Made by a program: the position numbers and the translations under genes. A stretch of DNA of 64,000 nt from Paramacrobiotus metropolitanus (Eukaryota; Tardigrada; Eutardigrada; Parachela; Macrobiotidae): positions 248,001 through 312,000 of the forward strand of contig NW_026570234.1 in the NCBI RefSeq assembly GCF_019649055.1. The letters run 5' to 3'. The notes under the pieces are model-generated. The model worked only from the letters and a program-made list of their open reading frames with translations. It was not told where the DNA came from and ran no database searches. Below, piece by piece: positions 1 to 64,000 of this stretch; position 1 is the stretch's first letter, and the number at the start of each line of letters is the position of its first letter.

Positions 1-578
1 GCCAAATCCCTTAATATAAAAACATTGTGTCAACAGTCATCTCAATATCTTAAAAATACGACCTTTATTGCGATTTCGTCCCTATTCATATTACACATCA
101 GGCTGGGTTGGGTTTCTACATCTGCAGGAGTGGACAGGCCGATTTTTTGCTTAGCGGGAAGTAAAGAATACTACATATGCATTTTTTTGTCTACGTCTAT
201 GCTCGTTTTTTTATTATATTAATAATAAGTCTCCCCGGCTAACCAAAAACCCGCTACCTATCTATTGTTGAATACATGTTTTAACATTTACTGTTAATTA
301 AGTTAGATTTTAAAAAATTTTATTAAGTAGAAATTTTTGATAAAGGAAAACAAAATAAACCCGGGAAAAAAGGAAAGTCGGGGAAACTTTAGATTATGGC
401 CTGTCCAGACTTTGCCGCAAACCAACCCACTTAACACGGAAATAGCTAAACAATCGCAATAAGGTAAGGTGTAACGGAACATCAATATCACAACAACATC
501 GGTGGACAACATGAGCATCAGTGTAGGACAGCATCGTTATCGACCGTGCTGAGGTCGACCGGCAAGGAAAGTAAACGG
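1..578. other. Gene-free A/T-rich stretch
   Basis: Only short, uncharacteristic reading frames occur here and none carries a recognisable motif or plausible splice structure. I see no RNA gene. Confidence 0.5.
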
Positions 579-1094
579 CTAACGTAAACAAGACGTGAAC
601 AACTTATTCGGACCTGGGGCAATCCAGTCCTTGTTAGATTTATTAAGGAAAATAACATAAGTACAGTTTAACGCAATAGCGGCCAAATTTTTAAACAAAG
701 GCTTAAGCTGGAGAGTTTTAGTAGCTTGTCGGATGGTGGTGGCAATTCTACTAATGTTTGTCATAGCATCACGGGCGACCATTCCCCGCGAGCCTACCGC
801 CAGGTGATAGTACTCGGTCCGCCATCCGGCATTGTTTAATTCAGTTATTAGGGAGGCGTAGCGTGTACGTTTCCTGGCTTCCGCATTGACGAATCCGTTA
901 ACAGTCTCAAAGGGAACAGTCAGCTCAGCTAAAACAATACGTTTCTCATGTAAATACTGCGTCAGCCGTTCTTCCTGCCGGATTGGACGGGCGTTACTTC
1001 GGGTGGAATCACTCATGGTTAAACAATCCGGTGATGTTGTTGATGACAAGATAAAGGTTCCGTATTTTGGTAGATGAAATACGGCAGTTTTCAA
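579..1094 (-). mobile_element. Relic of a non-LTR retrotransposon polyprotein (C-terminal part)
   Basis: The reading frame, with an internal methionine near 1016, contains a block reading VLAELTVPFE, then ARKRTRYASL, GWRTEYYHLAVGSRG and a tail ending in VIFLNKSNKDW. This order (ELTVPFE, a charged KR-x-RYxxL segment, GW, VGxRG) is what I know from the region after the reverse transcriptase in many invertebrate and fish LINE-like polyproteins. No reverse transcriptase motif lies upstream or downstream on this strand, so this is a truncated fragment and not an active element. The frame is still open for about 170 codons, which suggests a fairly recent insertion. The family is assigned from memory of the motif only. 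Confidence 0.5.
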
Positions 1095-1631
1095 AAGAAA
1101 ACGCCAGATTTTAGTATAACCGCTGTGTAAGGTGTACTTTACACAGCAACTCGGTCAGCCAGCTCAGAGCAGCATTCGCGAGTGAGCAGCATTCGCAAGT
1201 TTTGTGCCAATAAGACGTGGCACATGAAGTTAACCCTAATTGACCGCAAATTGAACGTCTCCAACATTTAACCCCGGAATTTAAGTAAGCATTTGCTCTG
1301 GATTTCGAGGGCCATGCTTGCTTGCATCGCTCAATGTGACTTTTTACATGGTATTTCTCGCAGCATCCCAATAAAAAAAGTGCAGAGCACCCGTTTATCA
1401 AACAAAGTGTTAGATTAAACTTTTTTGGTTGCAGAAAAAATTGAGGTTGTGGAAATATATTCGATCAAATTAAAAAAAACTTAGCGCCGTATTCTTAGCG
1501 GCTACTCAATAAAAGTATCTGCTCAATCGTAGAGACAACGAAATCCACGCACATTTTCATTGTGTTGCTCCAATAAATGTGCTGCAGTAGTTAGACCTCT
1601 TCAGCAAAATTAAGTATAAAATATTCTTGTA

Positions 1632-1696
1632 AGTATTTTGAAAGCATCTGTATTTTATACTTGTAAGTATAAAATACAGATGCAATACAAAATACT
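1632..1696. repeat. Near-perfect inverted repeat (hairpin)
   Basis: Positions 1644-1683 are a perfect palindrome with 19-base arms around a 2-base loop. With a 3-base mismatch the pairing continues outward to give arms of about 31 bases. It is A/T-rich, lies in gene-free DNA and could be a small foldback element or the end of a larger one. Confidence 0.75.
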
Positions 1697-1699
1697 GTA

Positions 1700-4600
1700 T
1701 TTGATATCTTTATTATACGCGACCTTCTACAATATGGTATTTCATAACAGTTTCTTGAAAACTGAAGTAACTGCGCACAGTAATTTATTTCTTGAATACG
1801 CATTTTCACGTTTCAGTCATCGTTTTGGGGACGCTTGTTGTTAGGACGGCCCTCACATCTGATTGACACAAAAGTTGCCCGCGCGAAAGTTTTAGCAGCG
1901 TCTTGCGGCAGGAGTACTAGGCACATTTACGATGCAAAGCTACAGCCTACGAGTCTGTACAATACAGAGTCGTTGTGTATTTTTCAGTGGTGTTAATAAA
2001 TTTAAATATATAGAAAGGCGCATTATATTATAATAAACGGTCCCGAAATTTATAACATCACGCACATTTAATACGCATTCTGTACGAGCATTTAAACACG
2101 CTTACGAACATTTCAATACCAACCGTATGGAGTATGTCCCGTTCCATGTTACCTTATCGGTACATGCCCTCACTGAATGAAGCAACCCCCGGCCGGGAGA
2201 ACTTTCTAAAACTTATTGTGTATAATTTTTTTTCATTTTGTTAGCGTTCCACGGTCCATGTTGAAATTAACAGATGTAGATTTAGCAGTTATTGCTGAAT
2301 GCAAAAGACGTTATCTTTACATGTTTGCATGTGCATTCCCGGTAGGTCAACTGGCCAACGGTGGCTGTATAAGTGTGAATCGTTTATCACCCTTACGAAC
2401 AACAGTTCCACATTACAAATTTATTGCATTCTAACCTAACACAAACTAAATGCACTGCTGATTTGCGTTCGAAAAACAGCATAGTTAAACGATACTGCGA
2501 TAAAAAACCGAATGTACTCTTATAAGTTATGTGCGACGTTATTATTTACACATGTACTACAAGCAGATAGTGGCTACCAGTTACGGTAATTTTACATGCA
2601 CTATGAGAAGTATGAGTAAAGTACGCAATTCAGTTCTCTGGGCTGTGTAAGAAATCATATTGTCATAATTCGGAGGAATTTCGAAAAACATCCTGCCGAT
2701 TCCTAAGGGTCATTAACTTTCGATTTCTGCAGCATCCGCATTTCCCATTTTTTTTTTGTTAAAGACAAATCTGAAGAAACGATAACACAAATTCATTATT
2801 AAAATATGAGATAAATTGATAAAGCTTCTTTTAGCATTTCCATTCGGCACGGTTGTTATGAAACGGATTTACGGGTAACTTTGCACAAAACAAAATTTAT
2901 AAAAGCAGTCGGTAATTTTTTACGCATATAGCGAAACTGTTTGAGTATTAATCAACTGGCATAATTTGGCCACTAATTCACTGGTACCAATGGCGATCTG
3001 CAATTCAGTTTCCAGCTTATCGGGAAAAAGGAATCTACGTTTTGCGTAACGGAACTGGTGTACAGTTTGTGACTCTTTACATATGACATACAGATTCCAA
3101 CAGGAGCTGTATCATGGGAAAAGCGAGTGTTTTATTGACGTTTTATAGTTGTTTGTGACCAGACCTGCTGGTGGTCGACGACAGATAAACATTAATGTGG
3201 TGTATGTATATTGTTTTTCCCCGTTGGCCTTCCGGCTAGGGAATGCGATCACCGGACTCATCTGTCCGAGTGCACACAATCAAATCAAGCAGGTTATAAA
3301 ATATGTAGCATTTGCGTCCCGTTTTTCCTGCGGCTTAGCCGACGAGTGTGTACACATACCGACTGTAACGGAAACCGAAGAGAGCCCTTCCCGATCAAAC
3401 ATTACCTAGCGGCGGAGACGTGAATAATTTAAATACCGAAGTGCGCTTTTTGCGAGAACGCCATAAGGTATAATTTCATTTACTATAGTGCATCTAGGTA
3501 AGTAATATTGACGCTTTCGTTTGCAGCTCTTGGACGTTAGCGAAAGTACTCGTATTTTTCAGACTATGTGAGAGACTATCTATATGTACGTGGTACTACA
3601 GAAAATTTAGCGGCTGATTGTGTTTCAGTTATAAATTTTGAAATAAAACGCGTTCTGGTTACAGCGCATACTGTAAGGTTTCAATAGATTTTTTTTCGTA
3701 TTTTTGTACTATGTAATTTCCGTAAAGTACATAATTCTGATATTACGTGCACAACAGAGAGAACTATGCATCGGTAGTTCATTAACACATCTAACTACGT
3801 ATACAGTTGTAAAAAATGTACAGTATTGCACCCAGCTTTTCATAACACGGTGAACATATGCACTAAACCACATAATTATTATTGGCAATAACAAGGGAAA
3901 AATAGAAGTTTGTTCACTAAACGGTTCAGAGTAGAAATAAAAGCATTTCAAAAAGGTAACGGCGGGTATACTCTTGGGCTGGTAAGCTGCTACTTCAAAA
4001 CATACGTTTTCAGTAATAAATTAGATCCTACGTCGATGATAGTATTTGCAAGAAAACATTCCCTTATAGTGCATTTGAATATGTCGTTTCTGTTAATGCG
4101 AAGTCCAAACAATCGCTACGCTTAGTACCACAACCAAAATTCCAAAATGTTCGCGATCATAACTGACAAATTTATTTACGAAATCGTATAGCCGATTCTT
4201 GCGACATTAAAACGGAATTAGATTATGATAATATAATATTATAACAAATTAGCGCTATTAGGTGATGGAAGATCACTTCAGCGCGTGAACTGCAGCATTA
4301 ACAACCCAGCTTATTTCCGCTAATATTGCAGTTACCTCCCGGGCGTCCGTCCAAAAAGTGGATTTATCACTTCGTTGTCCGCCTCCAAGCGACTTTCAAT
4401 CAGCAGGGTCACTGTTGACATCGCATCATGGCGCACCGTGGCGGTGGGATTTGCGGCGGCTGTGCGCTGCATCAAGGGAGAATTACGCGCTCCGGACGAT
4501 ACCGACAATTGCCGATGCATAGTGTATGACAAACAGAAAACTATTTGTTTTCCGGATAAGACAAAAGTCAACTTCCTGTTAATGGTCTACGCCGTTGAGG

Positions 4601-6934
4601 GCCAAAGAAAAAACGCCTGAATGACAATGTCTACAGCGGTCACCCGGAATCTCACACAAAATTAAGCTGGAACGTGCTCCAAGCCGATTTCCACTTGTAC
4701 TGCCACAAAATGACCCAAGATCGCATAATCAACTTAGACTTAGTAAATTGCTTTTGAGCCCCCCTCTTTGTCCATCAGTGCGGCTTCCGTCTTCTCCAGT
4801 GTACAACACAGTGCAGCGCAACGTTCACTGAGTGGCAGACAATGTTTGACTTGTGCCCAAAACCTTCCACTGTCTTCTTTACTGGTGGGATAAGGCAGAG
4901 CTTAAGTAAATCCAGAGAGCGTCGCGCCGCGATTGCCCCACGAGTATGTATGCACTAGGAAGTGTACACTGCAGGGTAGTGTGTATACGGCTACGCTGGT
5001 TTTTCTGGCGGGATGCACACATGTACATCTGTCGATAGTTGACGGGTACGACAATAATATCGTCTGCATTTAGGTGTTAAATGGGAGAAAGTGTCGTATC
5101 GATCTGCGATGCATGTGTACATTCGCAAACGCACGCGTTGTGGCGCCCGTTATACAGATACATATGTAGAGAAATTCTGTCCTCGAAAATTCGGTAATAT
5201 CAATTGCAGCAATTTGCGTGTGAAATGCAGTCACATACGGTATTGTCAACGGTTAGTGTCGGCTTACATCGTTTCCGGTATCATGAATACTGACACATAC
5301 ACACATATGCCCGTCCAGGGAAGGAACGCTTGATGCAGCCGGGCGATGAGCCGATCTGTGAGCGCGAGTGCTGTGGCGTTGCAGCAAAATATTATGATCC
5401 CGGCGTCCTGCGAGAATGAATGCCGCATTCATTCAGCGGACTCACGCTAACAGTTAAGAAAGGTGGAGAAGCCCCAATCAAGCCGCTCTCAAGCCGCGAT
5501 CATTGCCAACACCGTACATTTATCAAAAGGACATTTTTATGTTCGCTAGTCAGCTGCCGTAACTACTTTAATTCCAGCGGACTTAAATTACCCCTCAGCA
5601 AATCATGATGCAATCTCGCAGCACACTCGGACGGAGCTGCACGCACATTCACATTTTGTAAATCTTTTTATCCTTATTTCGGGTGTTTATTTGTAACGGC
5701 TCTACTAATCACTTGTACTCAAACATGCCTTTTTTAACCACCTCGTTTTTGATATTTCAGTGCTCACGTTGTTTTCCTGCTATTGATTTTTTGTTAAAAA
5801 AATTTTTAGCGATAGAAAATTTTGCTTAAAGTATACATTTTAGTCTAGACTGCGCAGGCATATGTTGCATATTAGTGAATCTGTATATATTGTCCACATC
5901 ATGCTTACAGATTACAGTTAGCCTTTACTACTGACTTTTGGAGCCGACAAAGGGAGCTCACTCATTGTCAGCTGGTGGGGAAGTTGTTATTATACAGTGG
6001 CGGCAGGGGTGACACATATAGAGTAGCTGGCTATACCTGGTACCGTACCAACGCGAAAATAAGCGGACCTCTTTCTGAGCAAGAATCTTCCCGTTACGTG
6101 CGCCGAAGAACTTGTTTACGTTGCTGATCAAAGTTATTAATTTTATTTCAATCTATCTATAACCAGAGAGCTGGGTACGAAACAATTTTTACAAACTGCA
6201 TAACACCGTTAACAACAATGCACTGCTTAACACACACATTTTAGAAAATAGATTACCTAATTACAGCCGTTCACCATTAGTACGAACTGCCGGGCATCGT
6301 AAAATGGCTAGAAAAAGTTCGTTTTTTCTTTTTTTCTGCTTAAAAAAGACCATTCGACTCAAGTCTCAAGCATACGTAAACCGATCGTCAAATCCCGTTT
6401 GTTAGCGAATAACCCATATGGAAAAGGTCACACCACATGCAAGTTGATGTGACCTTCGCAGACTACCGAAACGGCCTGGTTAATTTCGAAAACTGCCGCG
6501 ACGAATTTTAAATTATAAAGTCAAATTAATAAGTAGCACCACAACATAACATCATATTCATGGGATCGTTAGTGGTTTTTGTATGTAACTGCCGACACTA
6601 CTGCCTGCGGCGTCGATCTAAACGCAGTTCATGAATGTGAACATTCAGGTGTTTTCACTGCGTACCTTTCTCGTGCGATTCTGCAGTTAGATCGTGCACT
6701 ATTCGTTGGGCGTGAACAATTAATACATTAACCAACGACCTAAATTATAACAGTGATTAAATTGATTGCTATAAAGAAACAATGGATCCCTAAAAATATT
6801 CGCCAGATTAGCATAATCGATCACACAAAATCACAAACAAAAGATCTAAAACCATTATCACGAGTACTTCTATTAAACGAAAGGTGAAAACCGGCAATGA
6901 CACACCCACGAAAAAGCATATCTTCATATACAAC
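1700..6934. other. Long intergenic region, no supported gene
   Basis: Several 60-90 codon frames occur, including overlapping ones on both strands at 4332-4620, but none has a domain, signal peptide or coherent exon chain I can support. The overlapping frames at 4.3-4.6 kb lie in locally G/C-richer sequence and may be transposon debris. This region lies downstream of the 3' end of the TDRD9-like gene. Confidence 0.45.
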
Positions 6935-9900
6935 TTATTCAACAGAACTGAAAGCCAACAATTTGTTTTCCTGATCAGTATGATAAGCCGAAAAAATATG
7001 CTCTACTAAATTTCCGCGATCGATGGTTTTATTGCAGAACTGACATCTACCCGCCGATAAGCTGATTGGTTCGTCCTCTTCTCCCAATTCGGCGCCAACG
7101 TTCAGCTCCTTCTTCATGATCCTGTAAATACACACAACAATCTTTATGAGGGAATCACATCGCAAGTTTATCGCTGCCGTAACTCACTTCATTGCATCCC
7201 GATGCAACATCACCATCTGATCGTACAACTTAATGCTTTTCTCCATTGAAGATGGCTCTGCAGATCGGCAAATGGGCATCAGGAAATTTAGTTCAGCTGC
7301 GAGCCGCTCTTTATCGTACAAAACTGGTGACCAACTGAAAGTGCTCCAAAAACCACGGTTCGGGCGTAGCATTCGCGGCTTGCTAGCCATACTAGAACAA
7401 AATTCCAAAATATTCTACTATGTTCTTATACACCTTGTTTCGAAGAACCAGTAATGACCGTTTTTCGAAGAACGAAGAACCAACCGAACGAACCTCGTTT
7501 TTCGAAGAACCAGTAATGACCGTTTCCCGCAATACCCTTATTTTGTTGAATCTTTTGCCTTTTTCTTGTAACCGTAAGTTATTTACTCTCAAGTTTTACC
7601 TAATCAACAGGTTCAGACATTCGTGCTGCAACTCATCGAAGTTGCGTACCGCATGGATGTTCCCTTGCATAATGCAAAGCATTTGATTCAGTTTTCTTCG
7701 CAAAGCATCAGCCTGTGAAAACATTACGAAATTTTAATTTCTCAACACAAATTTCAATTCAGACTCATCATATCCATACTTTATCAATATCCTCTTCGGA
7801 TATGTACCCGTCAAAGACCAAATTAACTTCCCCTTCGGGATAAAAACTCTCAGTGGAATCAGCCAATGGACCCAGTCCAGTCAACAAGCCAACGTGTTCA
7901 TCTTCTTTTGTCCTACAACGATAACCCAATGTCCTGAAATACTCGCGACAAAAAACCAGAAAATATATCAAAGCTCCTACGCCGTCCGCGCAAGATTCAA
8001 CTTACACTATCTCAGCAACCGGTGAGAATGCCAGCGCGATCACTCCCAGCAGGCCCGGTTGCGTTGGAAGCTGACTCGTAAAGAGGCCCTTCAGAACGTC
8101 GTCAGTGTGCGAAGGATGTTGCATCAATGCGGCCACCACAGGTCGGTACGGCCACCCGCCATCCTGGGGATACTTTTCATAAGCAATGCTGTTTAAGCTC
8201 GTGTTGTTAACACTCGCAATTCTGAAATTATCACCGAACTTCGTAATCTGCTGCTAATAACTACAAACATGTCTTCCGGAATTTTACTTTTGGTCCTTCA
8301 TGATAGTGACACGGCGAGATCGTGCTGGGAACTCAACCGGACCGACGGTTATCTACAAATTTCCGCGATATAGTTGTATTACAATCGTAACTGTTCAAGT
8401 AGATGAAACATACACATTTCCCGGCTACAGGTGGTGTGTCGTTCTTTAGATCCAGATCCGGAACAAATTCAGCTCCTGCGAGCATGTCAGTGTTCCCGGA
8501 TTCCAGTTGCTTATGATGATTCTACGCGCCGGTTGCAATAACACCCATTCAGCATATACATCGCTACATGCTTCCATAAGATTACTGCACCTCAGAAATC
8601 CACGATTCCTTTCCTTTGAATGCACACCCCAGTCGTATCAGCTCTTCGCCAACACTTATGTCCACATCAGGCACCAAAGGACATTTCCAGAAAAGTTGAC
8701 CTCGCACGATGCCATCCGTTACGGAAAACACCTAACGATTAATCATGTTTGTTGCTTCCTGCTCACTGTCACTTCTGTTATAACAAATAAAAATAACACA
8801 CAATTCTCAAGCAACACATTAGAAGAATTAAAGAAATCAGTCACTCGTATTTTAAGCCAAACTATTTCTTCTCAAGCTGGTGCGGGGACCACCTTGACGC
8901 GTCATATTATATAGAACAAAGCTTTCTGCAGGATACACGATACAGTATATGCACTTTATAAAACGATTTAAACTTCGCAAAAATAAACCATCCTTAAATA
9001 TTTCGTACTACAAAATCTCCAAAATCAAAGCCGTGGAGTGCGCATTAAAGGAACCAGAATCGAAGCAAAGGTGCAACACGTACTTCCAAATATACTTCGC
9101 TTTCTTCACCACACAGCAGATCCTGCATATAGCTCACGGTCAACCGCCTTTGACTTCTTGAGAAGCGAAGTCCAACAAATATAAATTCAAAGCTACTGCG
9201 AGGTATGTCCTTGAGCGAATCAGGCAGATAATATAACGACGAGGCTGAGATCAGGTCATATTCACCCAAGTCCACCAGTAATACCTGCAATAAAGAAAAT
9301 TACGCAGAAGTTCCCAAAACACAATCGAAGTAACAAAAATACCGTCACACATCCGTTGTTGACTGGAGACACCACCAAGCAACGCGTATAGAACACATTA
9401 CCATCTTCGTCTTCACTTTTCGCCATAAATGCCTCTCCAATTCTGATGTATCTAAGTTCAATAGGGAACATCTATACAACAAACTCACGGTTATGCAAAT
9501 CAGTCCTCTGCATTCAATGTGCTCATAAACTACCTAACACTCTAACCTTTCTTTTGGCAAATGCTTTCATTCTTTCCTCCAAGTTTAACTGTTGCTGAAC
9601 TATGTCGCTCCTCGTGCAGGTCACAAAAAATTTGTCCACACTGACGATCTGAAATTTGAATATTATGGCATAATTAAAATAAAAGTTGCAGCATAAATTT
9701 TTTTTAAAAATCGCGCAGAAACGGAAACACAAGAACATACATCCTGAAGTACAACAGGTATTTTCTGCCCAGTCTGAAAAATTACGGAACAGGGAGGAAT
9801 TCCTTTCCTTGGGTTTCGACACTCTCCTTTATTTTCAATGGAAAATCTAAGACGACATGTATTGTTCAGCTTTGCAGCAGATAACCCCGGCCAACTGAAC

Positions 9901-12900
9901 TTATTACCCACCGAAATCCAGCGCGACTGGTATTATCAGTACCGTCAATTTGTTGATTTACTTCTGATGACCGCTGGCGTTCCGGTAAAGTGAGCTTTCC
10001 ATGAGAGTTCCTGACAAAATTTCAAAGTGGTGCTAGGTTTCATTAGAATGATGATGCAAGAGCCTCACATTGTCATTTTCAGTATGGCGCCCAGCTCAGG
10101 ATGAATGTCACCGGATGGACGTCGTGTAGAACGATCAAAACAAACAAAAGTCCTAAATCACCAAATCATAACAACATTCCATAAGTTGGCTATCATGTTA
10201 TCACCAATACAGTGCCGCATTACTCAAAACTGCCGTAAACAATTTTTGGTTGAATAGTGCCGCTTTCTGAGCTGTCCCTCAAAATGGCTTTCAGATCGTC
10301 ATCGTATAACGGGCTCCGTACTGCTGTTTGATGACCAAAATTTGGAATCTGTTAAATTTTAAAGCAGAGGGTGCGCAAAAGATGAAAGTTTTGAGATGAT
10401 ATCTGTGATTAATAAATATGTGATTTAGAAAACAGAAACTGCGGTATTGAAAACAGTACTAACCACCAAAGTGCTCATAGGATCATATCCAGCAAGGACT
10501 TGTTCCATTTTTGCATCAATATATGAAGCAATATTCACCATCACATTCGGATAAAAAGCACCAGCAAATAACAACTGTAAAACGAAAGGGACACTTTCCC
10601 GAAAGCGAAGCGAACCACCAGTAACATAATGTAAAGGCGTAATGAAGATACCTTACCGGTATAATCACTTCTCTGGGAGCTCTCATGCTAGACGGATGGT
10701 CGGCGTAGATACCTTTTCGCTGGAGTCTTCCACAGAGTTCTTGTTTAAGGGCATAGAGCTGAAATTGATGATGACGAAATATTTTCTTACCGGAAGAAAG
10801 CTCAATGTGTTTCAAACCTCTTTCATTCGGGAAAGATCAATCAAGGTTGCATCCGTGAATCTTGATCGGTCAATATGTGATTTCAGGTTATCCCTTTCCG
10901 CTTCCCATAATTCATAGGCATACACAATGGCAAGCGCATCACAATGAGCACCGCGGTAATAGTGCCGTTCCATTGCGCGATACCGGTCGGCAGGCGACAA
11001 CCTAGTCCTACTTAGGACTGCTTCCACGGTCATTCCAGCAGCTGAATCATAATTATGTTATGACGCGCACCATTCTTCCTATGAGAATTAAAAATTTGAA
11101 TATGCCATACCGATTATGGAACCTTCATATGCATATCCAAACATGGCGCATAAGAACATAAACTTCGCAACTCGCACATCCAACGGGAAAGACGCCAGTA
11201 GAAACCCCATTGCCGTTAAATCGCCGTCCTGGTAGCACGGCTGGCCTAAAACCACTCGCTTTCTTTCGCCAGCTCTACCAATCAGTTGAAGACCACAACA
11301 GTTAATTCCAGAGTACTGACTGACCTTTATAAGTAACCGTTAATGCGCCAATCTGCAAAATCAACAGTTTCAGGGAAAAACTGCAAAAAACGAGCTGTAT
11401 TTTACAGTAAATCTATTAAATTACCCATATAAATATTAAAAATTTTACGGTGCAAAGTAAAAATGGTTTGAAGAGAGAATAAAATCAACAGCGATTTAAC
11501 TTACACTTTTCAGGTTAATAACCGCAATTTCAATATCGTTCTGGAGCGGAGGATCCAATAAGAGCACCAAAAGTTCAGCCGGTGGAACCGGTACACCCAG
11601 CTGCTTGATACGTAGTACGGCATTCTCTTTCGGGGCTTCCTGCAGTAAAAACATTTACAACTCGTTAACCTGTTCTGCAAAGTTATCATACCAAGATTTC
11701 CGGTTTCGGATACTGAGGTAAGCTTTGCCGAAATTTTCTTGGAACGAAGAAATACACAACTCCGGGTCTGTTGCGTCCGACCCTTCCTAAAGCAACAGCA
11801 ATATAATTCTGATCTACCATCCACAGCATAGAAGAGAATCCGCACCCCTAACCTTCCACAGATTTAATTAGGTTTTTTTAAAAAAATTTGTCCGACCTTT
11901 ACGCTGGGACGAACTGGATAAGGATGCCCACTGAAGCACCAACTGCGGCATCTTGGTACATGGATTCAACTTCATTGACTTCGTCAAACAAAAGTCGAAA
12001 ACTGGAAAAAAAACAAATGCCAAAAACGTTAGACGGAAATTAAACTCCGGGGCTTACCGTAATTAACATAAGGCAGCGTTATAGAACTTTCAGCAATGTT
12101 TGTTGATAAGATAATTCGCCGTGAACCACTTTTAGGGAAATCGTGCGCCACCCGGAACTGCTCTTCTTTGTTTATAGTTGAATGAAGGATGCATACTTCC
12201 AGCGACTGACTTCTGTGAATAACCGGGATTCTGACTCTCAGCCCTGAACAATAAGATACTGCACGAAAGAAGCACAAAGATGGACGTACCCTTTTCTTTT
12301 GAGCAAAGCCTCCATTTCTATGATGTACTCCAGACCTGCCAGTTTGTACAAACGTTATTATTTTCTGAATATTCGACTCACACCAGTTCAAGGGTGTACA
12401 CTGTACACCAGCACAGTACCAGGAAGAAACATGAGAACAGATTCGCCAAATTCAACCGCACTCGAACCAGGAAGTGGAATTAAATGGTCGATTGTATGGC
12501 AGGCCAACTCCAGCAATTTTGAAGACAATCGAGGATGATTTAGTTCAAAACCCTGTAACGGTACAAGTTTAACATTATGCAAAGGTATACTAACCCTGCA
12601 ACGTCCTGGCGATGCAGACGAAAAATGACAAACAAATTGTTTACATAATATTGTACATGTAAATAATGCCGCTCTGATCAGTACACACAAATAAGGATAA
12701 CTTGTCGCATTTCACAGTTAACTTCGTATCCTATTACATTTCACTGGATGCGTTGGACGTTGACCAGCGGGCATTACTGATGCAACATTTATAGCAAAAG
12801 AGCAATAGTAGCAACCGTATACCGATGTGTCGTATTCTACGGCGAATTCCTCCAAGTGCAACTCCTTGATGGGGAAATGCTCGATTCGTAAGTCAACGTT

Positions 12901-15402
12901 TCCAACTTCTTCTATTTCGCGTTCAGGACTTGATGTGGTTTTCTCCTTGAAGTATTCGCTCATTTTTTGAACTTCCAGTGTAGCGGACATGAGAATGGCC
13001 TAAACAATTGTAATTATTTCCTGACGAGACGGCACTGCACCTGCAGTCCGAAATAACCTTACCTGTACATTTGGAGAATTTTCGCGCATCATCTGTCGCA
13101 CTAGCATCAGTGCCAAGTCGGTGTCCTGATCCCGCTCATGAACCTAAGTCAAGGTTGGCTCAAAAATTTCCAAAATTTATGGAGGTTACCATAACATATA
13201 CACCCACGAAAACAGAGCGCGCATTACGGAAAACACGACCCACAACATAAATAACTGAATAAATTTAGAGATGCATTAGATAAGCAGATCATAAGTATAC
13301 TAGATACGACACTGGCGGCAAAGGGTACAACGTAATTAAAAATCGATGTGCTTATCCCTATAATAACCCAAACAACCGCACCTCGTCCAAGAATACATGC
13401 GTGTACATATTCAGATTCTTCATGGATATGATTTTCTCTAGGAAAACCCCAGTAGTGCAGTAAGTCAGCCTTGTGGACTGTGTAGTCTGTCTATCCAAGC
13501 CAACCTACGACGGAAATATATTCAGAAACAAATGTCAGCGCTGAAAATCTCCTTTTTTTACGTGATATCCAACAAGTTGTCCCAGTGTCCAGCCTCTCTC
13601 AAAGCAAACTCTTCTGGCAATACTGGTAGCAGCAATTCTTCGAGGTTGAGTTACAATGATGTTGCACGGTTTATTTGTGGCGGCACATTCGTCCAGAACC
13701 ATGAGCGGTACCTGAGTAGTTTTACCGGTTCCGGTAGGGCCACAAATGACGACAACCCTTCGGCTACACAAATATCTCAACACCTGAAAAGGTATCACAA
13801 AGGTCAAACACTGCCAGCAGAATAATATTTTTCGCGTGACAACGTGCTATTCCAGCTGGCTGCTAACGAATGGGAAACGCAAGATATACCACAATAATTC
13901 AACTACACATATTAAACACGTTTAAAATGCACAAAACTTTTTTACCGCTGATGTAAAAATTAGTACATCTCGCGAAATATTACGATGTCAAACCTCGTCT
14001 TTTCGAGTATAAATCGGCAACTGTAGCACGTCATGGGGGATTTCCGAGGGATAAAACTGCTGAAAAACCACTGGATCCTTCTCCGGTTGACAGATAATGT
14101 TGATATCCGGTTTATGAGACAGCAGTAACTCTCGTTCGGTAGGTCTCGAAGTGAATACATCTTGCGAGGTTACAGTCGATGCAGATGTGACTGATGCCGC
14201 CTAAGCAGAAATACAAGTAAACGCTTTCAAAACACTAAAATTGTTGACAGATTATGCAATCAATGTCTTAAAATTAATCAAACTTCAAATAATGTGAATA
14301 TAAAAAGAGGGCTGCTACTTCGGACACATTGGTCAAGTACGAACTTCTAAGCAGTAGTAACAAAGTGATGCGCTCAAAGTGTAAATACCACGACACGACA
14401 CGTACATCATCCAGATCGGACATCAGTTGGGAGCGAAGGGTCAAGGACATGGACGGCAAACTGGCCTGGCTACCAAAGCGACCTCTTTCGTTTTTCGAGA
14501 AGACTTTGGCGTTTCGCATTTTCAGATAATCAGCCTGAGTAGCAGCGATACCCCTAAAGAAAAGATGTTTACCATAAACTGAATAAGGTGGTATGTAATA
14601 CGAGTATTTAGAAAATGAAAAATTAATAAGGAATAAGAAAAACCAGTTATTACTGCCGATAAAATCCATCACGAAATGTGCATGCAGCATGTGCACCCAA
14701 AATAAATATCCTTTTACGTACACCCTTGAAAGCTTAAGAACTTACAACTTACCTAGGGTTTTTGTAACTCGGCAGGCGTTCTTCTGGTGAGTAAATGAGA
14801 TCATTCCTCAGTTCTTTGCTTACGATGTCTTGATACAAAGCCTGCAGTTCTCTTTTTAACATCCAAATGGCGGTGGCCTGTTTTGGTCGGGTAACAGTGG
14901 CCGCGCCGGTTTTCGCTTTCTCGTTGGTTGACGCGTGACTGTCGTCATCTGGATCAGGCTCAGAATCGGAATCGTGATTTTTGACTCCACTGTCCGCTGT
15001 CATTTGGAAAATTCTATCATCTTTTAGGAATGTTTCGATATCCGAAAGCGGAAGAGTCACGCCGCAATACAAACCAAAGCGCTGAATGATCAGAGGCGAG
15101 ACCTGACCACCACTGCCCAATAGTAAACTGATTATTTCGCGACGATGAGTGGTTTTCAGATTCGCACGGGAGATACTCTTTTCCGGATGCTCATAATCGA
15201 AAAGAACGGGTGCATTTTTTTCAAGGAATTCATCGACGTTGCAGTTCCAGTAATCAATCTTTGGTCGGGGAATTCCGAATGAACCATCGATATCCACGAA
15301 ATCAGGTATGGCGTCTTCTGGCTCTTGAACCGCTTCGGACACCGCTGTCTGTGTCTGTCGCTGCTGACTTCGCAGAAGACGTTTGAAATACGTTTCCGAC
15401 AT
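6935..15402 (-). CDS. TDRD9: TDRD9/spindle-E-like DEVH-box RNA helicase with Tudor domain
   Basis: A gene of about 20 exons. Exon 1 (15402-14753) starts with MSETYFKRLL; next come 14553-14406, 14200-13994, 13783-13562, 13504-13382 and 13143-13063, all with GT-AG junctions that keep frame. Helicase motifs in order are GPTGTGKTT (Walker A), TQPRR, DEVH (the family's form of DEAH, split by an intron), SAT, ILSTNIAESS and QRKGRVGR. HA2-like segments follow (LRIKQLGVPVPPAE; DGDLTAMGFLLASFPLDVR). A Tudor domain lies at about 9.1-9.45 kb (VLLVDLGEYDLI, LYYLPDSL). The last exon (about 7119-6935) has CQFC-x11-H-x5-H, a zinc-finger pattern. In animals this family acts with PIWI proteins in germline granules in piRNA biogenesis and transposon silencing. 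All ATPase motifs are intact. Some central exon borders (about 12.7-11.3 kb and 10.5-9.5 kb) are approximate. Homology is clear; the cellular role is inferred from the family. Confidence 0.9.
7437..7525. repeat. Short direct duplication in a TDRD9 intron
   Basis: The block TTTCGAAGAACCAGTAATGA and its flanking bases occur twice, about 60 bp apart (from 7438 and from about 7500), separated by sequence rich in GAAGAAC and CGAAC. It looks like a local tandem duplication inside an intron. Confidence 0.7.
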
Positions 15403-17625
15403 TATGCCATAATGCGTAACACAAATTTATAGAAAATGTCGATAAAAAAGTGAATTCTGAACTCTGAAATAAACGTTTCTCGAGGCTAGCACGGAAATCA
15501 AAGCAAGGCACTAGAGGGTAGCACGTACGTACTTGCTTTGTTGCAGATTTAAATTCAACGGGCATCACGGCGAAGAAAACCACGTTCACAACAAGGTCGA
15601 AGTTGCGTTTGAAATGCAGCCCGTGGGTGGTTGCTCTTACTCTTATTTTGCGCTAACAAGCCATCTGGGAGACAGAATTCGGTTAAGTTTTTACAAAAAT
15701 ATTAAAGGTTACAAACTTGCAACTTGCCGACACAAGTTAGTAATTGTAAGTTATAATTAGCACTCGTATTTTAATTTTGTTAGCTTGTCTTCAGAAATGC
15801 GATAGCACAAGAACCGGGCGAGCTAGGAAGCCATATGGTATCCTATACGCAGCCTGGCAGCCTCGTCCTGTGTGGTCATTAGCAGTCCGCCACAAAATTT
15901 AAAATCCGTTACAAACTTACAGTTTTATACTTTTATGGCGCAAATAGAAAGTACATTTTATGGTAAACTGTACTTTGACTTTCTGTGGTACTACTGTAAC
16001 ATTACTTAATTTGCCAACCGTGGCACGGCGGCTTTTTTTCGGGACAGATGTGTCGTTTTTCCTCTATTTGGAATTCGAGACTGCTTCCTTGGTAGACAGT
16101 TCAGACATTCACTTTGTCCCAATCTTTTCGGTTATCTGTCGTTCCGGACCGGATCGCTCCGATCAGAGAGATAAGTTTCAGCGTACAGTATAAATGGCGC
16201 GAGCGTTTCCCAGCCCATGGAGTCATAATTGCAAAGGCTGTCCAGGGTCCTCATCCCGTCTTCGAGATCGCTGCGTTAGTATAATGTTCTGAGCTTGTGA
16301 TCTTTGTGAAATTATGGATATCTACATTCACATAAAATGTAAAATAGTTTGCACTTTGCAGCGGTTTTTATGTCTGATGGAACAATACTCGTATAGTTTC
16401 CTGCCAAAGATTTTCTGACTTTGGTTATTAATCAGATGATCACATGTGACATGATTAAAGGGAAGACCATGTTTCGACGCTAAATATTTCAGCTACTGTG
16501 TGGCTTTTCCTCTAATCATTTGCCATGTAGCTAGCCCATGAGTTTGCCGGCGCCTTAAAATGTTGTCGTCCCAAGTCGAATCTGCGACCGTACGCCATAC
16601 GGCATTTTACAAGATCTGTTCTGGGAACCGTCGGTTTTGACATATTCCAGTATTTTTTATTCATAAAAAAGAGCCAGTGACAACTCTACTAAACAATAAA
16701 AAAGGTAAAGCAAAAGTGTTTTCGCATATTTTTACATTACAGCCTCACGTATGTCTTTAGCTATTTCAGTTGCTGAATACTTGTACGTTGACAGCGTTTG
16801 ACCTTTGAGGAGATCGATGTCCTATTTTTCCTTTCTCATATCATGTGGTCGCGGAATGCGTAGACTTCTTGTTAGATAGTGAACAGCGTTTGATCATGAA
16901 ATTAATTTTGCTAGTCAGCGAAGGACAGATTACTGTATACTCGTCACTCGTGTATCCAGTACGACTGGCAAAGTAGTTTTTCTACTCTACCTTGCTAACC
17001 GTAAGATATAAATTATTTATATGTACAGATTTCTTCTTCAAAGAAAACTAAAAAGCCTGCAATACTAAAAAGCCTGCAGTACGAGCACTGAATACGGTAC
17101 TCACCATTTCTCTGTTATACGAACACTATCTGCACAATACTTCCAAACATACGGGGGACAACACAGAAGCTATTAAATGGTAAGCTGCAACGTACTGCAT
17201 CAGTTTGAACGATCAAATAACGATAAGATCGTCTTTATAAGAAGACGGCTAGTCTAAAGGGTTCGTTAATACGATTTTTATCAACAATTGTTGAAATTCA
17301 AAAATTTTGGGCTGATGAGGAATCGGTTATATTTATCATTAGTGTGGTCCGTATGCATTTGCTGTGCCCGAATTACACGAGATTTTTTGTCGGCATCTTC
17401 TGGCTGTTGCGTTGGATTACAACTGCAGAAGATCACATCATGATCACTATAGAACAATAATTTGATAACTACTTTACTGTACAAGTATACTTATCTTATC
17501 CGAAAAATTATGTTATATTTTAATTTCTCGTTGAGGAGCATCTTGCATTCATTTGTGTAGCAGATATCTTTACTTTCAGTTTAGCGAACTGCTTTCTCTG
17601 ATTAAAGTCCCAGATCGTGAGAAAA
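15403..17625. other. Intergenic region upstream of two divergent genes
   Basis: This holds the 5' side of the TDRD9-like gene (-) and of the receptor-subunit gene (+). Short frames are present but unsupported. An 18-base unit containing AAAAAGCCTGCA is repeated in tandem near 17050-17085. No clear TATA box was chosen. Confidence 0.4.
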
Positions 17626-20380
17626 ATGACCGTCGTATTGAGCATATCTAGTTTGGCATTTTGTATGGCGATTATCCGCAGTGGATATTGCATTGTGGAT
17701 ATCAATGGTAAATTGTTTGAGACGCTTCCAAACTTTAGTTACCTATATTTTTAAGACACTCAGCGAAAGTTTGAAACATAGAATTATTGAAAATTATTTT
17801 GCATTTTTTTGCTGAGTCAAACATGCATCGGTCACGACGGAAAAGGGTTTTAGCCGTATTTTGGTGACACCATGAGGTGTAGTGACATACTACACGAAAT
17901 TAAACAGTGATTATTGCAAAAAAAATTTCAGTTTACAGGGAGAAAAAATTTATTGTTCACGCCACATTTTTTATATTGAATTTTTGAAAAATTATTGAAA
18001 TTTCGTTTATAGTTAGTGTAAGTTGTGGTATGAACAAATAGCAGCTATTCGTTGCCGTTGACAAAAATGAACATAACTACAGGAAAGTCCGTTGACAACA
18101 ACGAGGCTGCTGTCGAACTAACCCGATCAAGAATTACGACGGAAAAGCGACTGCGATCTTATTTATTTGAACATTATGATCGGAAAGTGCGACCATCAGG
18201 GAACAAAACCGACACTGTGTCGGTGTATGTGTCGATGATGCTGTTGCACATCGAAGGGATCGTAAGTGTGACTGGTGTCGAAATTAAACGATTTTATTAG
18301 GAAATCAAATTAGTGATGCTACGGAATTTATTTGCTTTTTGAAACCAGAACGAGCAGCGTCAAGTACTGAGGGTTCATACATGGACCAGCTTCCGATGGA
18401 ACGATGTTCGTTTAGTATGGGATTCTTCGGAGTATGCAAATATCACCACATTGCACACCGCCGACGAAGAATTATGGCTTCCAGACATTACGCTCTATAA
18501 CAAGTAAAATCTCCATCATACCGTCGCTTGTGAAGAAACACTGCAAAACTTGGATACAAGCAGTTAACAAAATTTGTATTAGCGACCCCCTTAATGTTTT
18601 TCATATAGCGCGGAAGGAAAGGATATTCATAACTTTGGCTCGACCACTATTATGGTCCAATCTAACGGCGACGTAGTATGGGTGCCTCCAGCTAGCTTCA
18701 GCGCACAGTGCAAGTACGCATTACTAATCTAGTATGGCGGAATTTTTCAGCGAAACGCCAGATCGTTTATTTAGCGACTTGTAAACTACAATTATTTTCT
18801 TTAAAGCATGAACTTTGACACCTGGCCAAGGGACAAGCATCGATGCCATCTTTTATTGGGTAAGATATCGGTATATAACAAAAGGTCAACTACAGTCTAC
18901 AGAAACCAAAAACCGTAAATAACAACAAAGTAATTTACGGTTTTTGGTTTCTGTAGTCGCAAACCGTAGCATACCTACAAACAGTACACATTCAATTTGC
19001 TGTAAGTAAGATTATGTTGCAGCATTTTACGTACCTATGATGTACGACTACAATACTCGTACACACCTCGTTTTGATCATTAATATTTGTACAGTAATTT
19101 TTGTGTAGGATCGTGGACACAACACGGATTCGATCTGGACATTCAGTTAGATGATGCCGAAGCCGGCATAGGTACATTCCGGTTTTTGTTAGAGGCTGAA
19201 CAGCCTGCACTAAGTGCACTTACACAGTCTGACGTACAAAAACAACAAAATAAAACCGAAGAAATTTTTCCAGATTTTGTTTTCTAATTTTCAGATACAA
19301 GGAATTTTGTGCAGAACGATCAGTGGTTACTTACAAATGTCTCCGCGACCCGGACCCAAGTTTTTTATCCGTGTTGCGTGGAGCCGTACGTTTCTGTATC
19401 GGTAAAACTGACATCATTTTGAAATTGACATCACTACACGCTAAAAAAGGGCAAACTTTCTATCATTGTAGCACAAGCGACCACAATATGAAACTTATCG
19501 GAGGAACACATAATATTAATTTGAGATACTAAATTTTCTGTTACAGTTCACTCTGCAACTTCGTCGCAATCCATCGCATTATTTTCATACCTTGGTCCTA
19601 CCGGTTATAATTTTGCTTATCGCATCATGGTTCCTGTTCATCATCCCAGATTACCGATTTCGACTGTTGGTTGGTTTACTGGAAATTTTGGCACTAAGCG
19701 GGGAAAGTATATTTCTGTATTCTGTGGCACCTCCATCAACTGGAACTCCTCCAATTGGTAAACAAAATTTAACGCATACAACTGCAGCCAGTACACGTTG
19801 TATTATCAATATAGATATAATATTAATTTTTATACCTGTATTATCAATATAGATATAATATTAATTTAAGTGTACTTACAGTACAATGTTGTTCAAAGCG
19901 TGATGTTGTTTGAAGTACAGAGTACAAGATTATGTAAAGCAGTGCAGTTCTACAAAGTTTTGCTGTCAGTAACTTGACATAATTACTTACTACAATCTTA
20001 TTGCAGTCCGTCTTGTGGCGTTTAGTATTGGATTCGTGTTATACGCTTTGGTGTTGTGCATGATTTTGGACGCCGTTAGACGCTGCTCAAAGCCATTACC
20101 AAAGTGGATCCAGGCAACTTTTAATCCCAAAATGGGTTTTATTCTCCTTCTTCCTTCCACCTCAACAGCGCCAGAGCAGTTTTCCGAAAACCGAGGAAAA
20201 GATGGGGATAAAGAATTTCTCACCGTTGATTTCGAAAGAGAGAACAACCCACAGCAGGAGCTGACCGGAAACGATATTGCATTACAGAGGTCATGGAAAA
20301 TATTCACGGATATCTTGTCACGCATTTGCTTGCTACACTATGCTATTGGGAGCACAATCCTAATCATTTTCTTATGGTGA
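17626..20380 (+). CDS. Nicotinic acetylcholine receptor-like alpha-type subunit (Cys-loop ligand-gated channel)
   Basis: Exons: a tentative signal-peptide exon 17626-17707 (MTVVLSISSLAFCMAIIRSG), then about 18045-18261, 18349-18503, 18609-18713, 18807-18859, 19109-19171, 19295-19401, 19547-19757 and 20007-20380. From exon 2 on all joins keep frame; the exon 1/2 join does not, so the 5' end is uncertain. The extracellular part has TWTSFRWNDVRLVWDSSEY, LWLPDITLYNN and an exact Cys-loop across a splice site (C-x13-C, NMNFDTWPRDKHR between the cysteines). FYPCCVEPY gives the adjacent cysteine pair that marks agonist-binding alpha subunits. Four membrane segments follow: M1 LVLPVIILLIASWFLFIIP, M2, M3 (AFSIGFVLYALVLCMILDA) and a C-terminal M4; PKW after M3 is conserved. 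The M3-M4 loop is short. M2 is aberrant (see findings). Likely a plasma-membrane receptor in nerve or muscle. Confidence 0.88.
18897..18956. repeat. Perfect 24-bp inverted repeat in a receptor-subunit intron
   Basis: The left arm 18897-18920 and right arm 18933-18956 are exact reverse complements around a 12-base loop. It sits between the Cys-loop exon (ends 18859) and the next exon (19109). A transcript would fold into a strong hairpin. No known microRNA was recognised. Confidence 0.85.
19797..19868. repeat. Tandem duplication in the last intron of the receptor-subunit gene
   Basis: A unit of about 38 bp containing TATTATCAATATAGATATAA is present twice in a row, with a few end differences. 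It is A/T-rich and intronic. Confidence 0.7.
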
Positions 20381-20957
20381 AATGTTGCATAAGAGAGCAT
20401 AATTATTGGTGCAACCGCTGTCTTAAAATTTTGGTAGGGCAAAAGTGACGATGTACGTAGCCTCATATTACACTAATACCCAATACAAAATCGGCGTGTG
20501 CAAGCAGGAATAGCTGTGGAAATAGGTACATCTAATTAAAGACTGTTTCCGTTGTGTGGATGTAAGATACTCCTAGATCCTACACTAAAATTCCTGAAAA
20601 TGTTTTAGTTACGCACACGGCGTTTTACTGTACGTTCAGCCCAACAAGCACATCTTATTAATCTGCAATAAATTCCGTTGCCGTTCACACACCAGCAGGC
20701 CTTACAACTGTCAAGGTTCTACTCGCTCCTTCAGCTTATCCATAGGTCTCGATAAGCATTACACCCGAAATACGTGACAATATAAGGGTTTGTTGAACAA
20801 AATCAACACCCAGCCCTATGTATAACGATTTTACGCATAACTGCACGAACCAGGTTTATAGCCTACTTATGCAAACGATCAAAAGATTTAATTTTATAAA
20901 GAGCTGCCAATAAGTCATTTTATTCGCGGTAACAAAACTTTACACGTTTGGATCGAA
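20381..20957. other. Intergenic spacer with TATA-like element
   Basis: The spacer separates the receptor-subunit stop from the next start on the same strand. TTTATAAA at 20893-20900 lies about 60 bases upstream of the ATG at 20958 and may be that gene's TATA box. Nothing else is recognisable. Confidence 0.4.
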
Positions 20958-22088
20958 ATGGACTTCTTCATGAACAGCGCCCGGGTATCGTGTGCACTTT
21001 TGCAAATGTTCTATCTTTCAGCGTTGCATCGTTTTCCTGAAGGGTTAGCATGCATGAATTCAGATTCCCTTAGCAGTAAACTGGATTTTTTACTGTCGCG
21101 CAGCAGTCTACCATTCGAATTTGAGCAGTTCCGAAATGACAACAGCTGCGAAATCTTTTTTTCCGAACAGAATTCTCACGGCCGGATTGTCTGTACGCAA
21201 AGCTCGTATAATGACGTTCGGGACGTTTTAATCCGTTACAAAAAAGATGAATCCTGCCCGCCTTTTCTGGAACTGGTCATTGACAACGGAGATAGTGGAC
21301 GATACAGCGGGGAGTATAATGCGGCTCAGTTGGCCTTAAAAGACATTAACATGGCGCTGCTCCGTCCGGTAAAGACAATCTTAACCCGGCTGCTTATCCG
21401 CAATTTTTTCCGTGACCTGATCGCTGAAATCCATAGCGGAGCGCTGTCAGGACTGGAAGCACTGCAGATAATCAAAATGGAAAATATATTTTCTCTGAAA
21501 ATGGACTGGGATTGGCTGCCGACCAACTTAAACAACACACTGGATAGTGTCGTAATGCGCGATGTGACCTTTATTACGGTTAATCCGGTTACTTTTAAGA
21601 GACTTTTGATTAGTCCTCGAAAGCCCTGCCTGTCTTTGGATAATGTAGTTTTTCCTTGTTCCTGCTCCCATAACTGGACACTTGATCTGGTGCAGAAAGA
21701 CTTCCGCTACGCGAAACCATTCATAACGTTTTCGAAATTTGACTCTGGCGCAACAAGTGGCCCGTTCGATAGTGCATATCTTCAGTGCGGTTTCACAAAT
21801 AGAAGTAACTCGACCCAGAAATGTATCGACCTGAGATTTCCATACAGTACGATGCCACTGGAAGACTTTCTGGAAAATTCCTGTATTAGCACTAATTCCA
21901 CCATTATTCAAGATACAAAACTAATCAATTCTAGCCGTGGAGAAAGCACAGTTCAGAGCGACATGCTACTGTTGAAAGCACCTCGCCGGTCGTCTGCGAC
22001 GGCAAAAGCAAATCCAGGTATACTGTCGAGAATCATTGGGAGTGCTATTTTATTTTCATATTGTCTCCTGCAAGAACTGCGTTCATAG
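20958..22088 (+). CDS. Intronless secreted or GPI-anchored protein of unknown family
   Basis: A single uninterrupted frame of 376 codons, by far the longest intronless frame in the neighbourhood, so it is very likely a real gene. Residues 1-32 resemble a signal sequence (SCALLQMFYLSAL). The middle has irregular leucine-spaced segments (IHSGALSGLEALQIIKMENI; later WLPTNLNNTLDSVVMRD) reminiscent of degenerate leucine-rich repeats. Cysteine-rich stretches follow (VVFPCSCSHNWTLDL; YLQCGFTNRSNSTQKC), similar in style to an LRR C-terminal cap. Several NxS/T sites are present. The C-terminus is hydrophobic (ILSRIIGSAILFSYCLL) and ends shortly after, as in GPI-anchor signals or a tail anchor. I recognise no named family. 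The convergent neighbour on the other strand is a genuine secreted LRR protein, so a shared ancestry is possible. Confidence 0.75.
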   Translation: MDFFMNSARVSCALLQMFYLSALHRFPEGLACMNSDSLSSKLDFLLSRSSLPFEFEQFRNDNSCEIFFSEQNSHGRIVCTQSSYNDVRDVLIRYKKDESCPPFLELVIDNGDSGRYSGEYNAAQLALKDINMALLRPVKTILTRLLIRNFFRDLIAEIHSGALSGLEALQIIKMENIFSLKMDWDWLPTNLNNTLDSVVMRDVTFITVNPVTFKRLLISPRKPCLSLDNVVFPCSCSHNWTLDLVQKDFRYAKPFITFSKFDSGATSGPFDSAYLQCGFTNRSNSTQKCIDLRFPYSTMPLEDFLENSCISTNSTIIQDTKLINSSRGESTVQSDMLLLKAPRRSSATAKANPGILSRIIGSAILFSYCLLQELRS

Positions 22089-22685
22089 ACCCAGGAAACA
22101 GTATCAAATTTATGACTAGTTAAATTCCCTATCGGTACGAGGGAATTCCGTCGTATGAATGTGTGCTGATATGAGTTAAAATTGCCAATAAATAAATAAT
22201 TATATTGACTGAAAAATATTCCCTTTATAGATAGAAATCGACTTGACCGTGGCTGTGCTGACTTATATGGCCATTTACGTGTTTATAACCAAATCGGACG
22301 CAGAAAATTAACGCACTCACCGAGTTACAATTCTGCAGTTCTTACGACAGTCAAAAACGAATTTATAACTGCAATTACAAGTCGTAACAATGTCTGCCAC
22401 GTAAATTAATGGAGAATCCACCACTCGAAACAAAATCAACAACAAATAAAATGAACATTTTAAAACAAAAAATAAATTCGCAACTGTAGAGCAGTAGGTT
22501 AGCAGGCAGGAAATAAAAATCCGTATAGTTGGCAAAGCGCATGTAATCAGCTTAGCAGTTGTAAGACGCGCACGTTCGATTGGGGACTGACCAATCCGTA
22601 AATGTCACCCGGCTGTCAAAGTCGGCCCAAACACAAACAAATTTGAATTTTTAGACAGACAAATAATTGGACAAATACTACTTAC
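22089..22685. other. Convergent intergenic region, possible 3' end of the LRR gene
   Basis: It separates the orphan gene (+) from the last exon I can support of the LRR gene (-). A donor-like GTAAGT at 22685 suggests the LRR gene may continue here. The minus-strand segment 22317-22420 (VDSPLIYVADIVTTCNCSY) could be a further exon, but I could not join it in frame. Confidence 0.35.
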
Positions 22686-25059
22686 CACAAAGGTTATCAA
22701 CGTTCTCCGAATATCCAATCTTCGAAGAGATTTTAAATTCTTCATCAAATTCACCGGCATGCTCTTGATTCGGTTAAAGCTGAAATCCATTGCAAAAACT
22801 GTATCAGATCATACGGTCGTACAGAATTTATTAACTGTTACGGAGAAGATACTGTACTGGTTCAAACTTTAAACATCAAATTGCCAGAAATTGCTGTATT
22901 TTTGGGGTCCCAACATATTATATGACTGCATTAATACAGGTTTTAAGTGCTGCGTTTCTTTTACAAATTTTTACTGTACTTCTCCTTTTGCAGTTTTCGG
23001 AAAACTGCAGAAGCGAGAACGGTATTTGAATACCTTAACATGGATTTCTTAAAAAAATTCGTACAACAGGCATAGAGAAAATATATACAAACACGCACCT
23101 CACGTTCAGCACTTCCAGTTCCTTAAGATTGTCGAGAAGACCATCAGGTATATATTCTAGCCCGTTGTTGGATAAATCCAGGCTGGTTAAGAAATCCAGT
23201 CCCTTAAAGCTATCCCCTGACAAGTATTTCAGCCCATTACCGGAAAGGACAAGTTTCTCCAGTTGAGTCAAGTTGGCGAATGTGTTGCCGGGAATGTCGA
23301 TAATCCAGTTGCGATGCAGATTCAGAAACTTCAAATCTTTAAACTCGCTGATCAGATCTCGTGGAAGGTAACGGATGACATTCTGAGATAAATCCAGTTC
23401 CTAGGGGGCACAGAAATACGTCAATCAAATTCATCGTCTAGAGGAGTACATATTTTGGGTTTGTTTCACACATATGTACTAGTACATAACATTCGATCGC
23501 TTTTTTTTAAACTTTAAACTGAATCTGACAGCACAACCTTTCAGCAGTGGCTTGCGATCGCGAGTCCAACAAAATATGCACTTTAACTTTTATAATTGCG
23601 TACTGATAAAAAGATCACGAGCTGAGAAATTAACTGTTAAAAATTTAGCTGCTGCAGCTTTCAAACGCACCTCCAAAACTTTAAGTCCTTTAAACATGTC
23701 AGCCGACAAGTCTCGCAGCGCATTTCTCCCCTAAAAAATAAGAATGTTGCCATTAGAACTAATCTGAATAAACACAAAGTGCGGGTACCGTTGATAAGCA
23801 AACAGTATTATGGGATAATTGCACTTAAAGGTACACTACACTTGCAGTGCAACACACAAGTAAAAGTATTGTATCGGGGGTTAGTTAAGGTCACAAACAA
23901 GACCACTATGCCCGTATGCCGTACCCATATTACCTACATTTATCATCTTACAATGTAGCGTAAATTGCTTTTTCATCGTATCATTCTGCTTACGGTTAGT
24001 CAACCTTACAAGTTTCAAACTTTTCAGTTTAGCCAGCCCTTGAAATGTCAGAGGTGGAAGGTAATTCAGTTTATTATTGGTAAGATCCAGGCTTTCCAGT
24101 CGTTTCAGATTCTCGAAGTGGCTTGGCAGTACCGCAGTCAAGGCATTGTGAGAAAGGTTTAAATAAGTCAGCTCCGTCAGATTTGATAGTAACGTGGAGG
24201 GAATGTCACGTATTCCGTTTTTGCTGATGTTGAGCAGGCGTAATTTTGGAAACTCCACAGGGCGTGTTGCCGATGGGAAATTAATCATCACACGGAATAA
24301 CATCAAACTCTGTATGTCTCGCAATATGGGAATCTCTTCCAGTGATTCCAAAGCAAAATTTTTCATTTGCGGGCTATCACTGTAAAAACGAACTTTAATT
24401 GCGTCATTCATCGCGCCGGATGTGATAATTTTCGGATAAACGGCATACCTGATAGAAATTTCCGAAACTGGACTGCTGACCAAACGTATTGCGGCTTGCA
24501 GGTCTGTCACATCTCGCACCGCTCTGCATGATATTGCTATCCCTTCAGCCGCAGTCGCACCTTTTATTATTGATTAAATTATTATTCAAATCTCTTTTGA
24601 ATTTTCTAGCGAGGAGCATACAGTTGGAGCAATGCTAGTGGGGTCTTCGTGATGCTTAAATAATATTTTTATTACTATAACATTTAATTAGTGTAGATCT
24701 GCTGGAAGCATATTGATGTGTGCACTGGCTGTTGCCAAATAAAACGTTTACGAGTAGGTAATTTCAATGCAAAGCACATCATTTGTTCAACTTACGAATA
24801 AAAACATTTTGCACATAATTATTGCAATATTACCACATTTGCAAACTGTCTTAGTATTCAGATTGATTATTCGCACACATAATATGCGTCGTATTATTAA
24901 AAGAATCAAACTTAGCCTGTAGAGCTGGATGAGACAGCCATACTTACAAGAACACGCCGGAGCTAGGGAAGCCGCCGGTGGGCATAGATCCGCGAAACTT
25001 TGGGCAGAATAAATCAGCACCAAAATGAAAGGAAAGACTACGCAATGGTTGTAATCCAT
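22686..25059 (-). CDS. Secreted leucine-rich-repeat protein
   Basis: Proposed exons: 25059-24948, 24536-24010, 23730-23671, 23399-23099 and 22779-22686, all with GT-AG joins in frame. Exon 1 gives a signal peptide (MDYNHCVVFPFILVLIYSA) and the start of a cysteine N-cap (CPPAASLAPAC), continued by SSISCR in exon 2. From about residue 110 there are at least ten LRRs of 24 residues: LRLLNISKNGIRDIPSTLL, LTYLNLSHNALTAVLP, LESLDLTNNKLNYLPP, GRNALRDLSADMF, LDLSQNVIRYLPRDL, LEKLVLSGNGLKYLSG, LTSLDLSNNGLEYIPDGLL and VSFNRIKSMPVNL. Introns tend to fall between repeats. No membrane segment was found, but the 3' end is unresolved. Such proteins are usually extracellular binding or adhesion proteins; the ligand cannot be inferred. 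Confidence 0.8.
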
Positions 25060-25612
25060 TAATGCTGCCTTAAGCAAACGAAAATAAAATCAGCGGGCAA
25101 TATCAACAATTAATGTGCACCCAAAACTCAATCTGCTCTGAAGTAAAGTAAAAACACGCTGGGCACTGAACGATTGACCAGAGCCAACAATAATGTTATA
25201 TGCCATAGAAAGCATGAGCATCCTTGGCCGTAAAACAATTTGCCACTGACAATTGGTTACATTCGAACGAAACAAAAATCCAGCGGAAAATCCGGTAGAT
25301 CAACACCTTTCGACACCACTAATCGCCTTTACTGTATTTCAATTTGTTGTCAGTCGAACAAGTGCACAATACCACGGTGCAATGAGGAAATTGTTGACAA
25401 TTTCATGGAGATGATTTGATGAAACTCGACTGAAATACTAAGTCGTCTGCCTTGACCTGCTCATTCCATTACAGCGTACTGATAGCCGGAACAATTTTTT
25501 TAATTTGATAGTTTCATTCTGATTTACACTCGGTGCATAAGCGCAACAGAACCGTTGTTTTCAATAAGCTTTGACTTCGCTGCAACAAAAGCGCTGGCAA
25601 CAATAACAATAA
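25060..25612. other. Intergenic spacer between two minus-strand genes
   Basis: The spacer runs from the GFM1 stop to the start of the LRR gene. It must contain the LRR promoter and the GFM1 3' end, but I see no certain TATA box or polyadenylation site. Confidence 0.4.
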
Positions 25613-28388
25613 CTAATTTCGCTTCTTCTTTTTCAGAACAGCTTGTGCATCAGCGACTTCTTGTTCTTTTTGATACTGTTGTATCAAAGCCTCCTGTGTG
25701 GCCGGTAGACAAGGAGAATAACGGCAGTATTCCATAGTGAATTCACCTTTTCCTTGTGTGGCACCACGTAACTCAGAAGAATACCCAAACATTTCATTCA
25801 AAGGGATTTCCACAAATACGGAGAACCAATCATGTGCAGAATCAGTACCTATATAACAGGCGGCAAATTTTTCAAGTAACTTTCTTAGACACCAGGTACA
25901 AAATTCATACGCTGATTACTCATCTTTCATTTATTAAAAAATTTTTAATTTAATTAAAATGTATTTATGAAATTCTGTATCAAGTTACGGTGTCCTTTAT
26001 TCGTTAATTATCTGTACATTCAGCAAATTTGAAAAGCCTTTACGCTGATGATAAAGCCGAAAAACAAAATCAGAACTTACTTAAACATCAACGTACAATT
26101 CGAAAAAAACATTCCTACCTGTCACCATTCCTTGACGCCGTTGCAACTGCGCTGTAACTTGTCCCTGAAACTCTATCGGCGCGTTGACCTCCACCGTCAT
26201 AATGGGTTCTAAAATCTGCCATTTTCCTTGTTCATAACAATCCTCCATGGCACCCTGCGCCGCCAACATAAAGGCAATCTCATTGGAGTCAACGATATGG
26301 TGAGCTCCATCCTTCACTACAAACCGGATTCCAGATGCCTTTGCGCCCATCAACGGACCCTTTTCGCATGCATGCCTAAACCCCTTTTCAACAGCCGGGA
26401 TGAACGGTTTCGGAAGATTTGTTCCCACTGTCAGATCCTTAAACAGTACTTCCAAATTTCTAGCCGGTTCCAACGGTTCCAGCGTTCCAATAACGCGGCC
26501 GTACTGTCCCGCACCACCACTCTGCCGCTTATGCAGATAGTCAAACTGCACAGGTGCCGTTAAAGTTTCTCGGAAAGCAACCTTCGGCTTGCCGAGAATC
26601 ACCGGAGTATTGTATTCACGCTCCATGCGCTGGGCATAGATCTCCAAATGTAACTCGCCCATGCCTTGACAAATCATTTCCTTCATCTCCCCGTCATAAT
26701 GAACGCGGAACGTGGGATCTTCTTTAGTGAAACGATTAATAGCTTTAGAGAAATTTTCCGTCACAGTAGAATCCTTCGCCGTCAGCGACATGCTAATCAC
26801 AGGCTCTGGTATGTGCATCGACTCCATCGACACCCGGTAATCATGTTGCGTAACAAACGTGTCACCTGACGCACAATCCACACCGAACAACGCACAAATA
26901 TCCCCGGCATACACTTCCGTCACGTCTTCCATATCGGCCGAATGCATGCGGACTAGACGGCCAACCTTGACTTTTTTCCCAGTACGGGCATTCCACACAA
27001 AATCGCCGCGCCGCATACAACCTTGATACACGCGGATGTAGGTTAACTGGCCATACCTGGTCACATCAATCTTAAAGGCCAGGCCGAGGAAAGGATGCAA
27101 GTCATCCCGTGCGGGATTCAAAGGAACATGCTCGGGTTCGGCACCCTTTGTGGTTTCCAAAAGGCCATAATTCTCCCGTTCCGCTGGGTTTGGTAGAAAA
27201 TCTATTACGGCGTCCAACAATGGCTGTACACCCTTGTTTTTCAAGGCGGAGCCTGCATAAAATTTTCCTAGTTGAAGTCTGAATTATTAGTACTAGTCCA
27301 GACCAAATTTCACTGCCAGACAAGGAGCACTTAAAATAAACGTTCCAAGCCATAAATAATTACCGCAAAAGGTATAAACCGGTTATATAACTGTTTTTAT
27401 TGTACTGGCATTTCACTGATTTCAGTAAAAAGTAACTGGAAATTAATAATTAACGACTTTTAAGGTTAGTTTTTTAATCTGCTACCTGTGCCTTAACCAA
27501 AAACATACCAACTAGCACTGGTGTAAACTCCCGTTTCAAACAAGCTCTTCGAATTCCGGCCATCAAATCTTGCACCGTAGGGGTTTTCTCTTCCAAGAAC
27601 AAATTTCCCAAAGTTTCGTCCGCATTGCTGACGTGCTCGATAAGCTCCTGTCTACGATCTTTCACCTCGGCCAACATATCTTTCGGAATAGCATCATACC
27701 GCACCGTTTCGCCATTTTCACCATCAAAATAAATAGCGCGTTCGTTAATTAAATCCACTATACCGCTGAATTTACTTTCCAATCCAATTGGTAGCTGGAT
27801 AAAAGCTGCGTTATGGTGCAATTTCTCACGCATGAGCATCAGAACCCTCTTCGGATCGGCAGAGAGCCGATCCAGTTTATTAATAAACCCAATTGTCGGA
27901 ACATGGTACCGAGCCATCTGCCTGTTCACAGTGAGGGTCTGGCTTTGTACCCCACCGACAGCGCAGAGAACCAAAATTGCGCCATCCAAAACCCGCAAAG
28001 CGCGCTCCACCTCCACGGTAAAATCTACGTGCCCCGGCGTATCAATAAAATTTATGTTCTTCCCGTTCCACTCCGTATACGTCGCGGCGGATTTGATGGT
28101 GATTCCGCGCTGACGCTCTAATTCCATGGAGTCCATTACTGCTCCAACTTGATCTTTGCCTTTCACTTCATGCATCTCCTCTATGCGTCCAGTGTAGTAC
28201 AGGATCCGTTCTGACAAGGTGGTTTTCCCACTGTCGATATGGGCGCTAATTCCCATATTTCGGATCTTTTCTACTTCCTTATGGATGACGATAGCTTTTT
28301 TGCTAGCATAGCGTTGCCTGATGCTGAAGGGAGCTTGCTTTCGCAGAGCTACAAAGCTCCTAGATCCCAAGAACGCCAGCGGGTGCAT
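25613..28388 (-). CDS. GFM1: Mitochondrial elongation factor G1 (GTPase)
   Basis: Three exons, 28388-27509, 27252-26119 and 25848-25613, join in frame to about 749 residues, matching the usual length of about 750. The N-terminus ([12 protein letters not shown], many R/S/K, few acidic residues) fits a mitochondrial import sequence. GTPase motifs are AHIDSGKTT (G1), RGITI (G2), DTPGHVDF (G3), NKLDR (G4) and a serine/alanine-type G5 across exon 2 (GSALKNKG). Domain II onward is complete: [27 protein letters not shown], and the C-terminal [20 protein letters not shown]. The C-terminus ends in KKKKRN. The factor moves tRNA and mRNA on the mitochondrial ribosome. It is head-to-head with the DNAJA gene, but a foldback element separates the two promoters. 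Confidence 0.97.
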
Positions 28389-28949
28389 GGCAAAACATTC
28401 ACCGGATTTGAAAACAAAAACTGCAATCGCAAAGCGATACGACTCCTACGGCTCACAACGTCATACAATTCATGTGAGACGGTAAAACATGAATAGTTCC
28501 TGATCGAACTAAATGGTGTATCACTGCATGGCAATTTATGCTTATTTAGCTAACAATTTAAAATTAACAATACAGTAGAATCTAGATGATGGAAATCAGG
28601 CTTCCAAAACTTTTTCAAATTTTTCAATTTTTATGATGGTCATGTGAAGTCCTCCCGAGAGGAGGCTGGCTTGACTCTAATTTCGTCGATTCCGTCACGG
28701 TATGGACCGAGAGTCAGAAGCCGGCGGTCTGTACCGGACCGGTACAAAATCCACCACCATATGACCTATGCGTGCTTGACATCGGAAATTTAAATGTGAA
28801 TTACATACCACAGTGGGCGGTTCCAATGGTGACTCATCTTAAAACCGTCGTAGCAGTGACAACCGGTTTGTAGTTCAGAGCGATATTACGGCATCGTTCT
28901 AGACATTTCCATCGGTTTCCATTCATTTCTTTTTGCGTAACTTTACGTC

Positions 28950-31940
28950 TGCCTGGACGCGTGCCTGTGCTCTGATCCAATCCTGCTGGAGGGTTGGGAT
29001 CTGAGTTATTCACTTAATTCGGTTCATTTTACGCACTTTGCGTCTCGCGCTCAGTAGCAGTGTTTACAGCTGTACACGTCTCGACATCCATTGGAATTTG
29101 TGGTTTCTTGGTGTGTGTTGCATTCGGTTTTCGCAATCAGGTAATCAATGTTTTAAAAAAGTCATCCAAGTTATCACAATGTTCTTTTTTTGATAAAATT
29201 TATGTTTACATCCACTGATATCCGAAAGGTTCCAATTTACCACGGGAAAACTAAAATATAATATGAAATACTGGCACCTGCAGCAATATCGTAAAAACAA
29301 GTTCCTTATGAAAATTCAGCGACATGGAAACAGTAGCTTGTGGATCTTGAGCCACAAGGTTTCGTATTTTGTATTTCTTTGCTGAAAACTACATAAGGAA
29401 TATTGTTGGACATATTGCTGGAAAGGCTCATTATGATGCTCCCAGTCCTACAACAGCGGTAGTGAAATCAAGATGATAAAGCACACCTCATTCCATTTGT
29501 AATATACATGAATTATACTGTTAAAAACATATTTTTTTGTCAGCAGAAACTTTGACAGAACTAAGATGAACACTCGGGTTTAGACTACGCTTAAAATTAA
29601 GATCAGTAATTCTGATAATCCTCTGATAAAACTAATATTTATACTCAGGTTTTCAAACCTCAGATAGCTTAGTGTTTGCGAACTCTGGTTATTTCTCCCA
29701 AAAACTCAAAATTCCTCCGTCCACAAAATGTTTTAAACCTAATTGAATTTATTATTATGTTCACCAGTGAAGTTTATTCAGCCAGAAATACACTATAACA
29801 GAAGTTAGGCACTATAACAGAACTTCAAATTTAAAAATTCAAAGAAAATTTAATGGTATTATACATTTTATTTTGTAATATCTGTTTTTGGCAAACCAAA
29901 GGAATACTAGAAACTGAAAATGACGAAATGACGTAATTGCAAAAAATATACGACATTACTAATGACGAGGATTTAAAGCCTGAGTTTTGAATTGTTTGCA
30001 CATTTAATTTTGCGCCGTCATTTTTCACAACAATTTTTCATCCTGCACGTTTGCTAAATCTGTTGTCTTGAAACACTAAATATGCGTTGACCAAACAGTT
30101 ATATTTCAATTGAGAAAGATTATTAGAGAAAAAAAGCAGAAAATAAAAAGTTATCTTAGCATACCATTTTTCTGGTTAAATATTTCGAAAAAATGTATAT
30201 TTTTTTGTTTTTAGCTGATGTTGGAAATAAAGAGGCTAGCGCTACGCTACTATATACTTCCACTGCCGAGTAGCAGAGCGTTTCAAATGTAATGGAAATT
30301 GTTGCAAAATTGTTTTAGAACGCATTATAGGTATTATATGCAATTATTCCGTTGGTCTGAAACTTTTGCCAACACTACTATGAGCACTCAGGTTAAGACC
30401 ATGCTTTGAACTAGTATCACCACTCAAGTTTATACGTTGATCAAAACTAGCATTAGTACTCGGTTAACACTCTCGTTAAAGCTAACACGAACATCTTTAT
30501 TTGTACACCAAATATCATTCAATAATTCAGGAATCGTAACTGTTTCGCTACACATAATTATTTTTTGCAAAATGCTTATGAAAAACAATTTTTCGCGGAC
30601 GCTTTGGCATGAGAAAAATTTGGTACAAAAACATTTTGCTGAATCGCTACACAGACATTCGGCATGCTACTGTCTTTTGTTTACGCTCTAATCTATAATC
30701 TCATTAGAATGTTTTCCTAAGTTTTTTTATATTTTACTTGTTTTTGTTAGCTTTTCTTGTGTTTTCTGAATATATTTTCGTGGTGTTCATAAGATTATTA
30801 GCTTTTTTGGCTGGCTTTAGTTTTTTAATCCAGTATGTTTTAACTTTTCAAGCTTTGTTAAAATTGTTTTTAAGCCAAATTGTGCTATGCTAAAATTGGT
30901 ATATGCGGAAGAGTTTTATGCCCTTATGTTCTTATTCCGAAATGTACGTATATCATGCGCCTTCCCTGCGTAGATGTTACTAAAAGCATTTTCAACGAAA
31001 AGGTTGATTTCAGTATTCTTAATGAAAAAAAACGAAGATAAAAAGAAATGAAGACATTTTCAATGCGAAAGTTTATTTGAGTTATAGTTCCGAAGAAGAT
31101 TTGCAGAAAAGATCGAGAGTCAGTTTGTCGAAGGGGTTAAGCTAAAGCCGAACAAAACAGTTGATTCGTCTGTTGACCGTATTTTTAACCAGAGTCTTAA
31201 CCAGAGTGCTGTTTTTTAGTTTATAACCGAGTATAAACCTTAGTAATCTTGTTAGTCCAGATCAAAGTCTTAACCCGAGTGCACACATTAGTATCGTCAA
31301 AGTTTTACTTGACTGGAGGTTGTAAGTTAGATTTGGGTTTTCAAGCTCATTTTGAATTTCTGACTTTTATTTTGTGCGGGCGCGATTTGCAATGTCCGTT
31401 TAATTGGTTTGGAAAAGAACCGTCAGGGATAAATTTTGATTGCGTAGCATAACTTTTATAAATACTGTGCGTTAATGTATAAATATAATGGTTGCCTTGT
31501 ATAAATTGTTTACTCGTGAAATATTATAGCACAGTAATGGTAAAATAAACATTCAATAAACATTTATATGAAGTAGTGCAACAGTGTATGCAAATTTGTG
31601 GATCAGTGTATAAGTTTCGCTGTACACATGAAGGTTCCTCACACTTAAATAAGAACTAATCTGAAAATGCGCATTTACAATTATAATTCAAAAATTTGAT
31701 TAAGCAGTCGGCGATGATATTATTTGTTGAGATCCGAAATAAAAAACTTTGATTTTACCTTGTTGCATCACTAACATAGACGCGGCACAGCTACAATTTC
31801 CAATGGATTTCATGCGAGAGTGGAATTGTAATTGCTGTACTGAGCACGAGACGTTAAGTGCACAGAATGAACCGAATTAGGTGAATAACTCAGATCCCAA
31901 CCCTCCAGCAGGATTGGATCAGAGCACAGACACGCGTCAG
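28950..31940. mobile_element. About 3-kb foldback (large inverted-repeat) element
   Basis: About 100 bases at 28951-29052 reappear as reverse complement at 31847-31940; both include CCAATCCTGCTGGAGGGTTG or its complement. Weaker pairing continues inward for another 60-80 bases (CCATTGGAA, TGTTGCAT). The interior is A/T-rich, non-coding and has a second, inner layer of diverged inverted repeats: CACTCGGGTT with TTTATACTC-type strings near 29565-29660, and their complements near 31180-31290, with further copies around 30380-30480. No transposase frame was found, so it is a non-autonomous element. It lies between the divergent GFM1 and DNAJA genes. The exact ends and target duplication were not resolved. 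Confidence 0.75.
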
Positions 31941-32241
31941 TATGCCTGGCAGTGCCTGCTCCGCATGTCACGGTAGTTTCAGTTTCTCCAAATTTAAACT
32001 CTGAAAACCGTTTTCAAAATTGATTTTTTGTATTGAATTCAAGACCTGTTTTCTTTGAGAATTGGGTGAAATTCCGACAAAATTCTCCAGGCCTTCCCAT
32101 AGCCGAGAAAGAGTTTTCCCGGAATCTGTACGATTTTCGTACTTATCACCTTCTTACTTGAAGTCAGTAGATCTCCCTAATTGTAAGATCGTGCCCGGGA
32201 TTCTGAAATCACCAAGTGTCGCAGCTGTTCATTGAACAAAA

Positions 32242-33950
32242 ATGGTTCGCGAAACCGGACTTTATGATGAGCTCGGGGTAAAATCAAATGTGGGAGATGC
32301 GGAACTCAAGAAGGCGTATCGGAAATTAGCGCTGAAGTACCATCCCGATAAGAATCCAGAAGCAGGAGAAAAAGTGAGTGTTAAGGTTTCCCTGTTTTTC
32401 CAGACATTTGTTGCTATAGGTAGCAGTCCAAGTAGGTTTACTGTAAAACAAATTCGTTGCCATAAGACGTTTTTTCGATGGATAGTTCAAGCGAATAGCC
32501 TACGCTTATGAAGTCCTCAGCGACCCAAAGAAGCGCGAGATTTATGATCGTGGCGGAGAACAGGCCCTTAAGGAAGGCGGTGTCGATGCTGGCTCCTTTC
32601 ACAACCCTATGGATATTTTCGAGATGTTCTTCGGGGGTGGGGGTTTCGGTGGAGGGCGAGCCCGTGAGCGGAAGGGCAAAGACGTTATACACCAAATCAA
32701 AGTCACTCTGGAAGATTTATATAATGGAAACACTAGGAGGCTGGCTCTCCAAAAGAATGTGATTTGCAAAAAATGTGATGGTAAGTAACCGTAAGTTCGA
32801 TTTTGCCTTATATATTCATCAGTTTCTGTTAATTCAAACTGTTGCGAGGCAGATCCAAACGCTACATATTTATAGATTCTTAAAAAGATCCGGGAAATTT
32901 ACAAATCAAAATATTTTCAAAATAATTACTCCGTAGCAATTTTGCGTTTTGGTGATGGGCAAAATTTGTCATTAGGTCGTGGAGGAAAAAAGGGTGCAGT
33001 GGAGTCGTGCACGGGCTGTAAAGGATCTGGAATGAAAGTCCGCATTGTGCAATTAGCCCCCGGCTTCGTGCAGCAATCTCAGTCCGTATGCGGTGATTGT
33101 GAAGGACAAGGCGAGCGTATTAAAGCCGAAGACCGGTGTCCCGAATGCATGGGCAAGAAGGTTACGCGTGACCGGAAAATCCTGGAAGTTCACATCGACA
33201 AAGGTAGTTCATTCGCTTTTGCATTGTTTTGTAACTGTATTATATTTCTAAACTATATTAAGTGTTAATAATCATCTGCTTTTCTTTAGGGATGAAAGAC
33301 GGCCAGAAAATTGTGTTTAATGGCGAAGGAGATCAAGAACCAAAACTGGAACCGGGAGATGTGATAATCGTGTTAGATGAGCAGCAGCATTCAACCTTTG
33401 TGCGGAAAGGTCATGATCTCATTATGCGGATGAACATCGGGCTTGTCGAAGCTCTGTGTGGATTCCAAAAAACCATACAGACTTTGGATAACCGAACTCT
33501 TGTCATTACCAGCCTGCCAGGTACTCCTTTAGATTTAGCAATAATATTGTTATTGCTCGTGACTTGGAGTTAGTACGTGTTCCATCAAAATACCAGTTTT
33601 TTTTCTATGCAGGCCATGTGATAAAATACGGCGATGTGAAGTACATCGCAAATGAAGGGATGCCGATCTACAGAAATCCATTTGAAAAGGGACGTCTGAT
33701 CGTTAATTTTTTGGTTGACTTTCCCGATGCCAAAAAGATGACTCCAAAGATGATTGCGGCGTTAGAGAAGTGTCTTCCTCCAAGAACAGAGGTTATCGTT
33801 CCAGACGATGCTGAGGAAGCGGTTCTTGTTGAGTATCAGGAACAGCATGCTCAGGGTGCGGGATCCAGAAGTCATGGGTACGCGTATATGGAAGACGATG
33901 AGGAGGAAGGACACGGTAGACCGGGAGCAGTGCAGTGTGGAACGCAGTAG
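32242..33950 (+). CDS. DNAJA-type (type I) Hsp40 co-chaperone
   Basis: Five exons, 32242-32373, 32486-32780, 32976-33203, 33290-33520 and 33613-33950, join in frame to about 400 residues, the normal length for DNAJA1/2. The J domain holds YHPDKNP with its HPD motif, needed to stimulate Hsp70 ATPase. A G/F-rich stretch ([15 protein letters not shown]) follows. The zinc-binding domain has four repeats: [24 protein letters not shown] and CPECMGKK (the last lacks the final glycine). The substrate-binding C-terminal domain includes [10 protein letters not shown] and [13 protein letters not shown]. The end, QCGTQ, is a CaaX-like farnesylation site as in cytosolic DNAJA proteins. A function in cytosolic protein folding with Hsp70 follows from the family. 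Confidence 0.97.
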
Positions 33951-34152
33951 ACGACTAGACGTTTATTTAGCATGAGTTTGAACGAAAGCTTTGATTCCCT
34001 TGTTTTGTTGGGTTTCTGTTGATGGGTTAGCCTCAAGGAACACTGTTCGCAGGATGTCTCCGTTTACCGTTTTGGAAAAGTTTATTGCTTAAAATTTTTG
34101 TCGATTACAGGCTACAGCAACTGGCAACTCGTATAAATTATTTATTAAAAAA

Positions 34153-37100
34153 CTAAACAAACAGTTTAATTAAGTTATCTGATCCTGCCGAAAACACCCA
34201 GGGTTGTGTAGGGTGAAATTCCACATCCACAATTCCCAAGCCACTTTCATTTTTTCCGGATTTGGCTTTCAGCATTTTAACCGGCACAATTAACGGAAAC
34301 TGGTTCAGATCGCTGCAAATGATCGCAATAGTTAGTTATTACAGTACAGATGTGTAAATAGTAAATACATACCCGTACGGTCGTTCGGTTGGCCACCTAT
34401 AGTAAGTGAATGGGTGATGGTCGTTCAAAGTGGCCACCTTGAATTACAATTCCCATGAACCGTTTTTCTTCCGGTTATTTTCTTTATCCAGTTAAGAATA
34501 ACGTACCCTTTACAGAGTACTTAAAATTTTTAAAATATCTTGAACCGTTTTCTTGCAAATGCGTCGTTAAAAAAACAGTGACGAAACACTTAAGCCACGC
34601 CACGTGAGCCACTGCACTACACCATGAATAGTGCAATCACCGCCAAACTTGTGCGGCTGCGCTGTCGCTGTGTAAATAACACATGTGCACAGTGAAAGTA
34701 GAAAAAACAAAAAAATCACAGGTTAGTGAGCACAAAAAATTGCCGATATTCACGGAGACCGCTTTGCTTTGGGCTTCGGTGTCGCTTTTTTCTCTTCTAC
34801 CTCACCGCTAACAGTTTCTTCGCCTTTGCTGTGGACAACAACAAACCCAGCCAAACCCACCTTTAGCTGTGAACCCCACACTTCAAAATCACTTAATCAA
34901 AAGATAGCAAAATCAATCAGATTAATTATACACGCATCTGAAATGCTATGCGCAGTCGCACATGCGTGGGGGTTACTGCACTAATCATGGTGTAGTGCAG
35001 TGGCTCACGTGGCGTGGCTTAAGTCTTTCGTCACTGTTTTTTTAACGACGCATTTGCAAGAAAACGGTTCAAGATATTTTAAAAATTTCAAGTACTCTGT
35101 AAAGGGTACGTTATTCTTAACTGGGTAAAGAAAAAAACCGGAAGAAAAACGGTTCATGGAATTGTAATTCAAGGTGGCCACTTTGAACGACCATCGCCCA
35201 TTCACTTACTATAGGTGGCCAACCGAACGACCGTACGGGTAGATGAATAAACCTGCGAGCTGGCATACGTGATGTTGCGATGACATAAATTCACGTTATA
35301 CCAGAAAACGCGTACGCTCATCTTGCACACCGGATAGCGTACATTCTACAGAAAAAAGAAAATAAATTTGCAGAACTTTTTGTAGACGTACTTGTAGACC
35401 ATTCCATGGGAAATAATGACGGATCCATCATCAGAACATGAAGCAAATAAAGGATAGACTTTGTGGAATTTAACTTGTCGCACAGCCTTATTATGATGCC
35501 GCAGTGTTTGGTACGGTTTCACGCTGGCGTCCAGATCAAACCAGCATAAACGGTTATCATAACTGCCCACCAAAACGTTATCCCCTTGCGGGTGTATGGC
35601 TGCACAGGAAATGTACTGGCAAGAAGGTTGCAAAACCTTCTTCAACTGTTGTTTTGACAAGTCGTAGATACGAACCGAACGCTGGGTGCACACAAACAGG
35701 AAAGGCTTGTTAGGGTGGAAAAGCACTCTTTGGACCATTGAAATCTTCTTGAAAGGCATTTGTGAGCGCAGTTTGGATAACTGATGCATTACGACCTGTC
35801 CTGACGCACCGTCAGACACAACCGTTGCCAGATAGTCACCCTTAGGGTGCCATGTTACATCAACCACCTCCTGCAATATAAATAAAAAATTGTACACAGT
35901 ACTTAAACTCTGCAGCACTCAGTTTATCAGTTGCTGTTTCAGTGCCTGCGCCGCTAGTTGCGTAAAATAAACTCATGTAAAATATCTTTTTTGAAAATCA
36001 GTTTGCATTCGTAAACCATATACAATTTTTGTATCATTACTCGTCCACTAGTAGCATAAAATAAGCTTCTGTATTATATAATTAAAGATATAATATTATG
36101 TATTATGAAAATTACGTTTGTGTCCGTTAACCGAATTTTTCGAACCAGCTTTTCTACAACAGACATAACTATAATAAACATAACTAATTAACTATCAATA
36201 AGAGAGTTCAATCATTATTAATTTTTCTCAAGCAAAGTTTAATTCTTAAGCTATCCTGCTCATTGTACAGAGTACAATAGACTGCAGCATATACAATACA
36301 CTATGCGCCCGTGTAATAATGTTGCGAAACGCCGTTCAAGTTTCAAATGATTTAGCAAGCAACATATACTCGTAACAAACCATCACCTTTGTGAGAGATA
36401 ACGTCAACCGTAGTCCATCGCTTTTATCCTGATCGCCTGCTCTAGTAAACGTAGCAAATTCCCCGTTAGGGTCCGGATTCCCAAGCTCTGCCAGCAATCG
36501 GTCAGTGTTGGACGATACTAATTTGTCACCAACGTCCGGTGTAAGAAAATGAATCACTTTATCTCTACAAAAAATAATCCTCTCAAAAATTATCAGAGCG
36601 CCTTAAAAATACCAAGAATGCGATACATACACACTGGCAGCTAACAGGCAGACATCAGGTTTCGGACACCAACTAAGAGCCGCAATCCGACCTTTTAGAC
36701 GGTACGTCCGAAAGCATCGGCCAGTGGAAATTTCCCAGATCTTCACGGTACCATCGTCAGAACCTGATAGAAAAATATTGTTGAGGGATTTTTGTAAGCA
36801 TTTACCGATCAACATAGTACAAACTCTACTGAAATCCTTACCGGAAGCCAAGAACTGACCATGGCTGTGGACAGACAAACAACGTACGACTCCCGTATGC
36901 CCTTTGTAAACCTAGAAAACACATGATATAATGATGGCATATTCTATAAAAAAAACGATTAACTCAGCATTAACATACGATCGCTTCTCGCGATGGAAAA
37001 GGCTGAAGATCTTTCGGTTTCGGTAAAACAGGAATTAGGTCTTCGGGGTTCACGTTAACTTTCATCTTGCGCTGCCGTGGACATAGATACAAGTCCAAAC

Positions 37101-39072
37101 AACGCTCGAATCGCTCTTTAATGAAACGACCCCAGCCCGGTATCAATCGCATTGCATTGTACTGTCGTGGGACGAAATCCAGCTTGCGATCCTCCGGATC
37201 TTCGCTTCTCCATTTCTGCTTTTCTTCGTCGGTCAACATGTACTCTGGGGGCGGGTTGTACGATTCAGCATGCCCGGGTAAAGAAAGTTTCGGCGCTGGA
37301 ACATGGTTGTGCGATCGAATTCTCTGGCTTTTACTCAAAGCATCCTAAAGTAATAACCATTCACCGGCTAAAAAAATCTCTTCGCACTCTCTCGAAAATC
37401 CAAATCTCCTCAAAATAAAGTACTTCAGATCTTTACAGTTTACAGATAGATTTCAATCCAGGTACGGCATCTATCATAATATTTTCAAATATCTCTGCCG
37501 CATCAGCTCTGCCATCTCAACCGCCAACTCCGCTCTGCCATCTCAACTTTAACTGTTTTATACCGACCAGACGTTGCAGTCCTGATAACCGGGTTGTCTG
37601 CTCTTGATATATGAATGAATAAATTATGAATGAATCAGTCAATCGTATTCGTACTGTAATAATTAATCAACGAACAAGTATTAATTTTACAGTAATACAG
37701 TACACTAATACTTATTTATCACGTACCTCTTCTTCTTTCTCCCATAACGCGTAATACGTCTCCTCTTTTTCGTCTTCCGTTAATTGCGACTTCGGGGCTC
37801 CAGGGGTAATCCAACCCATTTTAATTGCATGAACAAGTTTACTAATTTTTTCTTTTTCTAGCAGTGAAGGCAGAAAAGATCTTTTCGATGGAGGCCTTGA
37901 ACTCAACGATGTGGTCATGGTTTCATGCGAAAAAATATCCTCAAACGGCTCATAAGGATCGCCCACTACAGGCGCCTTAGCGCCCTGTATTTTTTGAATG
38001 ATATCCAAATCTTCATCAGTTAGCACTACATCTTGTCCCGTTGTTTTGTCTTTGACAGTTCGCCTAGAAAGATGAAAACTTATCCTCTTTTCGATGACGA
38101 TAACTTCAAGTAAAAAAAGTACAAGCTGATACCTTCATCTGATGATATCTAATAGTCAACCAATATTATCACAATAAAAGTATTGTGCAGTAAAATCAGT
38201 AGTACGCTACCCGAAGTTTATTCATACATAGGTTTCCAGGCTTATTTACAACGAATACTCACCAAAACTCCGGATCGTCCATTCTCTTCAAAAACTTTTC
38301 CAACTCATCTCCCGTCGCCGGCTTGAGTATCTTTTTACCTTCCCAGTCGTAGCCAAGATGCGGGTAATTTTCGTACCACTGAAACGGAACATTTCCCACA
38401 GTATTCCGAATATCCTCTTCATCGCTGGAGTCCACATCATATTCGGCCGGATCCGAGTGGCTTCTCCAGTTCGCGGTAGAGCTTTCCAGTGACGACGCTT
38501 CCACATTCACGGCGCCAATCTAGACAAAAATACCATCACTGCTTGAAAGAAACTGTTAAGGTAATTTCACAGATCAATCGGTAACCGGATATAATAAATA
38601 TTGTCAACCAACACACCGATTCACACGTACCTCGTTCGTACTGGGTCGACCGGGTAAGGAAGCCGTATCCCCAGGGTTTTCTTTAGGTTCAGCGAGACTG
38701 TATAAAGTAGGAGAGTCGTCATCCGTATCTGAACTCTCTGCTTCGGACAGATCAGAGTATTCGCTGCTATCGTCAGAAACGTCGGAGGATTCATTGGCAT
38801 CATGGCCAGAGTGAGCTGTGGGTACGTCAGATTCGTCTTCAGACTCTTCACGATCAGAATCACTGCAGTCCGACAACGGAGCATCCACAAACAAGTCCGT
38901 CTAACCGTAGATAAATTGGAATTGGCATTAAAAAGCTGACACAAAGCCTACGGATATAAAGACAACATCAAAAACATACCAGCTCGTTAGCCTTCAGATT
39001 TGGTCCCTCATTCATATCAACATTCCCATCAGTCCATTTGCGTTTGCTAGCGCTTTCACCTGTCGGTGGCAT
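34153..39072 (-). CDS. BOP1: BOP1 ribosome biogenesis protein (PeBoW complex)
   Basis: Ten exons: 39072-38980, 38899-38631, 38519-38273, 38063-37727, 37344-36979, 36911-36842, 36763-36633, about 36565-36388, 35873-35392 and 34312-34153. The start [13 protein letters not shown] is followed by a long acidic serine-rich stretch ([16 protein letters not shown]) typical of BOP1. The BOP1NT domain follows ([24 protein letters not shown]-like [29 protein letters not shown]). C-terminal WD40 repeats include [56 protein letters not shown] and the final [16 protein letters not shown]. Known role: with PES1 and WDR12 in the nucleolus, processing 32S pre-rRNA for the 60S subunit. The last intron carries a MITE. 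Confidence 0.96.
34372..35239. mobile_element. 868-bp MITE with about 255-bp terminal inverted repeats
   Basis: Left arm 34372-34627 and right arm 34985-35239 are reverse complements with only scattered mismatches. Both ends start CCCGTACGGTCGTTCGGTTG and are flanked by TA on each side, consistent with a TA target duplication as made by Tc1/mariner-type transposases. The 357-bp centre has no convincing coding frame. The element lies wholly inside the last BOP1 intron. The near identity of the arms suggests recent insertion. Confidence 0.88.
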
Positions 39073-40038
39073 AGTTCTCAGATTTCAGAGCCGACCTGAG
39101 AGAACCTCTCTTTATCAATTCCAAAGAATCCCACAAATCACAAGGCCGAAAACAGCGTTAATTAACTGAATTAAGGATACACATCGGGAACGGTCAAACT
39201 GACAGTAACAAATTACAAACAACTAAACAAGTGAAACAACAATAAAACATCAGACCGCCAGGTACTTTGTAAAAGGAAAGCACTACTCGTAGACGCACCG
39301 GACCGGAAGTGTCTTGCGCAATCACCAATCGGAAAACGACAGTCAGCGGCGACTATCTTTTAATACAAAGCGAATGTCTGTGCGGCTCTAAATCAGAAAT
39401 TGGGATTTACTTATAATTCTTCCGATGTGGCTCCAGAAAAAATTTGCTGGATTACAGTTCGAGATGTTTTGAATTAGTTTCAAGCTGCAGCATTTTCGGA
39501 GCTTTCGCCCATTTCAGAGCGAAGCTGCCGAATAATAAGCCTTTACAAAAGATAAGCTAGTCTATTCGACTCTACGGTCCTAAAGTTAGAAACGATCTGT
39601 TTCAATTTCATAAATGAATTTCTATTGTACATATATGAGCAGTTACAGTTTAGTTCAAATGTTCAGATTTTCCTTATTGCCAATTCATACGGTCTGGTTT
39701 GATCTAATTAAAAGGTTATAGTCGTAAAGCAGAGGGACTAAACGTGCAAAATCAAAACATTCGTTTTATTTTAGCAGAAAACATAAGTGCAGCTAAAGAA
39801 CAAATTCGGAGTCTGGCATTCAGTAACCCATATTGAGTGCGTACATTAAGGCGCCGAAATGTTCGGCAAAACTAGGTTGCCACATCAAAGTAAGACAACC
39901 GTGGCGAGGTACAGCTATCCGAAAAAATACAAGTGCGAATTTACAATAATCAAAAAATATTCCTGTGCTTCTTCAGCACAATTACGAAATGTGCATCCGT
40001 GATCCAGAAAGAGCGTGGAAACCGCAAGCAAACTTCGC
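39073..40038. other. Intergenic region upstream of BOP1
   Basis: It contains the BOP1 promoter side and the 3' side of the CREBZF-like gene, both on the minus strand. No reading frame or repeat stands out. Confidence 0.4.
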
Positions 40039-40839
40039 TCACACCTTTGGGCGATGCCCCATGGACAGCAACGCCATCAGCGTCTTGTTTCCGGTCAGAA
40101 TACTTCGCAATCTGGATATTTCCTCAGTTAATAACTGCGACTCCTTCTGAATCTGCTCCAATTCACGCTGTCCTTCCGTATGCTTCTTTCGCATGACGGT
40201 TCTATATTTCTCCAAATCCGCTAGATATTTTTTCTTCCTCTCTCGGTTCATCCGAGCGTAGACGGCGTGCGCAGACAGAGGACCACTATCCACCCGCTGT
40301 CGTCCCTTGCGGTGGCCTCTGTCGCCTTTCGATCCCAAAGACGCGCTAACACCGTCCTCTCCTTCTCCCGAAACACTGATGCCGTCCTCATCCTGGTGAT
40401 CGGTAAGCGTGGGCATAATGGGCATAGAATCAAAGAATGCGGGCATAGAATATTCTGTGCGACTAGTGGGTGATGGGGGCACTGGCGTCGGACTCCAGCT
40501 GGGCGATGTAACGGCAGGACTATTCTGCGCTACTCTGGGGAACGCCGAGGATGTCGGCGCTAAAACGGTGTAGGTTGGTTCTGGGGCTTGATGCGAAAAC
40601 CCACCTCCGGACATCGTGAAAACGGATTGATTAGGGGTAATTGTTGAAATTGGAGACGAAAAAAACGAGTCGAATGTCTGAGAATCGATAGCGTTAATCG
40701 GTAGATGAGGCTGCAGTGTTACGTAATGCGCAGGAGTCGAATCGGAGTTGGTAGACTTTACAGCTAATGGTTCTCTTGGCTTTAAAGGGGGGTATCCATT
40801 CAGTGGTGGGACTTTCAAGAATTCCCCTATGTCATCCAT
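40039..40839 (-). CDS. CREBZF: CREBZF-like bZIP transcription factor
   Basis: One intronless frame of 266 residues from the ATG at 40839 (MDDIGEFLKVPPLNGYPPL). The N-terminal two thirds is proline/serine/threonine-rich and low in structure, as in activation regions, with an acidic patch (DHQDEDGISVSGEGEDG). A basic run (GDRGHRKGRQRVD) precedes the bZIP at the C-terminus: ARMNRERKKKYLADLEKY as basic region, then a leucine zipper (LEQIQKESQLLTEEISRLRS) and the tail LTGNKTLMALLSM. The tail resembles the conserved end of CREBZF (Zhangfei), ANETGLARLL. In that family the basic region departs from the usual bZIP consensus and the protein often acts through partners, as a co-regulator in stress responses. 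Orthology is likely but based on the bZIP end only. Confidence 0.75.
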   Translation of the reverse strand: MDDIGEFLKVPPLNGYPPLKPREPLAVKSTNSDSTPAHYVTLQPHLPINAIDSQTFDSFFSSPISTITPNQSVFTMSGGGFSHQAPEPTYTVLAPTSSAFPRVAQNSPAVTSPSWSPTPVPPSPTSRTEYSMPAFFDSMPIMPTLTDHQDEDGISVSGEGEDGVSASLGSKGDRGHRKGRQRVDSGPLSAHAVYARMNRERKKKYLADLEKYRTVMRKKHTEGQRELEQIQKESQLLTEEISRLRSILTGNKTLMALLSMGHRPKV

Positions 40840-42202
40840 GACGGACGTGCGCCACAATGGCTTCCAGTGAACTAAACATCAAGATTGCCATAGTTTGGAT
40901 GGTTTCAGAACCAAGCATGGATCGTGACGCTTCAACTTACCAAATTCTTAGAAAATATGATTCGATAAATACGCAGAAATCACATACAGAATATGGAGAA
41001 TTCCTCAGGCATCAACAAAAACTATCTACTAATTCTTTCAAAAACTAAACGTTATACAATCCACCAATATGTCTTAATAAATCTCGTAGTGACAGTGACG
41101 CTCCAAATTCTCAAAAAACACCTTTTAATAAATTCTGTATTCTGGATTTTTTTGAGATCACCTTGCCAGTCTTCGTGACTCTGCAGGCTTGTACGGTAGC
41201 TTGCTTTACTGTACGAAGCGGGAGGGGAACTGCCGCACATACATCAATATCGCACGCCAAAAGTCGCAATTCTTATTGGTTGCGCGAAGCCTCAACCGCT
41301 AATCCAAACAGCTGCTCTACAAACCTGCCAGTCACGTATCTTGCCGATCGGGATATCAAAGCAGTCACGTGCCGCGCTAGTGTCAAGCACCATGGAGCAT
41401 GGCGTCATCACATACGTGCCCACCTACGAGTAGGCACCTACTACGAGTAAATAGGTGCAGTCATATACGTAGCTGCCTCCCCGCCAAACCAAAACACTCA
41501 AGCCGAAACAAAACAAAAGCCAACCGGGTCCGAAATGCCGGAGTCCGGACGCTTTGGCATCAAATTTTGTATTATTCAATCCAATGTACAGTATTTAACA
41601 AGTATACAGATACTGTAGATTAAATGTCCTGGGTGCGCTTATACTGTGGACTGGGTTATCTTTACCACTACGATTCCGATACCGCTACGCTTTTGATTAA
41701 AATTGTCGATAAAAAAATCCAATGTTCCTATAAACATGGAATTTTTTTTGAGTGAAATCTGCATATAAAGTATATACCCGCATTCACAGGTGCATTCCAG
41801 AAATTGAATCTCGCATATTTTCGTAAAACGAAGCTTGTGACTATTACCTGATACTGCGAAGCAATGTCAAAGAAGCTATGTACTAGCATCTGTTTTAGAA
41901 ATAAAAATCGCGATCGGGCTCACCGTGTATACAAAATAGTGAAAATACGATAGGTGTAAGTAATCATAACAGTGGATGCGGCGAATCATGCGATTCTACA
42001 ACACATGCACAAATACCGGTTTCGATTGGACCTTGTTGCGGTTATCGCACGGCATCCCCTACCGAACATTTAGCGCACGCCTTTTAAATTGTGGAATCTG
42101 CCGTCGGGGAGATTCCTCGGGTATCATGATACCCAGATTCACGATACTCGTATGGTGATCAGCCTCATAGCCTGCATGCAGCTTTGGTGCCCGTTTCAGT
42201 AG
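40840..42202. other. Intergenic region, no supported gene
   Basis: Short frames only. Local repeats of CACCTACGAGTAGGCACCTA type occur near 41420-41455. It includes upstream sequence of the small charged-protein gene that follows. Confidence 0.4.
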
Positions 42203-42239
42203 TATTTAAATGGCATACACCGAGTTCTACGACTCATTC
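42203..42239 (+). promoter_or_regulatory. Core promoter of small charged-protein gene 1
   Basis: TATTTAAA at 42203-42210 is a TATA-like box. An initiator-like TCATTC has its A at 42236, 33 bases after the first T of the box. The spacing is the same as in the promoter at 44943-44978. The predicted 5' leader is about 119 bases. Confidence 0.5.
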
Positions 42240-42354
42240 TAGCAATTCTCATGAACTTAACTACAAAGCTGATAATTAATTATTCATTTATTCTTAAATC
42301 CTTGTGCGTGAACTTTACTTTTTTGTGACAGCTTCATTACTACTCGTTTCCGCA

Positions 42355-42534
42355 ATGGACTCCAAAACCCAGACCAAGGAAAAGGTTGAAGTGAAGGACG
42401 GGAAAATGACACACGACATCAAGTCGGAGACCAAAGGATGTGGTGGATGTGACCGGAAGGAGCACACAGAAGAACACCACAAAGTTAAGGATGGCAAGGA
42501 GACGCACACCTACAAATCGGAAGTAAAGCATTAG
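42355..42534 (+). CDS. Small highly charged, probably disordered protein 1
   Basis: 59 residues from an ATG in good start context (CGCAATGGAC); an in-frame extension upstream lacks an ATG. The protein is nearly all K, E, D, H, T and S with almost no hydrophobic residues, so it should be unfolded and heat-soluble. It contains two copies of one motif: EKVEVKDGKMTHDIKSETK and HHKVKDGKETHTYKSEVK. Between them lies CGGC in GCGGCDRKEH, a possible metal or redox site. The motif recurs once in the gene at 45062. I know no named family with this sequence. The style resembles desiccation- or stress-related hydrophilic proteins (LEA-like), but that is inference. Confidence 0.65.
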   Translation: MDSKTQTKEKVEVKDGKMTHDIKSETKGCGGCDRKEHTEEHHKVKDGKETHTYKSEVKH

Positions 42535-43311
42535 GACCGTTTTGCGATGGACTGGATCCACTTCCTTGCGGGCCTGACCTTTCATCCCGCGATCGATGGG
42601 AGGGACCTTTTACATTCCTAATAGAATACGTTCGTATCAGTTGTGAAGATCAAAAAAAGTGTTTTTAAATGTCTGCTTAACCCGTTTAGGCGTTTAGATC
42701 TATCGTTTTTGCATTCCTTTCTTAGTTTTGTATGACGATAATGACATGACTGAAACTTTGTGACCTAACTTCAAGTATTAAAAAGTGGCCAAGACTTCAA
42801 GAATTTCATGTGTGCTGTTAATCGTACGTGACGGTACGAATACCTTAGTGGTATTATATTTTGGCCGTAATTTCGGCCGACATCCAACGCAGAACGCACC
42901 AAAGCACAGCTGATATACCTATCAGTTTTAACAGAAACTTAAATAAGTACAAATGTGCCATACATTTTTTTGTGCACTTGTACCTTAATACTATAGTAAC
43001 TGATTTCATCGTACTGCAAGCTAAAGATACTTAATGCTATTAACAACACTGTAATCAACTTAATATTATATGGTCATTGAATGAGCACCATTAACAAAAT
43101 TCGGTTTTAGTAAACAAAAATTTAATATCTATATAACGGTTTTGGTAAACACGCGCACTTCTGCTAACGTATCTGCTGTACTTTACCGCACAGGCGCACA
43201 CACTGTGTGTATTAATCGTACTGTAGCCGTGTATTAATCGTACTGTAGCCGTATTATCGTAGTAAATGACTAAATGCATGCCACGGTTGCCACCTCCTTG
43301 TACACCATAAT
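42535..43311. other. Intergenic region downstream of charged-protein gene 1
   Basis: It contains the probable 3' UTR. Near 43215-43250 the string GTATTAATCGTACTGTAGCC is repeated in tandem. No gene is supported. Confidence 0.4.
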
Positions 43312-43820
43312 AATGGTGGAGGTCAATTACATTTGGGTAACTGTTGCGCGTCGGGTAATCGAGAGCCGCGTAAAAAATTAGCCATGACTCAGCAGAAAAA
43401 CAATCGTCCAATCGTGAGTCGAGTACGCTTCCGTGCCAAGAAAGAAATTGAACACCGTCGTGGAACTGAAAAACTCATTTTTAATGCTGTGATGTGGTAA
43501 ATGTGGTATCACGTCAAAAAAGTTGATTATGAGTTTTGGATTGTGACTCTGGGTCGTTAGATTTACTTTTGGTCCAAACACAGACAAATTTTGTTAATCT
43601 GTGCAGGAGAGTTACGAGTTACTCGTAGTTTGGGTAATGGTTGCGCTTCGACGTCGAAGCGCAACGCTTACGCGGACAAGTAAGCTGAAAACCCATCCCA
43701 GATTTTGTGACTGCGAATCAGAATGTTTGCTTGGTTACACGCTGTTACGTCACATTTTTTACGCGTTTTCCCGTTACCCGACGCGCAACGCTTACCCAAA
43801 TGTAATTGACCTCCACCAAT
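43312..43820. mobile_element. About 509-bp MITE-like element with 67-bp inverted ends
   Basis: Positions 43312-43378 and 43754-43820 are reverse complements with few mismatches (GGTCAATTACATTTGGGTAA against its complement). The interior has no coding frame but holds a perfect 26-bp palindrome at 43640-43665 whose GTTGCGC/GCGCAAC ends repeat a motif of the terminal arms. The flanking target duplication is not clear. Confidence 0.75.
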
Positions 43821-43914
43821 GGCATAATTCATGATATTAGTAAATACCCACAACTAATACATCCTATAGTCCATACCAGGCAGTGGGCACCGAAGGGTTT
43901 TCATCGACCCCTTC

Positions 43915-43946
43915 ATATATGTATATATATATATATATAATAATAA
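43915..43946. repeat. AT dinucleotide microsatellite
   Basis: A run of TATATG/TATATATA followed by ATAATAATAA. It is simple sequence directly downstream of the MITE-like element. Confidence 0.85.
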
Positions 43947-44011
43947 ACCTAGAATAATACTTACTAATCATGTTTTGTTGAGTAGGAGCAGCACGAGAAA
44001 TGACAATAATA

Positions 44012-44096
44012 TTACGTGTTACGCAAATTACGTGTTACGCATATTACGGGTTTCGCAAATTAGACGTGTTACGCATATTACGTGTTTCGCAAATTA
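44012..44096. repeat. Tandem repeat, 16-bp unit, about five copies
   Basis: The unit ATTACGTGTTACGCAA alternates with variants GCATATT and GTTTCGCAAATT, so the higher-order period is about 32-34 bp. Confidence 0.8.
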
Positions 44097-44194
44097 GTAG
44101 TAATTAGTAAAGTATACAATTTTTTGAAAGTAGTAGATACTGCATAATAGTTATTGTACGGTATTCAGCAGTGGCATTCTATATAATATATTTG

Positions 44195-44308
44195 CAGCAC
44201 CAGTACCATAATAATAAGTACCAGTACCATTTAATAAGTACCAGTACCATAATAATAAGCACCAGCACCAGTACCAGTACCATTGCAATACCAGTACCAT
44301 AATAATCT
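44195..44308. repeat. AGTACC-rich tandem repeat
   Basis: Repeats of CAGTACCATAATAATAAGTA and shorter CAGTACC/CAGCACC units cover about 110 bases. Simple-sequence expansion; the complementary strand gives an artefactual Tyr/Trp-rich frame. Confidence 0.8.
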
Positions 44309-44942
44309 GCCAAATTGTGGCGAAAATGAGAAGTCTAAAAGCCATTAAAATCTGGTGATGATCTGCATTAAAAGCACTTTGTAAATTTTGCGATCAGTTT
44401 CATGTGACTTCTTTGCTGTTGCGCGTCCACAACAAATCGTGCCCATTACAATTCCCAAGTTTCAGTGACAAAACGGCCAATTCCGCTATTTTCGGGGTTG
44501 CACCATTGCAGCAATAGTCCCTCCTGGGATTTCCACAGATATGCGTTTGTCAAACAACCTTGGGAAAATACAGATATACGTATATTGCAACGTAACGTTG
44601 GAGGTGTGACTCGACTACGATAGTGAAAGGCGCAACAAAACACTTAAAGTAATGCATAACATGTACAATACTGTACGTAATACTAATGCCTATATACTAT
44701 ACACTAATGTAAAAATTAGTTGCATATCTATACAACATTTTATGTATGCATCTAAATGTACCTATTTGTTTCTCGTATTAACTGTAAGTAGTGGCGCGGA
44801 AAACTCACCGCACGAACAATAGAAGTAAGGCAACTGAGAAAATCGATCGTGAGCGGGAAATACCGTCCAAAATTCGGCGGAAACTACCGCTGATTTGGTG
44901 GTATACCTACAAGTGATGCCTAAGGGAGCTATCGTTGTTGGG

Positions 44943-44978
44943 TTTATAAAGTGAATCCGAGTCGCACTAAACGTCAGT
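44943..44978 (+). promoter_or_regulatory. Core promoter of small charged-protein gene 2
   Basis: TTTATAAA at 44943-44950 is a clear TATA box. TCAGT with its A at 44976 is a good initiator, 33 bases from the start of the box. The predicted 5' leader is about 86 bases. TATA-Inr architecture is typical of strongly or conditionally expressed animal genes. Confidence 0.6.
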
Positions 44979-45061
44979 TCACTGAACAATATTGAGAAAC
45001 TTTGAATTTTTTTCGATTTTGACTTTACATTCCTTCTCCTAACCGACCAATCCTCATCACA

Positions 45062-45262
45062 ATGGAACGATCTGTGGGCGAGAAATTTCAGGATGCTAAG
45101 GACGCTTACAAAGGAGGCCCGGGTGATATGGAACGAGTGACCAAAGAGAAGCAGGAAGTCTCCGGTGGGCAGGTGAAGCACGAAGTGAAGAGCGAAGTAA
45201 AAGATGCTCGCACCACTGGAGAGAAACTGACCGACGCCAAGAATGCATTCCAGGGACCTTAA
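45062..45262 (+). CDS. Small highly charged, probably disordered protein 2
   Basis: 66 residues from ATG in strong context (TCACAATGGAAC). It begins with GEKFQDAKDAYKGG and ends with GEKLTDAKNAFQGP, an internal duplication of a 13-residue unit. The centre, EKQEVSGGQVKHEVKSEVK, matches the EKVEVKDGKMTHDIKSETK unit of the gene at 42355. Charged residues dominate, with Gly and few hydrophobics; the DAK-x-A-F/Y-x-G units could form short amphipathic helices on drying or binding, as in LEA proteins. No named family was recognised. It is intronless, driven by the TATA box about 120 bases upstream, and probably related to its neighbour by duplication and divergence. Confidence 0.7.
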   Translation: MERSVGEKFQDAKDAYKGGPGDMERVTKEKQEVSGGQVKHEVKSEVKDARTTGEKLTDAKNAFQGP

Positions 45263-47132
45263 AAGACATTTGTGGTACTGCGGCAGAGCAGCGGTTTATC
45301 GATATCATTGCATTGTTGCAAGTACTAATTAATATTGCGGCAATTTTTGTGGCAGGGTTTTTTAGCACGGTACGATCAAATGACATGCGAACCATGCTGT
45401 CTCATTTTCAGCATCTCAAGTTTGGCTTGGCGTATGTATAGTTTACTAATTACTAGTGCACAATATATTGTACATCATTAATGTCTGATGCATGACATCG
45501 TCTCGTATATTGCTGCAGTTCTTAAATTTACTGACTGCTAAATGTAATATGCTGAAAAAAAAATGGACGATGTTGAGCATTCGGGTCGAATTCTGAGCAA
45601 AATGAATTATAGATATGAAGTACTATAGTTAACTATAAAAATAAACAGACAGTCGATGTATAGTACTTATAGATGCAGAGGGATGCACAGCCTATTAAAA
45701 TACCATATTGTGGTCGTGATTTTCGCAGAATTAAAAGTTCGATTTCCCCTACTGCCAAAAAAATTACCGTTTGAAAAACTTCGATAAACACCGTCGTGCT
45801 TGGTATTGTAAACCTATTATAGCACATGTACTGTACAGCGAATACGATAATACTATATAGTATTCGAAATTACCTATCGTTATTATTAAGTATCCGACGT
45901 ACAGTAAGTAGTTACCTTACCTTACTGATTCCGAATGATTAATGCCCGATATTGTTTTTCTTGGCAACTTTGCTGAAACTTTGTTATCTGCATATTAAAA
46001 ATGGAGTACAATAAAAAAAGCAAGTGTGGTACAAGTACTTAACTTACCAATCAGTAGTTGCTATTTTAAGTCGCAAAAAACGGTAGTTTTGTCGTTTAGT
46101 GCACAGGTGGTTAAAACATTACTCATGTTTATGTTAAATTAAAAACACATTGAGTTATCATTCTTTAATATGAGTAGAACCAGAAAAAGGCATTAATAAC
46201 AGCCTGTAATTCTTGGTATTATAATCGTATTTGGATCTGGGGTAGCAACTACCGGAGTAACTATTTTCAAGCGCCCCGTAAATAAATGCGTGGGCACCAA
46301 ACTGGTGATGCAAGAAATGTACGACACAATGAACAAATATAGAGAGAATCAATAATTTTATAATGCTGTGGTAAAGTTATCACGAGTGCGGCTCTCCTCT
46401 GCTTTCCAGCTGGTGACCTTTATCAACTGCCCGTGGCCCACATTTATATACCCAAACATTTACTTGAAGTACCAGTATTTGTCTTCCGTTCGTTGTGGAC
46501 ATTCTCCCGATTTGTTTTTATCGTACGTACGTATTCCGGATTGCCGAAAGACTAATACTAACAGGGAAAGGCATGTGACGATACTGTACAACATCTCCAC
46601 GTCATACTGTAGGCCACGTACACAGTCCATGAACGATTCCCGATATTTTCCGAACATAAGGTGCAAGAGCACCTGTTCGAATCCCTCACACCTTCCCCGT
46701 TTTTGCACGATTTTGCTTAACAGTTAATAAAATATACGAGTACAGTACTACTAAGTATTAGAAGAAGCGACAAGGTGCCACCAGGTGTACTGGTGTAGTG
46801 CCACACTGCCACTTCCTTATTAATACTTAAAAACATAAAGGTTACGATCTCCAAATGACTGTAATATAGTATACCGCACCACGGCAAATTGGTTCATATA
46901 TACTCGTATATGGCACGTGACTTTCTGCTGCTACCGTCATCCAGATACGGACATGGAAGTTTTAAGTAATTACGCAGCGCCCGATATCTTTGTGCCCTGT
47001 GAACTTGGAGTCGGCATATACAGTATAACTATACGGACTAATTTACTTACACTGTCACACATATTATTTTTTTGAACTTTTCGGGTGAAGCGGCAACTTT
47101 CAGGATTCAAAAGCGAGTTCAAATGTAATTTT
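45263..47132. other. Intergenic region, no supported gene
   Basis: Frames of up to 119 codons near 46.4-46.7 kb on both strands lack domains. TATATAAATG on the minus strand (46450-46441) is a TATA-like string, but no ATG-started frame follows it at a sensible distance. GTAC- and AGTACT-type strings are frequent. Confidence 0.4.
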
Positions 47133-50100
47133 ATGCATTTTATGGATTCGTACGTTTATTTTGTGACACACGTGCAGCTATTAATTTTATGGTCGGGGGT
47201 ATTTACGGGTTTCACATCTCTCACGATCACTGACGAAAACACAGTGGTCACTCAGAAAAATGTGGTTTTCGTGTCACTGCATTCGTATTCGACTTTGGCG
47301 TATAGTCTAGATTATGTTGGTCCTGCTATTGATTTAGCTATAAAAGAAGTTAGTGCTATGTATGGACCGTATTTAAATTTTTCGTTGATCACCCTGAATA
47401 ATACGAAGTTACGGACCTGTCCAGATGTGGAAACCGAAACCCAGTCTTTTCTGGCTAGTTATTATTGGACAAAACGGAAGTCTGTGGATTTAATGGCTGT
47501 TATCGCGCCAGGTAGTGAAAATGGCAACCTCAATTGTAAAGGCTTGTAGAAAGCGAAACTTGTATAAATATTGAGAAATCGTCATTTTCTGTCAAACAAC
47601 ATAAACAGCGAAAGTGCATACCAAAAAGCTTTATGTCAAATTTTTGAGTTGTTCGAGCTACGCGTTTTTGTAAACATCTGAATCATCAAAATAGAAAATA
47701 TTCATACTCTGTACATCGTACATAAGGTCAGAGAACACAGAATTTCTTATACGAGTGCTACTGCATACTTCATGTTGTACTGCAATTACTACTGCAATTA
47801 CAGGAAACATATTTAATTAAGAATTTATGTGTGCCAGGATACAGACATTTCAAACACCTTTTTTAAAGGTTGCAGCAGCTCGGTGGTTCTTTTGGGAGAT
47901 CTTGCCCGAGGTCGGTTCATTATATAAATCAAAAATAGAGCTCGTAAAAATAGTTAAGCGTAGCATTCATAATAATTATACGCTATTAATATACAATTTA
48001 AGTGCATTTATTGTGAGTCTGAAGCTTCTCGCATAAAATGGTGCATTCTCTTATACACTTTCATGTACAGAGTAGTTAGATGACGCTTTTTTTCCAGCAA
48101 AATAGAAAATGGCAAAAAAAATTTATACAAATAATTTAATTTGAATTTACTTGAAGGTTTGTTACAACAGTTTTGTTACAGAGTGGAATTTGCCAATTAT
48201 TACCGCGTAAGTGCCATTTCCGATACGTAATGCATACGGTACCTACTGTACTTCACATCCTTTTGTACTTTTGCAACGGTTGTTTAATCGAATTTTACAG
48301 AAATCTATGAGCTGTAGTTATATTTTGGTTTCTGTAAATGCCGCAAAAAAAAAATCTTTCAAAATTCGCTCATCGTTCTTTTGATAGGGCGGGGACGGAT
48401 GCGGTATTAGATTCACGAAAACGCTTTCCAACTCTGTTGCGGTTGCTTCCTTATCAACAAGGGCCTTTAGAATTGTTCACGGTGCGGTTATTGGCGCACT
48501 TTAACTGGACAGATGTGGCAATTCTCTGTGATGACAAAGCCGTGGAAAGTAACTTTTATGCACTAATTTGCAATACTCTCACGGAAATGTTACCGTTTGA
48601 GCCGACCATCAAGTCAGTTCTTCCCTTTCATTACAACTTCCGTCTGGGACGTCAGTCACACCGACATTTTTTACTAGAAGCATCGCGTGCCAGCCGCGGT
48701 ATGCAAGTTCCTTTGCGATCTGGTTATGATGATCTATCTTATTTACCTTGTTTATCCTTGTGCGATTGACCGACAGTTAATTTTCTGCAGTTTTCATCGT
48801 AATCACGCAAGCCCTTCGTTTGCGGGAATTTCTGGTAACGAGATTCCAGTAAATCATAAACACTTTTACGTCATGAGCTATATGCATATAAATTACTTAT
48901 CACGCTCCACAAGGAGTTGACAATTATTTAAAAAGGTAAATTTGACGATTCAGCAAACGCGTTTGCAGATGGAAGCGGCTACTTTAGGAATGGTCGATGG
49001 AGAATATGTGAGAAGTTTTCCTTTAATAATACGTTACGCGTTAGGTTTATTATTCGTATTTCCAATATATATCTGTACTTATTACAAACATATTTTTGTA
49101 ATTCTGGACTAGGTGTTTTTGGCATACGAGCCCTTTCCATCACCTGCTTTCGGCACTCTATCTTGGAAAAGTAATGTCTCCACTGAGGATCAGGTGCAAT
49201 ATGTATTGTATATTACAATGTTTGAGCTTGGGTTATTTTTGCTCATGGTACTTTAAGGTTATGCAAGTTTCAAAAAAATTTTCTTGATTCGACTGCATGG
49301 TTTAGGGCCGGCAGCAAATTAAAACGCTTATTTGACGAAGTGATTTTTTTTACTGCACAGATGTTAGCCAAGCGGGCTTTCGAGAACCTGCTAGTAATTA
49401 GCACTCTTCTCGAGCATGCGGATGAGGAGGATGACTTGGACTCGATTATGATTGCGCAATCAGCAACGATGTACAAAAAAATTTATGAAAAGGGAGAAAC
49501 GGTATGCTGAAAGCTTTCACTGACATTGATGTACCACGATAACACTGCAAATTTTTGACCTTTAATTCACAGTACTCGTACTCCACAAAGTTCGCAACTG
49601 ACAATTTAATTTTTTTGTATTGTTATTTATTTGGGTGCGCGATGCAGTGCCTCCACTCTCCAGTAGTTATGTTAACAGAAAGTTCTGTTACAAACCGCGC
49701 AAATCAGGCAAGACCTGTAACTGTTCACAACGGTCCTCCAACGCCGCCGTAGATGTGATTTACTTATTACTGTGTTTGCGGTTTCTCGTCATCTAGGTTC
49801 ACATGTGCGGAACATCTGATGAATCCTTGTGAATTATTTGACAGGTGTCACCTTTTGTGCACGGCTATTATCAAGGGGTAATGATTGTAGCCGAAGTAAG
49901 TAGACTTTGCGAAGAAAGGCAAACAGGGCATCATGATGAAATACTGCTCCATCATAGTGATCATACATCTACGCTCTCGCCTAACACGATCAATAATGAG
50001 TTTTTTTCTAGATATTTCACGAGCGTAACAATAATTCTTTCAACCGCAAATTGGATGTTTCTCGTAATCCGTCATCTGGAGCTTGGAATCGCACATTTTC

Positions 50101-53100
50101 AACTCCCATAGGAAATGTTCTACTGAATTCGAACGGTGACAAAGACAACGATTATGTGGTTAGAGTGTTGTACGATGTCGAACGGGATATTTTCGAAGTA
50201 GGCAAACATTCGCTACCCAGTCTAAAAAAAAACCGACTAATTAAATAGATTGATTTTCGTCCGATACATTCTTAAAATTCAAGAAGCGCCTGTAGCGGCA
50301 ATTTTTCTTAGGCTGCAATGATCTGGAGCAAGAGCGAAAGTCAGTTCGTTTTCTGTAACACCGAACAAACACTGTGGAACAACTCGAGAGCAGTCCCGGC
50401 TAACCGACCGCGCTGTGGATTTTCTAACCACGAATGTCAAAGTAAACCGGCACATTTGATTTATGTACTCCGTGAAACACAAGTGCATGTTCTTGCACTG
50501 TTGCGACATATATATAATATATTTTTGGCTTTATCATCTTTTTGGTAATTCAGGGGGTGAGCTGCTTTCTGTGAGGGATTTGGTATTGATCAGCTTGGGA
50601 ACGGTAACTGCGGTCATGGGATGCCTATCTTTGGCTGCCGTATGGGTCAGGTATAGCGTGATACAATCCATAATTAGCTGTTCTGTGTGCGGTATAAGGT
50701 ACTGACCGGCCTTCACGGCACTATAATAATGGGATCTAATTTTTAGTCGCTACTATTTCCTTACCAAATTGAAAAGTGAAACCAATTGGCTGATAGAAAG
50801 CAATGAATTGAAGCCCTTGGTGGTTGCATCAAATCCCGTTTCGACCAGCCACAGTTCATCAAAAGCAAATTCACTTAAGCAGCAGCGTCGTGGAATTCAG
50901 GGAAGCTCCGCAAAATCATTACATACGACTACGGTGAGTGAGTAAATACTCGTAACTATAGTACAAGTACACCCGAAAAGTAATACATATATTATTTTTT
51001 TATAATATAATATTATTTTTATACACCTCTGAGTATATGCAAGTAAGTACTGAGAGGTGTTAGCGTTTTATTATGTACGATTAGTGCATTCTTACTTTAA
51101 TTCCTAGCGAATCACAAAAGAGGATTTTTGTCTTTAAAGCATAAAATAAAGGACGTTAATCGCACTCTTCCTTATTTTTGGGCACAGCGAACAATGCTGC
51201 ACGCCTACAATGCAAAAGTCAAATCTCGAAATAATATTATTTACTTGAAACACAGTGTTTGTGAAACTACGCATATTGTGCATCCTTTATACTGGCATAA
51301 GTTTTTATGCTTTTTCTTATTTGTTTAGCAGCACTAACAATATGGTGCCTTGCGCATGCCAACAGGGATATTAGTTAGTGTACGAATATCTGTGCTAGCA
51401 AAAGCTAAAAGCCATGTGACCATCCAGTACCGTGGCAAAATTGGTTATTGGTTACAGACGCGCGGATCGTTAAAGACCAGTGGTGCGATATCGCGAATTA
51501 AGGATTATCGGGGAGTGCCAGTGTGGATCTCTGTTCACAAAGATGTGCCGGGTCATAAATTATTGACCAGCTCCACGGTTATTGCAATCAATTTAGTTAG
51601 GTCAATCTTGTCAGCTAGTTTTTTTTGTTCACGTTAAATCTGGGATGGTTTACTTTTGTATACTTAAAACTGGTGATGTGCTTTTTATTGATTTAGCGCA
51701 GATCATTACGCCATGCTAATATTGCTCATCTGATTGGCCTGTGCTTCGGAGTAGACCACATCACAGTGGTCACAGATTACTTTCGCAAAGGCTCCCTGGA
51801 TCAGCTGCTATCTACCGGAGAATCATGGATAGATGCGGCCTTTCAGTATTCCCTTTTGGCCGATATCGCTAGCGTAATCTTTTTTCAAAGCCACAATGAT
51901 TATTGCGTGAATAGAAGTGGTCCTTCGAATATATACATTTTAGTAAAGTGATTGTCTCTCGTAAAGATCGATGTAATCTTCCGTTGTATTCGTCGACCTT
52001 TTTTAAATTGATTGTAGATACGTAGTGTTTCCAAAACGCTTTTCGATATTGCCTTGGGATGAACTCATACATAGGATTAAGTTATTATAAATGTACAAGT
52101 AAGGGCTCTTTTAAATTTGGTTTTCGTAAAGTTTTAGTTTTCTACATGAAATATTATAGTAGCCAAGAGATTCAAAGCGTTATTAATTATGCTAATCGTA
52201 TAAGCAAAATTGGCACTTAGATGGTCGTTAGCAAACAAGCTAAGGAAAGATCTCGCATTTACTATACGAAATAGCTACATAAGCTGCATGCCGTGCAGAT
52301 TACAATTTACTTTAGTCTTAAAAATTTTTAACTAAGCTAATAAAGATTAATGAAAAAGGTCAACAGACTTGAAATTTAATTAACGTGCACGTTAGCTGCA
52401 ACATTGTGTAGGGAATGCATTACATTCACCACTCGGTCGTCAAAGTGCACGGTGCCCTGAAATGCTCCAACTGTATGATTACTGGACAATTGGGCACCAA
52501 GCTCACGGACTTCGGCTTGCCATTCCTGAATAAGGACAGAATCCGGAAAGCTTTAATGAATGAGGACTACGACTGTCTCGTGTGGACAGCACCGGAAGTG
52601 CTCCGTGACCCACGGCATATAATTAGCAAAGAGAGCGATGTTTACAGTTTTGGCATAATAATGCATGAGACTCTGTTCAACGCCGACCCATATCAGTCAC
52701 CGGGAAGCAGAGATACCGGCACGAGCAAACAACGAAAAGGTTATCTTCACTGACAGCACATAAAAGTTTTATTAAGTGCAATCTCAAGGTGTTTCGTTGC
52801 TGCTGACTTCGTTAGAAGAAGCTGTTAAGATTGTTTATTTGTTACCCGACAGAACTAATTCTTTCGCTTCTGTCGCCCCAACACGGTACCATTCGCCCGC
52901 CTTATCAACCAGTGAACCATCCCATCGAAGTGACGCTGTTAATGGAAGCATGTTGGCAAGCGGACCCATCAAAGCGTCCAACATTCCTTGCCGCTTTGAA
53001 TGCAATCCAAAATCAGACGGCGATGTACAAAGGCTACTCGTATGTGGACATGGTCATACGTCGGCTGGAAAAGTACGCCGAAGATTTGGAATCTCAGGTT

Positions 53101-55238
53101 GTGCAATCCAAAGCATTAACAGTGTTAAAACTGAAACTGAGAGAAAAACGGGTATCTATAGATTAGTGAACGTACCGCAGTTCTCCTGGAAGAAAAGCGT
53201 CGTACAGAAGCATTGCTCATGGATATACTACCCGAGTAAGTCATCTTAAATCACATAATAATTATAGATACCGGTATTACCATATACATACAGCATACTG
53301 CTATATAAAATCTGGAATTTAAACGGATGCAGTACACTTTAAAATTTAAGGCAGATACAAATTTACAATTAAGTACAGTGTTCAAACACATATACAGTAG
53401 GTTAAGATTAATTAACCACTATGAATCATTTTGATGTGTTACCGATACCGACAATGAATTAAGGTACTTCTATCGATTTTATTGTTAACAAATGTCCATG
53501 TGGTCCAACCAACTGCAGAAGGCAGACGTGCAAGTATAATGCACCATACCAAACATTACTCCAAATTTCCTTCAAAAGCTTCACAGATTTAGAGTTTGAT
53601 TATTGCACTACTAGTACCTGTCTTTTATTATTAGTCTATATAATATATAATTACACTTGCATAATGTTATAGTAGTAAGATTAACACTGTAACTTCTTTG
53701 GTTGACTATATCTATATTCTGTTTATCTTTATATACGTTTTGCATACCCTGTACTAAAATTTTTTTGCAAATTTGTAGAAGCATCGCGAAAGACTTACTT
53801 GCTGGACGACCAGTAGATGCCGAAATGTTCACAAACACGACTGTAGCCTTTACAGAAGTCTGGGGATTTGCTGTAATTACGTCTCTTCAAACGCCCCTAC
53901 AAATAGTCGATTTGTTGAATGACCTTTATTCCACTCTGGATGACCTCCTAGCAAAATACGATGTGTACAAAGTCGAGACGATCAAAGACAGCTACATGGT
54001 ACCTTTTCCTTGATTAGAAGCTGAATAATTAAGATGTAGCGCACAGACTTCGTCGGCTGATCCACACGAAAAAAACTTGACAATTTTCTATGAATCTTGT
54101 GTACAAGCTTGTATTACGACCATAATTACTTATTTTAAAGGGCATATTTAATCAGTTTTAGAAACTTTTTTCAAAATATATAACCTGGACACTGGGCTTT
54201 AGCTGGCTAGTGGAGTTCCGAAACGCAATGGTCAAGAGCACGCGACACAGGTTGGCTTAGCCTGTTGTGGAATTATGCGGATGGTCCGAAGAGCTACCTT
54301 TGGTGGGATCAGTGTTAACCTTCGCGAAGGAATTCATTCCGGTAAGATAATATGCTTGCACTGTGGTTCTGCCAGCTACGTCCATGACAAATAAAGATAC
54401 TTTTCAAATCCACCACCGTAACCTTTAGGATTGCACGTGGATAGGCTAGTTTGATACAAGAACGATAATTTTTACACTGGTTTTGTTAAAAAATACTTTC
54501 CATATGCAAAGTGACCAGTTAAACGCGGGAATGTAAACGCGCATGTGATATAAGGCTGAAAAGTTCCTTTTTAAACCATTCTCCTTTTACGCGTTGCAGG
54601 TCCTTTGGCTGGTGGAATAATTGGCCAACGTCTTCCTAGATATTGCCTGTATGAGATTATATATAGGAAACGCGGTGGTTATTGTTGATTTGTAACATCA
54701 AAGGCGCTTTTTTAAATTTTTGCAACAGATTTGGGGATACCGTCAACATTGCATCACGGATGATGACGACCAGCGAACGTTAGTGCCAAACTGCGAACAT
54801 TCTTTACTTTAAAAGATTTTGTTTCTCTATTATTGTAGCCCAAAAAATTCATATCAGTCCAACAGCAGTGGCAATGCTGGCACATTCTCCGCTGTTTGAA
54901 ATTATTCCCAGAGGTTCCGTAGAGATCAAGGTACTCGTAACACATTGTCCAAGCACTTGTTAAAAAACGACATTAATTATTAACGGTAAAAGTAACAAGT
55001 AGCTTACATTTTAATTCAATCGGCCCACTCAAGCACTGTCATGAATATAAAAAGTCTACTACTACATCTCCTATGAGTCAACTTTAAGTTATCCTCTCTT
55101 CTGACTATTTGCTTTCAACGGATCTAGGGCAAAGGAAATATGGAAACCTACTGGCTTGAAGCTAAACTGCGCCAAAGTTACGATCCTGTTCCTGTTAACA
55201 GAACAGTGGCAAATGGCCGACTTGTTTCTCTGCCATAA
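47133..55238 (+). CDS. Receptor-type guanylate cyclase with altered catalytic motifs
   Basis: A many-exon single-pass receptor. Exon 1 (47133-47511) gives a signal peptide (MHFMDSYVYFVTHVQLLIL) and the start of a natriuretic-receptor-type ligand domain (DYVGPAIDLAIKEV). Further ligand-domain exons contain EWNLPIIT, FPTLLRLLPYQQGPLELF, MEAATLGMVDGEYVFLAYEP and NRTFSTPIGNVLLNSNGDKD. RPRCGFSNHEC precedes the membrane segment (about 50570-50650, VLISLGTVTAVMGCLSLAAV). The kinase-homology domain has RHANIAHLIGLCFG, HGALKCSNCMI, LTDFGL, APEVLRD and EACWQADPSKRPTF. A coiled linker (RTAVLLEEKRRTEALLMDIL) leads to the cyclase domain at 53.78-54.93 kb and the C-terminus at 55129-55238. FSDIVGFT is changed to FTEVWGFA and ETIGDAYM to ETIKDSYM, while RYCLFGDTVNIASRM is kept. 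It would make cGMP at the membrane if active. Some N-terminal exon borders are approximate. Confidence 0.88.
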
Positions 55239-55870
55239 ATGAAGCTGAAGCATCAAAGTCAGAATTCTCAGAAACTTATCTAAAATATGTATCGGTACGC
55301 AGAACTTCTTCCAGAAATCTCTACAAATCAACATTGACTGTTTTCTGAATAAGGAAAGCATACAAAAGCGTGGCTGTTCGCCATGAGCAACCAGTGTGCA
55401 TGAAGTGTATTGTACACTGCCATTACATGTACTCTGTACGTGAAAATGTTTGTAAAAAGAGACTTAATTGTGTTCACTATAACTGCACATATCTGTATAC
55501 GTATTTACCTTTCAGATCTTTCGTAATAACTGTATGAGTAGTTCTAGACTAATATTTGGCTGAGTAGTTCTAGTATGACTATTCGGCTGTCCGTACGCTC
55601 ATCGTACCTGTACTTTCCCGAAATGATACTGCAGTCGAATTCAATGCAAATTTGTAACGGGAAAGGTCGCCATCAATCTCGTGAAAGTAACAAATCTCGT
55701 ACCGTACATCACACTTCACAGTTCCTGTTGTTACCGTACTTACTATTACTTGCGGTTGTATATATTACAGCAGGAACTCCGCGAGAACGATATTCGTAGT
55801 TATGAACTTGGAATTCGGTTAAGCTTTATCACATGGGCATAGTGGATATTTCCATGCTTTCCTAAACAAA
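55239..55870. other. Intergenic region after the cyclase gene
   Basis: A 74-codon frame at 55575-55799 (+) with one hydrophobic stretch (FLLLPYLLLLAVVYITAG) is the only item; it has no other support. Confidence 0.35.
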
Positions 55871-56122
55871 TCATAACACATACACACTTCCACTAGGATT
55901 TGGATAACCTCCTATTCTCCTCCTCCTTTTTTTCGAGGCTGCAGATGAAAAACTTGTCTTTAGGAGGTCAGTTAGATTAGCCCCTTTGGCCATAAGAAAG
56001 ATCTTGAGAGCTGGCCGGGTTGTGCACTGTTTTGCGACTGCTACAACCACCACGACATCGAGTGACACAGGCACAGCTATAACGGTCACAAAAAAGTTTA
56101 ACACCCCAACCAAAATCGACAT
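55871..56122 (-). CDS. Candidate small secreted peptide precursor
   Basis: 83 residues from the ATG at 56122. The first 20 residues form a plausible signal peptide (MSILVGVLNFFVTVIAVPVS), followed by a valine-rich run (LDVVVVVAVA), one cysteine and a polybasic KKRRRR shortly before the C-terminal IGGYPNPSGSVYVL. A prohormone convertase could cut at the basic run and release that 14-residue peptide. There is no amidation glycine at the end, no known neuropeptide is recognised, and the opposite strand is also partly open. It could be a chance frame. Confidence 0.25.
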   Translation of the reverse strand: MSILVGVLNFFVTVIAVPVSLDVVVVVAVAKQCTTRPALKIFLMAKGANLTDLLKTSFSSAASKKRRRRIGGYPNPSGSVYVL

Positions 56123-56287
56123 TTTGCGCAAGATTTCCTTCCTCACTTCGAAACTTTCGTTTGACAGTAGTATCGTAATTCACAGAATAGTCGACTAAAA
56201 TAACGGCTTAACTTCAGGAAATACCTACGCTACGAGTGCCGAAAACAAAACTTGCCGAAATCTAATCATGCATCGATGTTGCCGTCG

Positions 56288-56325
56288 TATAGAGCGAAGA
56301 GCAGCATAGAGCGAAGAGCAGCATT
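56288..56325. repeat. Short tandem repeat
   Basis: ATAGAGCGAAGAGCAGC occurs twice in a row, followed by a partial copy. It lies in intergenic DNA downstream of LYAR. Confidence 0.75.
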
Positions 56326-56569
56326 AGCGAAACTTGAGTCGACAGCCTTTATTCATTCCAAACACTTAAATGCAATAATGCATTGCCACAACATTTTCGT
56401 TTTACAAAGGCGTCCTTTGAAATGAATGACCTCATAAATACAAATTCCACTTGCACCTTTCTGCTGCAGCCGCTACTGAGTTGCACAAAATTGCACTGTC
56501 CTTACAGGCGTAATGCGATCCACGTAAGTAAATGTCGCTGATAAACACCGTAAGCTGTTTAAATTCAAG

Positions 56570-58244
56570 TTACGACTTTATGAGTTTAACAGATTTTCCT
56601 TCCACCGCAAACAACGTTGGATGTCGTTGTAAATACTTCTCAAATTTTTCCTCCAGCACCTCATGAGAAGTGGATTCGTTCCCTGGATGTGCTGCGTAAC
56701 TGGCAATAACCTAAATCATAACAACGCATTTACAAGGATAATTATAAAAAGTCGTACATAAAACAGAATTACAGAAATATATGACAAAAGATAAGACATC
56801 TAAAAAATAAAACCATGCCAATAGTGCAGCATCATAAGCGAAAGTGGGTATCCACGTTCCTCTTAACTTAACTTATAACCTCTTAACTTATAATAAGTGG
56901 TACGATTTGATACCGCTTGATCTCACACAGCCGCTTTTGTGAGATTTTGTCATAGACCATGATGTACAGCATATTTTTAAAGAGCACGGACATGTACGCC
57001 GTAGCTACCGGCAGTTCCCAAATTTTATAATTAGGGTAATTCAAATTCGAATCTGTAGGTAATCAATTAGGATGCTGCATTTTATTTTTTTAATTTACAT
57101 GTTTTTGTTTAATTTCTTGTAAAAACGCCATACCTTCTTTTTAAGTTTCTTTTTTGGAAGAATTTCCGCATCGGCCTCGGTCAATGCATTTAATATCGCT
57201 CTTTTCCACTTGAACTTTTTCAGAGTTGAAAGGGATGGTTCTTCTGATGTGGATCCTTCATCTCCAGGGACTGCAAGAAAGAAAACTTCAGCCATGAACA
57301 ACACTGAACGACATTAATTAATTAAAACAGTCGAAGTCAGCCATAATAAGCAGCAAGTTTTTTCTAATTAATATTAATAAATGATCTCGATGGACATTCG
57401 ATGGACTGCTTCACACATTTTAGAAATTATAGTGCAATCTGGATCCCAAAAATGAACAAGCTAACACGCTGAACAATTACCCGAACAGCCATTTTCGGCA
57501 GATTGTGGCGCGTGGGAACTTTCTTGATTTCCTATCGCCAAGGACTGCGTTACGGAGCCATTTTCCAAAGAGGCATTCGGAACGGTTTGTTCTGCAGGTG
57601 CTTTAACTTCGGAAACCACCTTCCAGGCTGCTTCAACAATCTGGGGATTGTGGATTTTCAGACAGCTTTTTAGGAAGTTCTGAAAATCAAACATCCACCG
57701 ATGTTACACAAGCAGTCATTAACAAGGAACATTATTTAAAAATTAAGTTTAACAATTTACAATGGCCAACAACTATCATCATGAAAACCATAACCAACCT
57801 TGAATTTGGCCTCTTTCCGTGGTACATTCTCGAAATCCACGAGTTTCCGCAATATATCAATTAACTGCGGGTTCTTAATACTGGCACTTTCGCTAATCTT
57901 GCGCTGGAGGTTCTCCGTCCAGGTATCTTGCTTTTTTCGTCCACTAGACCCATTTTCTTTTATTTTGACGTCTTTACCATGCCACTTTTCTTCCTCTGTC
58001 ATACATCTGCAAAAATAATAGATTCGTTATTCGTATCGATAAAAAGTGGCGTTGTACTTCAGGAGAAAGGCAGCTGCAAGGAAGGTCCGTACTGATTATG
58101 GTTCCTGAAGGTGTCACCGGGGAAATCCTTGCCGCAATCAATGCAAGACAAAACCGTACAGTTCCGGCACTGTGTTTGCCAGTGCTTGTCTACTTGTGCC
58201 TTCTTTACGGACTGGCCACAAGCATTACAGATGAACACAACCAT
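56570..58244 (-). CDS. LYAR: LYAR-type nucleolar zinc-finger protein
   Basis: Five exons from ATG 58244 to the stop at 56570 (about 58244-58099, 58013-57800, 57680-57490, 57270-57135, 56711-56570). The N-terminus MVVFICNACGQSVKKAQVDK, then CRNCTVLSCIDCGKDFPGD and RNHNQC formed across the first splice join, is the LYAR-type double C2HC zinc finger. The middle is charged and ends an exon with EAKFKNFLKSCLK; then comes a glutamine/serine-rich spacer. The C-terminus has the conserved LYAR tail: FKWKRAILNALTEADAEILP, KKLKKKV and the final FAVEGKSVKLIKS. Known roles are nucleolar: rRNA transcription and processing and cell growth. The gene is head-to-head with CIAO3 about 530 bp away. Confidence 0.92.
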
Positions 58245-58462
58245 TTTTGTGCGTACCGCGGAGCTGCTGCAAAGAATCCAGAATGATGGCAGATAATGGT
58301 AAGAACTAATTACTAAGGACTGATCGACTAAATGTTAGTGCAGTACAGTACTGTCGGGTTTATGGCAATCACACAGCGCTTTCAAAATCTCCAATTGTTC
58401 TGTGGAAACGCATCAAACACCGCAAGAAACCAGACTTGTGGAAAGTCGAGAAGCCAAAGAAA

Positions 58463-58630
58463 TCATTTTTCATCTTCCGATTCTTCTCCGGTTTCTTTAA
58501 TAAGTTTGGCTAGCCTGCTAGGCGAAGGCTCGAACAGCTGTTTTGCTGTATGACATACAGTAGTGGAATGGTCCACCGCCACAGTTGGCGGTTGCCGTGT
58601 GGTCTCTAAATTTAAAGCGACATTTTTCAT
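58463..58630 (-). CDS. Possible small protein between LYAR and CIAO3
   Basis: 55 residues from ATG 58630 (MKNVALNLETTRQPPTVAV) to the acidic end KETGEESEDEK. The frame is open upstream to about 58680, where an acceptor-like TTCCAG could mark an earlier exon. No domain or family is recognised. The position, in the short gap between two divergent genes, also fits a promoter region, so this is weak. Confidence 0.3.
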   Translation of the reverse strand: MKNVALNLETTRQPPTVAVDHSTTVCHTAKQLFEPSPSRLAKLIKETGEESEDEK

Positions 58631-58776
58631 TTTTGCCGTTTTGATGACAAGGTCCGTCACAAGGAACAGCAGAGAGTCTGGAATAATTTGATTTTGGCAA
58701 ATATATGTGTTAGTATAATTTTGTTTTCAAGCAGTCCAATTTTTTTACGGACAACTAACGTATTCCATCGTTCTCC

Positions 58777-61465
58777 ATGATGGAAGGATTCAGCGGAACT
58801 TTGCGTTTGACTGATTTAAATGACTTTATTGCTCCAACTCAGGTAAGTACGATCTGCTCATTCTGCTTCAAACAACGGTCTTAATCATTCTTAATGAGAA
58901 CCATTACGTAGTACTTCGTCTATTGTCTATGCATGCTCGTGTTATTTTTGTAGGAATGTATAAAACCAGTAAAAATTGAGCGAGCAGGTGGTAAAGCAGG
59001 GTCCATCAAAATTACTTCTACCGGTGAATACACGGAAGTGGATGCTGAAGGAACGGAAACGAAGCTGGCGAAAGCAGAGATTACGTTGAATGACTGTCTG
59101 GCGTGTAGTGGATGCGTTACCTCCGCGGAAACCGTTCTGATTCAGCAGCAGAGTACGGACGAACTCATTCGAATCTTGGATCAAAATGCTCAAGTTAGTT
59201 TTAAAAGCATAAGTCGAGTTCCGAAAGCTGTTCCCAGTGCCTATTAGACCGTTGCCATCAAGTTGATGATGCCATAAACATTTATTACACGAATTCGAAG
59301 AGTTGGTTCGTGTTTATTAGGTTGATAGCGTTTAAAAAAGTCATTCTTTAAATTATTTTGTACCTTTATTAAACCTAGTTTTATTAGGTGCCTGTGCAAG
59401 AAAAGAAATTTATCGTCCTCTCAGTCTCGGATCAGTCGCTTGCATCCATTGCGACACGCTATGGGCTTTCGATGCGTGAATGTCAGCAGCGATTGACGGG
59501 ACTTTTCAAATCCATGGGTAAGTTTGTATGTATATTATTTAACAAACGTTATATCAAGGGAGCGCAGGCATGATTGGCTTCTCATATCTATTTATGTATC
59601 AAAGTATCATAATTGAAGTAGTATTTTTTTATTACTAATTTTGTCATGGGTGAACGATTCTGTTTTTAGGAGTTCATAAAGTGTTTGATCTCGGTGTTGC
59701 ATCCGCTCTTTCTCTTTTGGAAAGCCGAGAAGAATTTCTGGAGCGGATGGCAAATCGCGAGATAAAAGGCGCTCTTCCAATGTTTGCTTCTGCGTGTCCA
59801 GGTTTGTACTGCCGTATAGTAGAATTAATACAACAACAAAAACACTTAGTATTTTCTATTTTTGAAGGTTACGTTTCTTGAATATTTTGTTGGGTATATT
59901 TTGAGTGGTCAGAATAGTATAGTAGAACTTAATGATTGGCTAATTGTTGCCGTTGTTTAATAGAGTTCTTGTCACTTTAACACTTGTACTAGGATGGATC
60001 TGTTACGCGGAAAAGACTCACGGTTCCTTTATCCTTCCTTTTATTAGTAGCACGAAATCACCCCAGCAGATTATGGGCTCACTCGTCAAGCATTATCTAT
60101 CCACGCATTCCAATAAAACTCCGAATGAGGTGTTCCATGTCTCTCTAATGATGTGCTACGATAAAAAATTGGAAGCTAGTCGGGATGATTTTTACGACGA
60201 TGTGTACCGCACCCGGGATGTTGATTTAGTTATCACTTCCGGTATGTTTTAGGGAGTGGCCGGTAAATGTGAGACTTTGGCTCTGTTGTGCATAAAATAT
60301 ACAGTATCTCATAGTTTAGGTTATTCTTTTACAGTGGAAGTGGAGAAAATGTTAGAGAAACGTCTAGTGGATCTAAGAGAATGCACTTTAGAGAATGTCG
60401 ATGTCCTGCCGAATTTCGAGCAGTACTCCGGTCATTACGGTAGTGGAGCTGGTGGCTATTTGGAGAGTATTTTCAGATATGCGGCACAACAATTGTTCCA
60501 CAAAGATGTGGATCGTGTCGAATACAAAACCGTTCGGTATGTGAAAGGAAAGTAAATAGGATTCCATGTGTTTATAATATTCGTTTTTGTGCCCTTGTAA
60601 GTTTTTGTCTGTAACATGGCGAGTGCAGTTTAGAACAGTGTAAGCTAAATTTTGCAGTGTATCGCTCAGATAATGCTTTACTCTAAGTCTGATGTGTTAT
60701 AGGGATAACACTTCTCTAATTTCTATAATGGTAAGTATGAAAAACGTTAAGGTTTACCCACGGTGGAGGCACACTTTTTATTGTCGCCTCGTATATCGCA
60801 TTTCGTGAAATGTGTTAATTTTTATCTTCAAGTCTGCAAGAGTTGCAGGCGCCCAGTTCATAATATTCAAGCTGTAATATCATACTCAGTAGGTTTCCAG
60901 CCATATGAATTTCTGCTGATTTCCGTTTTTATGACAGAAATCAAGACCTTCGTGAAGTTACGTTGGAAATTGATGGACAACCAAAACTTCGCTTCGCGGC
61001 GGCTTATGGCTTCAGGAATATTCAAAATATCGTTCAGAAGATGAAAAGAGGGAAATGTCCGTACGATTTCGTGGAGATAATGGCTTGTCCATCCGGTACA
61101 TGGCCAAAATATTCTTTGAAAAAATACGCTAGCTAATTTCGAAACTAGTGCAGTGTGACGGCAGGTTGTGACCTGTCTTTTAATTACTTATATTATTATG
61201 CAATGGCATTGTAATTTTTCCAGCCTGCTTGAATGGTGGTGGACAAATCCGAGCTCCCGATACAGAAGTCACAAAGGATTGGTTGGACAAAGTTCAAACA
61301 CGTTTTCTGGAGTACGAAAATCAAGATCTTCTGAAGCCGGCTGCCTCTGTGGATGCATTTGACCTGTGGTTGGAAGGGAAGAATTCGCCGAAAAGAAAGG
61401 AATTCTTGCACACCCAGTACCATTCTTTAGAGAATAACACTTTTAATTTAAATATAAAATGGTGA
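58777..61465 (+). CDS. CIAO3: CIAO3/NAR1 cytosolic iron-sulfur assembly factor (iron-only hydrogenase-like)
   Basis: Eight exons, 58777-58842, 58954-59193, 59388-59517, 59670-59801, 59993-60241, 60335-60536, 60938-61095 and 61224-61465, join in frame to about 470 residues, normal for the family. Start [18 protein letters not shown]. The N-terminal [4Fe-4S] ligands are ECIKP and [17 protein letters not shown]. The hydrogenase-like core cysteines are present: [23 protein letters not shown] and [13 protein letters not shown]. The C-terminus ends in FNLNIKW; the aromatic last residue is typical of proteins that contact the CIA targeting complex. Known role: CIAO3 bridges the early and late cytosolic Fe-S assembly machinery (with CIAO1, CIAO2B and MMS19) and has no hydrogenase activity. 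All cluster ligands appear intact. Confidence 0.97.
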
Positions 61466-62241
61466 CATTGTGCACAGCAGTACGAATTTTGGGTTTGTAG
61501 CTAATTGTTCGCGTGTGCACCTGAAATTGAGTCATTGCAGATAATCGATAATCTTTTCCGTATACTTTGTATATAGTGGAACAAATTACAGTTAATAGGC
61601 GACACCGCAGCTTCGCGCTCATGGTCAACGGCGTTTTAATATTTAGCGATAATAACGTATTCACAACCTTGTACAGACTGTAGACGGTTTTATCACAACC
61701 AATATATTTAAATAAGCTCCTTGTTAAGGCAATGCTAACATTCTAATAACAGGTAACTCGACGTTAAGCGGATGTACTTCGCAATGAGGAATCAAATGTC
61801 ACCGTTACACTTCCAAGTCCCACACCCAAGAAAACCAATAACAGAAGGTCAAATGTGCGGCTGCAGTTTGGTATAGCAAGAACTATTAATTAAGAAAGAG
61901 AGTAGCGGTGTAATTTACAATTAGAGAAGCAGCGAAGACTGCAAGCTATTAATCCCGCATCAGCGGATGTGGATAAAAATCTGCCAGATCCAAAAAACCT
62001 AAGAATACGCATAAACTTCCATGACCATGCGAACTGAGAAACGATGCGCGCGTCGAAAGTTGATTTTAAATTTAAAACCATGAGGAAAGCCAGCTCCGCC
62101 AAAGCTCCGTCCGGATGAAAATTTTGCCGAGGGAAAAAAGGACGATCTTCGAGAAATCCGATTACTCCGACACCAAGCACACTGAAAAAAGGGAGCCAAA
62201 ACAGTCAACACACCTTCGCGTTAAACTAAAACAGAGAATGC
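61466..62241. other. Convergent intergenic region
   Basis: It lies between the stops of CIAO3 (+) and the PPTY-protein gene (-). A 96-codon minus frame at 61890-62180 has no motif and no ATG-based exon chain; I treat it as 3' UTR or spacer. Confidence 0.4.
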
Positions 62242-63120
62242 TTAATACGTACAAAATATCCACACAAAAATCCACGGCCAAAAGATCAGCGTGATGAGGC
62301 AGTGCAGACAATGATTAACACTGGAATGCCTGTAACGATTCGAGAATTTAAAGCAAATCCCAGACAGCTATAATTATAATTTGAACTTTGGAATTCCGAC
62401 ACTTCCGATCAGAACGGTAGCTGGAAAATCTATGATATTCGATCAGCACTGTTAATCGGAAAGGATACCGGGCAACACTCAGCAGATATTTTTCACACTA
62501 AAAACTTCCAAAAACTTACTTCTCAACAATGACCGTTCTGGTAGTGGTTGGGACCATGGTGACGGTAACCATCTACAAAAACACAATCGCTAATCAAAAC
62601 AGTATCAATGTATCTGTCCGATTCTGTCACCATCTGGCATCTGGACTGCAGTTGCAATATTTTCGAAGTTGTCAACTTTAACTTACTATCTGGCAGCATC
62701 TGTAAGCCATGTCGCTTTTAAAATGAGCTATCTTAGTTTAGGGAAGGGTAGAGCAAACTAAGCATTTAAGCAACCTATCATCTCCACAGCAAAAATACTA
62801 CATGCAACTGAAAACTGTCGCGTTTGTTGGTCCTGGAGATTCATATTAAAAAGAACAAATGAAAAATCGGATTTCCCCGTTGAATGGTAATCGACAGCCG
62901 TTTCTGTAGATTGCAAGGGACGTACCTGCGGTTGCTGGTATGACTGCGGGACTGCTTCTGGCGCAGCGTAAACTGGACCTGGCTGCGGCGGAGGATAGTA
63001 TGGGTTAAACGGAGGAGCATGTGGGCCAACTGGTGCCCCCATGGGCTTCGCAACCAAAGGGTTGCTTCCACTCTGGCCTTTGGCCAAGATAGCTTCGTCG
63101 TATGTTGGTGGAGCATCCAT
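62242..63120 (-). CDS. Small PPTY-motif, C-terminally membrane-anchored protein
   Basis: Three exons, 63120-62926, 62572-62520 and 62329-62242, join exactly in frame to 111 residues. The N-terminus MDAPPTYDEAILAKG carries a PPxY-type motif, a ligand for NEDD4-family WW domains. A proline/tyrosine-rich region (PPFNPYYPPPQPGPVYAAP) follows. Exon 2 reads MVTVTMVPTTTRTVIVEK. Exon 3 gives HSSVNHCLHCLITLIFWPW then IFVWIFCTY and stop, a single hydrophobic hairpin or membrane segment at the very end. This plan (PPxY, proline-rich, short hydrophobic end with cysteines) resembles small endosomal adaptors such as LITAF or BRI3, but it lacks their cysteine-knuckle pattern, so I do not name it. The middle exon is 53 bp and each splice site fits GT-AG. 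Confidence 0.78.
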
Positions 63121-64000
63121 CTTTGATAATCTTCCAAGGTCAACAGAAACCAACGAAAAGATTCGCTAGTTTCGTCACTTGGTGCTCCGTCTCACTGCCA
63201 GTGCCAAATAAAAACTCTCCAACAAATTCCAAGGTCCAAGAGTTATGCTACACTGCAGCTACAGCTCTGAATTACTGCGAAAATTTTGGATTGATAGTTT
63301 GGTAATAAGAATTATGACTAGTATGAGTTGTCTATATCTTTACGATACCCAGCCAAAAAGAAAAATCAACGAAAATACTTTTGCAATCAACAAATTCTAG
63401 AAAAGTAATAATACGGTACCAAATAATTATCAAAATTTAATCTGGATTTACTCATAAAACGATGGTATAGATCGCAACATACAGCAGTGTCATACACCAT
63501 CAAAATCGTACTGCGTGCGAAAGCGCACCACGTTATGCTGATTGTGACGCAAAACTGCTTCCCAGATCAGATCGAAACTTCTGTTCACAGAATATTGGAT
63601 CACATCCGGAAACCGAGGCAGAGCTGGAAAAGGCGTACAAAACTTCTGCACCAACCGGAAGTAATAACAACGCAAAATTTTTCTAAACTTAATATAATAT
63701 AATTATAAATTATAAATATATTAATTGTTTATCATAAAAAAATAAAATAATAATAAAAATTCACGATGCTACGGGATCAGAATTTAGAAGTACTTACAGT
63801 GTTTATAAATTCTTACGAATACGAAATCTGAGATACATTACACTGATTACAGCAAAACAATCTGGCGAGTGGCGACTGGCCAGTGATACGAGTTCAGAGC
63901 AAAACCAGGAGCAACTTAAATTCTCTACTATAGAAGTACTTACATAATTCATAATATTTTCTGCACCGCACTGTGACTATGATTAATACACATTTTTTCA
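63121..64000. other. Upstream region of the PPTY-protein gene
   Basis: A/T-rich DNA with no supported gene. Frames near 63.5-63.7 kb overlap on both strands and look like chance. Confidence 0.4.

Follow-up and report, generated by a model that had tools for sequence, protein, structure and literature searches.

The window analysed here, a stretch of 64,000 nucleotides that spans bases 248001-312000 of contig C14, carries two short protein genes on its plus strand, which we call gene 1 and gene 2. The preliminary description had placed an intronless frame of 59 residues at 42355 and one of 66 residues at 45062, and both were confirmed as open reading frames. The two genes and the features that belong to them are as follows (positions are those of the window).

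42083 to 42680, plus strand: duplicated unit of gene 1, its promoter and its 3' flank; found again at the C22 locus with 75% identity
42203 to 42210, plus strand: gene 1 TATA box (TATTTAAA); the initiator A follows 33 nt downstream, and the spacing at C22 is identical
42234 to 42239, plus strand: predicted gene 1 initiator TCATTC (A+1 at 42236), a consensus match; TCATTC and the CTAGCAATT that follows it are both kept in C22
42355 to 42534, plus strand: gene 1, intronless open reading frame of a 59-aa protein; two hairpin motifs with a GCGGC/His-rich linker between them
42379 to 42435, plus strand: gene 1 motif copy 1 (EKVEVKDGKMTHDIKSETK), predicted beta-hairpin with its turn at D15-G16; evidence from shuffles, AlphaFold2 and a DNA match
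42478 to 42528, plus strand: gene 1 motif copy 2 (HKVKDGKETHTYKSEVK), an internal repeat, predicted beta-hairpin with its turn at D46-G47
44907 to 45313, plus strand: duplicated unit of gene 2 and its promoter; found again at two loci of contig C92 with 70-73% identity
44945 to 44950, plus strand: gene 2 TATA box TATAAA, kept in C92a and C92b
44974 to 44979, plus strand: predicted gene 2 initiator TCAGTT (A+1 at 44976), a consensus match at +31
45062 to 45262, plus strand: gene 2, intronless open reading frame of a 66-aa protein; predicted helix, hairpin motif, helix
45074 to 45112, plus strand: gene 2 first unit, GEKxxDAKxAY, predicted helix (residues 5-17)
45146 to 45202, plus strand: gene 2 motif (EKQEVSGGQVKHEVKSEVK), predicted beta-hairpin with its turn at G35-G36
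45215 to 45253, plus strand: gene 2 second unit, GEKxxDAKxAF, predicted helix (residues 52-64); DNA match to exon 3 of the C14 gene

Between the two genes there is a MITE-like element of about 505 bp (43314-43818), the 65-nt terminal inverted repeats of which are 88% complementary, and about 40 near-full copies of it occur genome-wide with 86-98% identity. Short degenerate tandem repeats of the ACGTGTTACGCA and AGTACC types also lie there (43998-44097 and 44196-44320). Elsewhere in the window, the minus strand carries exons of an LRR protein (23881-24573), of an EF-G that is probably mitochondrial (26081-28445) and of a WD40 protein (35346-35918), together with a bZIP-like frame with a basic, leucine-zipper-like C-terminus (40039-40878), for which Pfam bZIP_Maf gave only E 0.44. 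The plus strand carries a weak match to a C-terminal fragment of DnaJ (33492-33950).

It had been proposed that each gene has a TATA box and an initiator spaced 33 nt apart. This spacing holds for gene 1; in gene 2 the distance is 31 nt, and becomes 33 if it is counted from TTTATAA at 44943. The 64 kb were scanned for TATA[AT]A or TATTTAA followed at a distance of 29-34 nt by YYANWYY, a pattern into which TATTTAA was admitted because gene 1 carries it, and two pairs were found on the plus strand, those of genes 1 and 2 only, and three on the minus strand. A TATA box is present in seven of the eight family members examined (genes 1 and 2 and five of the six intact relatives from elsewhere in the genome), and in six an initiator-like site follows 31-34 nt downstream; in the relatives C22, C92a, C92b and C8 the distance is 32-34 nt. 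Promoter and leader are both included in the duplicated units. No heat-shock, CRE, AP-1 or DAF-16 motif was common to all promoters. The leader of gene 1 contains an out-of-frame upstream open reading frame of 25 codons (42251-42328), provided that the start at 42236 is correct, and the C22 paralog has no ATG where this frame starts.

The motif E-K-x-E-V-x-x-G-x-x-x-H-x-x-K-S-E-x-K, which the two proteins had been said to share, fits both EKVEVKDGKMTHDIKSETK of gene 1 and EKQEVSGGQVKHEVKSEVK of gene 2. The ungapped match of 26 residues between the two proteins scored 68, whereas shuffles scored 28.9 +/- 5.6 and none of 2000 reached 68. Furthermore, profile-profile alignment of the gene 1 and gene 2 subfamilies (hhalign) gave E 4e-6 over 19 columns, which lie over the motif. 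Both internal repeats were also real: none of 2000 shuffles reached the score of the second motif copy of gene 1 or that of the duplicated GEKxxDAKxAxxG unit of gene 2. The second copy of gene 1 had been described as shorter, but it aligns over 26 residues and is longer than claimed. The GCGGC ascribed to gene 1 is present; it is retained in the C22 paralog and absent from the C10 paralog.

A search of the organism's own genome yielded six more intact members, which supports the earlier view of a small family whose members have diverged from one another around a single motif. The paralogs of gene 1 are C22 (95% identity) and C10 (63%), and those of gene 2 are C92a and C92b (65%). Broken or strongly diverged copies lie at C92:421584, on C273 and at C14:1160738. 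The remaining two intact members have 94 residues and, as predicted from the sequence, are spliced. One of them (C14:147961-148691) lies 142 kb from gene 1 and has three exons, MTEHVTKEKHVVHADGSETHEVKSEIK, DARSLGQKIDDAKDAFKSDPTKMQQVTK and EKVEIKDGKSTHEVKTEVKDPRSLGEKLTDAKDAFVGNK, separated by phase-0 GT-AG introns; the other is encoded on C8 by two exons. Both are made up of a unit of about 40 residues present twice, a repeat whose score none of 2000 shuffles reached in either protein, and the unit doubled in the C14 gene is the motif followed by GEKxxDAKxAF. Gene 2 aligns without gaps with exons 2 and 3 of the C14 gene, with 61% identity over 64 residues, and lacks the intron. Gene 1 has the motif twice and no helix unit. 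In nucleotide sequence, exon 3 of the C14 gene, its last, matches gene 1 (85% over 40 nt, 42377-42416) as well as gene 2 (79% over 72 nt, 45179-45249). Since this one exon matches both genes, the derivation of their motifs from a single source is well supported; that is, the exon match and the profile alignment both point to common ancestry of the motif.

The preliminary description also supposed that the proteins are disordered. The composition is in agreement with this: gene 1 (GRAVY -1.76, Gly 8.5%, charged residues 46%) and gene 2 (GRAVY -1.28, Gly 12.1%, charged residues 39%) are very hydrophilic, like all members tested, and the charge-hydropathy index of every member tested is negative, on the disordered side. 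AlphaFold2, on the other hand, predicted hairpins in gene 1 (strands 2-14, 17-29, 35-45 and 48-58, turns at D15-G16 and D46-G47) and a helix-hairpin-helix in gene 2 (helices at 5-17 and 52-64, and between them strands 23-34 and 37-48 flanking G35-G36). The mean pLDDT was 86.9 for gene 1 and 82.9 for gene 2, from alignments of three sequences each, and the five models disagreed, with mean pLDDT spreading over 40-87 and 45-83, respectively. The prediction is plausible because the predicted turn coincides with the invariant Gly of the motif and because the first intron of the C14 gene separates the predicted hairpin from the helix. On these models the disorder of the proteins is doubtful, and the folding of such short charged chains may be limited to drying or binding. 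A sequence search of the PDB with both proteins gave no match. Foldseek and VIA-align found nothing over Z 3.6 for the gene 2 model and just generic four-stranded sheets of unrelated proteins for the gene 1 model (best Z 8.1, 56 residues); no solved structure was convincing, and we claim no structural relationship.

Because AlphaFold2 yields structure and not disorder, it is conceivable that these are small ordered proteins, either adaptors or binders of a ligand or metal, in which the motif is a stable hairpin, the GEKxxDAKxAF unit is a binding helix, and no protectant role exists. This is the main rival to reading the proteins as protectants, and we regard it as possible though doubtful. The prediction of hairpins and helices at a mean pLDDT above 80 agrees with it, as do the conserved His and charged residues on the hairpin, the CGGC of gene 1, and the EHTxEHH and VKDGKETH that are common to all three members of the gene 1 family. 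However, the C10 paralog does without CGGC, a hydrophobic core is nearly absent, the charge-hydropathy index is negative, and the confidence of the five models spreads as widely as described above.

We then consider kinship with known families. Hydrophilins are defined by Gly above 6% and GRAVY below -1, and genes 1 and 2, as well as the C8 and C10 members, lie within these limits; they are also small and highly charged. In contrast, the 94-aa member on C14 has 5.3% Gly and falls short of the Gly limit, and the modular hairpin/helix sequence was found in no named hydrophilin. A short, charged, amphipathic helix unit of the DAKxA type, which is repeated, is a feature in common with group 3 LEA proteins (LEA_4). 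Half of the repeat of the present family, however, is a predicted beta-hairpin, which LEA_4 is not known to have; the LEA_4 profile (PF02987) gave no match to genes 1 and 2 with the limit set at E <= 1, and none to four relatives with the limit at E <= 10. In Pfam and NCBIfam no relative was above the cut-off; a weak Pfam match to FAM192A_Fyv6_N (E 0.001) lay under its cut-off, and matches in PHROGs and NCBIfam were at chance level only. No prokaryotic relative or bacterial source was found for the two genes.

CAHS proteins, which to our knowledge are restricted to eutardigrades, form a large family in this genome (20 matches to a Ramazzottius CAHS1 query; best E 3e-69) and mark the host as a eutardigrade. 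They share with the present family the genome, the hydrophilic character and a lineage-specific expansion. Comparison of the genes with four local CAHS frames was not clearly above shuffles, and in the best case, gene 1, 20 of 500 shuffles reached the score; a relationship to the N-terminus of CAHS was likewise weighed and rejected. CAHS proteins have about 230 aa, and their conserved helical region is required for filament and gel formation (PMC9592077), whereas genes 1 and 2 encode only 59-66 aa, from which the CR1-CR2 helical region is absent, and no clear sequence kinship was found. TDR1, with 146-291 aa (PMC11233135), differs from them in size. As judged from these comparisons (Pfam, NCBIfam, CAHS and prokaryotes), no named family fits genes 1 and 2. 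It is quite unlikely that they belong to a known desiccation family (LEA group 3, CAHS, SAHS or MAHS) that diverged past easy recognition, although the DAKxA-type charged helix is reminiscent of the LEA 11-mers and the genome is rich in CAHS.

In order to judge whether the frames are constrained, we compared the differences per synonymous and non-synonymous site. These were 0.276 and 0.021 for gene 1 and C22 (Fisher p 1.5e-5), 0.476 and 0.192 for gene 2 and C92a (p 3e-4), 0.594 and 0.193 for gene 2 and C92b (p 9e-7), and 0.343 and 0.064 for C92a and C92b. That is, non-synonymous changes were 2.5- to 13-fold below synonymous ones, with Fisher p from 3e-4 to 9e-7 over the four paralog pairs. A neutral ratio would have spoken against the genes according to the preliminary description; they pass this test, with a synonymous excess in all four pairs, and by this measure the family members are under purifying selection. 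It is highly improbable that the frames are chance ones or functionless decaying duplicates, a reading which the broken or diverged copies might suggest but which the coding constraint largely refutes at the family level, the frames being intact and the promoters conserved as well.

The explanation that we favor, with middling confidence, is that of a lineage-specific tardigrade family composed of two shuffled modules, the products of which would be hydrophilin-like intracellular protectants expressed from promoters of the inducible type. Module A (EKxEVxDGxxxHxVxSEVK) is a predicted beta-hairpin on a DG or GG turn, and module B (RSLGEKxxDAKxAF) a predicted amphipathic helix. The ancestor was likely a gene of 94 aa, interrupted by phase-0 introns and ordered A-B-A-B, as on C14 and C8. 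Gene 2 (B-A-B) would be the intronless equivalent of exons 2 and 3 of this form, and its intron may have been lost by retroposition or by deletion. Gene 1 (A-linker-A) may have kept the A modules alone, and each gene was probably duplicated later along with its TATA promoter. Counting against this explanation, besides the structure predicted by AlphaFold2, are the C10 paralog, in which a TATA box is missing at the usual distance, and the link between genes 1 and 2, which depends on about 20-26 residues.

As for function, no secretion signal is evident in the proteins and their net charge is near-neutral. TATA-type promoters are typical of inducible genes. Because of these features, the hydrophilin-like composition and the desiccation-tolerant host, our leading guess is that genes 1 and 2 are candidate stress-protection proteins, which most likely act inside the cell and are possibly inducible. 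The hairpins and helices may form, or firm up, upon loss of water or upon contact with partner proteins or membranes. A bolder form of this proposal, which we consider rather unlikely, is a tardigrade-specific anhydrobiosis family, neither LEA nor AHS, in which hairpin and helix exons were shuffled and the intronless members are driven by TATA boxes for rapid induction.

In conclusion, the family of genes 1 and 2 is solid, whereas its function is what we infer. It is constrained, modular in origin and apparently undescribed; a search of the literature found neither the peptide strings nor any paper describing such a family. The stress tolerance of tardigrades is ascribed to a small number of hydrophilic families specific to the lineage (CAHS, SAHS, MAHS and Dsup), and both gene prediction and proteomics readily overlook proteins of fewer than 70 residues. 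A family with a modular origin, inducible-type promoters and purifying selection offers concrete candidates to test, and it would also be an example of short intronless genes arising from the exons of a longer gene.
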